Of a stretch of DNA of 54,710 nt, positions 1 through 54,710 are shown one piece after another; within the stretch, counting starts at the first letter, position 1; each line of letters opens with the position of its first letter. Source of the stretch: a virus. The notes under the pieces are model-generated. The model ran no database searches. It was given only the letters and a program-made list of their open reading frames with translations, and had not been told where the DNA came from. The stretch covers positions 1 to 54,710 of the IMG/VR virus record IMGVR_UViG_3300025117_000080. One strand, given 5' to 3'. The position numbers and the translations under genes are program-made.

Positions 1-132
1 CGTTATACTCACCTCGATCTTAATAAACTTCAGTTCAGGTTCACACATGCTTATCCTGTTATACCATATACCCTTTGATTGCAATAGCTTTTCAAGCTCG
101 GCAGCGATAGCCAGCGCTTCGCATGGCTTCAT
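1..132. repeat. Terminal direct repeat, left copy (circular closure)
   Basis: Bases 1-132 repeat as 54579-54710 with differences only at positions 2 and 129; 126 consecutive bases are identical. A short exact overlap at contig ends is what a circular assembly leaves behind. The gene crossing it stays open in both copies, which supports circularity. A physical terminal repeat of the packaged DNA is less likely because P22-like phages package headfuls with long redundancy. Confidence 0.9.
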
Positions 133-156
133 GGCTCCGGTGATTTCATTCGCCAT
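1..156 (-). CDS. Small protein downstream of portal, 5' part (continues at the other end)
   Basis: The ATG at 156 lies directly next to the portal stop codon (157-159), so it is translated as part of the packaging operon. Joined through the circle end it gives 55 residues ending at 54567 (see 54567-54710). It has a predicted helical middle (about residues 13-28, ELEKLL) and no motif I recognise. It is the last gene before a strong leftward terminator, between portal and scaffold. Function unknown. Confidence 0.6.
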   Translation of the reverse strand, partial: MANEITGAMKPCEALAIAAELEKLLQSKGIWYNRISMCEPELKFIKIEVSIT

Positions 157-2214
157 CTATCGCCCTCCCATCATCCTGAGCGTATCAATCACAACTTGTT
201 GAATGATCGGTATCATCTGCGCAATCTGCTGCTGGCCCTGCATTTGGTTTTGGACTTGCGCGGCCTGCATCGACTGCGCGTCTTTGGCAAGGTCGATCTT
301 CTTTCCTTCGATGTCGAGCTGCCCTTTGGCCAGATCTTGCTGGCCTTTCTTCAGGTCCTGCTCACCCTTCATCACGGCTAATTGAATGCGTGGGTCGGGC
401 GGGGGCGCTTGAGCCGGTTGTGGCTGCATCAGGGCTTTGATCTCTTCCCCGATCTCCTGGGCTTCAGGCCAGTCCTGGGCCTTTGCTATCCTGGGGATGA
501 GTACGGGCATCACCTGGGGAGCGCCCTGGCCAAGCTGAATCATGCCGTCCGCGGCTTCCTGGCGCTTGGTCAGATAGCCGGGGCCGGCGTCACAGGTTAC
601 GTCGAACTTGCCGGTTGACAGGTTGTTGTAGATCGTCTTTTCGCCAGTGATGGGATTTACGTAGGTGAAATTGACCCGCGCCCATGCTTCGGTCCCGTCC
701 TGATTCGGATTGACGAGTGGCTTTCCATCCGGGCCCGGCTTGGCATTGGCGAATGTCTTTTTTAGGTCATCGCCCATCAGCCTTACAACCCTGTCGCCGT
801 CGTAGATGTTTTGGATCAGGTCCACCAGGACTTTGCCGGTGTACTTGACGGCTTTGATTTGGTTGTCAGGAAATTCGAACGTGGCAATGTCGCCTTCGGC
901 TGCTCTGGCACGAATAGCTTTTCCGCTTGTCTCGTTGCTTCTCGCACCCAAGGAGGCGTCATAGACTCCGGTTGTGACCTTGATATCGTCGGCTGAGATT
1001 TGGGCAAGCTGGAGGGCTCCTGAATCGCTCACGGACCCACCAAGGCGCGATGGTGATGCTTGGCCCTCGACGTGCTTGTAAAGCAGGTAGGGCATCGGGG
1101 TCGTGTATGCCTTATCCCAAAGTGCCTGGTATTCGCCAATTTGTTCAGCCGTCAATATCCACGGTTGTTTCGGTGACAGGGCCAGTGTTTCCATGTTGTT
1201 CGACATGGCCCAGTTGTAAATCTTCTGCGGCTCCATGGCGTCTTTAATGGCGCTGTTTAAGATGCGCTCACCTTCGATCCATTTTTCTTCGCCCAACTCT
1301 GGAATGATCGGGATGTATTTTCCGGCCCACTCTTGCGGACCTTCCAAGATCTCCCTTCCAGAGATTTTGCACCACATGACTTTGTGGCTCTTTACTGAGC
1401 GGGTGCGCTTGAACGGTGCCTTGAACCCGTTGGAGTCTTCGACCATTTCAACCGACTGGCCGGTTTCGTCTGTCTCCTTTGTAACCTTGGGCTTTTCGAT
1501 CTCGATTACATTGCCGTCTGGTAGTTCGTAGATGTGCTTAGTAACCGGCTCCTTGTAAAAATACTCAGCGATTCTAACCGTATCGGTAGCGAACCAATCG
1601 GACATGGATTCGCCTTCGCCCTTGTCGATACCTCCAAAGTTGGCGTCCTTGTAAGATTCTTCGGCCTTTTTGCGTTTGATGTCTGAAATTATGAAACAAA
1701 AGTCTGCGTCGCTGTAGTCGGCTTTGATCGCTGATTGGTCGTAGTAGACAGAGAAGGGGTTGACGATGCGCTCAATGTAAATATCCTGGTCAAACGTATT
1801 GTCATCAGCGTACCTTGTGAGCGCCCTCCAATATCCGTAAGCCCCACGGACTGAGCAGCTTGCCCCGTTATCATAGGCTGAATCTGCATCGGATACGTTT
1901 TCTATGTTGCGAATCAAGCCCGTCATGAGTTCGGCCACCATTGGATCGGTTGCGCTATCCTCTGGTCTGATCTTGATGCGCGGTCGGTTCTGGCGCATGG
2001 AATTAACGATTTTCTTGGACGTTCCCGAAACACGGTTGACCGTGCAGCATGGCCTTCCAAGGCGCTGTTGCTTTTCAGCCTCGGTCCATTGGTCGCCGTT
2101 TTCAAAGGCCATCGATGCGCGAGCCCGCTCCCGGTTCGCCTGCTCTGCGGTCTTTGATTCCTCGAACTGCTCAAGGGCTTTGGTTATGAAGGCTTGTTCT
2201 TTGTCTTTTTTCAT
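157..2214 (-). CDS. Portal protein, P22-like
   Basis: About 685 residues, the size of P22-type portals (P22 gp1 is 725). The N-terminus has the family layout: a helical start rich in Glu/Lys, then a region with FENGDQW and a CTVNR stretch before a segment ending in RPRIKIRP. The C-terminal 90 residues are Gln-rich and helical, like the barrel of P22 portal. It forms the dodecameric ring through which DNA enters and leaves the head. A TTG lies six bases upstream, but the ATG at 2214 has a better spaced GGA ribosome site. It follows large terminase by 113 bases. Confidence 0.85.
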   Translation of the reverse strand: MKKDKEQAFITKALEQFEESKTAEQANRERARASMAFENGDQWTEAEKQQRLGRPCCTVNRVSGTSKKIVNSMRQNRPRIKIRPEDSATDPMVAELMTGLIRNIENVSDADSAYDNGASCSVRGAYGYWRALTRYADDNTFDQDIYIERIVNPFSVYYDQSAIKADYSDADFCFIISDIKRKKAEESYKDANFGGIDKGEGESMSDWFATDTVRIAEYFYKEPVTKHIYELPDGNVIEIEKPKVTKETDETGQSVEMVEDSNGFKAPFKRTRSVKSHKVMWCKISGREILEGPQEWAGKYIPIIPELGEEKWIEGERILNSAIKDAMEPQKIYNWAMSNNMETLALSPKQPWILTAEQIGEYQALWDKAYTTPMPYLLYKHVEGQASPSRLGGSVSDSGALQLAQISADDIKVTTGVYDASLGARSNETSGKAIRARAAEGDIATFEFPDNQIKAVKYTGKVLVDLIQNIYDGDRVVRLMGDDLKKTFANAKPGPDGKPLVNPNQDGTEAWARVNFTYVNPITGEKTIYNNLSTGKFDVTCDAGPGYLTKRQEAADGMIQLGQGAPQVMPVLIPRIAKAQDWPEAQEIGEEIKALMQPQPAQAPPPDPRIQLAVMKGEQDLKKGQQDLAKGQLDIEGKKIDLAKDAQSMQAAQVQNQMQGQQQIAQMIPIIQQVVIDTLRMMGGR

Positions 2215-2327
2215 TGTCAATCCAGCGTTATTTGTAACGGTTTTTGCTATTTTTGCAACATACTGTTTTTGCTTTGGTTAATGCCAAGTGCTCACGGGCG
2301 GGAGACACCTGTTTTTGAGTCTCTGTT

Positions 2328-3668
2328 TTATAACGCATACGCGCTAATCCTTGGTGCCGTGAACGCTTTGACCGGCTTCGGTGCGCCCTCTACAATCGCA
2401 CCGAACAGATCGGTGAAGGCCCATACATAGGCATCTGCCCGGTTGGGTGAATTTGCGCCCATATAGCCGCGAGTTGTGAACGCACAAAGTTCGTCTTCCA
2501 GGTCGTAGAAGTTGCCGGCGTGCCTGATTTGGCCTTTCTCGGCCAAGGCTGAAATCGGTTCAGCCCGAACGACTTTACCCCTTGTTGCTGTAACCTTGCG
2601 AAATGGCGTTCTTTTCCTGGCTGTCTGGATTACATGCTCAACCATTGCGCCACCATAGTTTCCTTCAGCTACTATCGCGTCTGCCTTGTGCCGCTCGTAT
2701 GCCTGGGTTGCTATCCTCCCCCAAGTTACCGGGCCAGCCTTGCAGGTTAAGTCCTCCAGAAGATACCCGTTGCCGTCTACTCCTAAACCAGCAACCACAA
2801 TGCCTATTGCGTCGTTGTCGGCGTTATCTTCGTCGCCTGAGCCTGAAGGATCAACCGCGACCACAACACGCTGCATATCTGGGAGATTTGACGTGGTGCG
2901 CCATGTTTCGATGCCCTCTACTGTCCATAGTGCACCTTCAGCGACCGGCGCGAATGTTCCATCCATGAACCTGATCCGCATTCTTGCCGGTAAGTTTTCC
3001 AGGGTCTGCATGTAGCCCTCTGGTAAATTGTCGGTGTTGTCTGCGGGATTGATTACCATCGAAGCGTAATCGTCGGGATTTTTAAGGGGCTGCTTTGTAT
3101 CTGGATCGCGTTTCTTTTCGAATAGTTGATAGGTCCAGTGGGCTTGAGAAGGGGGGTTGCAGTCGTACAGCATCTTCAGGCGAAGCTCGCCTTCTTTTTT
3201 TCCGAGTTTGTACGAAACTTTTTGAGCGAGGCGGGTAAGGGCCAAATTTCGTGAATTGTATGGGATTTGAGAACATTCATTCAGGTAGAGCGTTGCATAT
3301 TCCTGGCCTAAAATCTTTTCTGTTCTCTCCTTGTCGTCAAGCCCGCCAAACCATATCTGTGACCTGTTGGGAAATTCTGCATACCAATCGGTCCTATCAA
3401 TGTTGTTGGCGCTGAGTTCAGGGAAGCATAAGCGCATGACTTTGGGGTAAGTATCGTGAACGATAGCGGCTTTAACGTGATTGAAGCGAAAGCGGAGAAT
3501 TGCATGACGCGATTCCGCCGCTGCAAGTGCGCGGATTATTACGGTTCTGACGAGTTTAAAAGTTTTGCCGGATCGTGATCCACCAAAGAGCAGGCAGTGT
3601 GTGGCGTCTGAGCTAAGTACCTTGTTGGCCTGGCGCTGCTTGGCTGTTTCTTTGAAGGTTACAGACAC
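2328..3668 (-). CDS. Terminase large subunit
   Basis: 446 residues, a normal length. The Walker A motif GGSRSGKT is at residues 29-36 and a Walker B-like TLYLNE near 126-131. The RNase H-fold nuclease has its first aspartate in AVDPSGSGD (about 271-279) and a late acidic site in NRADAY near the C-terminus. It cuts concatemeric DNA and drives it into the prohead through the portal. The start is GTG and overlaps the small terminase by 10 bases, which implies coupled translation. Confidence 0.9.
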   Translation of the reverse strand: MSVTFKETAKQRQANKVLSSDATHCLLFGGSRSGKTFKLVRTVIIRALAAAESRHAILRFRFNHVKAAIVHDTYPKVMRLCFPELSANNIDRTDWYAEFPNRSQIWFGGLDDKERTEKILGQEYATLYLNECSQIPYNSRNLALTRLAQKVSYKLGKKEGELRLKMLYDCNPPSQAHWTYQLFEKKRDPDTKQPLKNPDDYASMVINPADNTDNLPEGYMQTLENLPARMRIRFMDGTFAPVAEGALWTVEGIETWRTTSNLPDMQRVVVAVDPSGSGDEDNADNDAIGIVVAGLGVDGNGYLLEDLTCKAGPVTWGRIATQAYERHKADAIVAEGNYGGAMVEHVIQTARKRTPFRKVTATRGKVVRAEPISALAEKGQIRHAGNFYDLEDELCAFTTRGYMGANSPNRADAYVWAFTDLFGAIVEGAPKPVKAFTAPRISAYAL

Positions 3669-4135
3669 TCTGAATCCTCTCCGGTGATCGATATATTGAC
3701 CGTTCCAGAGTGTTCAATCTCTTGTTTTTCTCGCCAAACCTTGGGCTTACGGTTCTTGAGCCACATTGTCATAGCGGGCGTGTCTGGAGGGTAAATCTTT
3801 TTTAGTTCTGCGTACTCCCATCGGCCACCATTATCGTCCTGAACCCATTGCGCCTTGGTGTCTGGGCACTCGAAACCGACGGCTCTTTCGTACAGCGCAC
3901 GCTCTACTTTTGCGTCGGCTTCAAGCTTCCAGTCTATGAGTGACTTGAAAAATTTAGGATCTTTCCTCTTCCAATTATTCAGAGTGTCATCTGTAATTTG
4001 AAGCGCTAACGCTGTCTCTTTGTCCGTGAACCCTTTAGAGTAGCAGAGTTTTAGGCCTTCGTAATGGATCGAATCTTTCTTCGATTTCCTACCGCGTTTT
4101 TTCAGGGTCTTTGGGTCTTTGCGTTTTGTTGCCAT
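3659..4135 (-). CDS. Terminase small subunit
   Basis: 158 residues with a basic N-terminus (KKRGRKSKKD) followed by a helix-turn-helix (GFTDKETALALQITDDTLNNW) and a helical region, the usual plan of phage small terminases that recognise the packaging site and load the large subunit. The segment around APDTPAMTMWLKNRKP-type residues near 125-137 is shared by many small terminases. It lies just upstream of and overlaps the large terminase gene. Family assignment is good; the pac site cannot be located by eye. Confidence 0.8.
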   Translation of the reverse strand: MATKRKDPKTLKKRGRKSKKDSIHYEGLKLCYSKGFTDKETALALQITDDTLNNWKRKDPKFFKSLIDWKLEADAKVERALYERAVGFECPDTKAQWVQDDNGGRWEYAELKKIYPPDTPAMTMWLKNRKPKVWREKQEIEHSGTVNISITGEDSECL

Positions 4136-4173
4136 ACCTTAAAACCAATCCGGTGCCGGCTTCTTGGTCTCGG

Positions 4174-4473
4174 TCATTCGCCGCCCTCATAGTGGTATTC
4201 AACCCACCTGTTGAGACCGTTGCGGAATTGTTTGGCGACGTAAAGGTGCAGATTGATTGTGTCGCGTGCCTGGATTTCCGAAATCGGAGTGGCTTGTAGG
4301 CTTGGTATCTTGGCAGCGTAAAAAACCTCCTGGTCAGGATGGACCAATACGGTTTGACCGTCGCACGGTCCACCTGCCAGGCGGGTCTCATAAAAGCGGG
4401 GGCCTCCGACAAGCCCCGGGGACATCTGCCGGAGGCCCCCTTCCTGTGGGGTGTCTTGGTTGGTGGGGGTCAT
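4174..4473 (-). CDS. Conserved phage protein of unknown function (RLAGGPCDGQ type)
   Basis: 99 residues from the ATG at 4473, which overlaps the upstream stop as ATGA (4470-4473). A longer reading to 4509 exists but would run further into the upstream gene. The motif RLAGGPCDGQTV in the middle recurs in many small phage proteins with no known role. The C-terminus has a run of aromatic and charged residues. It belongs to the packaging operon, between a zinc-finger gene and the small terminase. Confidence 0.65.
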   Translation of the reverse strand: MTPTNQDTPQEGGLRQMSPGLVGGPRFYETRLAGGPCDGQTVLVHPDQEVFYAAKIPSLQATPISEIQARDTINLHLYVAKQFRNGLNRWVEYHYEGGE

Positions 4474-4673
4474 TCTCTTGCCTGCCAATGAGTCCCGAAC
4501 AATCCGCAAAGGCTGGGGTCATTGCGAACCTCACTGCACGGCGCGATATCGTTTGTGGCTACTCTGCGGGATATACCACAAAACAGACCTGGGATGGAGA
4601 CTACGTGGCGGCATTCGGTGCAAGGCTTGATTGGTTCGCTGTTCGGTAGCTTCATGCGGATTGGTTCACTCAT
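4470..4673 (-). CDS. Small Cys-rich phage zinc-finger protein
   Basis: 67 residues with six cysteines spaced CTEC, FCG, PCSEV and LCG. This is the layout of a widespread family of tiny phage zinc-binding proteins of unknown role. The start overlaps the upstream gene stop by ATGA (4670-4673) and its own stop overlaps the next start the same way, so three genes form a translationally coupled chain. Zinc binding is inferred from the cysteine pattern only. Confidence 0.65.
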   Translation of the reverse strand: MSEPIRMKLPNSEPIKPCTECRHVVSIPGLFCGISRRVATNDIAPCSEVRNDPSLCGLFGTHWQARE

Positions 4674-5029
4674 TTCCGGTTGGTCCCTTCCACCCCTCTT
4701 AGTTGCCGCTGGCGTGTCCGGTGTTCAAGCCAATGAAGGGCTTCTTCGCATTTGGTAAGGGCCAGGGCGTTTTCACGGCATGCGAAAGGGCCGTTCTGAA
4801 AACAGCGCAGCCGGTCAATCACGATAGCAAGTAGGTCTTCCTGGTGGCATCCGTTGACGCCGAACTCTTTCACCGGGCCGTTTTGAAAAACCACATCGGC
4901 AAAGACGGCCGATGGGTCGTTACTGCCGATATTGTTGCTCAAAACCTGGTAGCGGTGATGGGCGCCGCCTTGACCTGGTTCGTCCAAGACCGCAATACTT
5001 GACTTGGGATTTCTGGCGATCTCTCTCAT
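4670..5029 (-). CDS. Acb2/Tad1-like hook-domain protein (probable anti-CBASS cyclic nucleotide sponge)
   Basis: 119 residues. The C-terminal part, about 64-119, matches the Acb2/Tad1 hook family by eye: a helix DLLAIVIDRL, the turn FQNGPFAC, a second helix with NALALTKCEEALHWL and the signature ending RT-x-R-x-x-RGVEGT. The N-terminal part has DEPGQGGAHHRYQV and FQNGPVKEFGVNG, an extension seen in longer phage relatives. Known Acb2 proteins bind cyclic di- and trinucleotides and blunt CBASS and related defences. It is the first gene of the leftward packaging operon, with a good AGGTGG ribosome site. Confidence 0.75.
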   Translation of the reverse strand: MREIARNPKSSIAVLDEPGQGGAHHRYQVLSNNIGSNDPSAVFADVVFQNGPVKEFGVNGCHQEDLLAIVIDRLRCFQNGPFACRENALALTKCEEALHWLEHRTRQRQLRGVEGTNRK

Positions 5030-5117
5030 AAACCACCTCTCTGTTGCGGGTTAAGGACTTCTCCGCTCCCTCGATTCCAACGGGAGCGGTCCACCAAAAA
5101 AGGAGTTACGCTGGCTG

Positions 5118-5148
5118 ATTATATATCAAGATCTTGATTATAGCGCAA
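5118..5148 (-). promoter_or_regulatory. Leftward promoter with a palindromic operator in its spacer
   Basis: Reading leftward, TTGCGC (5148-5143) is followed after 17 bases by TATATA (5125-5120), which extends into TATAAT (5123-5118). The spacer contains a perfect 14-bp palindrome, ATCAAGATCTTGAT (5125-5138). A symmetric site between -35 and -10 is a typical repressor operator. It would control the Acb2-like and terminase operon. No direct evidence for the cognate regulator. Confidence 0.5.
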
Positions 5149-5197
5149 GGGATTTATTCGATTTTCAGTGGTAGGCTAAAACTATCAATCTTTTTGT

Positions 5198-5226
5198 TTG
5201 ACATGTCTGTCTTGTCGTACTAAATT
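5198..5226 (+). promoter_or_regulatory. Rightward sigma70-type promoter
   Basis: TTGACA (5198-5203), a 17-base spacer and TAAATT (5221-5226), 30 bases upstream of the ATG at 5256. It is divergent from the leftward promoter about 50 bases away and would drive the small-gene cluster 5256-6040. Confidence 0.65.
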
Positions 5227-5255
5227 GAGGCTAACAATCAAACAAGGAGGACGCC

Positions 5256-5456
5256 ATGTCACAAGTGAATTTTGTAGCAAACTTCAAGACCCTACCAGAA
5301 GCCGGAGCCGTTCCGAGCTGCGTTCGTGATGCCCAGGATACTTTGAACGAGATTTATGCGCTGGATGCTCGCCGTATCGAACTGTGCAAGCGGCTACAGC
5401 GAGAGGTCGAAAAAATGCAGCAACACCTGCTCCAGTTGTGGAACGCGACGGATTGA
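5256..5456 (+). CDS. Small helical protein, unknown function
   Basis: 66 residues, ATG with a strong AAGGAGG ribosome site. The second half (about 27-60) is an amphipathic helix, likely a short coiled coil (LCKRLQREVEKMQQHLLQ). No family recognised. First gene of the rightward cluster under a consensus-like promoter, so probably expressed early and strongly. Confidence 0.6.
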   Translation: MSQVNFVANFKTLPEAGAVPSCVRDAQDTLNEIYALDARRIELCKRLQREVEKMQQHLLQLWNATD

Positions 5457-5703
5457 CATCACCCTATCAACCGACCACCCATCATCAAGCCACGGGCTAC
5501 CGGTAGCCATTATCGAAGGCCAAGCTTACGGGCCGGAAGATATCTATCGCGGCCTGCCGGTTGCGTCCTACATCGTCGTCAATATAGACCCGGATCGGCC
5601 CGACCATGCCGACATGATGCGGTTTTTGTCGCAATCGCCCAAGGCACACGCCAGGGCTTTGGCGGCAGTAGCGCGGCTCAAGAGCGCCAGCGAATCGGAT
5701 TAA
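5356..5703 (+). CDS. Overlapping ORF with unclear start, unknown function
   Basis: The reading frame is open from an ATG at 5356, but that start lies inside the previous gene in another frame and has no ribosome site. Codon use looks gene-like only from about 5450 onward, where the peptide has HGLPVAIIEGQAYGPEDI and a helical Ala-rich end. No ATG, GTG or TTG lies in frame between 5365 and the previous stop; only ATT at 5452. It may be reached by +1 frameshifting from the previous gene, may start at ATT, or the sequence may hold an indel. Function unknown. Confidence 0.45.
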   Translation: MRWMLAVSNCASGYSERSKKCSNTCSSCGTRRIDITLSTDHPSSSHGLPVAIIEGQAYGPEDIYRGLPVASYIVVNIDPDRPDHADMMRFLSQSPKAHARALAAVARLKSASESD

Positions 5704-5744
5704 CCCCAAAGCCCGGCACGACCGGGCCAGACAAGGAGGACTCT

Positions 5745-5894
5745 ATGGACGACCGTATAACGATCAGGGGCATAGATCCAAAAGTATGGCTGCGAGTCAG
5801 GGCCGAAGCGATCCGTCAGGGAAAAAACGCCGGCCAACTCATGACAGAGTACGCCGAAAAAGGGCTGAAGGTTGACGAAAGGAAAAAGTCATGA
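5745..5894 (+). CDS. Small ribbon-helix-helix-like protein
   Basis: 49 residues with a perfect AAGGAGG ribosome site. The start DDRITIRGIDPKVW followed by a helix RVRAEAIRQGKNAG and a second helix is the strand-helix-helix plan of Arc/CopG repressors. The stop overlaps the next ATG as ATGA (5891-5894). It may be a DNA-binding regulator of the neighbouring divergent promoters. Confidence 0.6.
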   Translation: MDDRITIRGIDPKVWLRVRAEAIRQGKNAGQLMTEYAEKGLKVDERKKS

Positions 5895-6040
5895 TCGGAC
5901 ACCGCACCCAATATTTTTTGTCCCTGCGTCTTTTGCGATATTATGATGCCCTGACCATTCAACAGCGGTTCGGGTGCTCATTGAGTTACCCTGAATGGCT
6001 GCTTATTCGAATCCACGAAGTCCGCGATCTCGCCAACTAA
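5891..6040 (+). CDS. Small hypothetical protein
   Basis: 49 residues, basic and aromatic-rich, translationally coupled to the RHH-like gene by an ATGA overlap. No family recognised. It ends the rightward cluster, which converges on the leftward early operon. Confidence 0.45.
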   Translation: MIGHRTQYFLSLRLLRYYDALTIQQRFGCSLSYPEWLLIRIHEVRDLAN

Positions 6041-6047
6041 TCCCACC

Positions 6048-6081
6048 AAAAAAACCCGCCCAGGCTGCACACCCGGGCGGG
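6048..6081 (-). terminator. Intrinsic terminator of the leftward early operon
   Basis: Read leftward, GGGCGGG-type arms (6075-6081 and 6055-6061) form a stem followed by seven T residues (6054-6048). It lies about 85 bases after the last early gene. A four-codon remnant (ATG CAC ACC CGC TAA) with a good ribosome site lies between, possibly the stub of a lost gene. Confidence 0.75.
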
Positions 6082-6164
6082 CCACTTCATCAAACCGTTT
6101 TATGTCGTCCCGGTTTTAGCGGGTGTGCATGGTGGGGCCTCCTTTCTCCTGGTCGTTACGGAGC

Positions 6165-6380
6165 CTAATCCATGCCCTTAATCGCACCGAGCAGATAGGT
6201 TGCCCTTATGACGGCTTGATTGGTTTTGTGGTAATCGCATAGCAATTCGTAGCGGCTGATCAGATTCCCGTTTTTACTGTAGAAATTCCCGTCTCCGCTC
6301 AACAAGATATTGTCTTGCTTGCGGATATCTACCAGCAAGTCACATGCTTCTTTTATTAGTTGCTCTCGTTTTTCTGACAT
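6165..6380 (-). CDS. Small hypothetical protein, last gene of the early operon
   Basis: 71 residues from the ATG at 6380, chosen because GGGAGG precedes it; the longer frame to 6497 overlaps a different small gene. Largely helical (KREQLIKEACDLLVDIRKQ). No family recognised. Confidence 0.55.
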   Translation of the reverse strand: MSEKREQLIKEACDLLVDIRKQDNILLSGDGNFYSKNGNLISRYELLCDYHKTNQAVIRATYLLGAIKGMD

Positions 6381-6529
6381 ACTGCCTCCCGTGTCTTTGG
6401 TGGTTCGCAAGGTTCGCAAGTGCAACAATATCTCCGGTCTTGCATCACGCACCAGGCCCAGCCGGTTTTTGAATAGTGGCAAGTGTCTTTTTTCCATCCA
6501 TCCCTGCCGTCGATGCGTCGGTTGACCAT
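6356..6529 (-). CDS. Small Cys-rich protein
   Basis: 57 residues, ATG at 6529 with AGGGAG eight bases upstream. Cysteines cluster as YCCTCEPC near the middle, with further Cys and His residues before it, suggesting metal binding. Its 3' end overlaps the next gene by 25 bases. Function unknown. Confidence 0.5.
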   Translation of the reverse strand: MVNRRIDGRDGWKKDTCHYSKTGWAWCVMQDRRYCCTCEPCEPPKTREAVCQKNESN

Positions 6530-6547
6530 GATCCGTTCTCCCTATCC

Positions 6548-7657
6548 CTACGGCACCAAAGCCCGCTGTAAAATCATAAGCGCCTGCGCCTGAACCGTCC
6601 GAAAATCGGCCTTGGCCTGCTTTGCAAGTTCGGACATCAACTCCGGATAATCATCGAACCGTAACTCCAGGGACTTGGCCGAACGCTCCTTAAGCCCCAC
6701 CCGGTCTGTGGCCTGTATCCGGTAACATACTTTGCACAGGTGCATGTAGCCGTCCGGCGACATTTTGGACCTCATAAATTTTTCAATGGGCTGCGCTTCT
6801 CTCGCGTGTGCGCAACGCTCGCTCCTGCAAATCTTTTCCGTGATCTCCTGTTTCTGTTCCATGGTTTGCGCTTTCCCCTCCTGTTGTGGTTGCTCGATGG
6901 CCTCCTGCCATTCCTTGACAGGGTAAGATTTGACGGCGATGGCCAGCAGATCCCGCCGCTTCTGGTCGTATATTTTCTGTTTCCTGATCATGCAGACCTT
7001 GCAAAACCATGCTTTGCCATCAGCATTGTTCTTGTTGTTGTAAAAATTATCTAGCGGCTGCGGTGCTCCTTTGGCCTCACAATCTGGCTCAGGGCATATC
7101 TTTGTAGTCGCCGGTTCCGCTGCGGGCTGATCCGGTTCGATGCCGGCCGCCCGGTCCAGCCGTTCGCGCAGGTTCTTTTTGAGGCCGGCGAGCTTCTGCT
7201 TGCGTTCTTCGGCCATGTCGCGCTGGCAATCCTTGCAATATCCGCACAGGCCGTCTTTTCTGCTGCCCTTGTGAAAATTTTCGGCGGCCTGGGGCCGGCC
7301 TTCGTGCTTGCACTCTTTGCGGCTGCAAACCTTTCCGGCCGGCGCCGGTGATGGCTCTGTAATCTGACCGGGCTTCGCCATGGCCCTCTTGTCCCATTTC
7401 CTGCCGCCCACGCGCATCTGATACGCCTTGACTGCACCGGGAGAGACTTCTTTCTCAATCTCTTTACCCTGTTCGCAATCACGGCAGGCTGTGTCTCCGC
7501 TTCCTGGCTTGTTTCCTGATTTACCTACTATCCAATCCTGTACAGAGTTTTTGCGCCGGATTACACAGGCGGCTTTTTCCATGCGGCAACCAGACTTGTC
7601 GCACTTGAAAAATGTTTCGCTGCTGAGGATTGATTCCATTGCGGTTTCTGTGGTCAT
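6548..7657 (-). CDS. Multi-zinc-module protein with three tandem repeats
   Basis: 369 residues. Three repeats share the plan C-x4-C, about 24 residues with a conserved Phe, then C-x2-C: cysteines about 111/116/141/144, 188/193/219/222 and 277/282/308/311. A fourth, divergent Cys cluster lies near residues 19-61. Linkers are Pro/Glu/Lys-rich and the last 40 residues are helical. Single copies of this knuckle occur in endonuclease VII-like and other phage proteins, but no catalytic residues are visible here. Its start overlaps the resolvase stop (ATGA). A nucleic-acid scaffold role is a guess. Confidence 0.65.
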   Translation of the reverse strand: MTTETAMESILSSETFFKCDKSGCRMEKAACVIRRKNSVQDWIVGKSGNKPGSGDTACRDCEQGKEIEKEVSPGAVKAYQMRVGGRKWDKRAMAKPGQITEPSPAPAGKVCSRKECKHEGRPQAAENFHKGSRKDGLCGYCKDCQRDMAEERKQKLAGLKKNLRERLDRAAGIEPDQPAAEPATTKICPEPDCEAKGAPQPLDNFYNNKNNADGKAWFCKVCMIRKQKIYDQKRRDLLAIAVKSYPVKEWQEAIEQPQQEGKAQTMEQKQEITEKICRSERCAHAREAQPIEKFMRSKMSPDGYMHLCKVCYRIQATDRVGLKERSAKSLELRFDDYPELMSELAKQAKADFRTVQAQALMILQRALVP

Positions 7658-8148
7658 TTGGATACCTCCATAGCGTATGCCAACATCCCCAAAGCATCAG
7701 CCGTTTTGAGCGTAACCTTAACCCCAGGAAACAACGCTTGAGCCTTGGCCTTGATCTTGGTCTTTCTCTCGCGCTTGCGCTCTGCCAAGAGCCTCCTGCG
7801 CTCTGCTGCGGGCGTTTCCTTGGGGATCTTCGGGTAAGACGGCTTACCGATGAACCAATGCTCCCATTTAGCCGGCAGGATCGAACTATGAGAAATCCCC
7901 AAGGCCAGCAGCGCCATGTCAAGGTGGCCGCAATGTCGGGCAAACTTGACCGCAGCCGGACCAGAGTTCCCTGGCATGTACCCGCCTACCTGCTCAATCA
8001 GGCATGAGGCACTACCGATGCCAAGAGTAATCGCCTGGATTGCTTTCAATACGTCAAGCGGGGTGTCCGGCATCTCTATGCACTCGACTGTTCCATTTCT
8101 TTTCCAGGCTATGCCGCCGCTTTGTCCTGGGTCGATTGCTATCAGCAT
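7654..8148 (-). CDS. RuvC-like Holliday junction resolvase
   Basis: 164 residues. It begins MLIAIDPGQSGGIA, the first strand of the RNase H fold with catalytic Asp6. A central Glu lies in CLIEQVGGY and late acidic residues in TADALGMLAYAME, matching the acidic tetrad layout of RuvC. It would resolve branched DNA during phage recombination and before packaging. The middle is rich in Lys/Arg (KRERKTKIK), fitting DNA binding. Neighbours are replication genes. Confidence 0.75.
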   Translation of the reverse strand: MLIAIDPGQSGGIAWKRNGTVECIEMPDTPLDVLKAIQAITLGIGSASCLIEQVGGYMPGNSGPAAVKFARHCGHLDMALLALGISHSSILPAKWEHWFIGKPSYPKIPKETPAAERRRLLAERKRERKTKIKAKAQALFPGVKVTLKTADALGMLAYAMEVSK

Positions 8149-8194
8149 GGGGGCTTTCCTTTCTGGGGTCGGTTGCCGGGTCGTTACGAGCCCT

Positions 8195-8524
8195 TTAGTA
8201 TTTCTCGCACCTTGTGCACCGTAAGCCCTTACGGCTCACGGATGATTCAAATCCTGGCTGGCCACCGCACCATGTGCAGTAACCAAAGGTCTTCCTTGAC
8301 GACCAGCGCGCAAGGCGGAATAGCCTTTGCACCACAAGAGGCCCCCATATCTTGCGCCACTTAATACTCATTGCCTCTTTTAACCTGAAAGATAGCGGCA
8401 GCTTATACGTTTTTGGCTTACAATCCCTGCACACCAAAACCATTTCATCCATGCCGGTGTCTGGATGCTCTTCGCGCCAATATGTATTCGTGCCGCCGCA
8501 TTTTTCGCACTTATCTGATTTCAT
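8195..8524 (-). CDS. Protein with two zinc ribbons
   Basis: 109 residues from the ATG at 8524, preceded by AGGAGA. An N-terminal ribbon has CEKC and CRDC, a C-terminal one has CTWC and CTRC, and a basic helix lies between. Likely a nucleic-acid binding factor. It sits between primase and resolvase. No named family. Confidence 0.6.
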   Translation of the reverse strand: MKSDKCEKCGGTNTYWREEHPDTGMDEMVLVCRDCKPKTYKLPLSFRLKEAMSIKWRKIWGPLVVQRLFRLARWSSRKTFGYCTWCGGQPGFESSVSRKGLRCTRCEKY

Positions 8525-8591
8525 GGTCCGTTCTCCTTTAAGGCTCGAAATTCCTATCATCGCGGCCCCCGGCGAACCAGGGGCGGCACGG

Positions 8592-9506
8592 TTATCTCAC
8601 TTTGCAGACATCGGCCCAATCGGTGCCAGGGGCTTCCGGTATCTGAACGTCAACTATCCTATCGTGGTTTATGTGTAGCTCATGAGCTAACCTAAACGCG
8701 GCTTTCTGGCCGGTGAAGGTAAAGTCATTGTCTCCAAATATAACGATTTTCCTTGCTTCCTCTGGTGGTTTGAACGACTCAAGCCCTGTCGATGAAATGC
8801 AGGCCCATGTTGGAATATCGAAAATCTGAGTGGCGGCAATCGCGGTTTCTATTCCTTCCGCAACCCCCAAAACTTCCTTGTGGGAAAACAATCTTACAGC
8901 GGACCCAGCCATGGTCCCGGTATGCGGCATGAGCTTCTTTGGGCTTTCGATCTCTGCCTTTTTGCCGTCTTGTAGGTAAGTCCTGTGGATAGTAACCGGC
9001 TTGCCATCAGGTCCGGTGACCCTGGCTACCATGGCGTGCATTTTGGTCTTGGTTTCTTTTTCCCAACAGGCCGGGCAAAAGCGTACATCTTTGGGGGTTA
9101 ATGATAGGCCGCGAGAATGAAGGTATTTTGATGCTGGATCGGAGCCGGTAAGAGGTGTTGATGAGGTCCATAGTTCGTTAAGCCACTTCTTGATATTCGC
9201 TTCGCTGTGTTGGTCGCCCTGTGGCATCTTGAACTCTACCGTGCCGACTATCTCGTTGATTCTTTCCAGGGTTTCGGGGAAGGTCAGGCCGAGGGTCTTT
9301 TGAACCAGACTAAAGCCGTCGCCAGCTCCGCAACCGTTGCAATAATACATCCCCGAGCCTTGGTCATCGAACCGGAAACGGTCCTTCCCCCCGCACGATG
9401 GGCAGGGCGCATGCTTTTTTGGGTCTTCTGGAACCGTTATCCCAAGGTTTGACATTATTCCGTACCATTTTCCCTTTGCAGCTTCCTTGACAACCGATGC
9501 TTCCAT
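8592..9506 (-). CDS. DNA primase with zinc ribbon and Toprim domain
   Basis: 304 residues. The zinc ribbon has Cys35, Cys38, Cys56 and Cys59 with the family signature CPSCGGKDRFRF. A Toprim domain follows, with GVAEGIETAIAA holding the catalytic Glu and FGDND holding the metal-binding aspartates. This is the P4-type primase plan without a fused helicase; the helicase is the next gene upstream. It makes primers for phage DNA replication. Confidence 0.85.
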   Translation of the reverse strand: MEASVVKEAAKGKWYGIMSNLGITVPEDPKKHAPCPSCGGKDRFRFDDQGSGMYYCNGCGAGDGFSLVQKTLGLTFPETLERINEIVGTVEFKMPQGDQHSEANIKKWLNELWTSSTPLTGSDPASKYLHSRGLSLTPKDVRFCPACWEKETKTKMHAMVARVTGPDGKPVTIHRTYLQDGKKAEIESPKKLMPHTGTMAGSAVRLFSHKEVLGVAEGIETAIAATQIFDIPTWACISSTGLESFKPPEEARKIVIFGDNDFTFTGQKAAFRLAHELHINHDRIVDVQIPEAPGTDWADVCKVR

Positions 9507-9514
9507 GGCTCACC

Positions 9515-11023
9515 TCACCAAGCGGCTACTTGCTGTTGTTTTTCGCGCTTCTCTTTTCCCTTAAAGTACTTGATTCTTTGATATTTAAGCCAGTTTTGAC
9601 ACTCGATAGACGGTGTTACGGGGCCAATTTCATCCATTTTCCTGGGCCACACTCCGAACTTTGATTTGTATTGAGCCAGCAGCCAAGATTCAGTCTTTCC
9701 CAACCTTCGCCGTTCATGTTCGAACATACAGTACCATGCGCGTTTTTCGTCCATCGTGTACTTGGCCTTTTCGCCCTTCAGCTTCACCAAGTCACCCTGA
9801 ACGACTTCGATCTTTTTCCCATAATTATTGATCTCATGGCCGCATTTAGGGCATCTCGGCCCGGTGAAAAGATGCCGGCACATGGGGCAATCGATGATCG
9901 TCTTTTCTTTTGTTCGCGGAGTGTAGGGCTTGTTTGCAAGCGGCTTTCCGCTCAAGCTCCAATCAATCTCGTCCTCGTAATAACCAAGGCGCTTAACATT
10001 CCCGCCGTGGTCTAAAACCATGAAATCCTTTTTTCCTGGGTATGGCCTAGCCCCTCTACCCAAAATCTGCCTGTGCAGCCCGAGGCTTCGCGTGGGGCGG
10101 GCGATCACAAGGCACTGTATGGAGGGTATATCCGTGCCTTCAGTGAAAAGTGCCACCTGACAAATTACCTGCGTGTCGCCATTGTCGAACCGTCTTAAAA
10201 CGCCGCTTCTTTCTTCGTCGTCGCTATGGGCATCCAGATATTCGGCGTTGATCTTGTGCGATAGGAACTCGTTGCAGAGGGCCTTGCCATGTTTGCGGTT
10301 GATGGAAAAGACCATAGTCCGTTTGTCGCCGGCCAGCTTCAGCCAGTTGTCAACTACATCTCCGACAATCCGAGGCTTATTGAACTTTTCGTCAAGTCCC
10401 TTTTTCTCATAGTCACCTTGAACGATTTTCAACCCTGAAAGGTCTGGATCGGAGGGGCCATAGTAATCTCCCGGTACCAGGAAGCCCCCGTCAAGCAGTT
10501 CATCCATGGTCACGACGTTGACAAGACTGTCGAAATAATCACCCAGGCCAGCGCCGGTCGAAAGGGTAGGGGTCGCGGTAAAGCCGATCACAAAGGATTT
10601 TTCGTAATTCTTGAGGATTTTCTTATATGTGTTGTTTAAGGCATGGTGGGCTTCGTCAATTAGGACAAAGGGTGTATCAACCCAAAAGCGATTGAAATCC
10701 TTTTCGGCAAGATTCAACCGACGAACATACGTCCAGAGGGAAGCAACTTGGCATTGACAGTCAAGATTCGTTTCTTTGCCTGCCATAATACACCCGGTTT
10801 CGATTCCGCATGAGGCGAAGCGCTCCATCATCTGTTCAACCAATCCGCGACGGTGCATTAGAGCCAAGGTTCGGTTGCCTTTACTCATGGCCCCCATGGT
10901 AAGCTCTGACATTGTGTGGGTCTTTCCGGCTCCCGTGGGCATCACAACAAGGATGCGCCTTTTCCCCTTGATTGCCTCTTGCCTTACTGCCTCTGCGGTG
11001 CGGGTCTGGTATTCTCTTAGCAT
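9515..11023 (-). CDS. SF2 DEAD/DEAH-type helicase
   Basis: 502 residues from the ATG at 11023 (GGGGGAA ribosome site). Motif I is PTGAGKT (29-35), motif II DEAH (123-126), motif III TATP (about 149-152) and motif VI lies in LGRGARPYPG. A C-terminal zinc ribbon (CPMC, CPKC) follows the helicase core. Such UvsW/type III restriction-like helicases act with P4-type primases at phage origins or remodel forks. Located between primase and a DnaD/O-like gene. Confidence 0.85.
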   Translation of the reverse strand: MLREYQTRTAEAVRQEAIKGKRRILVVMPTGAGKTHTMSELTMGAMSKGNRTLALMHRRGLVEQMMERFASCGIETGCIMAGKETNLDCQCQVASLWTYVRRLNLAEKDFNRFWVDTPFVLIDEAHHALNNTYKKILKNYEKSFVIGFTATPTLSTGAGLGDYFDSLVNVVTMDELLDGGFLVPGDYYGPSDPDLSGLKIVQGDYEKKGLDEKFNKPRIVGDVVDNWLKLAGDKRTMVFSINRKHGKALCNEFLSHKINAEYLDAHSDDEERSGVLRRFDNGDTQVICQVALFTEGTDIPSIQCLVIARPTRSLGLHRQILGRGARPYPGKKDFMVLDHGGNVKRLGYYEDEIDWSLSGKPLANKPYTPRTKEKTIIDCPMCRHLFTGPRCPKCGHEINNYGKKIEVVQGDLVKLKGEKAKYTMDEKRAWYCMFEHERRRLGKTESWLLAQYKSKFGVWPRKMDEIGPVTPSIECQNWLKYQRIKYFKGKEKREKQQQVAAW

Positions 11024-11112
11024 CGTTTTCCCCCTACTCCCCACTAATCAAGTAACTAAATATCCCCCTGGTAAGAGAAAGAGATAGAAAGACAGAATAC
11101 AGATAGAAACCG

Positions 11113-11145
11113 TCCCGAGTCACTCCCGAGTCACTCCCGAGTATC
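11113..11145. repeat. Three 11-bp tandem repeats (iteron-like)
   Basis: The unit TCCCGAGTCAC occurs at 11113-11123 and 11124-11134, with a third copy at 11135-11145 differing at the last positions. The period equals about one DNA turn. The repeats overlap the stop codon of the replication-like gene and lie upstream of the helicase gene. They could be an operator or an origin iteron. Confidence 0.5.
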
Positions 11146-11484
11146 TGCATTTTTTGTAGATGCCCTTTGTGTCCATTCATCCCTATATTTCACCATGTTA
11201 GGAATGTTGATCGTCAAATCGTCGCCGCCATTTTCAAGTATAATAAGTTTTTTTTCTTCCAAAATTCCGGCGAATTTCCTGAACTTTTTGGCAGAAATTC
11301 CGGCAAATTTTCCCCAAGTTTTGTCAGAATAACGGCAAAAAGTCTTAGGGCTTGAGTCCATTTGCTTCCCGATTATTTCCAAAAGTCGCCACCAAAAACC
11401 GTAAATTTCAAGGCCGTGGTCTGCCGTTATTGCGGCGATTCGTTCGTCTTCCCATGAGCATGTCAGATGCTTAAGCCAGCGCAT
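11131..11484 (-). CDS. Replication initiator-like N-terminal domain protein
   Basis: 117 residues. The start MRWLKHLTCSWEDERI and the GLEIYGFWWRLLEIIGK helix match the winged-helix N-terminal domain found in phage replication proteins of the DnaD/Lin1244-like type. The usual C-terminal part is missing and the frame ends inside the 11-bp repeats, so the gene may be truncated or a single-domain form. It probably marks or binds the origin for the following helicase and primase. Confidence 0.55.
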   Translation of the reverse strand: MRWLKHLTCSWEDERIAAITADHGLEIYGFWWRLLEIIGKQMDSSPKTFCRYSDKTWGKFAGISAKKFRKFAGILEEKKLIILENGGDDLTINIPNMVKYRDEWTQRASTKNADTRE

Positions 11485-11767
11485 TAAGATCCCCGTTTGT
11501 TATTTTTACGCCTTTCATAGTGTTGCATTTAGTGCATAGGCATCTCAAATTCTCCTTTACGTTTGTTCCACCTGCGCACCTCGGGTAAATATGATCGATG
11601 CTTAAATAAACTCCATCAATATCGGTGTGATGGGTGTATGTAACCGATCCAGAAGGGCCTTTATTCCTGACGGCATGTCCTATAACTCCGCAGATTTGGC
11701 ACGTGTATTTGTCACGCTCGAATATCGACCTGCGATATTTTCCATAAACTCCATTGTTAGACGACAT
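11471..11767 (-). CDS. HNH endonuclease, free-standing
   Basis: 98 residues. The core is FERDKYTCQICG, then SIDHIYPRCAGGTN and NLRCLCTKCNTMKG: a canonical HNH fold with two CxxC knuckles and the catalytic His in the DHI strand. Short single-domain HNH proteins are common selfish genes in phages or act at packaging. It begins directly after the first copy of the structured leader element and overlaps the next gene by 14 bases. Confidence 0.8.
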   Translation of the reverse strand: MSSNNGVYGKYRRSIFERDKYTCQICGVIGHAVRNKGPSGSVTYTHHTDIDGVYLSIDHIYPRCAGGTNVKENLRCLCTKCNTMKGVKITNGDLNALA

Positions 11768-11936
11768 TGTTTGCCCTCAAAAACACAAAAAGCCACACAA
11801 GCCGGTGGCTGCTGACCATGGAGTATGGTAGGCGGGACTTTCACCCGTACCCCGGCTTGTGTAGCGTTTTCTATCTTCGATTAGCATTTGAGCACTCCAT
11901 GTCAGCGTTTCAAACATGTCACGCAATGAACTTAAA
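11768..11936 (-). promoter_or_regulatory. Structured leader element, copy 1
   Basis: Read leftward: a conserved upstream box (11936-11917), a box AATGCT-x-x-TCGAAGAT (about 11888-11873), then a 14-bp stem (11852-11865 with 11792-11805, one G-U pair) capped by two smaller hairpins, then TTTTTGTGTTTTTGAGGGC and the HNH start codon. Copy 2 (12818-13009) shares the boxes and tail but has different stem sequence. The stem plus T tract looks like an intrinsic terminator placed just before a gene. Confidence 0.6.
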
Positions 11937-11956
11937 GTCAATAGTTTGCCGCAAGA

Positions 11957-12115
11957 TTAAACCCTCCCCGTAATCTCCAACGCCCGCCGCTTCAAAGCCC
12001 CCTGGACCTCCTCGTAAGCCTCGCGGTACTTTTCATCGTCGCGGTACTTGCGGAGCCTGCGGGCCTGCTTGCTTAGGTTTTGGAGGCGTTTTTTGGTTTC
12101 GGTATCAATCATCAT
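11957..12115 (-). CDS. Small basic coiled-coil-like protein
   Basis: 52 residues from the first of two adjacent ATG codons; overlaps the stop of the upstream zinc-finger gene. Very rich in Lys/Arg/Glu (ETKKRLQNLSKQARRLRKY), predicted almost wholly helical. No family recognised. The longer frame to 12250 is out of context with the overlapping gene. Confidence 0.5.
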   Translation of the reverse strand: MMIDTETKKRLQNLSKQARRLRKYRDDEKYREAYEEVQGALKRRALEITGRV

Positions 12116-12368
12116 CGAAGCACCCGTTTCCTTTTTCCCAACAAAGACAGTTTTCGATTCTTTTGGTAAAAGGCACGCAAACATGGCGCAAGCATCGCCA
12201 TTCATTATTGTCTGGGCTAAGCCGCCTAACCAAGTTGTTGCACGTTCCACAAGACTTGCGCTCAGGATTCAACCAGCATTTCTTTTCGTGGTTACGAGCG
12301 CCGCTTCTGGAAAGAAAAAACCGTGGCCTTTTGCAATGTTCGCACTTATAGGCTGTTACTTTTTGCAT
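12105..12368 (-). CDS. Small zinc-finger protein
   Basis: 87 residues from the ATG at 12368. A first finger has CEHC then a His-x4-Cys spacing (C2HC-like, HEKKC), followed by CGTC and CLRH and CLCW pairs. This recalls short phage proteins with two or more treble-clef knuckles. A possible 24-residue ORF precedes it in the gap 12369-12430. Function unknown. Confidence 0.55.
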   Translation of the reverse strand: MQKVTAYKCEHCKRPRFFLSRSGARNHEKKCWLNPERKSCGTCNNLVRRLSPDNNEWRCLRHVCVPFTKRIENCLCWEKGNGCFDDD

Positions 12369-12430
12369 GGCGAGACCCTCTCGCGTTGTCCAGATGGCGC
12401 TTTTTGGTTTCTGGGTCCATGGGTTGCTCC

Positions 12431-12817
12431 CTAAAAAGTGCACATTGGTCTGTATGGTCCACAATGCGGCAGCACCTTAGCTAGTCCATCTTTAACCGCA
12501 TGTTGAAGCAAGATTAGCTTGGCGTGGGATGCGCACATATTCACGCCGTCAACCAATACCGTAGCCCTAAGTTTGCATCGCCAACCTTCAGCCTCTCGAA
12601 GTAGTTTTTCACGCTTCAGGTAGTGAGTATTTTTGCACGTGCACTCACAGCGGGCCGCGTTCGGCTTTTCTGATTTTGTTTTAGTGCTGACATAAAGGCT
12701 TGCGTGAAGGTGGCAATACTTGCGGCCGTCGATCTCTATCCTGGCTGTATTTTCGCATCTCGGGCGGTCAACCCAACCAAGGCTTGCTTCGCATCTGTGT
12801 GCGTTTTGCCAGTCCAT
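12431..12817 (-). CDS. Duplicated Cys/His metal-binding protein
   Basis: 128 residues. Two similar halves each carry an RC(E/K) start, a conserved hydrophobic IEIDG or VLVDG strand and a C-x2-H end (YCHLH, MCASH), separated by a basic linker with CECTC. The internal repeat suggests duplication of one small zinc module. Starts directly after copy 2 of the structured leader element. No named family. Confidence 0.55.
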   Translation of the reverse strand: MDWQNAHRCEASLGWVDRPRCENTARIEIDGRKYCHLHASLYVSTKTKSEKPNAARCECTCKNTHYLKREKLLREAEGWRCKLRATVLVDGVNMCASHAKLILLQHAVKDGLAKVLPHCGPYRPMCTF

Positions 12818-13009
12818 TGCTTAGCCCTCAAAAACTAAAAACTCCCTTGAAATGGACTTTGACCGGGGGATAAGTCCCGCCGCTGCGTTACCACAGCCGG
12901 AGTCCATTTCAAGAGAGTCTTTAATCTTCGAGAGCATTACAGACACCTTATCCTTTGTCAGTTTTTACTTTTCCCCAAAATGAACCATTTGTCAAGCACT
13001 GAACTTTAA
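12818..13009 (-). promoter_or_regulatory. Structured leader element, copy 2
   Basis: Read leftward: upstream box (13009-12990), the AATGCT-x-TCGAAGAT box (about 12938-12923), an 18-bp stem (12901-12918 with 12841-12858, one G-U pair), two apical hairpins, one with a GUAA tetraloop on a CUGUG/CGCAG stem, then TTTTTAGTTTTTGAGGGC and the start codon at 12817. Boxes and tail match copy 1 (11768-11936); the stem sequence does not, yet pairing is kept. Confidence 0.6.
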
Positions 13010-13010
13010 A

Positions 13011-13226
13011 TTAAGAGCCCGGGCAAAAATTTTTCACGGCCCTGTCGCAGTGATCGGCCCGCACAGTTTCAGACTCCAGCGGGTGATCGGCGGCCAGGCG
13101 CTCGGGGATCTTGCGAGCACAGGAAACAGAATCAGGAGCGGTGCATTCCAGGTTTTGCGTGAGGAACAGGTAATGGCAGGTGTACGGGGTGCGCGAACCG
13201 CAGAACACTCTCCTGTAGTATGGCAT
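13011..13226 (-). CDS. Small Cys-containing protein
   Basis: 71 residues from the ATG at 13226, preceded by AAAGGAG. Cysteines and histidines are spread along the chain without a clear ribbon. No family recognised. It lies upstream of the second structured leader element, which could also terminate it. Confidence 0.5.
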   Translation of the reverse strand: MPYYRRVFCGSRTPYTCHYLFLTQNLECTAPDSVSCARKIPERLAADHPLESETVRADHCDRAVKNFCPGS

Positions 13227-13290
13227 GGCCGCTCCTTTCGATTGATTATCAGTCATTTGGCTGCGTTATTATCAAGTGCTGCTTGAACTT

Positions 13291-13752
13291 CTACCCGAAC
13301 GCTAAAACCTTATCCACCAGGTCGTTGACTTCCTCGGCGCTCATCTTGTCCAGCACGTTGACCCGCTTCAGAATCACGTTCAGCACGGCGTTGTAGAGCT
13401 TTTCGAACTCGGTGTCGTCCATACTCGAAAAGCTGATTGATTTTGCTTCCGGCCTTGCGGTTCCGTCCATACGGATAACGATTTCATAATACCCGGCAAG
13501 TATGATCAAGTCCTTGCGGAAGCGGTCGAAGTTTTTCTCAGGGACACCGTACTTGCTGTCGATCGCTCCGGGCTCCCAATAATCGAAAGCCAGATTCAAC
13601 AAGGCGAACAGCTTTCTATGGAAACGAGGGTTCCGCATCTTCTTGAAATCGCCGTGCAAGACTTCACCGATCTTCAGCTTTGAATGAAGGGCTGCCGTTT
13701 CAGTATCAGCGGGGGCAAAGCCGTTTGGTAGTTTGGCAATCGATACGTTCAT
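13291..13752 (-). CDS. DUF1367-type phage recombination-region protein
   Basis: 153 residues. The string RNPRFHRKLFALLNLAF, followed by EKNFDRFRKDLIILAGYYE and EAKSISFSSMDDTEFEKLY, is the signature of DUF1367, a family found in lambdoid nin-like and recombination regions. Biochemical role not established to my knowledge. Its start overlaps the preceding zinc-ribbon gene. Confidence 0.75.
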   Translation of the reverse strand: MNVSIAKLPNGFAPADTETAALHSKLKIGEVLHGDFKKMRNPRFHRKLFALLNLAFDYWEPGAIDSKYGVPEKNFDRFRKDLIILAGYYEIVIRMDGTARPEAKSISFSSMDDTEFEKLYNAVLNVILKRVNVLDKMSAEEVNDLVDKVLAFG

Positions 13753-13903
13753 CTCTTAATCCTCTTGCGACGGTCAAGACGCGCTCCCAGCACCGTGGCC
13801 CCATATGCCGTGTTACGCTCTGGTGATCTTTCAGGGGCCGGCCGCATAGGGCGCATGTGACCGGCTTGTTGGGGCTTTCGTGGAAGATTGGGAGTTGGTT
13901 CAT
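13706..13903 (-). CDS. Small zinc-ribbon protein (CxxC...GPxCW type)
   Basis: 65 residues from the ATG at 13903. CALCGRPLKD followed by HMGPRCWER is a short ribbon seen in phage proteins of the DUF6011 kind. I prefer 13903 to 13918 because GGAAAG and a CCCC stretch precede it, as in similar junctions at 8148 and 15974. Overlaps the DUF1367-type gene. Confidence 0.55.
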   Translation of the reverse strand: MNQLPIFHESPNKPVTCALCGRPLKDHQSVTRHMGPRCWERVLTVARGLRDERIDCQTTKRLCPR

Positions 13904-13922
13904 GGGGTTGCTTTCCATGTCG

Positions 13923-14132
13923 TTACGAGCCGTCTTTGAGGTAATTAAAAATGTCTCTGAGCAGCGGATTTAATTGCGGCCATTCAGCCACACTACCAGA
14001 AAGACAACACTGCGCGTATGGTTCAAGCCGTTTAATCAACTCATCTTTTTTGAGTTTAGCGCTTTCTCTTTGGCGAGCGTCCCTGATTGATGCCTCTGCC
14101 GGCGTTTCGTGCATTTCATCTCTAAATCCCAT
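13923..14132 (-). CDS. Small hypothetical protein
   Basis: 69 residues, GAAAGGA ribosome site. Charged N-terminal helix (ASIRDARQRESAKLKKDELIK) then a short hydrophobic part. Its stop codon lies inside a recurring GGCTCGTAACGAC junction motif. No family recognised. Confidence 0.5.
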   Translation of the reverse strand: MGFRDEMHETPAEASIRDARQRESAKLKKDELIKRLEPYAQCCLSGSVAEWPQLNPLLRDIFNYLKDGS

Positions 14133-14159
14133 GATCCTTTCTCCCCTATCGTTAAGTGT

Positions 14160-14615
14160 TTAAATCTCCAAAGCCTCGAAAACCACCGCCGCTCTATACC
14201 CATCCGGCGCTGAATACTCGCAAGCCGGGTCGAAGCACACTAAGAGGTTTTCAGTTTCATGCAGCAATGTTTCAAAGGCCGCTTGCTTCCGTCCTTGCTT
14301 CATAAATGATAGCTGATCCACTATCAGGCAAATGAGCATCGAAAGCGGTTCCTCTGCCGTAAACTCTCCACCAGGAAAGCACCGATCATGGAACAGGTCG
14401 ATAGCCCGCTTGATACGCTCAATGTCCCTTTGGGATAGTCTGCCATTAGGTTCAGCCCTGAGCAGCCCTACGGCCTCGTCGCAAGCATTGATCGCGTCGG
14501 TTCGCAGGGCTTGGAACATTTCGCTTTCGCCTGCTCCCTGATCGGCCATCATGTTCAAAAATCCTTCGAGCAGGGCGCATATCGTGCTTTGGCGTCTTAT
14601 CGCTTGGCTGGCCAT
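14160..14615 (-). CDS. Hypothetical protein
   Basis: 151 residues, mostly helical, with QRDIERIKRAIDLFHDRC in the middle. The start overlaps the upstream stop (TAATG). I do not recognise a family. It lies in the coupled early operon beside an NTP-metabolism-like gene. Confidence 0.5.
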   Translation of the reverse strand: MASQAIRRQSTICALLEGFLNMMADQGAGESEMFQALRTDAINACDEAVGLLRAEPNGRLSQRDIERIKRAIDLFHDRCFPGGEFTAEEPLSMLICLIVDQLSFMKQGRKQAAFETLLHETENLLVCFDPACEYSAPDGYRAAVVFEALEI

Positions 14616-14965
14616 TACCGCCCTACCTCGGGTTGATCGATCCTCCGTGCCACACGGTCCTTCAGCATACCCTCAAGGAGAATGAGGTAATTGATATTGT
14701 CGCCAACCTTTTCATAGATCAGCTCGTCCGTGAGCATTTCCGGGCAGTTCTCGGCCCAATCTATCAAGTCGGCCACAGATACCTCGTGTTTCAGCATCAT
14801 GCCCTTGAGCGCCCGCTCCGGTGTCGTGTCGGCTATCCTGGCAGCGACGTGGAAGTTATGGAAACGGTCGTCACCCGTTGCGTACTCCTCGGCCTTCTTG
14901 GTGAGGATTCTTTTGATTTCGTGGCACCGATTGTTCACCACATTGTTGAATTGCTCCGCGTTCAT
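14615..14965 (-). CDS. Conserved phage all-helical protein, Nmad1/MazG-like features
   Basis: 116 residues. KKAEEYATGDDRFHNFHVAA, then MMLKHEVSVADLI, resembles small all-alpha phage proteins related to DUF1599 (nucleotide modification associated domain 1) and MazG-type pyrophosphatases, where an EEY/ND and a KH pair near the helices bind nucleotide. The assignment is tentative. If right it would work in nucleotide pool control, fitting the Mom-like gene nearby. Ribosome site AAAGGATG. Confidence 0.45.
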   Translation of the reverse strand: MNAEQFNNVVNNRCHEIKRILTKKAEEYATGDDRFHNFHVAARIADTTPERALKGMMLKHEVSVADLIDWAENCPEMLTDELIYEKVGDNINYLILLEGMLKDRVARRIDQPEVGR

Positions 14966-15092
14966 TTTTCATCCTTTCGTTGTATTGGGTTGCGATCCTC
15001 TTTTCACACTCAGGGCAAAGCCACTGCTCGGTTTCTCTTATTTCCTGATAAGATGCGCGGCACCGTAGGCACCAGATCCAGCGGTTGGTCAT
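14871..15092 (-). CDS. Small zinc-ribbon protein
   Basis: 73 residues from the ATG at 15092, coupled by ATGA to the upstream HNH gene stop. WCLRCRASY and LCPECEKR form one ribbon near the N-terminus; the rest is polar. Its 3' end overlaps the next gene by 95 bases in another frame, so its true end or reality is less sure. Confidence 0.45.
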   Translation of the reverse strand: MTNRWIWCLRCRASYQEIRETEQWLCPECEKRIATQYNERMKNERGAIQQCGEQSVPRNQKNPHQEGRGVRNG

Positions 15093-15373
15093 CTCAGCTT
15101 CAGAACTCCTTCCTCGACAGCGCGTCCAAGCGTCCTTGCGATCCACTCCCATTGATGCTCACCAGATCTGTTTCGGTGAAGCTCCATATGACAATCATGG
15201 CAAAGCGGCATCGTCGCCCAGGAGGGGGCCTTCAATCCTACACCACTTAGATTACCGACACCCTTGGCGTGGTGAACCGTAGACGGCCGGCCGCACTTGA
15301 TACAGGGCTGGTCGCGTACCCATGCTTCGTATCGCTGGCAGTTCCATCTAAGCGTCTTTGGATGTGGACTCAT
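15089..15373 (-). CDS. HNH-type nuclease, lambdoid recombination type
   Basis: 94 residues. CIKCGRPSTVHHAKG, then MPLCHDCHMELHRN, gives two CxxC knuckles around an HH pair, like the small HNH proteins in phage recombination regions (DUF968/Ref-like). Such enzymes cut DNA in a RecA- or annealing-dependent way in known cases. Coupled on both sides by ATGA overlaps. Confidence 0.7.
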   Translation of the reverse strand: MSPHPKTLRWNCQRYEAWVRDQPCIKCGRPSTVHHAKGVGNLSGVGLKAPSWATMPLCHDCHMELHRNRSGEHQWEWIARTLGRAVEEGVLKLR

Positions 15374-15606
15374 GGTTTAAACACCTTCCCGCAATGCGGG
15401 CACTTCACCCGGTCCTCATCGTCCGTGCTGGCGGTCTCGAAGTGACAACCGGTCCTCTCCCTTTCCTGATACTCTTCGTCGGCAGCGAGGCAGATTGAAC
15501 GCTCTCCTTTGTCCTCGTCGTCGATGTTCTCAGCCAACCACTTGAGATAGGAAGAGGGTAGGGTGTCGATCTCTTGGTTTTTGAATTTTCCGAATGAGAC
15601 TTGCAT
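15370..15606 (-). CDS. DUF3820-like protein with C-terminal zinc ribbon
   Basis: 78 residues. FGKFKNQEIDTLPSSYLKWL is the hallmark of DUF3820, small proteins often next to phage nucleases. A CPHCGKVF end adds half a ribbon, with an upstream CH. ATGA overlap with the HNH gene supports a joint role, unknown in detail. Confidence 0.65.
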   Translation of the reverse strand: MQVSFGKFKNQEIDTLPSSYLKWLAENIDDEDKGERSICLAADEEYQERERTGCHFETASTDDEDRVKCPHCGKVFKP

Positions 15607-15617
15607 GGGTGCTCCTT

Positions 15618-15974
15618 TTATCCAACCATGAATTGCGGTGGCAGTTCATACTCCTGGCCCTGCTTAAGCCACATGTGGAGGCATGTTTTGCAGCGGTCAA
15701 CATACTGGCTTTCTTTCGGGTGGTACTGGATCACGGTTTCCTCGGGATCGAAGAACAGGCGCTTGATGAAATTCATCTCGTCCCAATTCGGACAACGGTT
15801 CTTCAGGGACACGCTCACATGGTCCCAACCTTCTTGATCGGAGATGATGACCATCAGTTCGTTTGTGGTGTAGGGGATCACGAAGGCACCGTTCATGCCG
15901 AAGGATTTGTCGGATCGCATCGGGCCGGTGGTGATGCGGAACTTTTCTATGTTGGGGGGGACCTGGGACTTCAT
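15618..15974 (-). CDS. Conserved phage protein (GWDHVSVS type)
   Basis: 118 residues. NGAFVIPYTTNELMVIISDQ, GWDHVSVS, NRCPNWDEMNFIKRLFF and CLHMWL are strongly conserved in a family of phage and host-encoded hypothetical proteins (DUF7694-like). No biochemical role known to me. It directly follows the Mom-like gene. Confidence 0.65.
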   Translation of the reverse strand: MKSQVPPNIEKFRITTGPMRSDKSFGMNGAFVIPYTTNELMVIISDQEGWDHVSVSLKNRCPNWDEMNFIKRLFFDPEETVIQYHPKESQYVDRCKTCLHMWLKQGQEYELPPQFMVG

Positions 15975-16008
15975 GATGTGGGGTGCTCCTTTCTGGTCAT
16001 TGCGTGGC

Positions 16009-16644
16009 CTAAGCCACTTTCAAAATAAACCTAAATTTTGATACACGCGGTACACGGCAAACAACAGCGTCTTGTGGCATATTTCCGCGCCTGCCATACT
16101 TTTTTCCTGATCTTTTGTCGTAGTAATCGCACCTGGGGCTCTTCCTTTCGTCGTCTGTCATCCCGTCTTGCTTCCAGTTCGCGGCCTTGTAAATTGTTCC
16201 CCGGTGGCCTACCGATGGGTCAGCGTAACTTAGGAGCAAACCAACATCTTTATGGTTCCGCTTTATGTATTTTACGCTCTGGCCGATAAGCCATGTTTCT
16301 GCGTTTCTCGGTATTTCATCGAGCAGGTAAACCCTTGCAAGCTCCCACACGTTACAACCATACCGCTTATTGGCTTCCTTTGGCGGCGCTGAGTAAATAA
16401 CGCATCCTATCGGGACTCCGTTCCGTTCGGCAACCAGGCACAGCAGAACGATTGCCGGGCGCTTAGAAAGGTAATGGGCTTTAACGAAGCTATCCACTTC
16501 CGCCACAGAGCACCTTCTAACAGAGCAGGACTTTCTCCATAATGAGTCGAAAAGTTCTGGTCTCGAAGATGGGCAACATCCCATAGAACACTCCGCGCTT
16601 TTGTTTCCGCGTTCTCTGCGATGCACACTTTCGAAATAACTCAT
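16009..16644 (-). CDS. Mom-like DNA adenine modification enzyme
   Basis: 211 residues from the ATG at 16644 (AAGGGTG ribosome site); Mu Mom is 231. The acyltransferase-like fold is seen in HYLSKRPAIVLLCLVAERNG, then WELARVYLLDEIPRNAETWLI, then YADPSVGHRGTIYKAANW, the order of conserved blocks in the Mom family. Mu Mom turns adenine in DNA into N6-carbamoylmethyl-adenine and protects against many restriction enzymes. The N-terminus has an extra Cys-rich stretch (CSMGCC). Whether this enzyme makes the same base is unknown. Confidence 0.75.
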   Translation of the reverse strand: MSYFESVHRRERGNKSAECSMGCCPSSRPELFDSLWRKSCSVRRCSVAEVDSFVKAHYLSKRPAIVLLCLVAERNGVPIGCVIYSAPPKEANKRYGCNVWELARVYLLDEIPRNAETWLIGQSVKYIKRNHKDVGLLLSYADPSVGHRGTIYKAANWKQDGMTDDERKSPRCDYYDKRSGKKYGRRGNMPQDAVVCRVPRVSKFRFILKVA

Positions 16645-16654
16645 CAAATCACCC

Positions 16655-16858
16655 TTACTTTGTGTCTGTGTTTTGTCTGCTTTCGCAAAAACCACATCTC
16701 ATCGTTATCGGGATTCTGCGACGGAGCCCGCCCAAATATACAATATGCCCGCAATTCAACTGCAACTCATAGCCATAACCTGCGGAGCCGTCTACCCTCC
16801 ACCAGGAGACTACCCGCTTGCGGTTTTTGGCCTTTATTTCAAGCTTAATATTTTTCAA
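16655..16858 (-). CDS. Small Cys/His protein upstream of the Mom-like gene (possible Com-like regulator)
   Basis: 67 residues starting at TTG, 10 bases upstream of the Mom-like gene. LNCGH and RCGFC give a possible one-zinc knuckle flanked by basic stretches. In Mu the 62-residue zinc-finger protein Com lies just before mom and activates its translation. Position and size agree; sequence similarity is limited, so this is an inference. Confidence 0.45.
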   Translation of the reverse strand: MKNIKLEIKAKNRKRVVSWWRVDGSAGYGYELQLNCGHIVYLGGLRRRIPITMRCGFCESRQNTDTK

Positions 16859-16893
16859 GGCTCGTAATCCCTATCATCTCCAACCCCAGGAAG

Positions 16894-16919
16894 GCGCGGG
16901 GCCGAACAGCACCCCGCGC
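16894..16919. other. Stable GC-rich intergenic hairpin
   Basis: GCGCGGGG (16894-16901) pairs with CCCCGCGC (16912-16919) around a 10-base loop. No T tract follows on either strand, so it is more likely an RNA stability or processing signal than a terminator. A comparable hairpin followed by the same GATGATAGG motif lies at 8540-8590. Confidence 0.5.
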
Positions 16920-16931
16920 TTGGGGTGGGGT

Positions 16932-17138
16932 TTAAGCGGCCTGGGAATTGGCCGCGGGGTTGGTTTTCAGCGCCCTGATCTGCTCGGCAAGTTCGATAAA
17001 ATGATCGGCGCCGTAGGCTATCGAATGGCCGCAAGACATGCGGTGGTTGTTTTCCGCTTCGTACCCCGCACGGATGGTTAGCAGGGCTTCGAGTTCGATG
17101 CGCTCATCGAGGTCGCTGTCTTGTTTTGCGGTGGTCAT
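16932..17138 (-). CDS. Small protein with CGH motif
   Basis: 68 residues, perfect AGGAGG ribosome site. An acidic helical N-terminus and an MSCGHSIAYG turn. A single CxH pair is not enough for a zinc site. Overlaps the upstream membrane-protein gene by ATGA. Confidence 0.5.
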   Translation of the reverse strand: MTTAKQDSDLDERIELEALLTIRAGYEAENNHRMSCGHSIAYGADHFIELAEQIRALKTNPAANSQAA

Positions 17139-17275
17139 TGATGATCCTCCTTGCTCTCCATATACCTATTGACTACTTCGTCACGATACATATCGCCCAA
17201 TTTGGCGGCCGATAGGATCGCGCACAGGCCGAAGCCGAGGATGAATCCTATGGTTATGCAGCCTAAGTAAATCAT
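17135..17275 (-). CDS. Tiny single-pass membrane protein
   Basis: 46 residues. One clear transmembrane helix, about residues 2-24 (CITIGFILGFGLCAIL), then a charged cytoplasmic tail. ATGA overlaps with the exonuclease stop upstream and the next start downstream make it one link of a coupled chain. Function unknown. Confidence 0.55.
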   Translation of the reverse strand: MIYLGCITIGFILGFGLCAILSAAKLGDMYRDEVVNRYMESKEDHQ

Positions 17276-17904
17276 GTTACCCCCCCGATTCTCTTGACAA
17301 GGCTTAGTAGTTCTTCAATAAAAATATCAGCCTCGCCCTCAAGTTCGCGTATCTCTTTTTCGTCCCTACTTACGCGGGTCACAAGCATATTGTCGCCCTT
17401 CAAGCGCCCCTCCAAAAGATCACAATAGACTATAAAGTCGCACCATGCCCGCCCGCTTCGGTTTAATCCCCAAAGAATTTGACGACGGTAATCGGTAGGG
17501 ATCGATTGGCCATCGCAATAGGCAACAAAGGTTGAAGGAATTACGCACTTTATTTCAATCATGCCGTCTTCACCAATCAATCCATCGGGGCTACAGTGCT
17601 TGTGCGGCGCATCGCTGATCAATGCTACTTGCCGGACTTCGCAAAGGTTTTGTAGGCAATAGTGGGTTCTGGCTTTATCCTCAAGTTCAACGCCGTCTTC
17701 CATGTACTTGTTGGTGTATCCGTTCTTTTTGACACCGGAAAGGATTTCTCCGGCCATGTCATAAAGGAGTTGTTTGCGACCCTTGGATTCACCATTACGG
17801 CCCTTGGCGGCTACGGCCGAAATGCTGGAGCCGCCAATCGAGCCGATGCGAAGCAAATCCCATTCAGGCGTCCCTTGCTGTATGCTTTCGATGATTTCAA
17901 TCAT
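17272..17904 (-). CDS. YqaJ/lambda-type exonuclease
   Basis: 210 residues from the ATG at 17904, preceded by GGAGG and overlapping the ERF stop (ATGA). QQGTPEWDLLRIGSIGGSS is the N-terminal YqaJ signature, followed by YMEDGVELEDKAR with the catalytic Glu, then PDGLIGEDGMIEIKC with Asp and the ExK pair. These enzymes chew 5' ends to give 3' tails for the annealing protein encoded just before. Confidence 0.85.
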   Translation of the reverse strand: MIEIIESIQQGTPEWDLLRIGSIGGSSISAVAAKGRNGESKGRKQLLYDMAGEILSGVKKNGYTNKYMEDGVELEDKARTHYCLQNLCEVRQVALISDAPHKHCSPDGLIGEDGMIEIKCVIPSTFVAYCDGQSIPTDYRRQILWGLNRSGRAWCDFIVYCDLLEGRLKGDNMLVTRVSRDEKEIRELEGEADIFIEELLSLVKRIGGVT

Positions 17905-18665
17905 TTTTTTGCCGCCTCCTTTTTGGCTTTGGCTGCGTTCAAGGCGCCGATGGCTGTCTGATATTTTGTCGATGGTATTTCGTCTACGGCTTCTGCCCCT
18001 ATCCATTTGAGCCATTGGGGAAGAAACTGCGCAAGCTTGTCTCCGTAAACATCGGCCAGCAGATCATCGATTTCCGTTGCCTGATCGGTAGTGATGGTCC
18101 CCGGTTCTTGCCTTGGTGGCGCACCATCGTTGTCCTGATCGTAGGTGGCAAGCCCGGTAAGAGCGAGAAGGGTGTACCTGCACAGGTACGACACCGAAGA
18201 CCCGATAGCTTGAATGGAGTTTTTCCCGCCTGAATCATCTGGAGAGGCGGAAAGGCCTGTGCTCTCTGAGTGGCCGAGTTCGTGCGTGATGGTGCACGTA
18301 ACGGTGATCAGCTTGTCCTTTTGTTCGGTTCGCCATGAGGCATGAAGGCCATGGGCGCTTAGGGCCGAGTTGATTTTCTCGGTAACGTTCGCAAGGGTAG
18401 CGTGATTGTAAGCCGTAGTTCCCTTGCTGGTCTGAAAGCTTACGTGTTTGTCCTTATTGATCTTTGGCGGGTTCTTTTTGAAAGCCGCCATAGCTGCGGT
18501 GTAAGCCTTTTTCGCTTCGTAGGCTTCATTCTCGCGGCGCATATCGAGGTATTTTTGTAGTTGATCCAGTGGGGCCCCTTGCGTGATAGCCAGTTCAAGG
18601 ATGCGCTCATGGATCGGCGCGGTTGCCGGTATGTTGCAATGCGATACTTGCACTTCGTTTTCCAT
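17901..18665 (-). CDS. ERF-family single-strand annealing protein
   Basis: 254 residues. YTAAMAAFKKNPPKINKDK, then YNHATLANVTEKINSALSAHG and SVSYLCRYTLLALTGL are the ERF signature. The C-terminal third is variable and Lys/Ala-rich. P22 Erf itself promotes circularisation of the infecting genome; here it pairs with the next gene, the exonuclease, as a Red-like module. Confidence 0.88.
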   Translation of the reverse strand: MENEVQVSHCNIPATAPIHERILELAITQGAPLDQLQKYLDMRRENEAYEAKKAYTAAMAAFKKNPPKINKDKHVSFQTSKGTTAYNHATLANVTEKINSALSAHGLHASWRTEQKDKLITVTCTITHELGHSESTGLSASPDDSGGKNSIQAIGSSVSYLCRYTLLALTGLATYDQDNDGAPPRQEPGTITTDQATEIDDLLADVYGDKLAQFLPQWLKWIGAEAVDEIPSTKYQTAIGALNAAKAKKEAAKK

Positions 18666-18928
18666 TATTCCACCTCCTCCATTAAAACTTGTTCTGAAAA
18701 ATCCTTATCCTGAGAGTGAGCCCAGGCTTTCAGCTCTTCCCAGGAGTCGAACTCCTTAGAGATCAATCCCTGTGTGTGAATGTAAATCTTCCAGATTGTT
18801 TTGTGTTCTGGCTCTGAACCACTGAAAACATAATAGTTGAACATCGGATGAATGAAGACCGAAACGCCTCCGAACATATCGCTGATGCACTCTTGCATTG
18901 CTTGGATATCATGATTGGTTACTTGCAT
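18665..18928 (-). CDS. Small hypothetical protein
   Basis: 87 residues, overlapping the ERF start. Mixed alpha/beta with an aromatic-rich centre (HPMFNYYVF) and an acidic tail. No family recognised. GGGGGTG ribosome site. Confidence 0.5.
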   Translation of the reverse strand: MQVTNHDIQAMQECISDMFGGVSVFIHPMFNYYVFSGSEPEHKTIWKIYIHTQGLISKEFDSWEELKAWAHSQDKDFSEQVLMEEVE

Positions 18929-18981
18929 TTTTCACACCCCCCTGGTACTGTTTTGTTGTTCGTTTTTCTTGGGGGCTTCGA

Positions 18982-19182
18982 TCATTCGCGGTGGTCGGAG
19001 CCCCGTTTCATTGCCTGGATCAATTCGAAGTTGTCGATCATCTGAACCCTACGCTCCATCCTTTCGGCCTTGCGGTTCAGCCAGCGGTCACAGGGGATAA
19101 CGATAGCCGCAAGGATGCCGATGCCGATCACAAGCCTGAACGGTGTCAGGCTGCCGTCTGTGATGCAGGTTAAGAAGTCCAT
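18982..19182 (-). CDS. Small membrane protein
   Basis: 66 residues from the ATG at 19182, AAGGAGG ribosome site. One transmembrane helix, about 14-32 (LVIGIGILAAIVI), then a very basic amphipathic helix (RWLNRKAERMERRVQ). Topology is likely N-out/C-in by the positive-inside rule. Function unknown. Confidence 0.5.
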   Translation of the reverse strand: MDFLTCITDGSLTPFRLVIGIGILAAIVIPCDRWLNRKAERMERRVQMIDNFELIQAMKRGSDHRE

Positions 19183-19538
19183 TACGCCACCCTCCTTATC
19201 CCCGCTCGGATGCGCCGGCATTCGTGCGTTTCTTTCAATTCGTCCTGGGCGTTTTCGACCAGCAGGCGCATATCCGTATTGACCTCAAGGGCTTTGCCGA
19301 ACAGCTTTGACAGTTCAAAACCAAGATCGGATGCGATGGTTTCCAACTCCCGGTCGTAAAGGTCGGGATCGTCGGTGCCCTGCCGCAACTGCTTGGCGAT
19401 GGCGTCAATTTCTCCGATGAGGCATGTCACCGCCCCGAGCTTTCTGTCAATTTGTTCCAGGGGGCTGCCTGTTGCTATCGCCGCACAAGGGCCCCCAAGG
19501 AACTCGGGTCGGTCTTTGTCTATGAATTTTTCGCACAT
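19182..19538 (-). CDS. Hypothetical helical protein
   Basis: 118 residues, GGAGGG ribosome site, overlapping the next start by one base. Mostly helical and acidic with three Cys. No family recognised. Confidence 0.5.
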   Translation of the reverse strand: MCEKFIDKDRPEFLGGPCAAIATGSPLEQIDRKLGAVTCLIGEIDAIAKQLRQGTDDPDLYDRELETIASDLGFELSKLFGKALEVNTDMRLLVENAQDELKETHECRRIRAGIRRVA

Positions 19539-19546
19539 AATCCCTC

Positions 19547-19729
19547 CTATCCTACCCGGTAAGTTTTCCCCCCGCGCTTGAACTCCAGCGGGGCGCGCTT
19601 GGCCTTCTTCTTTTGCCCCTGGTCCTCGTTGATCAGGGTGTTGATCTCTTCCTGAATCAAACGCATCCCCTTGATGTGGGCTTCGATCTTTGCGTTTAGG
19701 GTTTTGAGTTTTTGAGTATTTTCTGACAT
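19547..19729 (-). CDS. Small coiled-coil protein
   Basis: 60 residues from the ATG at 19729; a TTG four codons upstream is in frame. Heptad-like helix (LKTLNAKIEAHIKGMRLIQEEI) then a basic end KRAPLEFKRGGKTYRV. No family recognised. Confidence 0.5.
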   Translation of the reverse strand: MSENTQKLKTLNAKIEAHIKGMRLIQEEINTLINEDQGQKKKAKRAPLEFKRGGKTYRVG

Positions 19730-19768
19730 TTGCGCAACCAATTATTTAATAATTCATTTTAACAATTT

Positions 19769-19984
19769 TTAAGAGGACAGATCATCCAGGTTTTGAGAAA
19801 GCTTTCTCCAGGCCAGGGGGTTCTTGAAAAATTCACGACTGATTTTCTCCCTGATGGCCTCGTCAACGAACTCAGACTTATTGGTGATTTCCATGATGGA
19901 CATAAATTTTTCCAAAACCTCAATCGTTGTTGATCGGATGTTGACGCTCATTCCCTCTTTGCCGATTTCTCCTTTCTTTGCCAT
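19769..19984 (-). CDS. Ribbon-helix-helix regulator
   Basis: 71 residues. MSVNIRSTTIEVLEKFMSI then NKSEFVDEAIREKI is the beta-alpha-alpha RHH pattern with the NKSEFV turn typical of CopG/Arc proteins. GGAGGGG ribosome site inside the end of the Cro-like gene. Probably an early transcription regulator. Confidence 0.6.
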   Translation of the reverse strand: MAKKGEIGKEGMSVNIRSTTIEVLEKFMSIMEITNKSEFVDEAIREKISREFFKNPLAWRKLSQNLDDLSS

Positions 19985-19985
19985 G

Positions 19986-20198
19986 TTACCCCTCCGTGAG
20001 TTCGTGCAACCGGAAGAACCGCTGCTTGATGGAAATGGGCTTGGCTCTGAGGAGTTGATCGACTTCCCAATCCAGAATCTTCGCCAGCTTTACCGCGTTC
20101 TCGGCGGTCATCCTTTTAACGTCCGCTTTCCCGTTGAGGGCGCGGTTCAGAATGTCCCGACTGATTTGATATTTCGTTGCAATTTCGGACTGTTTCAC
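19986..20198 (-). CDS. Cro/C1-type helix-turn-helix regulator
   Basis: 70 residues from GTG at 20198. The GGGGGTG ribosome site lies between it and an in-frame ATG at 20216, which would sit almost at the predicted transcript start. SEIATKYQISRDILNRALNG is a helix-turn-helix. It is the first gene of the leftward early operon, opposite a repressor gene, the position of cro. Confidence 0.65.
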   Translation of the reverse strand: MKQSEIATKYQISRDILNRALNGKADVKRMTAENAVKLAKILDWEVDQLLRAKPISIKQRFFRLHELTEG

Positions 20199-20222
20199 AA
20201 AATCACCCCCTTTCATTGGTTA

Positions 20223-20253
20223 CGAATATATTCGGCGTTTGCGTTTATGTCAA
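20223..20253 (-). promoter_or_regulatory. Leftward early promoter with palindromic operator
   Basis: Read leftward: TTGACA (20253-20248), 17-base spacer, TATATT (20230-20225). A perfect palindrome, CGAATATATTCG (20223-20234), covers the -10. This is the expected site for repressor and Cro-like protein. It drives 20198 toward 6165. Confidence 0.75.
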
Positions 20254-20285
20254 TACTAATTTGCGGGGAGGGCTAAAAAATGAGT

Positions 20286-20314
20286 TTGTCAATGCAAAAT
20301 ATGTTTGTTAATGA
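20286..20314 (+). promoter_or_regulatory. Possible rightward repressor promoter
   Basis: TTGTCA (20286-20291), 17 bases, TAATGA (20309-20314). The predicted transcript would begin at the ATG at 20322, so the message might be leaderless as lambda cI is from PRM. An AAGGAAAC ribosome site is also present, which would need a start further upstream. Confidence 0.4.
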
Positions 20315-20321
20315 AGGAAAC

Positions 20322-20771
20322 ATGCCGAAAGAATTAGACTATTCAAAGATCATCTATGACAGGTTCTCAGACCTGCGCCGCCGCAGAGATCCACGGTCTC
20401 AGAAAGACCTTGCAGACGTGCTCGAAATCCACGACACTCAGCTATCACGAATGCTGAGAGGGGAAGGAGGCTGGACAGTTGAGCGATATGTGGCCGCACT
20501 TAATTATCTGGATATTGATCCGCACACCGTATTTTGCCCCCGTAGCAAAACTACATCGCATGGAGGCGATGAAACCACGGCTCTCATACTATCCATACTG
20601 AATAATCTTGGTGCCCCTGAGACAGTCCTTTCCTTGCTCCGCATGATTAAAGAGGTGCATGAGCAGCGCGGCGACATCGACATTATCCTTGATGCCGTCC
20701 GCGCAGTTCACAAGGCGGCAGTTCCCGAAAAAAAATTGTCGGCGGTTCCCACCAAAAAGTCATCCCGATAG
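20322..20771 (+). CDS. CI-like repressor with N-terminal helix-turn-helix
   Basis: 149 residues from ATG at 20322. The HTH is SQKDLADVLEIHDTQLSRML (about 27-46). The C-terminal part is helical and lacks a LexA-type Ser/Lys protease domain, so RecA-dependent self-cleavage is not expected. Divergent from the Cro-like gene and upstream of the integrase, this is the likely lysogeny regulator. Confidence 0.65.
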   Translation: MPKELDYSKIIYDRFSDLRRRRDPRSQKDLADVLEIHDTQLSRMLRGEGGWTVERYVAALNYLDIDPHTVFCPRSKTTSHGGDETTALILSILNNLGAPETVLSLLRMIKEVHEQRGDIDIILDAVRAVHKAAVPEKKLSAVPTKKSSR

Positions 20772-20794
20772 GATACCGTGAGTTGGTAGTTGCT

Positions 20795-21052
20795 ATGAAC
20801 GGGGAAATCCTCTCCATGACCCAATGTGGAGTTTTCAGGGGAACCGTCGAACCAAATCGAAACGTGATCGGGATGAACTTTGGGACACTGATACATTATG
20901 GGCATGATAAGTGGCGGATTTGGTCCGAACGGATAGAGCGAGGCGAGACAGCCCATGGGCATATCTACTGCAAGCGGTTCGATAGGTGGCTTCCGGTGAT
21001 CGTGGGACCGCACAAGAAGGGGGCTTTGGTGCGGGTTTATGATAGGGGTTGA
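20795..21052 (+). CDS. Hypothetical protein before the integrase
   Basis: 85 residues from ATG at 20795 with no clear ribosome site. Basic, with many His, Trp and Gly (HYGHDKWRIWSE; GHIYCKRFDRWLPVIV), predicted beta-rich. Its stop is four bases from the integrase ATG, so it is co-transcribed. An excisionase role is possible from position only. Confidence 0.45.
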   Translation: MNGEILSMTQCGVFRGTVEPNRNVIGMNFGTLIHYGHDKWRIWSERIERGETAHGHIYCKRFDRWLPVIVGPHKKGALVRVYDRG

Positions 21053-21055
21053 GTG

Positions 21056-22081
21056 ATGGGGGTCCACCAGACACCCGATGGCCGATGGTATATTTGGTAT
21101 CGGGATCGGGAAACAGGGAAGGGCAAGAAAGAGTATTTCGGCCATGGCCTGCAAGCCGAAGCTTCAGCCCGTAATCGGTTTAGTGACCTTGGAATCAGAG
21201 GTTACAGCAAGGGAGAACGACCATCAGTTCCTACCTTTATAGAGGTCGTCAAGGCATACCTTTCGGATAAGGCCGAGTCGCTGTCGAGTTCCACTGTCGC
21301 CGGGATGGTTCCAAAGATCAACGCGATATACATTCCAGAGTTTGGTCGTCTGGCCGCAACCAGCCTTGATGAAAACCGACTTAGGCAATTCATCGACAAA
21401 CGAGTTAAGACGGTCAAGCGAACCACAGTCCATAGGGAGTTATCCGATATTCGGGCGATCCTGAATTGGGCGGTCAAGAAAAAGATCCTCATCCACAACC
21501 CCATGGTTGGGTTGACCTTCCCACGGAGAGATGACGAGCGCATACGACCCCCCTCAGCCGGTGAAATCAGGGCTATCATGGAGCATGCCCAGGAGCACTT
21601 GAGGCGATCCATTATAATAGGGTGGTATTGTGGGTTGAGAATGGGCGAGGAGTTGTTTTCCCGTAAATGGTCTGATGTCGATTGGGAGGCGAGGACTATC
21701 TATATTATATCAGCCGAGAAGGGCGGTCTGGACACAAGGCGGGTTCCTTTAGCCAATGAGCTATGTTCCGTTATGCTCCGCTGGTATGCCAACGATGGGG
21801 AAAATGACCGCTTGCCAATCATCCATTGGCGTGGTAAACGCATCGCAAAAATCAAGACCGCTTGGCGCAAGGCGCTGACCAAAGCGGGGATAACGAGACG
21901 GATTCGCCCTTATGATCTACGTCATTCGTTCTGTAGCGACTTACTTGACAGTGGGGTTGATCCTCAGACGGTCGGAAACATCGCGGGCCACAAGGACAAG
22001 AGCACGACGCTCTATGTTTACCACCACACCACAAGCGAAGGACAACGTAAGGCGGTCGAGCATCGTCGGTCTATTTTGTAG
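21056..22081 (+). CDS. int: Tyrosine-family integrase
   Basis: 341 residues. The N-terminal arm-binding part has WYIWYRDRETG; the core domain follows. Catalytic residues by eye: Arg195 (GLRMGE), Lys near 222, Arg289 in YDLRHSF (the usual His replaced by Tyr), His312 (GHKDKS) and nucleophile Tyr322 (VYHH). It catalyses insertion at a host attB. The attP, carrying half a tRNA-Pro, begins 44 bases after its stop. Confidence 0.9.
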   Translation: MGVHQTPDGRWYIWYRDRETGKGKKEYFGHGLQAEASARNRFSDLGIRGYSKGERPSVPTFIEVVKAYLSDKAESLSSSTVAGMVPKINAIYIPEFGRLAATSLDENRLRQFIDKRVKTVKRTTVHRELSDIRAILNWAVKKKILIHNPMVGLTFPRRDDERIRPPSAGEIRAIMEHAQEHLRRSIIIGWYCGLRMGEELFSRKWSDVDWEARTIYIISAEKGGLDTRRVPLANELCSVMLRWYANDGENDRLPIIHWRGKRIAKIKTAWRKALTKAGITRRIRPYDLRHSFCSDLLDSGVDPQTVGNIAGHKDKSTTLYVYHHTTSEGQRKAVEHRRSIL

Positions 22082-22124
22082 GGTGCAAAACGCCCCCCAA
22101 AACTAAGGGGCTGAAAAACTCAAT

Positions 22125-22163
22125 CGGGACATGGCTCAGTCTGGTAGAGCACAGCGTTCGGGA
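22125..22163 (+). other. attP core: 5' half of a tRNA-Pro(CGG) gene
   Basis: These 39 bases read as a tRNA from position 1 to the anticodon loop: 7-base acceptor strand, TG, D arm GCTC/GAGC, anticodon stem strand CAGCG and loop TTCGGGA with anticodon CGG. The 3' anticodon strand and everything after are absent. The block lies right after the integrase gene, so it is the likely identity segment with the host tRNA gene. Confidence 0.75.
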
Positions 22164-22251
22164 GGTTAGGTTTTACCTCTAAAAATCCTCAGTAAAAACA
22201 GCGCGATATAGTAAGTTAGAAAAATTGGGTTTGGGGTGATGAACCCCAGAA

Positions 22252-22281
22252 GGGCGGTTGCCAAAAAGCACCGCCCTTTTT
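22252..22281 (+). terminator. Intrinsic terminator after int/attP
   Basis: GGGCGGT (22252-22258) pairs with ACCGCCC (22270-22276), followed by five T. It ends rightward transcription from the integrase region before the convergent leftward genes. Confidence 0.75.
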
Positions 22282-22305
22282 GCGTAGGCCACTGGTAGGC
22301 CCCTT

Positions 22306-22479
22306 TCATTCCTCGCACTCAACCGGCATCTCAACCTGATGCCCACAAGACTTCTTGCCGCACCTTAAAACGATCCTCTTGGGACGGTCTATAATCAGGA
22401 TTTGATGCAGCCAGAAGCCGCACTTTTCGCACTCTAATTGCATTGGGTGGTGCTCGTATAGGACTTCGATTTTAGCCAT
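22306..22479 (-). CDS. Small zinc-finger protein, Com-like layout
   Basis: 57 residues. LECEKCGFWLHQIL, a basic strand RPKRIVLRC and GKKSCGHQVEM give C-x2-C and C-x4-C pairs about 20 residues apart, similar in plan to Mu Com and other phage treble-clef proteins. It is the last gene of the lysis-side leftward operon, far from the Mom-like gene. No direct evidence of function. Confidence 0.55.
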   Translation of the reverse strand: MAKIEVLYEHHPMQLECEKCGFWLHQILIIDRPKRIVLRCGKKSCGHQVEMPVECEE

Positions 22480-22493
22480 CGCAGAATCCCGTC

Positions 22494-23501
22494 CTACCCA
22501 TTATATGCCTTGCCCTTGATTATCTTGAAGTTATGGACAAGGAATCCGTCCTCTTGAAGATTCTCAACCATTCCAAAGCCGTGGTTCCACTTATTGATTG
22601 GGGCATAGTCTGGATGCAGATCGCACGCGCAACCGATGGACCAAGTTCCAATGGTCTTGCCGTCCATGTCTGTTTCTGAATGCCCTGACGTTCTGTGCCA
22701 ATGGGCGCACATGCAATGCGCCTTTCCTCTGTTATAGACCCCTCTTGCCGGGTTTACTGGGTCGGAGAACATCCTTCCGAACTCATGCCCATGGATAAGG
22801 TTTAAGCTGTCTATTTTTATTATTCTGCGCTCTTGGATTAATTCGATGTCGTGCTTTTTGAAGTGTAAGAAGTTTTCATAGTTGAAGTCCGGGACTTCAA
22901 GCAACTCTGGAGCTTTTACCCATAACCACCTTTCGTATCGTTCGTCGTGATTGCCTTGCTTGACTCTTATTTTTATTCCGCTAAACCCTGCCCTTATTGA
23001 TTCAAGAATTGACCTTGCAGCCTGTATCTCCCCCCACAAGTCCCGCTTGCGTGGGTCTGTTTCCCATCGGCTTGAGGCATAAAAATCAACAAAATCTCCA
23101 AGGATAAGTATGCCGTCAACGCCTTGCTTGTATCCGTACTCAAGGGCTACCGTTAGAGCTTCTTTGCTGTGGTATGGGGCGTGGATATCACCTATTATGA
23201 GCGTTTTTGATTCTGTGAGATTGATCGGAAGCCATTCGTCAAAATGCCGTATGCCCTCTGGCATTGATTCAAATGGATTTGTTCTACCTGTATCCTTAAA
23301 AAACTCTTCTGAAGCTATATTTTTTTTTAGCGCTGACCCTCTTTGACCTCTTAAATATCTTATAATTTGGCGTACATTTTCTATATTAGAAAACGCCGAT
23401 GGTTCTTTTTTATAAATTAGTTTTGATAGTGTGAGGGAAGGGGTGTCTGGGTAAAGTTTAAGATACCCCCTAACGATTTCATTTTTTACTGTGGCAGGCA
23501 C
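22494..23501 (-). CDS. Calcineurin-like metallophosphoesterase
   Basis: 335 residues. Metal-binding motifs in order: GDIHAPYH, GDFVD, GNHDERYERW, HGHEFGR and HWHR. An N-terminal helical part of about 100 residues precedes the catalytic domain. GTG at 23501 is chosen because GGAAGG lies six bases upstream and the gap to the previous stop is then 23 bases. The substrate is unknown; phage members include nucleotide phosphatases and nucleases. Confidence 0.8.
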   Translation of the reverse strand: MPATVKNEIVRGYLKLYPDTPSLTLSKLIYKKEPSAFSNIENVRQIIRYLRGQRGSALKKNIASEEFFKDTGRTNPFESMPEGIRHFDEWLPINLTESKTLIIGDIHAPYHSKEALTVALEYGYKQGVDGILILGDFVDFYASSRWETDPRKRDLWGEIQAARSILESIRAGFSGIKIRVKQGNHDERYERWLWVKAPELLEVPDFNYENFLHFKKHDIELIQERRIIKIDSLNLIHGHEFGRMFSDPVNPARGVYNRGKAHCMCAHWHRTSGHSETDMDGKTIGTWSIGCACDLHPDYAPINKWNHGFGMVENLQEDGFLVHNFKIIKGKAYNG

Positions 23502-23524
23502 TATAAACCTTCCGTATGGGTTAA

Positions 23525-23980
23525 CTACCTCATGGCCCCGACGAAAGCTTCGGCCACGGAACGCACAGCTTCGGGAGCGAACTGCCGCATCCACTCCATG
23601 TCAACTTCTTCTGCTGAAAGCGGCATGGGGATATTCAGCAGGGCAGAAAGGTCTTTCGCATCGGCAAGTAGCAAATCCGAGTTTTTCACGTCCTCGTCCA
23701 TGAGCATCTGGCTCAAAATAGCCTCCACGCTCACCAGATATGGCTCACCTGTGGCTTTCTGGATGGAGTCATAGGCTACCACTACCGTCTTAGCCAGCGC
23801 CGGATTATTGGCCGCTACGTGCGCCCCTGCGTGCCTGGCTATGATTCTTGCGGCCATAAGTTTGTTATCCTGTGGCGTGGCGCACCCATTGAACGCGAAT
23901 ACGCAGCAAAATGCTACTAAACACAGCCCCATGATGGCTACGATTAGAGCTGTGATCGCCCTACCTGAATTACTGGACAT
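23525..23980 (-). CDS. Lipoprotein or membrane-anchored protein of the lysis region
   Basis: 151 residues. A hydrophobic segment (about 9-30) ends in FNGCATP, a plausible lipobox with Cys33. The rest is helical and Ala-rich (AAKDLSALLNIPMPLS). It overlaps the holin-like gene stop/start. Spanin-like outer-membrane lipoprotein is one option, but it is longer than usual o-spanins. Confidence 0.55.
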   Translation of the reverse strand: MSSNSGRAITALIVAIMGLCLVAFCCVFAFNGCATPQDNKLMAARIIARHAGAHVAANNPALAKTVVVAYDSIQKATGEPYLVSVEAILSQMLMDEDVKNSDLLLADAKDLSALLNIPMPLSAEEVDMEWMRQFAPEAVRSVAEAFVGAMR

Positions 23981-24179
23981 TGGGCTCCTCCTCTTTGGTT
24001 TCTTCTTTAGGTGTTGACCTGGCCTTGTTCAGAGCCAGCGTTGCAACAGCGATAAGCAACGTCTTGGCCTCTCCGGTCATGTCGGTCAAGTACCAAAAGC
24101 CGATACCGAAAGCCGTAGTTATGGCCATGAAAACCAGCCTTACGCCGTGATCGTTCCAAAACTTAGAAAGCCATTGCAT
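23970..24179 (-). CDS. Holin-like small membrane protein
   Basis: 69 residues with two hydrophobic stretches, about 13-31 (VRLVFMAITTAFGIGFWYL) and 37-50, and a charged Lys/Glu C-terminus, the plan of class II holins. AGGAGG ribosome site. Next to lipoprotein and other membrane genes. Assignment is by topology only. Confidence 0.5.
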   Translation of the reverse strand: MQWLSKFWNDHGVRLVFMAITTAFGIGFWYLTDMTGEAKTLLIAVATLALNKARSTPKEETKEEEPNVQ

Positions 24180-24188
24180 AGAACCTCC

Positions 24189-24317
24189 TTATTCCCACAT
24201 GTGTCTGAACCACTTATGATAAAAGTTTAACGAACCAAGACTCATATCAAAGAATACGCGAATATCAGATTCTTCGTCTTCATTCCACCATGGCCTATTT
24301 CGCGGGTTGTATCTCAT
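24189..24317 (-). CDS. Tiny hypothetical protein
   Basis: 42 residues, ATG coupled to the upstream stop by ATGA (24314-24317). Aromatic and acidic (RPWWNEDEES; NFYHKWFRHMW). No family recognised. Confidence 0.5.
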   Translation of the reverse strand: MRYNPRNRPWWNEDEESDIRVFFDMSLGSLNFYHKWFRHMWE

Positions 24318-24532
24318 CCCATCTTCCTAATACGTTTTTCGACATTGAAAAGTGTTTGTTCTCTGTCCTGTATGTCACGCAGTACTTGGGCCACAAGTTC
24401 CGGCTTTTTGTTCTCTGCCCTGAGAGTTGAAAGTACCATGTGAAATGGTGCGATCTGCCTCTTTAGATATGCCGCTTTCAGTTTCAGTTTGTTGATCTTG
24501 CTGTTTCTGAAGTATCCGACAAGCGGGAACAT
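24314..24532 (-). CDS. Small coiled-coil protein
   Basis: 72 residues, basic, predicted coiled coil over most of its length (KLKAAYLKRQIAPF; VLRDIQDREQTLFNVEKRI). Ribosome site AGGAGG-like. Function unknown. Confidence 0.5.
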   Translation of the reverse strand: MFPLVGYFRNSKINKLKLKAAYLKRQIAPFHMVLSTLRAENKKPELVAQVLRDIQDREQTLFNVEKRIRKMG

Positions 24533-24545
24533 AGGGCCTCCTTAT

Positions 24546-24926
24546 TTAATCATTGTCCTTTTCGCCATCCCACTCAATACGCTCTGGTATTGTTTTTTTT
24601 GATTCTGGAAAGTGACTTCCCGTCTTTCTCTCTTTAAGATAAATTTTACCGTCTTTTGCGGAGTAGATATATTTGGTCGCGCTTCCAGGTGGTCTCCCGC
24701 CCTCTGGATACATATACTGAGATGAGCAAATTTGAGTTACTTCAAGAGTGCCGTCATCATTAAGAGTTACATCGGTGAACAAGCAGTTATCGCCCCAAGG
24801 AAATGGGTCATGGTGTGTAGTAGTTGGGAACATTGGAAGGTACGTAATCCCGTCATCGGCTCTTGTTCCTGAAGACGCACCGAATAGGACTATAAAAAAC
24901 AAGGGTACATAAAATAGGTTTTTCAT
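24546..24926 (-). CDS. Secreted small protein
   Basis: 126 residues from ATG at 24926. N-terminal Sec signal, KNLFYVPLFFIVLFGASSG, with likely cleavage before or after TRA. The mature part has two Cys and many aromatic and Gly/Pro residues. No enzymatic motif seen. It sits in the membrane/lysis cluster. Confidence 0.55.
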   Translation of the reverse strand: MKNLFYVPLFFIVLFGASSGTRADDGITYLPMFPTTTHHDPFPWGDNCLFTDVTLNDDGTLEVTQICSSQYMYPEGGRPPGSATKYIYSAKDGKIYLKERKTGSHFPESKKTIPERIEWDGEKDND

Positions 24927-24942
24927 TTCATCGCCTCGCAAT

Positions 24943-25167
24943 CTAAGCAGAGTACCAATCTTTCTGGTCCGTAGCATCCTCCTCCGGTTCCTGGTAGGTC
25001 TCCGGGGCCTGGTAGGTCGAGCGCGAGATAGCAGCATTTTTTCTCAACAGGGGGCAACTCTCGCTTTTGGTGTCTGGGTGGTGACATACGCAACCCCTTC
25101 CGGCTTTGTCGAAGTTCCAGCCGTAATACTTGCAATTCGGTATCGCGCATCCGTTGCCCTGTGCCAT
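24943..25167 (-). CDS. Small Cys-rich protein
   Basis: 74 residues. CAIPNC, GCVCHHPD and CPLL give five or six possible zinc ligands in the first 40 residues; the end is polar. Its ATG immediately follows the TGA of the upstream gene. Confidence 0.55.
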   Translation of the reverse strand: MAQGNGCAIPNCKYYGWNFDKAGRGCVCHHPDTKSESCPLLRKNAAISRSTYQAPETYQEPEEDATDQKDWYSA

Positions 25168-25494
25168 TCACGGTCCGCTTGGAAGCCTGATAGCTTCCAC
25201 GATTTTAACAATTCCCATCTTTCCGATGTAGATTATGCCGCCCATGACCGACACAACCATGAATGTTACGATGGCGAGGCCCAGCTTTTCCCCGCGCTTT
25301 TTGTATCTGGAGATGAAACGGTTGTTCTCCCGCAAGATCTCGATGCCGGCAGAATAACCAAGGTTGCCGCCCACGTCCTTGACCATGCCCATCAAGTGAC
25401 CAAGCTCTTCCTGCGCCTCATGTGGAAGGTTGCAATGGCATTGGCCTTTTACTGCCGCTGCGATTCGTTCAATATCCGTTTCTGTGAGTGCCAT
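25168..25494 (-). CDS. Membrane protein with one transmembrane helix
   Basis: 108 residues. ESLTETDIERI-like acidic start, CHC in the middle, then a helix RYKKRGEKLG leading to one membrane span (LAIVTFMVVSVMGGIIYIG, about 73-91). Similar small proteins sit beside phage holins. Function unknown. Confidence 0.5.
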   Translation of the reverse strand: MALTETDIERIAAAVKGQCHCNLPHEAQEELGHLMGMVKDVGGNLGYSAGIEILRENNRFISRYKKRGEKLGLAIVTFMVVSVMGGIIYIGKMGIVKIVEAIRLPSGP

Positions 25495-25642
25495 CGGTTA
25501 TTCCCTGTAAAAAAGTTCATATAAGTTGTGAATCTGATTACATACATATCCCCAAGCCGTGGGGGCTATTACCGATAAACGCTCAACATATTGACGGCAC
25601 GCTCTTTGCTTTGGAGTCTTTAACCCAAACCGGAGGAAAGAC

Positions 25643-26347
25643 ATGCTTTCAGAGGCGATCAAGGCTAGGCCCCGTTTGTACGATGCCATCAACTTTTTCC
25701 GACCACTGCAATCATCCACGGAGGCGTGGCTGGATAAATTCGCCCGGGACCATAGGGCTGTTAGGTTCATCCAGATTGGAGCCTCAGACGGGCTGCGGTG
25801 GGATTCCATGCGCCGTTTTATCGTCCGGTACGGATGGAGCGGGGTTCTTGTCGAACCGCTTCCCCAGGTATATGAAATGCTCCGTGCCAACTATGCGTAC
25901 CTCAAAAGGGACCTAGTTTTCATCAACGCAGCCGTGTCCGACAGGCAGGGATGTATTGACTTTTGGTGCGCGTCCAAAGACTTTTGCTCTATCCTGCCAG
26001 TGGAAAGGCAGTTATTCCTTCTCAGACAATCATCGCTTGACCGCGACTTCGTTTGTCGTAGGGTCGGAAGCCCTGATAGGATAGAGTGCTGCTCGGTTCC
26101 GTGCGTGACCGTCAACGAGATTGCCGACCAACACATGCCCAGCGGAGTGGATCTTCTGTTTATCGACGCCGAAGGGCATGATGCCGATATCATCCGTTCG
26201 ATTGATTTTTCTCGGTTAAAACCTGCCATAGTTTACGAGTCCCATAATCTCGGTCCCAAAAAGGCCCCTCTTCGTTCTTTTCTTGAGTCCCACGGATACG
26301 CCGTTTCTGATCTCGACGGTGATTCCGTGGCTACTTGTAAAACGTAG
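25643..26347 (+). CDS. FkbM-family methyltransferase
   Basis: 234 residues, strong GGAGGAAAG ribosome site. SAM-binding motif I FIQIGASDG (42-50), VLVEPLP acidic loop, NAAVSD, and DLLFIDAEGHDADII (about 170-184) are the FkbM signature. Members O-methylate sugars or small molecules. It is the only rightward gene between the lysis and fibre clusters and converges with the latter, so it is probably a separately acquired cargo gene. A role in glycan change on host or virion is an inference. Confidence 0.8.
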   Translation: MLSEAIKARPRLYDAINFFRPLQSSTEAWLDKFARDHRAVRFIQIGASDGLRWDSMRRFIVRYGWSGVLVEPLPQVYEMLRANYAYLKRDLVFINAAVSDRQGCIDFWCASKDFCSILPVERQLFLLRQSSLDRDFVCRRVGSPDRIECCSVPCVTVNEIADQHMPSGVDLLFIDAEGHDADIIRSIDFSRLKPAIVYESHNLGPKKAPLRSFLESHGYAVSDLDGDSVATCKT

Positions 26348-27458
26348 CCCCATACCCCTTTATCGAAAACCCTGTCGGCGGTGCTGGTGTGGGTGTTGGG
26401 GTAGGTGTTGGGGTTGGTGTTGCTGGTGCCGCGCTTATTGAAAAGTCGGCGCTTGCCGCTGAACTCTGGTTGCTTGATCCGTCTTGGCATAGCATGTCAT
26501 ATTGATACGAAGCGTCACATGCCAAAGAAAGCGTTTGGGCGTGTACCGTTCCGCCCGTTGTTGACATTGGCGTCATGGCGGCCCAGGCTGTCCCGTTGGC
26601 CCCGTAACGACAGGTCGCGGTTTCGCTTGAGGTAACGCCAAGGGTCACGTTGCGCGGGTCGCTGGTGCAAGTCTGTGTGGTCGTAGGGTAAGCACCTGAT
26701 AGGGTGGGGGGCGTTGAATCTGGCGTTGGGCTTGGCGTCGGTGTTGGGGTTGCCCCTGGGATGGCATCGTAAACCGTAATATCGTCGATGTAATGGATCG
26801 AGTTGGTCATTTGCGCTCCGGTTCCTGGATTTCCGGTGACACAAACCCAATCAACGTACTCAGCGTCGTCTCCGGTAGCCAACCACATCTTTGAGGTTGA
26901 TTGATACCGAAGGACGCCGTTGAACCAAATGCGGATTGTACCGTTAGCCGTTCCGGGTGTGTTGTAGATCCACTGGACCATGATTTGGGTCCAGCTTCCA
27001 AGACCCATGTTTGTCCACGAACCGCCAAGAGCGCCGACTCCAGACGCAACATTGTTAGAATCTCTGAAGACTCCGCCATAGTAGTACCAGGGAGAACTGC
27101 TCTCAACAACGAAAGCCTCTATGTATGGGTTATCCTCTGGTGTCGTTCCCCTTAACCTGAAGAACTTGACACCCTCAGAATCGTCCCAACTTTCTGTATA
27201 CCAATAAAAGACGACTACGACTTCGGGAACATCGAGTGACGCGCCGATCCCCCGGAATAGCTTATCTCCTGGGTAACTGTTTATGATCCGTACAGAATGA
27301 GTGCCACCGTGAGCCCTGGCAGTTGAAAGACTCACACCTGAACCAGCCGACCAGCCTTCGAGAGTGTTCGACTCGAAGGTGGTTGTCGCCAGAATCTCAG
27401 CGGCCCCGGCGTAAGTCGGAAAGAGCAGACACAGTAAGAGGAGAAGTCTTATTGCCAT
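26331..27458 (-). CDS. Secreted lectin-like protein with Thr-Pro linkers
   Basis: 375 residues. Residues 1-19 are a Sec signal ending in AGA-A. A beta-rich lectin/LamG-like domain follows to about 232 (SWTQIMVQWIYNTPG; IRIWFNGVLRY), then a TPTPTPSPTP linker, a Cys-containing Ig/Fn-like domain (270-345), a second TPTP linker and a short end GFSIKGYGATFYK. Overlaps the previous gene by 10 bases, last of a six-gene run of exported proteins. Probably an adhesion or fibre protein. Confidence 0.6.
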   Translation of the reverse strand: MAIRLLLLLCLLFPTYAGAAEILATTTFESNTLEGWSAGSGVSLSTARAHGGTHSVRIINSYPGDKLFRGIGASLDVPEVVVVFYWYTESWDDSEGVKFFRLRGTTPEDNPYIEAFVVESSSPWYYYGGVFRDSNNVASGVGALGGSWTNMGLGSWTQIMVQWIYNTPGTANGTIRIWFNGVLRYQSTSKMWLATGDDAEYVDWVCVTGNPGTGAQMTNSIHYIDDITVYDAIPGATPTPTPSPTPDSTPPTLSGAYPTTTQTCTSDPRNVTLGVTSSETATCRYGANGTAWAAMTPMSTTGGTVHAQTLSLACDASYQYDMLCQDGSSNQSSAASADFSISAAPATPTPTPTPTPTPAPPTGFSIKGYGATFYK

Positions 27459-29200
27459 GAATCGTACACTCTCACGTTTTTAATATAAAATGCAGGCGCT
27501 ACACCCGAAGCGTTGCCAACATTCATTTCAACCGGAGCTGTGTCAAAAGCCGTCAGGTCGGTTGTGGCCGTGGCCGTTATTCCTTCCACTGTCACGCTTA
27601 CGCTCGGGTCCGTAGCTCCCGCTCTCCATTTGGCTTCAAGGTGATACCAAGTATCGACCACAAGGCCAGCGGCGGCGGTTGTTGCCCTTACGGGTCCGGC
27701 GTTCGATCCTTCGTATTGAACCCGTATGTCGTCTCCGTCATAGAGCATAATTATGAACTCATCCTGAGAACTTTCTCCAACCAGAGAAAACAGCCAGCCG
27801 GAGTTTGCCCATGTCGCCACTCGGAAATCGAAAGAAACAGTTCCGGCTGAGTAATCCCAGAGATCGTAAGATGAGAGATCGAAACTTGCTGTATCGTAGG
27901 CACCCGGAATGTACAAGGCATAGCCGGTAGACCCAAGACCGGAAACGTCTTCCCCGCTTGCGGAGCTTTCAAGTGTTACGGTCAGGTCTCCAGCAGAACA
28001 TCCCCCGTTATCGGTTGATATGTCTTCGGTAGTTACGAAGTCCGCGAGCATTGGCCAGTTGAACGTAATGCCCCCGGTGCAAGTCGTGCCACCTCCTGCC
28101 GCCGTGGTCACGTTGAAAGCTCTTATCATGCCGCCCACATTAAGCGAAGTCGTCGTGGTCGTGCTGTTAAGAGAACTTGATTCAAGGTAAACCGTAACCT
28201 CATCGTTAAGGGCCACGGTTCCAGCCGTTGAAGTCCTTGCCCCTGCGTTGATCTGATATTCCCCGCCCCCGCCAGAAATGGAAATGCTCGTCGTGGAGTC
28301 TATATCCGTGACGGTCATGTTGTCGTCATACTCGGTCGTTACGTTGGCATCGGCAACATCGTCAAAAGAATAGTCAGCCGGATAGCTGTCAACCCCAGAT
28401 GTCCCAAGAGCCGCCGCTATAGCCGCCTGAACAGCCGCCATTGTCGCCACTCTATTTGAACTGTCGCTTGCAGCTTGAGTCGGTGCCGTGACTTCCCCGG
28501 CGAAATCAATCTGACCACTCATGACAAAGTTGCCAGACTCGTCAACGTACCCGCCCTTTATTTCTGTGGGGTCGTTCTCGTTATAGCCCTGCCTGTAAAG
28601 CTTCCATTCGCCGCCAATGTTTTCGGCCCAAATCCAGAACTCTCCTGAAGCTATGGCCCTTGAAAACGTGATTGTGTTGCCTGTAAAAGAGGCCCCGCAC
28701 TCACCGTCAACGCAAGTGTCGTTGTGAACCGAAGTATTGTATTCATGGGCGAGCCGTTCGGTATCCGTTGAAGCTGTGGCCGCTGCTTGCTTATCCGTGT
28801 CCAATTCGTTGAGGGCGGCTTGTACCGTGACCGCTGCAATATCTCCGGCAGGCGTGTTGACTACCTCTGCCGCCGTCTGGTCATCGGTGGTCGCTTCTAC
28901 AGCGGTTTCGATGGCCTGTAAAGCTGCGTATATAGTGGATGAATCGGCAATCGTGGAGCCCGTGAAGGTTCCAAGGTTTTCAGAATTTGCGGCCACACCC
29001 GAGAGCGTTACGAGATCCGCAATATCGCCGGCATTGTCGTTTACCGCATTGTTCATCGCGTTGGCCTGGGTAGCCGTGAACGTGCCGCCTGTTGAGAACG
29101 GCGAAGTTCCAAGGCCGGTATCCCCCTTGGTATCCTCAAGGCGGTGATGGGCGCACGATGCGAGAAACAGGATCAGAATCAGTGGTAAAAGTTTCTTCAT
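27449..29200 (-). CDS. Fibre-like lipoprotein
   Basis: 583 residues from ATG at 29200 (ATGA overlap with the upstream stop). Lipoprotein signal: KKLLPLILILFLASC. The segment TAAEVVNTPAGDIAAVTVQ and ALNELDT near residue 110-140 is a known tail-fibre repeat and is shared with the 32395 gene. The C-terminal 200 residues look like a LamG/concanavalin domain (SSYDLWDYSAGTVSFDFR; DTWYHLEAKW). A fibre protein with a lipobox is odd. Confidence 0.65.
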   Translation of the reverse strand: MKKLLPLILILFLASCAHHRLEDTKGDTGLGTSPFSTGGTFTATQANAMNNAVNDNAGDIADLVTLSGVAANSENLGTFTGSTIADSSTIYAALQAIETAVEATTDDQTAAEVVNTPAGDIAAVTVQAALNELDTDKQAAATASTDTERLAHEYNTSVHNDTCVDGECGASFTGNTITFSRAIASGEFWIWAENIGGEWKLYRQGYNENDPTEIKGGYVDESGNFVMSGQIDFAGEVTAPTQAASDSSNRVATMAAVQAAIAAALGTSGVDSYPADYSFDDVADANVTTEYDDNMTVTDIDSTTSISISGGGGEYQINAGARTSTAGTVALNDEVTVYLESSSLNSTTTTTSLNVGGMIRAFNVTTAAGGGTTCTGGITFNWPMLADFVTTEDISTDNGGCSAGDLTVTLESSASGEDVSGLGSTGYALYIPGAYDTASFDLSSYDLWDYSAGTVSFDFRVATWANSGWLFSLVGESSQDEFIIMLYDGDDIRVQYEGSNAGPVRATTAAAGLVVDTWYHLEAKWRAGATDPSVSVTVEGITATATTDLTAFDTAPVEMNVGNASGVAPAFYIKNVRVYDSWQ

Positions 29201-29829
29201 GGTTTGCATACTCCACATGGTTTGTATCCCTGGGCCACGGCGTCTTCAGGTGTGGCGAATCGTGCAGTGCAGGAAAGGCAATCGTGATACCGGCAACCCT
29301 CCCGGTGGAATGTCCGGGTGAGGATATTGCCGGAATATGGCGCCTGGGACTCATCGGGCTGAACGGTCACGATCCAGAGTTTGCCCATGTCGTTTGCAGT
29401 GTACTCCCCGGGGGCTAACTCAGTGATCGGAGAACCGTCCTTGAGCAGCACGAATCCCCTGGGAGGTGATGGCGTGGCTGTTGGTGTTGGCGTAGGTTCG
29501 ACGGTCGGCTCGGGAGTAGGCGTGGGAGTGGGTGTCGTGGAAACAAACAGGACCTCGTTGGAATTGCCGCTCTGAATTGTACCGGCATATGCGCGCACGA
29601 CGAAGTAGTATTCTGTGTCGTCGGCCAGATCGTAGACCGTGGCCGTGGTCCTCGTGCCAGACCAGACCGGCGCGGAATAGTTGTAATTCCCGCCATGCTC
29701 CCGTTGGTAGAGCCGATAGCCTTCGGGCGCTGGATTATTCGCATCCCATTGCAGCGTGACCTGGGCGGCTTGCGCGACGGCGCAAAACGCGCACGTTATG
29801 AGCAAGGCGGTCAATAGGGCTTTCTTCAT
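29197..29829 (-). CDS. Secreted Fn3-Pro/Thr linker-Ada zinc-domain protein
   Basis: 210 residues. Signal peptide KKALLTALLITCAFCAVAQA, then a fibronectin type III domain (about 22-97, DLADDTEYYFVVRAYAG), a TPTPTPTPEPTVEPTPTPT linker and a C-terminal Ada-like metal site with FHREGC, CLSC and PCGVCKP. The Ada-type site outside DNA repair is common in secreted proteins. Between two fibre-like genes. Confidence 0.65.
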   Translation of the reverse strand: MKKALLTALLITCAFCAVAQAAQVTLQWDANNPAPEGYRLYQREHGGNYNYSAPVWSGTRTTATVYDLADDTEYYFVVRAYAGTIQSGNSNEVLFVSTTPTPTPTPEPTVEPTPTPTATPSPPRGFVLLKDGSPITELAPGEYTANDMGKLWIVTVQPDESQAPYSGNILTRTFHREGCRYHDCLSCTARFATPEDAVAQGYKPCGVCKP

Positions 29830-29929
29830 TTCTGGTCATCCTTTCGCGCTGGAGCACGCTTTCCACTATGTCGGCGATGCGTTCAAGTTCTACCGCTTTA
29901 ACGTACCCCACATAAATCGTTTCCGGCAT
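29735..29929 (-). CDS. Possible small overlapping ORF
   Basis: 64 residues from ATG at 29929 with GGGGGCAG upstream. The first 36 residues (KAVELERIADIVESVLQRE) look like a plausible helix, but the 3' half overlaps the next gene in another frame. Low certainty. Confidence 0.3.
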   Translation of the reverse strand: MPETIYVGYVKAVELERIADIVESVLQRERMTRNEESPIDRLAHNVRVLRRRASRPGHAAMGCE

Positions 29930-29962
29930 TCTGCCCCCAGGGTGCGTTCACACCTTCATTAC

Positions 29963-31627
29963 CTACCTGATCGATAATCCACTCCCGCCGCCCCCGGACA
30001 TCGTTGTCGGCCCCGGTGTCGGGGTAGGCGTCGGAGTCGGAGTGGGCTCTCCTGTCGTGTACTCATAGGCCCCGATGTCCCACGTAGTACTTTGTGGCCG
30101 AGTTGTCCCCGAGATATCTTTTGCTATCGACAAACTGTAGCGCGTAGAAAAATCAGTGAAAACCTGATGGGCGACACCCGCGCCAATGGCAGGGGAAAGA
30201 GCGCCAAGGAAAAAGATGTCCCCGGCCTCATTGGTAAATAGCGGGTCGGCCTCCGTTGGGCAGTGATCGCATTCAGTCGTTGCTGTCGCCAGAGCCGAGG
30301 CGCTTGTATAAGTTGTCCCTCCCCAATACGTTCGCATGCCAGAATCATGGAGAATATAGTCGATGTCTGCCGTGGTCGTTGTTTGTACCATGATGTCGTA
30401 AGCAGATGCGTCTGAGCGGTCTGAAATCAGGTTATTGGCGACCTGGATGTTTGCATTTCCAGTCGAGAATTGGATGCCCTTATCGCAGTTGTGGATGGTG
30501 TTTCCGACTATGCTTCCTGCGCTGGAAGTCGCTCTCATGTGCAGAGCCACGCCAGAACCATAGTAACTGGTCGCATCGGTCGATCCGTCAATATCCCTTA
30601 CGACGTTCCCGATATAGTTGATATTCGAGCCGCCCGTACAAATCACACCGACCGCACACGAATAAATCAGGTTGTTTATTATCCAGTTATATTCAGTATC
30701 TTCGTGGAGTACGATGCCCGCACCCTCGTCATCTCCATGTGCGGTGTCCATGCCGTAACAGGTGTTGCCTGATATTATAATATCCGAGCCATCTTTAACG
30801 TCTATGCAGTTCTCTTTGTTCTCATACATCGTATTCGCACCGATGTAGATATAGGCCGGAAAAGTGGTTCCGGATGCTTCCCCGGTTTGAACCGAATCGC
30901 CCTGAACATGGTAGATGGTGTTGGATAGTATCCAAACATGATTCGCAAAGTATCTCGGCTTCATCCCATGGAAGTCTGCCGCGCTGTCGCTCGTCCACAA
31001 GCCAAGACCGCTTACTGTGCAACCATATACAATCAAATTAGTATTTTGATTATCGGCATCCGTGCCATCAAAGCCAATCCCGGCCCCATTGGTGCCGACC
31101 TCTGTCCCGGGGCCTACTATGCTGGCATTTCGAAACACTCCGTTGGTAGATTGAGGCCCGAATGCGAAGCCTGATGTGGTGTCAAGATTTATTTCTTCAA
31201 CATAGAAGTACGTCCCAAGTGCCGCGAAGGCATTGAACGTCGGCTCCGCTCCATGGACTCCTTTGATCCAAACGGGGCCAGCGCTATTTGCGGACCATGC
31301 CGCGCTGGTGCCATTACAGGTTATGACCGGGCTGGTATTAAAATCATCCCCGGCGATGATTACCAGGCTCCCTGCGGGAAGCGTTGTAGGTATCGTCAGC
31401 CTCGGTGCCCCCGGCCTACCATACGTTCTTCCGCTGTCCGTGCCAGACGAATCCACATAGTAATATCCCGCAACCTCGCTTGTCCATGGGTCCGGCTGTG
31501 CTGGGGCAACATCATCGATAGGGTTCTGCGTGCCGCCCCATGAAGCCGCTGGATCGGGAATGCCGACAGGCGGTGTATAGGCGAACACCGGACTTGCTAT
31601 CAGAAGCAGGATGGCTAAGTATTTCAT
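29963..31627 (-). CDS. Secreted right-handed beta-helix (tailspike-like) protein
   Basis: 554 residues from ATG at 31627. Sec signal KYLAILLLIASPVFA. The body shows repeating beta-helix rungs (VYGCTVSGLG; IIISGNTCYGM; NNLIYSCAVGVICTGG; GNTIHNCDKGIQF), like pectate-lyase folds of tailspikes. Ends with TPTPTPTPTPGP and Gly-rich SGGGGSGLSIR. Tailspikes do not normally carry a signal peptide. May bind or cleave surface polysaccharide. Confidence 0.7.
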   Translation of the reverse strand: MKYLAILLLIASPVFAYTPPVGIPDPAASWGGTQNPIDDVAPAQPDPWTSEVAGYYYVDSSGTDSGRTYGRPGAPRLTIPTTLPAGSLVIIAGDDFNTSPVITCNGTSAAWSANSAGPVWIKGVHGAEPTFNAFAALGTYFYVEEINLDTTSGFAFGPQSTNGVFRNASIVGPGTEVGTNGAGIGFDGTDADNQNTNLIVYGCTVSGLGLWTSDSAADFHGMKPRYFANHVWILSNTIYHVQGDSVQTGEASGTTFPAYIYIGANTMYENKENCIDVKDGSDIIISGNTCYGMDTAHGDDEGAGIVLHEDTEYNWIINNLIYSCAVGVICTGGSNINYIGNVVRDIDGSTDATSYYGSGVALHMRATSSAGSIVGNTIHNCDKGIQFSTGNANIQVANNLISDRSDASAYDIMVQTTTTADIDYILHDSGMRTYWGGTTYTSASALATATTECDHCPTEADPLFTNEAGDIFFLGALSPAIGAGVAHQVFTDFSTRYSLSIAKDISGTTRPQSTTWDIGAYEYTTGEPTPTPTPTPTPGPTTMSGGGGSGLSIR

Positions 31628-32382
31628 CAATCGGGGTTGCTCCCTATCGCGGCGTCATCTCCCCTTATGTGGTCAGCGATGTAGCTGATATTTGTGTGCT
31701 GAGACGGAAGGCGCAGATAAGTAAGAGCATATGTTGATACATAGGTCGCCACGGACACATTGTCACCGCTTGATGGCTTTGTGCCATCTGTCGAAAATGC
31801 TACCGTACAGGTGTCAGCGGCGTCATTATAGTCAACCCATAAATGGTAGGTGGTCCCGGTGGCAAGCGTCCCGACGGTGGCAGTTCCGTTCGTGGCATTT
31901 AGGCGCGCCTCAAGCACCGCTGCCGTGCCAGATATGTCAATTCGCGCCGCACACCTGGAGACCGCACCAGAATCAGTTAATGACAATAAAAATTGATCTG
32001 TGATGTTGCCCCAGGAAGGAAAGCGGATGAGTGCATAGCCAGAAACAAGCCCGGACACTGACGGAGATATGGTGAAGACGTCGGCCGTGTCTTCATCAAC
32101 ATAGAGGCTTTGGCTGCCCTCAAGAATGGTGGTAGTATAATCCCAATTTACAGTCCCACCAGCGGCGCTATCGGTCCATCCTGTCGGCGTGCCTGTTCCC
32201 TCTGCGTCTTCGCAAACCAAATAGCCATCGCAAGGGTCTGGTGTTGGCGTAGGTGTGGGTGTGGCACCGCCAGAACTTCGTGCCTTGATAACCGCTGCTT
32301 GTCTCTCTTGCAGAAGCCCGGCAGAAACAGAGTACGCGAAAACCCCTATTACTACTAAAATAATCCATGGTATTCTTTTCAT
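31627..32382 (-). CDS. Secreted lectin-like protein with Thr-Pro linker
   Basis: 251 residues. N-terminal hydrophobic signal/anchor (IPWIILVVIGVFAYSVSAG), then GATPTPTPTPDP and a jelly-roll LamG-like domain with Cys-containing strands (YLVCEDAEG; TYHLWVDYNDAADTC). Its stop overlaps the next start. Similar in plan to the 26331 gene but with linker before the domain. Confidence 0.6.
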   Translation of the reverse strand: MKRIPWIILVVIGVFAYSVSAGLLQERQAAVIKARSSGGATPTPTPTPDPCDGYLVCEDAEGTGTPTGWTDSAAGGTVNWDYTTTILEGSQSLYVDEDTADVFTISPSVSGLVSGYALIRFPSWGNITDQFLLSLTDSGAVSRCAARIDISGTAAVLEARLNATNGTATVGTLATGTTYHLWVDYNDAADTCTVAFSTDGTKPSSGDNVSVATYVSTYALTYLRLPSQHTNISYIADHIRGDDAAIGSNPD

Positions 32383-32394
32383 AAAATCCTCATG

Positions 32395-35100
32395 TTACGG
32401 AGGCGTTGCCTCAGCCCACCCGGTACAGGTTGCCATCCAAGAGTTTGCCGCACGATATTGGAAGACGCACATGGCCCCCGAGGTTGACGAAGTAATGTTC
32501 TCATCCGAAGCGGCAGCAAGTCCGTTCATGACGATGGTGTCAGCGGTCCCGGTAGCCAATGGGTCAATGATGTTCGCGTTCGCGCCTTCCATGACGTAGG
32601 TAAAGTTCATACCTGCGGCTGGGTCGGGAAGCGCAGCGGTTCCGGCAGCATTGGCGATGAAGGTGCCCCCGTAGAGATTTCTTCCAGTGAAGTTCGTTGA
32701 AAAGTTGTCCGGGTCGTCGATTACGGGGGTTTGAGCGCCGCCAGTTACGATCCCGGTCGTTGCCGTTCCGATGGTCCCGAAGTCGAGCAGAGTGACTCCG
32801 GTTGAAGAAGATATGACAGCCGTGTTCGACGTATCGTCGAGGTTGATGTTGATATCCTCGTCAGAACCGTTGCCCTGTCCTAAGATGGTAACGGCTCCAT
32901 CGTTATCCGTTGTGATTAAAACCCCTCCGACGCCCATGGTAAGCCCAGCCCCGCCTACCGTTATGTCTCCAGTGAAGGTCGTGTCGGGCGTAATTGTCAC
33001 GCTCGCTGCACCGCTTGCGGCTATCTGAACTACCTCGTTGGAATCTACACCGATTACAGAGATGTCCGTTCCAGCCGCGTCAGCCTCAGAGTAGATATAC
33101 CCGGCGTTAGGAAGCCTGATAGCCCCCGCATCGGCTGGATCGGCACCGATGGAGATATTCCCATCAATGATAACCGTCCCGCCGTCAGACACAAAGGTAT
33201 GGTCCGTCACGTCGGCAGAACCATAATCCATGTCCGCTGCGCCGGTGGCGTCAATTGAATCCACCCCGGTCAAAGCACCTACCGTCGCGCTTGGAGCGGA
33301 TATGTTTTTGGTTGTCTCCCATTGGTCATCGGACTCGTCGAACTGAGCGATCAAGGTCTTTGCGCCGCCCTGGTTTGCGTAGATCAGAACATCGCTGTTC
33401 TCTGCGCCATCTGCTCCGTCAACGTAGGCGGCCTCGAAAGATGCACTCCATTTGTCGGTGCCGGGGTTGTCGGAGTCCCGGAGGTCAAAACCTGGGGCCG
33501 CCGAGGCAGCAAGGGTTAGGCTTTTGGCGGTCGTGTCGCCGTCAGCGTCTACCAAAAAGCCACCCGCTCCACCAGATATTGTTCCAACAGTGATATTGGG
33601 CGTTCCGGAAAGACCTCCCGCCGTTCCCGAAGCGTTGCCGGTCACATTTCCGGTCACCCCACCGTCAGCGTAGATCATGCCGTCAACTTCCAACATCCCG
33701 GTCACATAACCGTCTTGCCCATCCTGTGATTGCCCAGGAGAACCACCACCAACCTTCAGGTTTCCGGTCAAGATGGCTACGCCGTCAGCAGCGGGGGTTG
33801 TGATGGTGAGAAAGCCAGAATCAATCTTGTTGAAGACTGCCGTTTCGTTGGTTGCGTCTTGAAAGGTAATCGTCGGGGAATCGCCTACGCCGTCATCAAG
33901 TAGGATGTTGCCGGTCATCGTGCCCCCGGTAGTCGGCAGGCCCCCACCAGCAGCTACGGAATCGACATAGGCTTTGCGTGCAAACTGGTTGTCGGTCGTG
34001 GGGTCGGAAGCTGGGCCAACTGGAATGCCGGTCAAGGTAAGGACGTTCGTAGATGGATTAAAGCTTATCCCCGCGTCCGTTTCGGTGGCTTGACTTCCGG
34101 TCGCACCATCCACCAGAATAGGGTAGAAGGTGGCGTTGTCGTCGGCTGTGTCAACCGGGGTTACATTGTTCGGGGCCGAACTGCCCAATGATGCCGGGTC
34201 GGTGTAACCCTCGGTGCCGTCCGCGTTTCTATGCACCAGGTAAGCTGCCCCACCGGGAGCAGCAGGGGCCTCGGTGATCGTGTAGCTTGTGCTCGTCGCG
34301 CCTGATTGCCGCGTCAGGATGTTGTTGTTTGTGGAGTTCTTCAACTGGATTTTGCCGGTGATGCTGGAGCTTGTCCCGGCTGTGATAGCGTAATCTCCGG
34401 TCAGGTTGATCGTGGCAAAAACCGGGTTTGCCGTATTAAGCAACGACTGATTGCTTGCCGTCATCAGGCGCCATCCATCCGTGCCGTCGCCGTCGTCCGG
34501 CAAGATCGTTGTCGGGGAAGCCTCCGTAAGCGCTCCAGCGGTTTCATCATACTTGAAGGCGTAGGAAGTGACCGTTGAACCTGATATCGTGGTCACAAAC
34601 GCTATCTTTCCTTCGGATAATCCAGCGACAGGGATCGCGTCGAGATCGCCAGCGCCGCCGCCTATAAGCCCGGTCCGGTAATAGGGGAGGTCCGTGCCTG
34701 ATACGAGCGCCGCCTGCTTCTCGGTGTCCAGTTCGTTCAAAGCGTTCTGTACCGTCACGGCTGCTATATTCCCGGCTGGCGTGTTGGCGACCTCTGCGGC
34801 GGTCTGGTCGTCGGTGCCAGCTCCTGCGGCAAGGGTGGCTAAGGATACTCCAGCCGGGTTGTCGCCGTCCGTGAAGGTCATGGTGTTGGTTTCTTCGGCG
34901 ATACGTCCCGTAGCGCCGATAGTTGCGGCCCCCATCTTCATGTTTCCGGAATCGTCAACGCAACTCTTACCTGCAGGGCAGTTGGCGAGGTCGGAAACCT
35001 TCATGATCGGGCTTGGAGGCGTAGGTGGTCCCTTGACCTTTCCAAGATCATTGCACCCGCAAAACAGAAAGGCGACCAGGATAAGGGCTAATCGTTTCAT
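32395..35100 (-). CDS. Long tail-fibre-like lipoprotein
   Basis: 901 residues. It begins KRLALILVAFLFCGC, a lipobox with Cys17 or so. The rest is low in Lys, rich in Gly/Thr/Asp with fibre-type repeats (NTPAGNIAAVTVQNALNELDT at about 105-125; DGTDGWRLM; ATGAADMDYGSADVTDH). Its C-terminus has a bacterial tail-fibre-like Trp/Ala end. First and largest of the exported-fibre run; overlaps the upstream stop by one base. Confidence 0.7.
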   Translation of the reverse strand: MKRLALILVAFLFCGCNDLGKVKGPPTPPSPIMKVSDLANCPAGKSCVDDSGNMKMGAATIGATGRIAEETNTMTFTDGDNPAGVSLATLAAGAGTDDQTAAEVANTPAGNIAAVTVQNALNELDTEKQAALVSGTDLPYYRTGLIGGGAGDLDAIPVAGLSEGKIAFVTTISGSTVTSYAFKYDETAGALTEASPTTILPDDGDGTDGWRLMTASNQSLLNTANPVFATINLTGDYAITAGTSSSITGKIQLKNSTNNNILTRQSGATSTSYTITEAPAAPGGAAYLVHRNADGTEGYTDPASLGSSAPNNVTPVDTADDNATFYPILVDGATGSQATETDAGISFNPSTNVLTLTGIPVGPASDPTTDNQFARKAYVDSVAAGGGLPTTGGTMTGNILLDDGVGDSPTITFQDATNETAVFNKIDSGFLTITTPAADGVAILTGNLKVGGGSPGQSQDGQDGYVTGMLEVDGMIYADGGVTGNVTGNASGTAGGLSGTPNITVGTISGGAGGFLVDADGDTTAKSLTLAASAAPGFDLRDSDNPGTDKWSASFEAAYVDGADGAENSDVLIYANQGGAKTLIAQFDESDDQWETTKNISAPSATVGALTGVDSIDATGAADMDYGSADVTDHTFVSDGGTVIIDGNISIGADPADAGAIRLPNAGYIYSEADAAGTDISVIGVDSNEVVQIAASGAASVTITPDTTFTGDITVGGAGLTMGVGGVLITTDNDGAVTILGQGNGSDEDININLDDTSNTAVISSSTGVTLLDFGTIGTATTGIVTGGAQTPVIDDPDNFSTNFTGRNLYGGTFIANAAGTAALPDPAAGMNFTYVMEGANANIIDPLATGTADTIVMNGLAAASDENITSSTSGAMCVFQYRAANSWMATCTGWAEATPP

Positions 35101-35537
35101 CAGTAAATCTCCACTTCTTTGATTTCTTTAGCGTCCCAATCGATGAGCGTTCCGAAGTTCCAAAATAAAAGACCCTCAGTCGTGGCCGCCATATTTATGC
35201 CGTGTCCAGGGACAACCAGAAAGGCAATGGCGTATGCCGGGTATGATCTTTGCCCGATGTGCTCAACTGCCCACTGCATGGTGACTTCGGCCTGATACCA
35301 TTTGGCGAAGTTTTCACAGTCCGATCCGTTTTCAGCGTAGGTTTCTTCGGGGATAAGACCCCTGCCGCTTACCTTTTGAACGGCATCAGCCATTCTCTTT
35401 TTTGCGTCTTCTGGCTCTGGGATGTGAAATGATTCATCAAAAAACCTGTCTTTGAAACCGAAAAACCCCCCGGCACCACTTGCGCGGATGAGCTTTTTTA
35501 GTTCTGCGGGGGTTACTGTTTTCAAATCTCTTCCCAC
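35100..35537 (-). CDS. Small phage protein with Cys/His peptidase- or transglutaminase-like motif
   Basis: 145 residues. GSDCENFAKWYQAEV followed by VVPGHGINMAA places Cys and His about 50 residues apart, like transglutaminase-like cysteine proteins (for example DCDDYA...GHxxN). An Asp candidate lies in TLIDWD. Catalysis is unproven. It overlaps the preceding gene by 16 bases and precedes the fibre run, so it may process cell wall or virion proteins. Confidence 0.5.
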   Translation of the reverse strand: MGRDLKTVTPAELKKLIRASGAGGFFGFKDRFFDESFHIPEPEDAKKRMADAVQKVSGRGLIPEETYAENGSDCENFAKWYQAEVTMQWAVEHIGQRSYPAYAIAFLVVPGHGINMAATTEGLLFWNFGTLIDWDAKEIKEVEIY

Positions 35538-35920
35538 ATATAGAAAACGATATGGATGGAAGTTGCGTTCCCGGCGTTAGAAATGACCGGCTCAAGCACC
35601 ATGTGATTCAGAAGTCCGAACCCGGTAGAGAGCGCTTTATTTCCCCCATTGGTAGATTCGGAAAGATTCGCGCCATCGCCGCCAAGGATATCTGCCCATT
35701 CGATTGTGGTTCCATCAGGTTTGCGGTACTTGGCCTTTAGAACAAGGTCCCAGGCGGCGGTGACTCCTGATCCCGGTACATAGGCAAAGGCGTAAAGTTC
35801 TCCGCCCTGAACCTCAAACGGAATGCCGCTCATATCCCCGCTTGCGTCAACTGTGCATTTGCAGACCACCGATCTTTTACGCCCGAAGTATTCTTGGTTG
35901 ATTGTCATCGTTCCTGGCAT
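35522..35920 (-). CDS. Small structural-type protein
   Basis: 132 residues, AAAGGAAC ribosome site. Beta-rich with FEVQGGELYAFAYVPGSG and VFYMWEE, like small phage decoration or head-tail proteins. Starts right after a leftward terminator, so it needs its own promoter or read-through. No named family. Confidence 0.5.
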   Translation of the reverse strand: MPGTMTINQEYFGRKRSVVCKCTVDASGDMSGIPFEVQGGELYAFAYVPGSGVTAAWDLVLKAKYRKPDGTTIEWADILGGDGANLSESTNGGNKALSTGFGLLNHMVLEPVISNAGNATSIHIVFYMWEEI

Positions 35921-35935
35921 GTTTTGTTCCTTTCA

Positions 35936-35973
35936 GAAAAAGAAAGGCCGCACTCGGTTTACCCGGTGCGGCC
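35936..35973 (-). terminator. Leftward intrinsic terminator
   Basis: GGCCGCAC (35946-35953) pairs with GTGCGGCC (35966-35973); read leftward a T-rich run (35945-35936) follows. It separates the ejection-protein operon from the fibre operon. Confidence 0.8.
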
Positions 35974-36028
35974 CCTGTTGGTGGTCCTGCTGTTATGTGA
36001 AAAAGATTACTTTAAGTTCATGAAAATA

Positions 36029-36259
36029 TCAAGCCTCAATTGGTGTGCTTTCCCCGGCGTCAACCTGGGAGGAGGTAAGTTGAGCCGGGGAAAGCTGCCT
36101 TGCCTGCGGTAGGGGGCGCAGGCTTGACAATGGAAACCTTTTTGAATTATTGTTTGCGATGGAACCTACACTTTTGATAGGCGTATTGTTGGCATACGCT
36201 GTATATTCGTATTTCGGTTTATTGGGTGTTGCTATGGTTTCGCTTGTCTGCTGCATCAT
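36029..36259 (-). CDS. Possible small ORF after the ejection protein
   Basis: 76 residues from ATG at 36259, polar and Ser/Asn/Pro-rich, no clear ribosome site. It fills most of an otherwise gene-free stretch (35921-36275) before the terminator. No family recognised; low certainty. Confidence 0.3.
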   Translation of the reverse strand: MMQQTSETIATPNKPKYEYTAYANNTPIKSVGSIANNNSKRFPLSSLRPLPQARQLSPAQLTSSQVDAGESTPIEA

Positions 36260-36275
36260 CTTGGCTATTTCAAAG

Positions 36276-39200
36276 CTATTCCCTTGAGTTTTCAGCCGCA
36301 ACCGTACCGACTATCGCCGCCGCCCTTGAAACGCCTGTCTTGGCCTGCCGGTATGAATCGAGGTTTATGATTTTATCCTTCATCTGTGTGCTTAACTTAG
36401 CGGGCTGAATCTTTCCGCTTGCCGCCCTTATTAGGAAGTCAGCGTATTCAGGATCGAACATGGCTCTGGTTACGAGCTTATCGATTTCCTTTGTGCTGTG
36501 CTTCTTTAGGACCGCCGCAAGGCCCTTAACAACTGATGCCGTGCGTGACATATGGGTAAGTGTCGAAAGCCGCCCAAGGATGTTCTCTGCCGTATCTGAT
36601 CCGCCACCGATGGCGCTCCGTGTGTTCCTAGTTGAAATCTCATAGGCCCGTTGCATGGTTTTAAGGGCGTTGAGTTTTTCCGGCGTGCTCTTATATAAAA
36701 CGCTCATTGCCGGTTCGTACTTTTTCATTATTCTTGAGAAAGCCGCGTTTGATACCGTGGGATTGTTGGCAATATCCTTGGCGGTTGTTTCAACCGTTCG
36801 CATGACATGATCGGCAAAGGCGTTCTGGAGCCCTGCGGTAGCCGCTTTGTCACCTTTTACCATATTCATGAGGTCCATAGCCGCCTTGGTCGTATTGTTG
36901 CCTTTAATGGCGTTGGCTATAGCCTTATCAGCGTCCGCGTTCAGTATTCTTGAGGCTGCCGACTTTTCAAATTCTGCTGCTGACTTGGCTGCGCCGTCTG
37001 CAAGGGTTTGCGCCGTTTCCACGCCGCTGAAATCGAGGCCGTACTTTTCCAGGGATTGTTTATTTCTGTTGAGCCATGAGGTCAGTTTAGAAGTGACGAT
37101 ATCCCCGTTCTGGTCTGTCGCGGATTTCAATAGATCGTAGGCGTAATGGCCTTTCATGATTCCGCTGGCTTTTTCTTGGCCTACTGCCCTGATTAGATCC
37201 TCTGCGCCTGAAACCGTCGTGAATAGGCTTGGGATGTCTTCCGTTCTGGTGGCCGCCCCGGTAGCCTCCTTGCCTTTGGCGAGGGCCTTTCTGACCGCAC
37301 CCTTATCGAACTTTCCAAAGTATTCAGAAGAGGCGAAGTCGTTGAAAGCTTTCATGGAGCTGGCGACATCTTTTCCAGGTTCGACTGCGCTCAGAATTTC
37401 CCTCAGTTCCAAAATGCGCTTATCGGTTTCGCCGGCTGCGGCCGTGCCGGTGTTTTTCATGAGCGGATCTTTGCCAAAAACACTTTTATAGTCTTTGGAC
37501 AGTCTGGCCGCAAAGCTGGTTTCGTCTTCCCCGTATTGGCGCATCATGGTAAAGCCGTTTTTATCCTTGATGGCTTTTACCATGCCTTCGATATCTGGTA
37601 CTTGGGCGGCCTTGAGTTGGGCTGATCTTACCGTGGCCTTTTCAAGCTCATCGGCCAATACGTCAGTGTTGACGGGCTTCCCTTTGTATTCTCCGATCTT
37701 TCCGCTTCTGGCCATGCTTGATAATTCGGCAAGGTCTCTTTCGAGCGCGTCTCTTACGGCCGTAAGTGCTTCGCCAACTGACTTGTTACCGCCAGGGGCG
37801 AACGCTTTGGATATTTCGTCGTTCAGTGTTCGCCGGATGCCCATGGCTGTGAATGTGGTATTGCCTCGGTCGTCAAGAATCCTTTCGATCTTATTTTCTG
37901 TTTTGAATATTGCAGATACTTGGTCATCGGAAAGTTTCTTGTTTGCTCTGGCCTCGCTTATGGACTTGCGGACATTGCCGAAGGTCATGGGGTAATCAGG
38001 GATTGAGGACTCAAGCTGGTTCAATGTAGCTTGAACGGGCTTTTTGGCTGAACGGATAGCGTCAACGGCTTCTTCCCCTACCGCTTGGGGTGGGGCCGGT
38101 CCCATGTTATCGACCATCGGTCTGACCGCGCCTCTTTTGCTTGACGCATCCCTTTCAATTCTTGTCTTCTGAGTGTCGAGCGAACTGATTAAGTCGTCAA
38201 TGTTTCCTTGGCCGGCAAAGTGCTTGTCATAGTGCGCCCGTAGCGCTTCGTTGTTGGCTGCAATCTGTTCGGCGTTCTGCGTTGCAGCGTCGGTCGCTCT
38301 GATTTGTGATCGCTCAAGCTTGACCATGGCAGGATCGCCGGTTCTCTGCCCAAGGGTGAATTTCAAGCCGGGGATTTCTTTTTCGATCCTGGCGGCTTCT
38401 TCAGCGTTTCGAGCGTAAATTGTTCCTTCGGATGTGTTGGCCCTGAGAATGTTACCGGCTTGTTTTTCAAACTCTTTTTTGGAGACAAGACCGGACAGGC
38501 CGCCCGTTGCCTTCTTAAAGATCACCTTGCCGCCTCGGAATACCGGGACCAGGGCCGCGCCTATTGCCGCGCCTCCAACCTCAAGGGCTGCGCCTGTCGC
38601 AAAATCCTTTCCGGCTTCGGTGAAAGATTCGGCAGGGCTTGAATATTCCTTTTTAACTCCTGCGTACATATCAAGGGCATCTGCAAGACCCTTTCCGGCG
38701 ACGTATCCGGCCGCGCCTGTTGCGACAGCGCCAGGCCCGCTGGGGGCTCCAACCATTGCGCCAAGTGCTGCCCCTGTGCCTTCGAGCACTGGCCTGTAAA
38801 GCGGGGATGTGGCCTTGAGTCCCTTTTTCGTTGCGTCTTCGAGTTGCGCCGTGTCCTCAAGTCCTATTCCGGCGTAGTTTTCGAGGTCTGCGGGGTTTAG
38901 GTCCGGTTCGGTCTGTTTTGCTGCCCTTAGATTTTTGTTGACCCATTCCTCTTGTTCTTTGGTGAAGTTTTTAGCACTTGGATCGCCTGACAATATCCTT
39001 GCCGCTATGGTTTCTTTAATGTCTTGATCGTTGTCGCTGTAGCCCTTAAATGATTCAAGTTGTTCAGGCGTTACTGAAAAATCGGGCCGAGGGCCACCGT
39101 TCCGCATGTAGGCACGCGCACGCTCATTAAGGGCTACCGCTTGCTTTTCTGGATAGGATAGCTTGCTGTACGGGTTTAGAATAAAAGCGCCGTCTTCGGT

Positions 39201-39530
39201 CGCCATGCCGCCTACGTCTGGTTTTGTTTTGAAATATTCAAGTTCCGAATCGTATGGCTTTCTTTCCTTGATGCCTGAGAGCGGATCGCCCTGCTGTGGC
39301 TGCTGGGGCTGCTGGGGTTGCCCTGGCATGTCAGGTTGCACGGCAGGGGCTTCAATAGCAGGCTGCGCTCCATATTTATTCCTGATTCCAGCAACAGCCG
39401 AAGCCCGTTCGGTTTCAGGCAACGCCGCAAATTCAGGATCGATTTTCATCAACACCTTGGCCATTTCAGCTTCAGGCAGGGCGTGAAATTCAGGGTCTTT
39501 GACAACTTCAAAAACTGATGGATAAGCCAT
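36276..39530 (-). CDS. Large ejection/internal virion protein (gp16-like)
   Basis: 1084 residues. Segments GGLSGLV and FTLGQRTGDPAMVKLERS, long helical stretches and a Gly/Ala-rich membrane-like part near 255-300 (GAALGAMVGAPSGPGAVATG) are typical of podoviral DNA-transfer proteins. A 30-residue cassette at about 361-391 (NTSEGTIYARNAEEAARIEK) also occurs in the 39531 gene. It is expected to leave the head with the DNA and help cross the cell envelope. The start abuts the previous stop. Confidence 0.65.
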   Translation of the reverse strand: MAYPSVFEVVKDPEFHALPEAEMAKVLMKIDPEFAALPETERASAVAGIRNKYGAQPAIEAPAVQPDMPGQPQQPQQPQQGDPLSGIKERKPYDSELEYFKTKPDVGGMATEDGAFILNPYSKLSYPEKQAVALNERARAYMRNGGPRPDFSVTPEQLESFKGYSDNDQDIKETIAARILSGDPSAKNFTKEQEEWVNKNLRAAKQTEPDLNPADLENYAGIGLEDTAQLEDATKKGLKATSPLYRPVLEGTGAALGAMVGAPSGPGAVATGAAGYVAGKGLADALDMYAGVKKEYSSPAESFTEAGKDFATGAALEVGGAAIGAALVPVFRGGKVIFKKATGGLSGLVSKKEFEKQAGNILRANTSEGTIYARNAEEAARIEKEIPGLKFTLGQRTGDPAMVKLERSQIRATDAATQNAEQIAANNEALRAHYDKHFAGQGNIDDLISSLDTQKTRIERDASSKRGAVRPMVDNMGPAPPQAVGEEAVDAIRSAKKPVQATLNQLESSIPDYPMTFGNVRKSISEARANKKLSDDQVSAIFKTENKIERILDDRGNTTFTAMGIRRTLNDEISKAFAPGGNKSVGEALTAVRDALERDLAELSSMARSGKIGEYKGKPVNTDVLADELEKATVRSAQLKAAQVPDIEGMVKAIKDKNGFTMMRQYGEDETSFAARLSKDYKSVFGKDPLMKNTGTAAAGETDKRILELREILSAVEPGKDVASSMKAFNDFASSEYFGKFDKGAVRKALAKGKEATGAATRTEDIPSLFTTVSGAEDLIRAVGQEKASGIMKGHYAYDLLKSATDQNGDIVTSKLTSWLNRNKQSLEKYGLDFSGVETAQTLADGAAKSAAEFEKSAASRILNADADKAIANAIKGNNTTKAAMDLMNMVKGDKAATAGLQNAFADHVMRTVETTAKDIANNPTVSNAAFSRIMKKYEPAMSVLYKSTPEKLNALKTMQRAYEISTRNTRSAIGGGSDTAENILGRLSTLTHMSRTASVVKGLAAVLKKHSTKEIDKLVTRAMFDPEYADFLIRAASGKIQPAKLSTQMKDKIINLDSYRQAKTGVSRAAAIVGTVAAENSRE
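38358..38447. repeat. 90-bp coding repeat, copy in the large ejection protein
   Basis: Direct repeat of 39930-40019 with scattered, mostly third-position differences. It codes a shared segment (EGTIYARNAEEAARIEK) in two adjacent virion proteins. Confidence 0.8.
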
Positions 39531-40742
39531 TTACTTGTCCTCGAATTTTTGGAGGTACTTCCCAGCGTCGCCGGGTTTGGCGTTGTATTTTTCGCCGCCC
39601 TTTGCCCCGCCCAATCGGACTATGTTTTCGGGAGCGTATCCGTATCGGTTTGAAAGGTCTGTGTAATAATCAACCTGCGAGTCGTAAACATCCTTTGAAA
39701 CCAAGAAGAAGTTTTTCGCCATGGTTGCGATAGCGTCACGGTCTTCTTGGGTTAGGCCAGCGCCACCTGTTCTAATCTTTTCGATCTTACCCTTGATGCG
39801 GTTTAGCACCGCAAGATCCCCGGGGGTTCTTGCGTATTCTGACTCCCTGACTACGGACGATGGGTCAAGCATCTTGTTCAGGATTGTGATAAGGGCTTGG
39901 TCTACGGCAACCAAGTTACCGCCTTTTGTAAATTTCAGGCCGGGGCGTTCCTTTTCGATCCGTGCGGCTTCTTCAGCGTTGCGAGCGTAGATAGTCCCTT
40001 CTGACGTATTGGCCTTAAGCTGTGTCTCTCCCATGGCCTTCTCAAGCCGTTTGAACTGAGAATCTATTTCAATGAAGTTTTTAACCTCTGGTGCTGCCGA
40101 GAACTCTTTTCTAAGCGACATTTCATCGCTTACCCTGCGGCGGTCGCCCATGACTACCACGTTGGGCGATTGGCCCTTGGGCTTGGTTTCTCTTGATCCA
40201 TCGGCGTAGATGTATTCAACAGAATTGCCAAGGTCAACGGTTCGCTCTATATTCTTGCCTTGCTTCTGCTGGCCCCGCGCAACCTCCCGGTTATTAGCGT
40301 CGAACCTGACGTCATTCTCTTTGAGGGTGTAGCCTTCACCTGCAACCTGTTGGCGAAGCGCGTTGAGTTGCATGCGGCCCTGCTCTATGGCCTGCGGGTC
40401 GAACCGCACAGGGGTTCTTTGAATGATCGTCTGGAAAAACTTATTTTGGCCAAGAGGGGTCTGTCCAAGCTGCTGAAGGAATCCCCGATAGGCTTGATGG
40501 CTTTGCTCGTCCTTGACTGATTCAAGGGCTCGCCCGATGGTTTCGGCCTGAATCCCGATAAGCTTGATCTCGTTGGCTTGATCGGCCTGCCCCATTTGTT
40601 TATCCTCCTGGGCCATGCGCCGATCATAAAGCGCGTTCTGCCGGTCGATTTGCTGCTGGCGTTGCCGGAAGTCTGCCGCATTTGAAAGCGCCTGCTGCCC
40701 CTGATAAAAGCCGCCCCAAGGATTTACAAAGCCGTCTGCCAT
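39531..40742 (-). CDS. Ejection-type virion protein (gp20/gp16 region)
   Basis: 403 residues. Gln-rich helical N-terminus (RQRQQQIDRQNALYDRR) as in phage ejection proteins, followed by a coiled region. It carries the shared cassette at about 241-271. The adjacent large protein (1084 residues) begins directly after it. Likely injected with the DNA. Assignment comes from composition and context. Confidence 0.6.
   Translation of the reverse strand: MADGFVNPWGGFYQGQQALSNAADFRQRQQQIDRQNALYDRRMAQEDKQMGQADQANEIKLIGIQAETIGRALESVKDEQSHQAYRGFLQQLGQTPLGQNKFFQTIIQRTPVRFDPQAIEQGRMQLNALRQQVAGEGYTLKENDVRFDANNREVARGQQKQGKNIERTVDLGNSVEYIYADGSRETKPKGQSPNVVVMGDRRRVSDEMSLRKEFSAAPEVKNFIEIDSQFKRLEKAMGETQLKANTSEGTIYARNAEEAARIEKERPGLKFTKGGNLVAVDQALITILNKMLDPSSVVRESEYARTPGDLAVLNRIKGKIEKIRTGGAGLTQEDRDAIATMAKNFFLVSKDVYDSQVDYYTDLSNRYGYAPENIVRLGGAKGGEKYNAKPGDAGKYLQKFEDK
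39930..40019. repeat. 90-bp coding repeat, copy in the 403-residue virion protein
   Basis: Partner of 38358-38447; reading frame and orientation are the same, so the peptide is conserved. Differences fall mostly at silent or conservative positions, pointing to an old duplication or gene conversion. Confidence 0.8.
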
Positions 40743-40746
40743 GGTC

Positions 40747-41739
40747 TTACCCTTTCAGTTTTTCTCCGTCAAGCCAGCCCTTCATAATGCCCTCATTGAT
40801 GATATTGGCCGTTACGATATTTTCTACCGCTCCGGTTTTGGCCTTGTAGAAGGGCGGGCAAGCAATATCAAAAAGATCCACATTGTAAACATCGTACCAA
40901 CTGACCAGCATGTAGTATATGCCACCGAGCTGCATGTTGAAAAAGCTTGTCTTGTTGGGTCGCCACCAGATAGGCTCGGCGCCGTGCTTTTTCATCCGGT
41001 TGACCATATCTGAAACGAATATCTTCTTGAGCGGCTTTTGTTCGGCCCAAAGGTTCGTCGCAGCCTTGATCCTTACCGCTTCGATGGCGTCTTTGTTGGC
41101 TTCGCAGTATGAAAGGATGCCGTCAATCTGGTCAAGATCGTCGATCACGAATAGGACCGACTCAAGTTTCAAGCCGCGTTGCCTGAAGGCTTCTACCGTT
41201 GCGTAGTCCGCGCCGTTTGATTCTTGATGCATGGACAGATTGATTGATACCGTGTTACCTACGGAAAGCATGGGGATCAGGGCGTCTAAGGTTTTCGCGT
41301 CAAGCCCGGTTCCGTTGGTCAAAAGTTCTACGGGGGCTATGTCTTTGACGGCCTTAACGATACCAACCAAGTCTTTTCTCAGTGTCGGTTCGCCACCCGT
41401 CAAGATGATAGGTGCCATTGGTGCATGAACTACGGCTTCTGATAGGATCGAATCTACTGAGCGGTCTTTGCTCGTCTGCTCAACTTCGTAGTAGCAATAC
41501 TTGCATTTTAGGTTGCATCGCTTTGTTACATCGAGAAAATAGCCTGGATAGAAAAAAGGTGCCCTTGCGTTTAGGCATTGGAGATAGAAACCAACATCGC
41601 CCTCTACCGATTCTGTAAAGTGGCCGTGTATGTCGCATCTCTTTTCCATAACCACAATACCGTTTAAAATCCCAACCTCTGCCGGTATCCGCTTGTAACA
41701 CTCAGGACAAAAAGAAACCGTCTTTCTAATTACCTGCAT
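40747..41739 (-). CDS. Radical SAM enzyme with N-terminal zinc site
   Basis: 330 residues. The cluster motif C-x3-C-x2-C is at Cys75, Cys79 and Cys82 (KRCNLKCKYCYYE), followed by TGGEPTLRKD, the SAM-binding GGE motif. An N-terminal knuckle with Cys11, Cys14, Cys35 and His38 resembles that of Tes-like enzymes that act on lipids. No C-terminal SPASM cysteines are seen. GGGGGG ribosome site. It lies between a GNAT and ejection genes, so it may modify a virion protein or glycan. Reaction unknown. Confidence 0.8.
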   Translation of the reverse strand: MQVIRKTVSFCPECYKRIPAEVGILNGIVVMEKRCDIHGHFTESVEGDVGFYLQCLNARAPFFYPGYFLDVTKRCNLKCKYCYYEVEQTSKDRSVDSILSEAVVHAPMAPIILTGGEPTLRKDLVGIVKAVKDIAPVELLTNGTGLDAKTLDALIPMLSVGNTVSINLSMHQESNGADYATVEAFRQRGLKLESVLFVIDDLDQIDGILSYCEANKDAIEAVRIKAATNLWAEQKPLKKIFVSDMVNRMKKHGAEPIWWRPNKTSFFNMQLGGIYYMLVSWYDVYNVDLFDIACPPFYKAKTGAVENIVTANIINEGIMKGWLDGEKLKG

Positions 41740-42203
41740 TCTCCCCCCTTGATGAAAAACTGCTCAAAATGTTCAAACCCTCGCTTCTTATACAGCCTGT
41801 CAACCCCCTCCTTGATAGGCGTATTGATTGATATCATTACTACCTTATTTGCGCCTTTTTTGAAAGACTCCTTTTCGAATCTGTCTATCAGTCTGATGCT
41901 GTTCATGCCTCGGTATTCTTCATCTACCCAATAGAAAAGCTCCACCATGATCTTTATAGCGCGGTTGTATCCCCACGTGCTGAGTCTTCCAGCGATACCG
42001 CCCCTGACTTTGCCGCAAGGATCATCTTTCAACAAAAGGACCAACCCTGCTTCGTCAAGAATATAGTTGGACAAAACCATTTGCTTGAAGTCTTCGCGGT
42101 TCAGCGGCATTCCCTGAGATTCATAATCAGCGTATCGGAAAAACCTTTCGGCGCAATCCGCTATGCCTTCGATGTCAAATCTTGTGGCTGGAACAATTAT
42201 CAT
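41730..42203 (-). CDS. GNAT-family acetyltransferase
   Basis: 157 residues from ATG at 42203 (ATGA overlap with the upstream stop). FRYADYESQGMPLNREDF, then VELFYWVDEEYRGMNSIRLIDRFE, with the acetyl-CoA loop around EEYRGMNS (a degenerate R/Q-x-x-G-x-G/A) and YKKRGFEHFE at the end. Many tailed phages carry a GNAT in this spot, target unknown. Here it is coupled to the radical SAM gene. Confidence 0.75.
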   Translation of the reverse strand: MIIVPATRFDIEGIADCAERFFRYADYESQGMPLNREDFKQMVLSNYILDEAGLVLLLKDDPCGKVRGGIAGRLSTWGYNRAIKIMVELFYWVDEEYRGMNSIRLIDRFEKESFKKGANKVVMISINTPIKEGVDRLYKKRGFEHFEQFFIKGGECR

Positions 42204-43801
42204 CCCCAAGCCCCCGGGGTGTATCCGCCCGACACGCCCTGGCCCATGCCGCCCATAAAACTTCCTCCACCGTACCCGGTTGACCCTCCATAGAAGCCTC
42301 CGGTGTTACCGCCGTAGTATGAGCCGTAATTCTGAGGGGCGAACTGCATGTAGTTTGCAGCCATGTTGCCGCTAACACCGCCGAGACCTGACCAGAGCGC
42401 CGCATTTGCTTGGCCGGCTTGCATCGCGGCATTTGCTTGGGCGTTTCCGGCATAGAGGGCGTTCTGTCCCATCTGCTGTCCGGTCGTCATTGAGTTTTGG
42501 CCGGCCGCTCCTGCGGCCCCTGTCCCGATCTTTGAAAGGTCAAGATTCTGGTTGTAGACCTGCCCATAAAGAGCATTGCCCAGCCCATACGCTGCACCGA
42601 GCCGACTGAGTGCCGTGTCCTGATTCCCCTGTAACCCACTATAAAGAGAGTTCTGCTGATTCAAAAGACGATTGTAGAGCGTATCGCCTCTTTGGGCCTG
42701 CATCTGATATTCGCTCATGGCCTTTTGGGTCATGTAGTCGCGCTCGGCTACTTGGCGGGCATACTGCTTATCGATGTCTTCAGCCGCAACACCCATAGCC
42801 GTATCCGAAAGAGTGTTGACTCCTGCGCGACTGTCGAGCAACCCCTGTTTGGCCAAAGATGCTCTTGCGGCGTCCTGGGCCTGCTTCAGTTTGTATTGAT
42901 AGATAGGATCAGACTCGTTCCAGTTGAAATCAACTCTACCTTCAAGCGTCGGCGTCAGCGGCGATAACACGCCACCTTGGGTCAGGCTTGAGTTTTGCGT
43001 GGGGGTGTAATTGGCGCCACTCATGGAGTTAACATTCAAGGCATTCGGGCTCGCGCTGGCCGTGAGCACGTTTTGCATCGTCGTGTTGTTTGCGGTTCTC
43101 GCGTCTGCCGATAGCTTTTCCTTAACTGCCGTATCCCATTTGAGCCGATTTGCTGCCTGCTCGTCGGTTGTTTTCTGCTGAGTGGTTGCTTGAGTAGGGT
43201 TTCCCTGCAAGTAATGCAATATGGCGTTGTTTATGCTGGCCTGGTTTCCGCCGGTGTTGCTTCCAACGTCGTTTGTAAATGCATTCTGCTGCATCTGGAT
43301 CTGTGATTGAAGGTTCGCAAGTGACGTATTGGTAGGCGTTGGAGAGGACGCCTGTTTGTAAAATTGGTTTTGAGTCGTTGCGCGTGGAGTTGTTGCCTGC
43401 GCCTGATAGTAGCTCGGAACCTGGTAGGTGCCTTTATTGACAGAGTAGAGCGCGTTAGAATCTCCCGGCGTGTAATCTCCACCGATCTGGCCAGTTACAG
43501 GGTCAACCGTAAAAGCCCGGGGGTCGTACTGCGCCACTCCAAGACCCTGCATATAGTTGTTATATGCAGGCATGACGGTTTCCTGAAGGTACTTGGGCAT
43601 TTGTGTTTGAAGGCTCGAAATGCCCTGATACCCTGCGTCAAGATAGGGCGCCCAATCTTTTTGAGACTGTTCCCACATCTTCAACATAGCGTCGGTTGAG
43701 ATCTGCGCGGCCTGCACTTGTGCATTGGCCCCTGTTTTTGCGGCATCTTTTTGCGCATCGCTTCCAACTATCGCCCCAACAACACCGGATACAGCACTCA
43801 T
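42200..43801 (-). CDS. DNA transfer/ejection protein, P22 gp7-like
   Basis: 533 residues. The start SAVSGVVGAIVGSDAQKDAA and WEQSQKDWAPYLDAG is common to podoviral DNA-transfer proteins. The body is Gln/Ala-rich with long helices, and the C-terminus is Gly/Tyr-rich (GGNTGGFYGGSTGYGGGS). Probably packaged inside the head and ejected into the host. GAGGTAAAAAG ribosome site. Confidence 0.7.
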   Translation of the reverse strand: MSAVSGVVGAIVGSDAQKDAAKTGANAQVQAAQISTDAMLKMWEQSQKDWAPYLDAGYQGISSLQTQMPKYLQETVMPAYNNYMQGLGVAQYDPRAFTVDPVTGQIGGDYTPGDSNALYSVNKGTYQVPSYYQAQATTPRATTQNQFYKQASSPTPTNTSLANLQSQIQMQQNAFTNDVGSNTGGNQASINNAILHYLQGNPTQATTQQKTTDEQAANRLKWDTAVKEKLSADARTANNTTMQNVLTASASPNALNVNSMSGANYTPTQNSSLTQGGVLSPLTPTLEGRVDFNWNESDPIYQYKLKQAQDAARASLAKQGLLDSRAGVNTLSDTAMGVAAEDIDKQYARQVAERDYMTQKAMSEYQMQAQRGDTLYNRLLNQQNSLYSGLQGNQDTALSRLGAAYGLGNALYGQVYNQNLDLSKIGTGAAGAAGQNSMTTGQQMGQNALYAGNAQANAAMQAGQANAALWSGLGGVSGNMAANYMQFAPQNYGSYYGGNTGGFYGGSTGYGGGSFMGGMGQGVSGGYTPGAWG

Positions 43802-43810
43802 CTTTTTACC

Positions 43811-44005
43811 TCATTTAGTCGTAAGACCCCTGATTATGGCCAATAAAGCGTTGTAATCAGCAACAATTCCTGCGACATCAACGGCTGTGCTGTCAGCCGG
43901 GCAGTTGCCTATGAGCTTGTTCCATAGGGCGGCGTTTTGTTTAGAATATTCCCTTCGGCCTTGTTCTGTGTCGGCGTTGGGAGATAGTACCTTTTTCTCT
44001 GCCAT
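43811..44005 (-). CDS. Small virion-associated protein
   Basis: 64 residues. Helical, with REYSKQNAALWNKLIGN and ADYNALLAIIRGL. Its start overlaps the gp10-like stop by one base. Small proteins in this slot are common in podoviruses; function unknown. Confidence 0.55.
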   Translation of the reverse strand: MAEKKVLSPNADTEQGRREYSKQNAALWNKLIGNCPADSTAVDVAGIVADYNALLAIIRGLTTK

Positions 44006-45426
44006 TATGCGCCCCTCATGTCTTCTTGGATGCTTACCAGGATTATGGGCGAATCATCGGTTATTGCCCATTCGTATTGACGGGTGTAGTATTGCCCGCA
44101 AGGCCCGATCCTCTTTCGGTAGTCGGTTGAGCCTGTCGCTCCGAGCGTGATCGTTCTTTCGGTTTTCCAGCTCGTTCCTGGGTTATCGCGCCATTTGAAG
44201 GTCAATGTGGCTATGTCTGCCGCTAATTGGTTGGAATCCCTTTTGCAGTAAAACATATACCGAAGGGCGGTCTTTCTGATGTCCGGTGCTCCGTGGTGGA
44301 TCATGGGAGTCCTGCCCATGCTTCGCATGATCTGGCCGTCATCTTGGTAGGTCGATGAGTCGAGTTTAAAGACCTTCCCAGAGGACCGATCCCCGGCAAG
44401 CGAAAGGTTCCACTTGGTTGCAAGACAAAAGTGCTGCCCCTTGAATCGGTTGTATAGTGCGGTCCCTGTGTTCCATGAACCGAGTTCAAACCAATAAGCC
44501 CCGTTCAAGTCCAGACACAAGGTTTTGTCCTCGGTCGGAAAACTCAGAATATACTGCGGTCTGCCGTCAAAGTATGCTATCCCCCCGATAGCGTCAGATA
44601 CCGATGCGAACCCCTGGATGTACTTGTTTGCGGTCAGTGCTATGGGCTCAACGCTTCGCCCGCCGCTGGACATGGCTACGATTTGTCTTTGGTGGTCGAG
44701 CCATAACCACACACCCCTTCCGCTGAAAAAAACAGCTGAATGGGGAGCTGAGATCCCGCTTTCAACGGTGTATTGAGACTCTTTGACGAACGGGGTTACG
44801 CCGTCGTTTCTATGCCCTTCAGTCGAGACTTTTCCGAAAAGCTCTATCTTATCCTGAGCAACACCGAGCGCAGATAAAAGATCAGGATAGGTCGAGGCCG
44901 ATGCCCAATGCGATTGCCAATCTTCCGGGGCGTCCACTTGTGCCCACCAATATCTTTCTGATCCGGATTCGAGAGCCAAGAGATATTTATCGAGAACGGC
45001 GACATGGGAAACCGTCGTAGGGGCGTCGGCGTCCGCGATATATTCGGTGGTTCCAGAGGATTTAATTTCAACTATCCGGCCACCATTTGCGGCGTAAAGC
45101 GAGGTTCCGAAGTCTGCAAAGTAGACTTTTTCGCCAACTTCGAAAGTATCCCCGGTAACATCTGAGAAAGCGCCGTTCTGGTCCGTGATTTTGTAGCAAT
45201 TTCCGTTACTGATTGCGATTACGCATTCCTGGCGGTCCCACCAATAAAGACCGTCGATCCCCGCCCCTGAAAGCGTATCTACCCACGCCAAAAGACCGGG
45301 CCGGCGTACCACATTGCCGTTGGAGTCAAGGAAGGCATCGACCAGGGCCGCGCCGTGAGTGGTCAGGCCTATTTCATCGATGTCTTTGTTTGCGCCTATA
45401 TTTATTGGGAGTGCCTTGATTGTCAT
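44005..45426 (-). CDS. Packaged DNA stabilisation/tail hub protein, P22 gp10-like
   Basis: 473 residues, almost exactly the 472 of P22 gp10. The N-terminus (INIGANKDIDEIGLT; NVVRRPGL) and repeating beta-propeller-like blades (DGLYWWDRQECVIAISNG; HVAVLDKYLLALES) fit that family. gp10 sits between portal/gp4 and tail needle. AAGGT ribosome site. Plus-strand gene 45494 lies head to head upstream. Confidence 0.8.
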   Translation of the reverse strand: MTIKALPINIGANKDIDEIGLTTHGAALVDAFLDSNGNVVRRPGLLAWVDTLSGAGIDGLYWWDRQECVIAISNGNCYKITDQNGAFSDVTGDTFEVGEKVYFADFGTSLYAANGGRIVEIKSSGTTEYIADADAPTTVSHVAVLDKYLLALESGSERYWWAQVDAPEDWQSHWASASTYPDLLSALGVAQDKIELFGKVSTEGHRNDGVTPFVKESQYTVESGISAPHSAVFFSGRGVWLWLDHQRQIVAMSSGGRSVEPIALTANKYIQGFASVSDAIGGIAYFDGRPQYILSFPTEDKTLCLDLNGAYWFELGSWNTGTALYNRFKGQHFCLATKWNLSLAGDRSSGKVFKLDSSTYQDDGQIMRSMGRTPMIHHGAPDIRKTALRYMFYCKRDSNQLAADIATLTFKWRDNPGTSWKTERTITLGATGSTDYRKRIGPCGQYYTRQYEWAITDDSPIILVSIQEDMRGA

Positions 45427-45435
45427 TTTTTTACC

Positions 45436-45472
45436 TTGACACGTATGCCTGATGTATGCCTATCGTATGCCT
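45436..45472 (+). promoter_or_regulatory. Promoter with three 8-bp operator repeats
   Basis: TTGACA at 45436-45441 overlaps a set of three GTATGCCT repeats (45443-45450, 45454-45461, 45465-45472), each 11 bases apart. The -10 is poor (TATCGT with 19-base spacing, or none). RHH repressors commonly bind such in-phase direct repeats, and the gene just downstream starts with an RHH domain, so autoregulation is likely. Confidence 0.6.
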
Positions 45473-45493
45473 AACACAAACAGGAGGAACACC

Positions 45494-46090
45494 ATGAAAC
45501 GAATCAGCATCTACATTCCAGAAACATTTCTTGCGGCCCTTAATAAGCTCGCCAAGGAACGCGGTACAAAAACTGCCCACCTTATCCGCACAGCCGTCTA
45601 TGAGTTTTTGAAAGCAGCCGGGGCGCTGTGCCTTTTGCTCGTGGTCGGGTGCGGAGGTGGAAGCGGTGGCAGCTCCGAAAACTATTCGAACAAAATTTCC
45701 GAATGGAGATCCCGCGAAAACGAATGCGCCGATATCAAAACAGAATGCCGATTCACAGGCGATATAATCGGAGACATTTTTGCTATTCGAAACCAGCTTC
45801 CACAATTCACCTACCAAAAAGAAGACGGGGATTACTGGAACACATCTTGCGAAACCTTGAAGACTCCAATTGGCGAGTGCGATGACTTCTCCCCAATGAT
45901 TTGCAGAGCGCTTTCGGATAGCTGTCTTCAAGAGCATTACAATGTCGAAATACTCATCAGTATTATAGACCTTCCTGGCGAAAACCACATGGTTTGCGTT
46001 GTTAAGCATGGTGAAAAAACCTATGAGGTAGAAGACGGCATGATTTTATCGGGTGGGCCTGATAAAATTCTTGCCTCATTTTCACTTTAA
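45494..46090 (+). CDS. RHH-lipoprotein/transglutaminase-like fusion (cargo gene)
   Basis: 198 residues from ATG at 45494 (AGGAGG). Residues 1-44: CopG/Arc domain (KRISIYIPETFLAAL; KTAHLIRTAVYEFL). Residues 39-53 read as a lipoprotein signal, KAAGALCLLLVVGC, with lipobox Cys53 followed by GGGSGGSS. The rest has transglutaminase-like Cys (GECDDFS), His (GENHMVCV) and Asp/Glu (YEVEDG). A TTG at 45608 could start a separate lipoprotein. Either two overlapping products or a membrane-tethered RHH protein. Opposite strand to its neighbours. Confidence 0.6.
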   Translation: MKRISIYIPETFLAALNKLAKERGTKTAHLIRTAVYEFLKAAGALCLLLVVGCGGGSGGSSENYSNKISEWRSRENECADIKTECRFTGDIIGDIFAIRNQLPQFTYQKEDGDYWNTSCETLKTPIGECDDFSPMICRALSDSCLQEHYNVEILISIIDLPGENHMVCVVKHGEKTYEVEDGMILSGGPDKILASFSL

Positions 46091-46097
46091 CCCCCCA

Positions 46098-47723
46098 TCA
46101 CTGTTTTTTAAGAAAAATTGCTGATATACCTGCCGCAGTAACCGTCCACGTAGACTCCAAACCGTAACCCGTTACAATGACCCGCAAGGTACCGCTACCG
46201 GTTACTGTTATGCGCGTGTCATGGATAGCAGTAACCGTGTCTCCGCTTGCTGCGTAGTGATTTCCAGCGGCGCAGTGTATGGCGATTGTCGCTGTACCGT
46301 CGTATTTTGTTATGTCTACTTTATTTTGCCCGGCTGTCGCTCCCTTACTCCCAATACCGTAACCGTGCGCCAAGAAAATATCACCTGCGGTTACAGTACC
46401 GAGATCGAGCAAATCTAACGTTGTGCCCCCAGAACCACACCCCCACGTACCTGTATCAGCACTATCAACAATAAGCGGTCTACCATCGCAAACTGAGTTT
46501 ATTTCGGCTGGGGATGCGCCCACCGCCACTCCGCCGATCTGCAAGCCCACAGGAATATTCACAACTCCAGTAGCGCTTACGGTCAGACCTGTAGCCCCTG
46601 CCGTTCCGTTCGATCCGATGAGGGCTACAATCCCGGGGTATGTAGCATCGTCAGAAGAATAGACAGCAACCATCCCGCTATCATTTTGCGACGTGTACCC
46701 GCCAGCCGTAACGGTTAGAGCGGTTTCAGCGGCAGTTCCAGCCAACACCCTGGCAACTGTCCCAGATGCAGGGCGTATTGTCAGGTCTCCACCTGTAACC
46801 CGAAAGCCATCAGTTGCGGTCTTTCCTGATAAATTCTGGGTGGACGCAGTGTCTGCTATGGTTGTTCCTGCTACCGCATGCAGTTTAGCAAAGTCTGCCG
46901 CAACAGCACCTTGTGAATGAAGCTCGGAAAGCTCGGCTGCGGTTGCCGTGTTCCCGTCGCAAACCGAATTTACCTCTGTTGCCATGGCAGTCTGTAGCAC
47001 CCCGGCGATAGACAAGGCGTCTACGTCTGTAGCCGTCGCATTGATGACCATCCGGTCAACGCCAGCGGTCTTAAAATAGATCGCGTCTACGTCGGCGGTG
47101 CGCTCAACTTCAATGCCGGTGTCGCCGTCAGAGTCGAGTGTGGCTGACCGGATGCCGGCGATTCTAAGCGCTGTTCCGGCCGCGTTTGGAACTACCTCAA
47201 TAATTGTTCCAACTGCGGTAAAGGCATAGCTTGCAGCGCCTTCGATAAGTTCTGATCCGGATGGGTCAAGCGTGATGGCATTTGCGCCCGCTGTATGCAT
47301 GACCTTTAATGGTGAAACCCAAGAGGCGACCGCCAGAAGGTTGATCGTCACCGCGCCGGCCGTGGTATCTACTTCTAAAAAGTCGTCATCGCTTGTCTGG
47401 GTGGTCGTTGAAGAGACAGCCCGGTTGTAATAATTGGGATGCCGAACCTTTACGTTGTCACGTGGGAACCCAGAAACCTGCGCTCCGTCAGCGTCAAGAA
47501 CGTTGATCTTGTAAACGCCGTCACCATAGAGCAGGGCTGTTCCAATAGCCGAAAGGGTATAGGATGTGAAGGGATTTGTCTTTTCCTTCTCGGTCCATAC
47601 GTTCTTGGCCGTTGTGGTGCCGGCTGAATAAAAATAGGCCGTGCCGCCGTTCACCAGCTCCCCGGTCGAAGCGTCCCTGATTCCGGCCAGAAGGATTTCA
47701 ATTTGAACTGCGCGAGTGCTCAT
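46098..47723 (-). CDS. Tail-fibre/tailspike-like protein
   Basis: 541 residues. The N-terminal domain (GIRDASTGELVNGGTAYFY; YGDGVYKINVLDADG) matches the particle-binding region of some phage fibres. The rest is Ala/Thr-rich beta fibre; a segment near residue 245 and 405 repeats INSVCDG. Located between gp4-like and gp10-like genes. No signal peptide, unlike the fibre run at 26331-35100. Confidence 0.65.
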   Translation of the reverse strand: MSTRAVQIEILLAGIRDASTGELVNGGTAYFYSAGTTTAKNVWTEKEKTNPFTSYTLSAIGTALLYGDGVYKINVLDADGAQVSGFPRDNVKVRHPNYYNRAVSSTTTQTSDDDFLEVDTTAGAVTINLLAVASWVSPLKVMHTAGANAITLDPSGSELIEGAASYAFTAVGTIIEVVPNAAGTALRIAGIRSATLDSDGDTGIEVERTADVDAIYFKTAGVDRMVINATATDVDALSIAGVLQTAMATEVNSVCDGNTATAAELSELHSQGAVAADFAKLHAVAGTTIADTASTQNLSGKTATDGFRVTGGDLTIRPASGTVARVLAGTAAETALTVTAGGYTSQNDSGMVAVYSSDDATYPGIVALIGSNGTAGATGLTVSATGVVNIPVGLQIGGVAVGASPAEINSVCDGRPLIVDSADTGTWGCGSGGTTLDLLDLGTVTAGDIFLAHGYGIGSKGATAGQNKVDITKYDGTATIAIHCAAGNHYAASGDTVTAIHDTRITVTGSGTLRVIVTGYGLESTWTVTAAGISAIFLKKQ

Positions 47724-47726
47724 TGA

Positions 47727-48464
47727 CTACCCCATAACGAACGGAAAGGTGTACGGGAATCCGGTGCTATCCGTAAAAAGCGACGTGCTGCCATACCCAC
47801 CACTGAACGGAAGGCCGGTCGCAACCGGAACGCGCTGCGCAATATTCCTTCGTGCGATTGACTGCCAAGCGCTGTTAGCGTCGGCCCACAGGCTTTGCTC
47901 GACTTGAGTTCCGTGCATCCTGGCGAGTTTCGCAGCAAGGAACAGTATCAGGGCGTCCTCGTATTCTGTCGGAAGGCTCAAGGTTGTTGCGAGCGATAGT
48001 GTACTGTGCAAGTCCTTGGCGCTTTCAAGATAGACGGTATAGACCGCATCTGGAACCGGGAAAAAGTAGATCACTCCCACAGGATAAACCGGGTCGTAAA
48101 ACAATAGGCTGGGACGATCTTGAAAAGTCTTGTCAGATATGGCGTTGTAACTCTTTTCGGCGGCGATCATCAGCGGGTAATCGTAGTTGTCGGAATCTCT
48201 GACAAAAGCGCTCTTGATGATCTTTGCACGTTCGGTTGATGCCGTGCCGGCTGATCCCATAGTGTACGAAGCTTGGCCTGCGGTTGTGGAGAATGATTCG
48301 CTGGTGGAGTAGGGGATAATAACTTCCTGTGTCGAAAGCCGACCGATGATCCGATTCAGGAACCGCAGGCCAAGCGTCGATTGATTACCGTCTGGACCGT
48401 CCACAGGGTCAACGACCTGGGATTCTATGTAGGCGTCTGTTACGATGGTTTGACCTGTCGCCAT
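47727..48464 (-). CDS. Tail accessory/head completion protein, P22 gp4-like
   Basis: 245 residues. LGLRFLNRIIGRLSTQE, TAGQASYTMG, the segment ALILFLAAKLARMHG and AWQSIARRN are typical of gp4-type adaptors that bind the portal and extend the tail. P22 gp4 is shorter (166). Four-base gap to the fibre gene. Confidence 0.7.
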   Translation of the reverse strand: MATGQTIVTDAYIESQVVDPVDGPDGNQSTLGLRFLNRIIGRLSTQEVIIPYSTSESFSTTAGQASYTMGSAGTASTERAKIIKSAFVRDSDNYDYPLMIAAEKSYNAISDKTFQDRPSLLFYDPVYPVGVIYFFPVPDAVYTVYLESAKDLHSTLSLATTLSLPTEYEDALILFLAAKLARMHGTQVEQSLWADANSAWQSIARRNIAQRVPVATGLPFSGGYGSTSLFTDSTGFPYTFPFVMG

Positions 48465-48468
48465 GGCG

Positions 48469-48753
48469 TTAGTCCTTAATGAACTTCAGTTGGACCTTTT
48501 TAATGGGGAAGGGCTCTTTGGCTTTTTTGGCCTTCTTGATGAACTCGCGCTCGGCACAGTTCGGAGCGCCTACGGTGAAAAGAATTTCAGCGATGCGGCT
48601 ACGCTTGTCGATCTTTCCCCTGAACCGCTTGCGCGAAGCCTTGACCGTCAACTTAGGACTGACATACTTCGTAGCCTTAACCGCGCCGTGATACAGGATG
48701 CACTCCGACAGTTCCTTGAAAACCATGCTCTGGCCTAAAAAGTCTTGCGCCAT
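48469..48753 (-). CDS. Small conserved phage structural-region protein
   Basis: 94 residues, very basic, with MVFKELSECILYHGAVKAT and IAEILFTVGAPNCAEREFIKKAKK. Similar small proteins occur beside gp4/portal genes. Function unknown. Confidence 0.55.
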   Translation of the reverse strand: MAQDFLGQSMVFKELSECILYHGAVKATKYVSPKLTVKASRKRFRGKIDKRSRIAEILFTVGAPNCAEREFIKKAKKAKEPFPIKKVQLKFIKD

Positions 48754-48755
48754 AA

Positions 48756-49091
48756 CTATTCCTCCTTCTTCGCCTCGACTAATTCATTGATTTTCGAGCG
48801 CATTTCTTTGACCGTCATTCCTTCGTCAAACTCAAGGCCATTGGCTCTTCCGAAGCCGATCAGCTCGGCGCTGTTCATGGTCGATGGATACTTTTTTGCC
48901 TTGGGCTTTACAGGTTCCACCTTTGCGGTTCCGGCTCCATCGTCCAGGGCTTCCCACATCCTGCGGGTGCGAGGATCTTCGAAGGCCGGCGAGTCGTACC
49001 AACCTTCCGGTATTACCGCGCCCTTCTCGAAAATCCGCGCCGCTTCGGTCTTGCTGTACATCCATCTACGGTTATCGTTGTAAGCGGTCAT
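48756..49091 (-). CDS. Small phage head/tail-region protein
   Basis: 111 residues. WMYSKTEAARIFEKGAVIPEGWYDSP is a motif seen in head-fibre or whisker-associated small proteins; the C-terminal helix resembles a HeH/SAP-type fold (NSAELIGFGRANGL; TVKEMRSKINEL). Its start overlaps the radical SAM stop. Confidence 0.55.
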   Translation of the reverse strand: MTAYNDNRRWMYSKTEAARIFEKGAVIPEGWYDSPAFEDPRTRRMWEALDDGAGTAKVEPVKPKAKKYPSTMNSAELIGFGRANGLEFDEGMTVKEMRSKINELVEAKKEE

Positions 49092-50365
49092 TATGCAGCC
49101 TTTCTATGCCCGCACATGAGGCTGTGCAGGTAGTCGTAATTAACCCCCTTGATCGTCGGCAGAAAGCGGCCTGTGCGCTCAATGGTGCGCTCCTTGGTCT
49201 GAGGAAGGATTAAGCCTCTTTGTTCACAAAAGTCATAAATGCCGGTACCGGGGATCGGCGTAAAATAGAACGGACTCGCGTGTTCCGGCTGGATCTCGTC
49301 TATCATGCGGGCCGTGGCCAAAGCCTCATCTTCTGTCTCGGTCGGCAGGCCATACATGAAAGTTCCGAAAACCTTTATCCCGTTAGCCTTGCAGATTATT
49401 GCGGCCTCGATGTTCTGATCTACGGTGGTGCCCTTTTTGATGAGGTCCAGAATCCTTTGGCTACCGCTTTCAAGGCCGATCACGAACCATGTAACGCCGA
49501 TGCTTGCCAAACGTTCGATCATGCCCGGGTTGCGACAAATGATGTCGGCTCGGCTACAAGCGACTATCGGAGCGCCGATCTTGGCTTGCTCATACAGGTC
49601 GCAAAACTCTTGAATCCACTTTGTTTTGAACGTGAAAGTATCGTCCCAGAAGGTGATGCTCTTGTAATGGAACCGCCCTTTAAGATAGGCCAGTTCAGCC
49701 ACTACGTTTTCGGGGCTTCGCAGCCGGTAGGGATTGCCAAAAACAGCGTTTTCGGCAGGCTGGCAGTATTGGCAACGGTACGGGCAACCTCGGCCAGCAA
49801 GCATGGTGATCGAAGGAAGCTCTTGATCCGGCGTGAAGTTACAGGCCAACTCCCGCTTGTAATCGAACAATTCGCGGTCCACCCATGGGATGGAATCAAG
49901 GTCCGGTTTGGCGCCACGGTATATTTTCGGCAGTTCTTGGCCGGCCTCGATCATCTTGAGCAGATCGACAAAGGCAATCTCGCCCTCTCCCTGGACTACA
50001 GAATCAATCGCGGAAAAGTCGTATTGTCCCGGGAAGATACTTGGATGGATGCCTCCCACGATCACCTTGCAGGCCGGAAGTGTACGCTTTATGACCAGCA
50101 CGGCCCGCATCGCGTGCCAATGGTCCACGGCTGAAACAGACAGGCCGTAAACATCCGATGGCTTTTCTTTAATCAGTCTTTCGAAGTGATCCCACCCTGA
50201 AAGCTGTCTCAGGTCGATCAGGTCAACGTCGTAGCCTGCGGCTTTGGCCGATGAGCCCACGGAGGCAGCACCGTGACCGATCCATGACCCCTCGCGGTCA
50301 CCGTAGGGCCTGTTGGCATTCATGCCGGCTACACCTACATGGCAGAAGATTAGAGAGACGCGCAT
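49091..50365 (-). CDS. Cobalamin-binding-type radical SAM enzyme
   Basis: 424 residues. N-terminal Rossmann-like B12 domain (about 20-140) with GGIHPS and VVQGEGE, then the cluster motif GRGCPYRCQYCQP with Cys194, Cys198 and Cys201 and a TIM-barrel to the end. This is the plan of B12-radical SAM methyltransferases/ring enzymes (BchE/HpnR-like class). Overlaps the glycosyltransferase stop by 16 bases. An unusual cargo in a phage head region. Confidence 0.85.
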   Translation of the reverse strand: MRVSLIFCHVGVAGMNANRPYGDREGSWIGHGAASVGSSAKAAGYDVDLIDLRQLSGWDHFERLIKEKPSDVYGLSVSAVDHWHAMRAVLVIKRTLPACKVIVGGIHPSIFPGQYDFSAIDSVVQGEGEIAFVDLLKMIEAGQELPKIYRGAKPDLDSIPWVDRELFDYKRELACNFTPDQELPSITMLAGRGCPYRCQYCQPAENAVFGNPYRLRSPENVVAELAYLKGRFHYKSITFWDDTFTFKTKWIQEFCDLYEQAKIGAPIVACSRADIICRNPGMIERLASIGVTWFVIGLESGSQRILDLIKKGTTVDQNIEAAIICKANGIKVFGTFMYGLPTETEDEALATARMIDEIQPEHASPFYFTPIPGTGIYDFCEQRGLILPQTKERTIERTGRFLPTIKGVNYDYLHSLMCGHRKAA

Positions 50366-51219
50366 TGGCCCCCCTTGCCCAAGGCTGCGAGCATTGCCGC
50401 CGTTTCTGCTTCGGTTGATCCTACCGCTTTTTCGATTTCGCTTTCGGCTTTACACCTTAACAGAAAGTCGTGATAATTTCCCTCCCATGCCTTGATCCCG
50501 TAGTGCTGAATTGTAACGTTTGGCTCCAGCCAGACGATGCCGCCCATTTCCTTATAACGTTTCTGGAAATAGATGTCCTCCCCGATGCGCCCACCAGAAC
50601 CGCGAAGGCCCTTTTGCATCTTGTATGCCAGCTCGGCAAGTTCTTCCTTGTCCATAGCCTCAAGTTCTTCTTTGGTCTTGATCTTGTGCGGCTCAATGTT
50701 GCACTTGAATGCCTCAAGTATTTCTTCGCCGGTAGTTGGTTCTGTATAGGTATCAAGGTTCGGTCGGGTGCGTTCAAAAGCCTTTCTTGAATACATGATG
50801 AAACCACCAGGAATGCCCCACATATCAAGAAGCCTGGTTTCCCCGATCTCTTTTCCAAGAAAGGAGCCATCTTCGGACTTGTTAGGGATACAGCCAAAAA
50901 ATTCCCAGTTATTTTTGCAGGGGTAGGCAGCTCCGACCACTTCGGCTCCCATCATCGCGGCCTTGAGTATCCTACAAAAACCTTCAACGTCCCACGCTTC
51001 GTCTGAATCGATCATAAGCATATGTGAGGCGTCTGATTTTAAAAACCTGTGCACTAACGCATTTTTTGCCCTGTCTACATACGAATCCCCGCTCAATTCG
51101 TAGTAGTCGAATGGGAGTTGAAGTTCGTGCAGAACATTTATCGAGTTCACAAGGCTTGTGACATATGGTGAGTATGCCTTGACTTCATAGTAGCAACTTG
51201 CTATAACCAAAATGTCCAT
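50350..51219 (-). CDS. GT-A type glycosyltransferase
   Basis: 289 residues from ATG at 51219. Begins MDILVIASCYYEV; the metal-binding DxD lies in MLMIDSDEAWD (71-77). RAKNALVHRF and the variable C-terminal part with WLEPNVTIQHYG fit a family of phage and bacterial glycosyltransferases. It probably adds a sugar to a phage or host surface molecule. Divergent from the HNH gene at 51281 and coupled to the radical SAM gene. Confidence 0.75.
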   Translation of the reverse strand: MDILVIASCYYEVKAYSPYVTSLVNSINVLHELQLPFDYYELSGDSYVDRAKNALVHRFLKSDASHMLMIDSDEAWDVEGFCRILKAAMMGAEVVGAAYPCKNNWEFFGCIPNKSEDGSFLGKEIGETRLLDMWGIPGGFIMYSRKAFERTRPNLDTYTEPTTGEEILEAFKCNIEPHKIKTKEELEAMDKEELAELAYKMQKGLRGSGGRIGEDIYFQKRYKEMGGIVWLEPNVTIQHYGIKAWEGNYHDFLLRCKAESEIEKAVGSTEAETAAMLAALGKGGQCASL

Positions 51220-51280
51220 ACATCCGTGTTTTTTTTGTTCCACTGCTTTAAATCCCCCCAAAAAAGAAAGTAGGTGCTTT

Positions 51281-51988
51281 ATGCGTTACGAGACATGGGA
51301 AACCACTAAATACCCTCCTGGGCTTAAAACAGGCAAACTCACCGTTGTTTCTACTCATAAGAAAAGAAGACAAAACGGATCGCTTGCATATTATGTTTTT
51401 TGCAAGTGTGAATGCGGCTCGGAAAACAAAATGATTGGCATAAGCGATTTTGCGGTCGCCAAAAGCTGCGGCTGCGTTAAGGGCGGGTGGCGCGGTCCGA
51501 GAAGCGAAAGATATAAATCCTCTATGTCTGAAGGCCATATTAAAAAGGGCATAATGCCAAGAACTGATAAAAGACCCGAGAAGGCATCCCATCATAATTG
51601 GAAAGGAGGGGTTATTTACAATAACGGATACAAACTCGTTATGTGCGATGACCCGGGGCACCCCCACAAAATACAAGGAAAGTACATTTATGAGCATAGG
51701 CGTGTAATGGAGAAAAGTATTGGCCGCTACCTCAGCAAAACAGAAAAAGTTCACCATATCAATGGCGACATAACCGATAACCGTATTGAAAACCTGGTTT
51801 TGTGCCAATCCAATTCCGACCATTTCAAAAGATTCCATAAAAGCATATTGAGCGATTTGATGCCAAAGATGCCATCCCCGCAATGCCCTCGGTGTGGATC
51901 TGCAAAAACTGGATCTCGCGGCAAAAAGAGTTATCAGTGTCGGTCATGCATGCGCCTTTTTTCGAAAACAGGCAGATTCTATAAATAG
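51281..51988 (+). CDS. HNH homing endonuclease, inserted on the plus strand
   Basis: 235 residues from ATG at 51281. N-terminal CKCECGSE and SCGCVKGG knuckle; HNH core VHHINGDITDNRIENLVLC with catalytic His; C-terminal zinc ribbon CPRCGS and CRSCMR. The multi-part plan resembles phage selfish homing endonucleases. It lies between coat and glycosyltransferase genes, opposite to them, with its own terminator. Confidence 0.85.
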   Translation: MRYETWETTKYPPGLKTGKLTVVSTHKKRRQNGSLAYYVFCKCECGSENKMIGISDFAVAKSCGCVKGGWRGPRSERYKSSMSEGHIKKGIMPRTDKRPEKASHHNWKGGVIYNNGYKLVMCDDPGHPHKIQGKYIYEHRRVMEKSIGRYLSKTEKVHHINGDITDNRIENLVLCQSNSDHFKRFHKSILSDLMPKMPSPQCPRCGSAKTGSRGKKSYQCRSCMRLFSKTGRFYK

Positions 51989-52004
51989 AACAGCCTGGGG
52001 TTGG

Positions 52005-52035
52005 CCCGGGGGATTTTCTCCCCCGGGTTTGTTTT
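52005..52035 (+). terminator. Intrinsic terminator of the HNH gene
   Basis: CCCGGGGG (52005-52012) pairs with CCCCCGGG (52020-52027), then TTTGTTTT. It ends rightward transcription before the late genes on the other strand. Confidence 0.75.
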
Positions 52036-52036
52036 G

Positions 52037-52291
52037 CTACGCTTTGAGCCCCAAAGTAACCAGGGCGGCGCGGATCTCATTGACCAGTGTCACGATTGCG
52101 TTGGCCTGCGTGCTGGTGGAAAACCCCCAGATATTGGAGGTGGTGGAAACCGCAACGGTGGTAACGACCGCCGCCGCCGTGAAGGCCGTCCGAGCTGCGG
52201 GCGTGGCCCCGTAAAAGCTGATTTTCTCGCTGGAAGTCAAGCCGAAGCTCGCACCGTCCGGTTGATTGGTACCGATATATTCTACTGCCAT
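52037..52291 (-). CDS. Small head-associated protein
   Basis: 84 residues. YIGTNQPDGASFGLTSSEKISFYGATP followed by an Ala/Thr-rich helix is a common small protein placed just after coat genes in many phages, sometimes called head fibre or decoration. Function unproven here. Confidence 0.65.
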   Translation of the reverse strand: MAVEYIGTNQPDGASFGLTSSEKISFYGATPAARTAFTAAAVVTTVAVSTTSNIWGFSTSTQANAIVTLVNEIRAALVTLGLKA

Positions 52292-52314
52292 GGTTTAACC
52301 TACCTTTCTGATTA

Positions 52315-52336
52315 GGGGCCGATTACCTGGCCCCTA
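52315..52336 (-). other. Hairpin between coat and next gene
   Basis: Read leftward, GGGGCC pairs with GGCCCC around an 8-base loop. No T tract follows, so it is more likely an mRNA-stability or partial attenuation signal that helps coat outproduce its neighbour. Confidence 0.35.
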
Positions 52337-52347
52337 TCTAATTTTGA

Positions 52348-53559
52348 CTACCCCCACACCCTGCAAGCCAGCTCGGGCCGTTGGGCAAGGAAACCGAAGA
52401 AAATGTCAATACGGCACGGATAATTGGCGTTATTGATGTCGTACTGCCGCAAAATCCGCATGTTGATGCCGTCCACGGCCATTTGGGACTTGAAAGACAC
52501 GTCAGCCGGCATCTCAAGGTTCGCGGTGGCGAAGGTGAACGCCTCAGGGTGGAAAACCATGTTCTGGGGATAGACCAGCGAGGCCGTTCCGATCACCGTG
52601 ACGGTTGCTTCGCTGACCGGGAAAGCGTCGATGTTCTGAAGGGCTCCGGTGGTGTACATGGCAGGGCTGACGGTCAGGTCGCACTCGGACCCGGAAGCAG
52701 TCACGGCAGCGGTCACGACGAACTGCTGAAGCGCTCCGGTGCTTTGCTTGGTCTGAGGGTTCACGGCGTAAACCCCGGCTACCGTGAAGACATCGCCCAC
52801 CGTGAAGGTTTGGGTTGCGGCGCCCAGGCCATCCACATGGATCGTCGTAGAGCCTTCGGTTGCGTTGGCTGCGGTGTCGTCATCGACCAGGATGGAGCCG
52901 GAACGAGTCCCGCAAGTGTGGTTCGGAACGTTCTGGCTCATAAACCACTCGAAGCCCAGCGCGTTGCCCATTTTGCCCTTGAGGTACTGTTTTTCCAGGG
53001 CCGAAGAAGCGTGAAAAAGCGTGGACAGACCGGATACCGTGGAGGCTTGAGCAGCCGGGTTGATAACGGCTACGCGGTCATCTTCGGGGGTGGCGGTCTC
53101 ATTCAGTTTCTGCCCGCCCTGGAGCCAGATAAGAGCCGTGTTGGGCGTGGTCCCTGCGGTGCCGGCGCTGTTGTAAACAGCCTTGTACGCCTGGGAGAAG
53201 TTGTAGCTGTCAACCTGTGAGGCCAGCGTTTTGATGGCCGGGGAGATGAACCGCTTGGAAAACTCGTTGATGTCCAGGGCAAGGTCGGCGTCCGAAAAAT
53301 TCATGTCAACGCCGCGAATCTGGCCGATGACCAGGGACACGCTTTGCTCGTCCTGATCCTGAGCGTTGATCGCCCAGGTGGAACGAACGGTGTATTGATT
53401 GGGCAGGCGCACGCGCAGGGTGGAACCGCGTTTCTGCCCGCCAAACTCTGTTTCCTTGTCGTGCTGCTTGTCTATGTTCTTGGTGAAGGGAAGCGCGTTG
53501 TGCAGAACACGTTGGGCCTCTGCCGTGATCGCACTAGGTTTCAAAAACGAATTAGCCAT
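52348..53559 (-). CDS. Major capsid (coat) protein, P22 gp5-like
   Basis: 403 residues (P22 gp5 is 430). The start ANSFLKPSAITAEAQRVLHN, and GSTLRVRLPNQYTV, DMNFSDADLALDINEFSKRFISPAI match the P22-type coat family. The segment TFTVGDVFTVAGVYAVNPQTK (about 240-260) corresponds to the inserted I-domain. Directly follows the scaffold gene. Confidence 0.88.
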   Translation of the reverse strand: MANSFLKPSAITAEAQRVLHNALPFTKNIDKQHDKETEFGGQKRGSTLRVRLPNQYTVRSTWAINAQDQDEQSVSLVIGQIRGVDMNFSDADLALDINEFSKRFISPAIKTLASQVDSYNFSQAYKAVYNSAGTAGTTPNTALIWLQGGQKLNETATPEDDRVAVINPAAQASTVSGLSTLFHASSALEKQYLKGKMGNALGFEWFMSQNVPNHTCGTRSGSILVDDDTAANATEGSTTIHVDGLGAATQTFTVGDVFTVAGVYAVNPQTKQSTGALQQFVVTAAVTASGSECDLTVSPAMYTTGALQNIDAFPVSEATVTVIGTASLVYPQNMVFHPEAFTFATANLEMPADVSFKSQMAVDGINMRILRQYDINNANYPCRIDIFFGFLAQRPELACRVWG

Positions 53560-53571
53560 GACTTGTGCTCC

Positions 53572-54435
53572 TTATATCTTGCCCGCATTCCGCGCAGCAA
53601 TCCATCCCGCAGGGTCTTTTTCCGGGTCGATCTCTGGAATTACATCAGCCTTTCCAGGGTTGGGATTGATCGGCGGCGGGGCCTTTGTGGTTTTCTTTTC
53701 AGTGAGTTTCAGACGTTCTTCAATTTTACCGATTTCGCGTGCCATGGCCCAAGGATTGAGCTTAGAGATTCTTTCGGCTTCTTGGATGTTTTTCCCGAGA
53801 TGGTAGATAACGTCGGACCCGTTGTCGCTATCGACTATGACTTGTGCCATTTGGAAAGTCAGGATCTGACCAGGGATTGCCTGAACCACCTCGTCAAAAT
53901 CCTTGTACTTTCCTTTGCCGGTTTCGATGGTAGCTTTCCGTTTCTCGTCGAAGGTCTGCTGTTCCTTCTTTACCTCGTTCGCCTTTTCGGCCTGCTTTTT
54001 GGTCTCTTCTTCCTGAAGGCGCTTGGCGAAGGCTTCGGATTCCTTCTTTTCGAGCTTCCAGTCGGTAACGGCGTCAACGTAGTCTTCGTAGGTCTGGAAA
54101 TCACCGACAACGGGCTTAGGTTTGGCAAAGTTGACCGGAGGCGGTTCGGCCTGTTTCGGCTTGCGGGCCTCTTCGAGTTCCTTTTCGAGTTTGGCGGCGC
54201 GTTCTTTTTCCGCTTCGATCTTGGCTTCAGCCTCGTACCGCTTGCGGGTCAGTTCATCGAACCGCTTCTTGTACCAGGGTTTTTTCTCGGTTTGCTCTTG
54301 CTCTGCTCTTTCCTGGGCTTCGATTTCCTCCTGATTAGGAGTGCCTTCGGCTGTGCCGGTTTGTGCGGTGGACTGATCCGCTGGTGTGGCGTCCGGTGCG
54401 GCTGCTGTTGCCTGATCGTGGGTTTCTTCTGACAT
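53572..54435 (-). CDS. Scaffolding protein
   Basis: 287 residues, strongly charged and helical, with coiled-coil (EAEAKIEAEKERAAKLEKELEEARK) and a Pro-rich centre, as in P22 gp8 (303 residues). The C-terminal basic end (AGWIAARNAGK) could be the coat-binding helix-turn-helix. Precedes coat by 12 bases. It leaves or is recycled during head assembly. Confidence 0.75.
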   Translation of the reverse strand: MSEETHDQATAAAPDATPADQSTAQTGTAEGTPNQEEIEAQERAEQEQTEKKPWYKKRFDELTRKRYEAEAKIEAEKERAAKLEKELEEARKPKQAEPPPVNFAKPKPVVGDFQTYEDYVDAVTDWKLEKKESEAFAKRLQEEETKKQAEKANEVKKEQQTFDEKRKATIETGKGKYKDFDEVVQAIPGQILTFQMAQVIVDSDNGSDVIYHLGKNIQEAERISKLNPWAMAREIGKIEERLKLTEKKTTKAPPPINPNPGKADVIPEIDPEKDPAGWIAARNAGKI

Positions 54436-54491
54436 TTGATTCTCCTGCCCCGCTGTTGCGGTAAGTTCTGACCCGGTTTCCCGGTAAGTTG

Positions 54492-54535
54492 AAAAACAAA
54501 AAGGGCTGCCCCTGGATTTCTCCAGAAGCAGCCCC
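54492..54535 (-). terminator. Strong leftward terminator between packaging and head genes
   Basis: Long stem with arms at 54503-54516 and 54521-54535 (GGGCTGC/GCAGCCC and CTGGA/TCCAG), followed leftward by TTTTTGTTTTT (54502-54492). It ends the terminase-portal transcript before scaffold and coat. Confidence 0.85.
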
Positions 54536-54566
54536 TAAATGGTGGTCTTGCTTTTAAGCTATGTTT

Positions 54567-54710
54567 TTACTTTCTGACCTTTATACTCACCTCGATCTTA
54601 ATAAACTTCAGTTCAGGTTCACACATGCTTATCCTGTTATACCATATACCCTTTGATTGCAATAGCTTTTCAAGCTCGGCAGCGATAGCCAGCGCTTCGC
54701 ATGGCTCCAT
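54567..54710 (-). CDS. Small protein downstream of portal, 3' part
   Basis: Continuation through the circle end of the gene starting at 156. The frame remains open across the repeat and ends TAA at 54567-54569 after IEVSIKVRK, giving 55 residues in all. Function unknown. Confidence 0.6.
   Translation of the reverse strand: MEPCEALAIAAELEKLLQSKGIWYNRISMCEPELKFIKIEVSIKVRK
54579..54710. repeat. Terminal direct repeat, right copy
   Basis: Same as 1-132 apart from 54580 and 54707. The two mismatches sit near the ends and may mark population variants or assembly edge errors. Confidence 0.9.

What the first reader, a model, noticed from the sequence alone, without database searches (positions are those of the whole stretch)
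11768..13009. Two copies of a structured leader element with conserved flanks and covarying stems
The stretches 11768-11936 and 12818-13009 share, in the same order and orientation: an upstream box (TGTCAcGCAaTGAACTT-like on the plus strand, 11917-11936 and 12990-13009), the box ATCTTCGA-x-AGCATT, and the tail GCCCTCAAAAAC next to a start codon. Between the boxes the stem sequence is unrelated in the two copies yet stays paired: 14 bp in copy 1 and 18 bp in copy 2, each with one G-U pair on the RNA strand. Each stem carries two small apical hairpins and is followed by TTTTT-x(1-3)-GTTTTT and then directly by a gene. Sequence change with pairing kept is the mark of a selected RNA structure. The layout resembles an attenuator or riboswitch: a terminator-like stem with a sensing cap just before the ribosome site. 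It matches no RNA class I know. The core hairpin sequence of copy 2 (GGCGGGACTT...CCCC) reads like the reverse strand of that in copy 1, which may mean an inverted cap.
Basis: partly seen in the sequence, partly recalled or inferred. Interest (0 to 1): 0.78.

Follow-up and report, generated by a model that had tools for sequence, protein, structure and literature searches.

The report
Phage leader hairpins with overlapping ORFs
In front of two early genes of this phage lies a long RNA hairpin that looks like a transcription stop signal and is crossed by a tiny reading frame ending at the next gene; related phages keep the layout but swap the hairpin sequence, which suggests a translation-controlled on/off switch close to known attenuators.

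Summary
Both elements lie on the minus strand and contain the two longest hairpin stems found in the window's gene-start regions. Each sits between one early gene's stop and the next gene's start. No Rfam family matches, even at E 10. The 'covarying stems' claim needs correcting: the boxes are the base of the stem (29- and 35-nt arms), and the inner arms are unrelated sequence, not traceable compensatory changes. The inverted cap is real.

Relatives show what is kept. Two IMG/VR phages (L025, L069) carry an element at the same site. Between them, the unit from promoter to U-run is 97% identical although the gene before it is 69% and the gene after it is unrelated. A second site (L069, L072) keeps the upstream gene and promoter but has other hairpins.

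New finding: in every complete element with a U-run, a Shine-Dalgarno-preceded ATG opens a 31-38-codon ORF that crosses the hairpin and U-run and stops within 15 nt of the next gene's start. The best reading is a phage leader attenuator of pyrBI-like layout. A stand-alone terminated small RNA is the main rival. A ligand riboswitch is unlikely. Function is untested.

The parts
11913..11941 (-). Copy 1 promoter region: TTGACT (11941-11936), 17 nt, CATGTT; contains the upstream box 11917-11933
   Evidence: TTGACT-N17-GATAGT in the homologous stretch of L069; same stretch in L025. The window's own -10 is a poor match and the scan finds no promoter there, so inferred
11895..11898 (-). Copy 1 Shine-Dalgarno GGAG, 7 nt before the leader ORF ATG
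   Evidence: sequence
11777..11887 (-). Copy 1 leader ORF, 36 codons (MLIEDRKRYTSRGTGESPAYHTPWSAATGLCGFLCF), UGA fused to the SD of the next gene (UGAGG)
   Evidence: such an ORF arises in 0.4% of pairing-preserving shuffles
11777..11880 (-). Copy 1 hairpin: arms 11880-11852 and 11805-11777, cap 11851-11806 with GGG-UGAAAGU-CCC hairpin
11773..11791 (-). Copy 1 U-run UUUUUGUGUUUUU followed by GAGGG (SD of the next gene)
   Evidence: a terminator-like match ends here
11471..11767 (-). Gene headed by copy 1: 98-aa HNH endonuclease (PF14279/PF01844)
12972..13006 (-). Copy 2 promoter region: TTGACA (12995-12990) and spacer; -10 degenerate in the window
   Evidence: TTGACA-N18-TATGGT in L069 and in L072 by inspection; copy 2 and L072 share the -35 and spacer
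12946..12949 (-). Copy 2 Shine-Dalgarno AAGG, 8 nt before the leader ORF ATG
   Evidence: sequence
12821..12937 (-). Copy 2 leader ORF, 38 codons (MLSKIKDSLEMDSGCGNAAAGLIPRSKSISREFLVFEG), stop 3 nt before the next ATG
   Evidence: such an ORF arises in 0.56% of pairing-preserving shuffles
12824..12935 (-). Copy 2 hairpin: 35-nt arms 12935-12901 and 12858-12824, cap 12900-12859 (inverted relative to copy 1), with two apical hairpins
12825..12842 (-). Copy 2 U-run UUUUUAGUUUUU followed by GAGGG (SD of the next gene), paired in the predicted fold
12431..12817 (-). Gene headed by copy 2: 128-aa Cys-rich protein, no Pfam match

Best explanation
Each element is the leader of a small early sub-operon and works as a translation-coupled attenuator. 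A promoter just after the preceding gene starts the RNA. A Shine-Dalgarno and AUG at the foot of the hairpin start a 31-38-codon leader ORF that runs through the whole hairpin and its U-run and stops at the next gene's start. If the leader is not translated, or ribosomes lag, the hairpin forms, transcription ends at the U-run and (window copies) the next gene's Shine-Dalgarno is paired away. If ribosomes follow RNA polymerase closely, they keep the hairpin open; polymerase reads on, and the terminating ribosome lies beside the next start codon and can reinitiate. Pairing, open frame and spacing would matter rather than arm sequence, which would let hairpins be replaced between phages. Shown: hairpin, U-run, ORF, stop placement, conservation of the unit. 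Inferred: promoter use, termination, read-through, coupling. The signal that tips the switch is unknown.
For: Strong folding and the top stems in the window. Leader ORF with SD crossing the hairpin and stopping within 15 nt of the next start in copy 1, copy 2 and L025 (random 0.004, 0.0056, 0.056), and also in L069 after a different downstream gene. Exactly 120 nt from leader ATG to gene ATG in both window copies. Promoter-like sequences in L069. The promoter-to-U-run unit is 155/160 identical between L025 and L069, against 110/160 in the gene before it and nothing after it. The elements head genes of the replication block at one site (HNH/Lin1244-like/helicase or DnaB) and of a variable block at the other. 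Ribosomes are reported to suppress intrinsic terminators, pyrL/pyrBI included (PMC5021804).
Against: No transcript data. The window copies have poor -10 hexamers and the scan finds no promoter. In E. coli a terminator close to the start of an ORF was weakened only about 10% by translation (PMC4824070), and here the 3' arm ends 81-96 nt after the AUG. The ORF test was framed after seeing the sequences, and copies 1 and 2 share boxes, so they are not fully independent. The second element of L069 has a weak U-run and its ORF stops inside the hairpin. Near-perfect conservation of the hairpin between L025 and L069 despite swapped downstream genes suits a stand-alone RNA equally well.
Confidence: 0.42

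Rival explanations
1. A phage small-RNA gene: promoter plus a ~110-130-nt RNA ending at its own intrinsic terminator, placed in the gap between genes. The downstream gene is served by read-through or not at all, as in prophage IsrK, where short RNA and read-through mRNA coexist.
For: The conserved unit in L025 against L069 is exactly promoter to U-run; the downstream genes differ. IsrK of Gifsy-1 has the same order: promoter, terminated sRNA, short ORF, gene (PMC4825925).
Against: No antisense target stands out from shuffles, except one unexplained copy 2 match at 40061-40090, score 19 against null maxima of 15.5. An sRNA does not need an SD-preceded ORF through its terminator.
Confidence: 0.22
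2. Ordinary mosaic-phage packing: a tiny gene of 31-38 codons and/or a plain terminator at a recombination joint. The hairpin only stops read-through or marks a module boundary, without regulation.
For: Similarity between relatives breaks at these sites on alternate sides: window/L025 share the gene and promoter, then differ; L025/L069 share up to the U-run, then differ. Overlapping stop and start is normal in phage operons.
Against: Ordinary terminators of this phage group are compact (e.g. GGGGGCCTCCGGCAG at 4398-4440, conserved in relatives), unlike these 70-112-nt hairpins. Promoter-terminator-gene order makes no sense for a plain terminator. The peptides share no sequence and match no family.
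Confidence: 0.2
3. RNase III processing site: a long double-stranded hairpin cut to release the downstream mRNA (or to leave a nonstop leader message, as in arfA).
For: 27-35 bp stem, long enough for RNase III; in arfA a stem-loop inside the ORF is both terminator and RNase III site (PMC10107115).
Against: The U-run after the hairpin is not needed for RNase III; L069's second element has only a short stem.
Confidence: 0.1
4. A DNA-level element (cruciform, single-strand origin or recombination hairpin), with pairing acting in DNA.
For: The cap is inverted in copy 2; one site heads the replication genes.
Against: Directional promoter, SD, ORF and U-run all point to RNA; no GC-skew turning point at these sites.
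Confidence: 0.04

Closest known systems
pyrBI (pyrL) attenuator of E. coli
   Same: Promoter, leader ORF overlapping an intrinsic terminator before the first gene; close ribosome following prevents termination (PMC5021804; detailed layout from memory)
   Different: Phage genes, no uridine-rich pause stretch of the pyr type seen before the hairpin, much longer hairpin with a branched cap, no link to UTP
IsrK-orf45-anrP of prophage Gifsy-1
   Same: Prophage promoter, short terminated RNA, read-through into a short ORF translationally coupled to the next gene (PMC4825925)
   Different: There the ORF lies after the terminator and sRNA-mRNA pairing switches it; here the ORF crosses the hairpin and no pairing partner was found
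P1/P7 C4 and P4 CI immunity RNAs
   Same: Structured phage leader RNAs controlling downstream genes through termination
   Different: No Rfam match to C4 or any family; no complementary target site found
arfA mRNA hairpin
   Same: Terminator hairpin inside an ORF (PMC10107115)
   Different: arfA encodes a rescue factor; these peptides match no family

Membership tests
pyrBI-type (translation-coupled) attenuator | Leader ORF with SD overlapping an intrinsic-terminator hairpin and U-run upstream of the first gene | tested here: met
pyrBI-type (translation-coupled) attenuator | Promoter directly upstream | tested here: inconclusive
   good in L069, none found by the scan in the window
pyrBI-type (translation-coupled) attenuator | Uridine-rich pause stretch before the hairpin, UTP response | tested here: not met
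   no such stretch in the copy 1 or copy 2 leader; the UTP response itself could not be tested; so not filed as a pyrBI member
pyrBI-type (translation-coupled) attenuator | Termination in the absence of leader translation | not testable with these tools
   needs a reporter or RNA 3'-end mapping
Riboswitch (any Rfam class) | Match to a known class or a conserved aptamer cap | tested here: not met
   cap inverted or replaced
C4 antisense RNA / P4 CI | Covariance-model match and complementary target | tested here: not met
IsrK-type sRNA/mRNA | Short RNA ending at the terminator that pairs with its own read-through mRNA | tested here: inconclusive
   terminator-like hairpin present; no significant pairing partner

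The most novel reading that the evidence does not exclude
A family of phage leader attenuators in which only the layout is kept (promoter, SD and ORF across a long hairpin and U-run, stop at the next start), while hairpin arms and caps are replaced or inverted wholesale between sites and phages, so that one regulatory device is maintained without sequence homology.
Probability: 0.25. Interest if true: 0.65.

Novelty: new variant of a known kind. Interest (0 to 1): 0.45.

Why it matters
If the switch is real, it shows phages reusing one attenuation layout at several operon heads while the RNA sequence turns over completely, which homology-based RNA searches such as Rfam would miss. It also suggests a way to find more: look for SD-preceded ORFs that exactly span strong hairpins and end at the next gene's start.

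Tried and rejected
Exact pattern of both boxes in IMG/VR: no hit. Upstream-box pattern in IMG/VR: 36 stretches, by inspection only the already known L025/L024 carry the element. Phage and plasmid BLAST of region and elements: only short weak hits with E of 0.3 or more. Two genome-contig scans found no relatives, so the host is unknown. Rfam at E up to 10 on the window and L025 elements and up to 1 on L069/L072: nothing meaningful. Leader peptides as a protein family: none in Pfam or PHROGs, and the L025 peptide has no tblastn match in phage records. Antisense targets: nothing clear. Replication origin by GC skew: no turning point. Integron attC-like site: considered, rejected because the GTTRRRY/RYYYAAC boxes are absent by inspection. 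A covariance model was not built: three partial homologues are too few.

Full report
What is there. On the minus strand, the gaps between genes 12250-11957 and 11767-11471 (copy 1) and between genes 13256-13011 and 12817-12431 (copy 2) each hold an upstream box, a leader with a Shine-Dalgarno-like sequence, a very long hairpin, a U-run and the next gene's Shine-Dalgarno. The shared boxes occur exactly only there. Predicted folds are -67 and -78.5 kcal/mol, z -5.5 and -7.8. A scan for stems upstream of ORFs ranks these two first in the window, with arms of 35 and 29 nt. Rfam finds nothing.

AATGCT-x-TCGAAGAT and GTTTTTGAGGGC are the two sides of the stem's base, not separate boxes. The inner arms are unrelated in sequence, so the two copies show replacement with pairing kept; they do not provide countable compensatory changes. 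The copy 1 cap recurs in the sense orientation in L072 as GGGTGAAAGTCCCAACCCGCCTACC.

Relatives. The window is an IMG/VR virus record of 54,710 bases with integrase, ERF, YqaJ, helicase and primase genes. Two related contigs share the region: L025 (identical to L024 here) and L069, plus the fragment L072. At the copy 1 site, L025 and L069 carry an element with the same promoter region but another hairpin (18-bp core stem), before a Lin1244-like gene in L025 and before a short gene followed by DnaB in L069. From 20 nt upstream of the aligned promoter start to the U-run they agree at 155 of 160 aligned columns; the gene before agrees at 110 of 160 and the sequence after is unrelated. At the copy 2 site, L069 and L072 keep the upstream gene (72-75% protein identity) and a promoter-like TTGACA (L069: TTGACA-N18-TATGGT; L072 by inspection), followed by different leaders; the L069 one has a short stem with two apical hairpins.

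The leader ORF. In copy 1, copy 2, L025 and L069 (first site) an ATG at the foot of the hairpin, preceded at 7-8 nt by GGAG, AAGG or GAGG, opens 36, 38, 38 and 31 codons that cross the entire hairpin and the U-run and end between 10 nt before and 14 nt after the A of the next gene's ATG. In shuffles that keep the pairing, such an ORF appears in 0.4%, 0.56% and 5.6% of cases for copy 1, copy 2 and L025. The test was designed after seeing the sequences and copies 1 and 2 share boxes, so the joint figure should be read with caution. The peptides share no sequence and match no family. In copy 1 and L069 the stop is fused with the next Shine-Dalgarno (UGAGG). L069's second element has an SD-ATG ORF of 27 codons that stops inside the hairpin, and L072 could use a TTG at 7252 after GAGG.

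How it probably works. Promoter, leader ORF, terminator-like hairpin overlapping that ORF, then the gene: this is the order of a translation-coupled attenuator of the pyrBI kind, where close following by the ribosome prevents termination (PMC5021804). The alternative fate, a discrete terminated RNA, is also plausible and has a prophage precedent in IsrK (PMC4825925). One published measurement argues for caution: a terminator near the start of an ORF was weakened only about 10% by translation (PMC4824070), and here the 3' arm ends 81-96 nt after the AUG. No pausing signal was identified.

Status of each step. Shown from sequence: hairpin, U-run, ORF with SD, stop placement, exact 120-nt spacing in both window copies, conservation of the promoter-to-U-run unit, replacement and inversion of caps. 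Inferred: promoter activity, termination, read-through, reinitiation. Unknown: the signal, the host, and whether the short RNA acts in trans.

Verdict. Real and selected, not a riboswitch on present evidence, closest to translation-coupled leader attenuators but failing one pyrBI-specific feature. It is therefore filed as a new variant of a known kind with moderate interest.

Noticed in passing
48267-48379 (-): Near-perfect 18-bp inverted repeat (CGACGCTTGGCCTGCGGTT / AACCGCAGGCCAAGCTTCG, 75 nt apart) inside the 5' part of gene 47727-48464; the repeat is kept in the related contig holding L069 (G002 9265-9369).
   Followed up: no
4398-4440: Compact terminator-like hairpin GGGGGCCTCCGGCAG...TTGTCGGAGGCCCCC, nearly identical in both related phages (G001 18938-18980, G002 22790-22832).
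   Followed up: no
36276-39530 and 39531-40742: Two adjacent genes share a nearly identical stretch (LxANTSEGTIYARNAEEAARIEKExPGLKFT), suggesting a recent partial duplication.
   Followed up: no
40747-41739 and 49091-50365: Two radical-SAM-like proteins by motif (CNLKCKYC, CPYRCQYC) and a possible glycosyltransferase (50350-51261) lie among the structural genes; not tested against families.
   Followed up: no
16868-16935, 13744-13903, 8543-8621: Short islands of 86-98% DNA identity with related phages beside strongly diverged genes, as expected of recombination joints.
   Followed up: partly
40061-40090: 30-nt stretch inside gene 39531-40742 complementary to the copy 2 3' arm, score 19 against shuffle maxima of 15.5; may be chance.
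   Followed up: no
L069:13910-16108: 732-aa protein after the second element, methyltransferase-like by eye (TCPPYY), no Pfam match.
   Followed up: no
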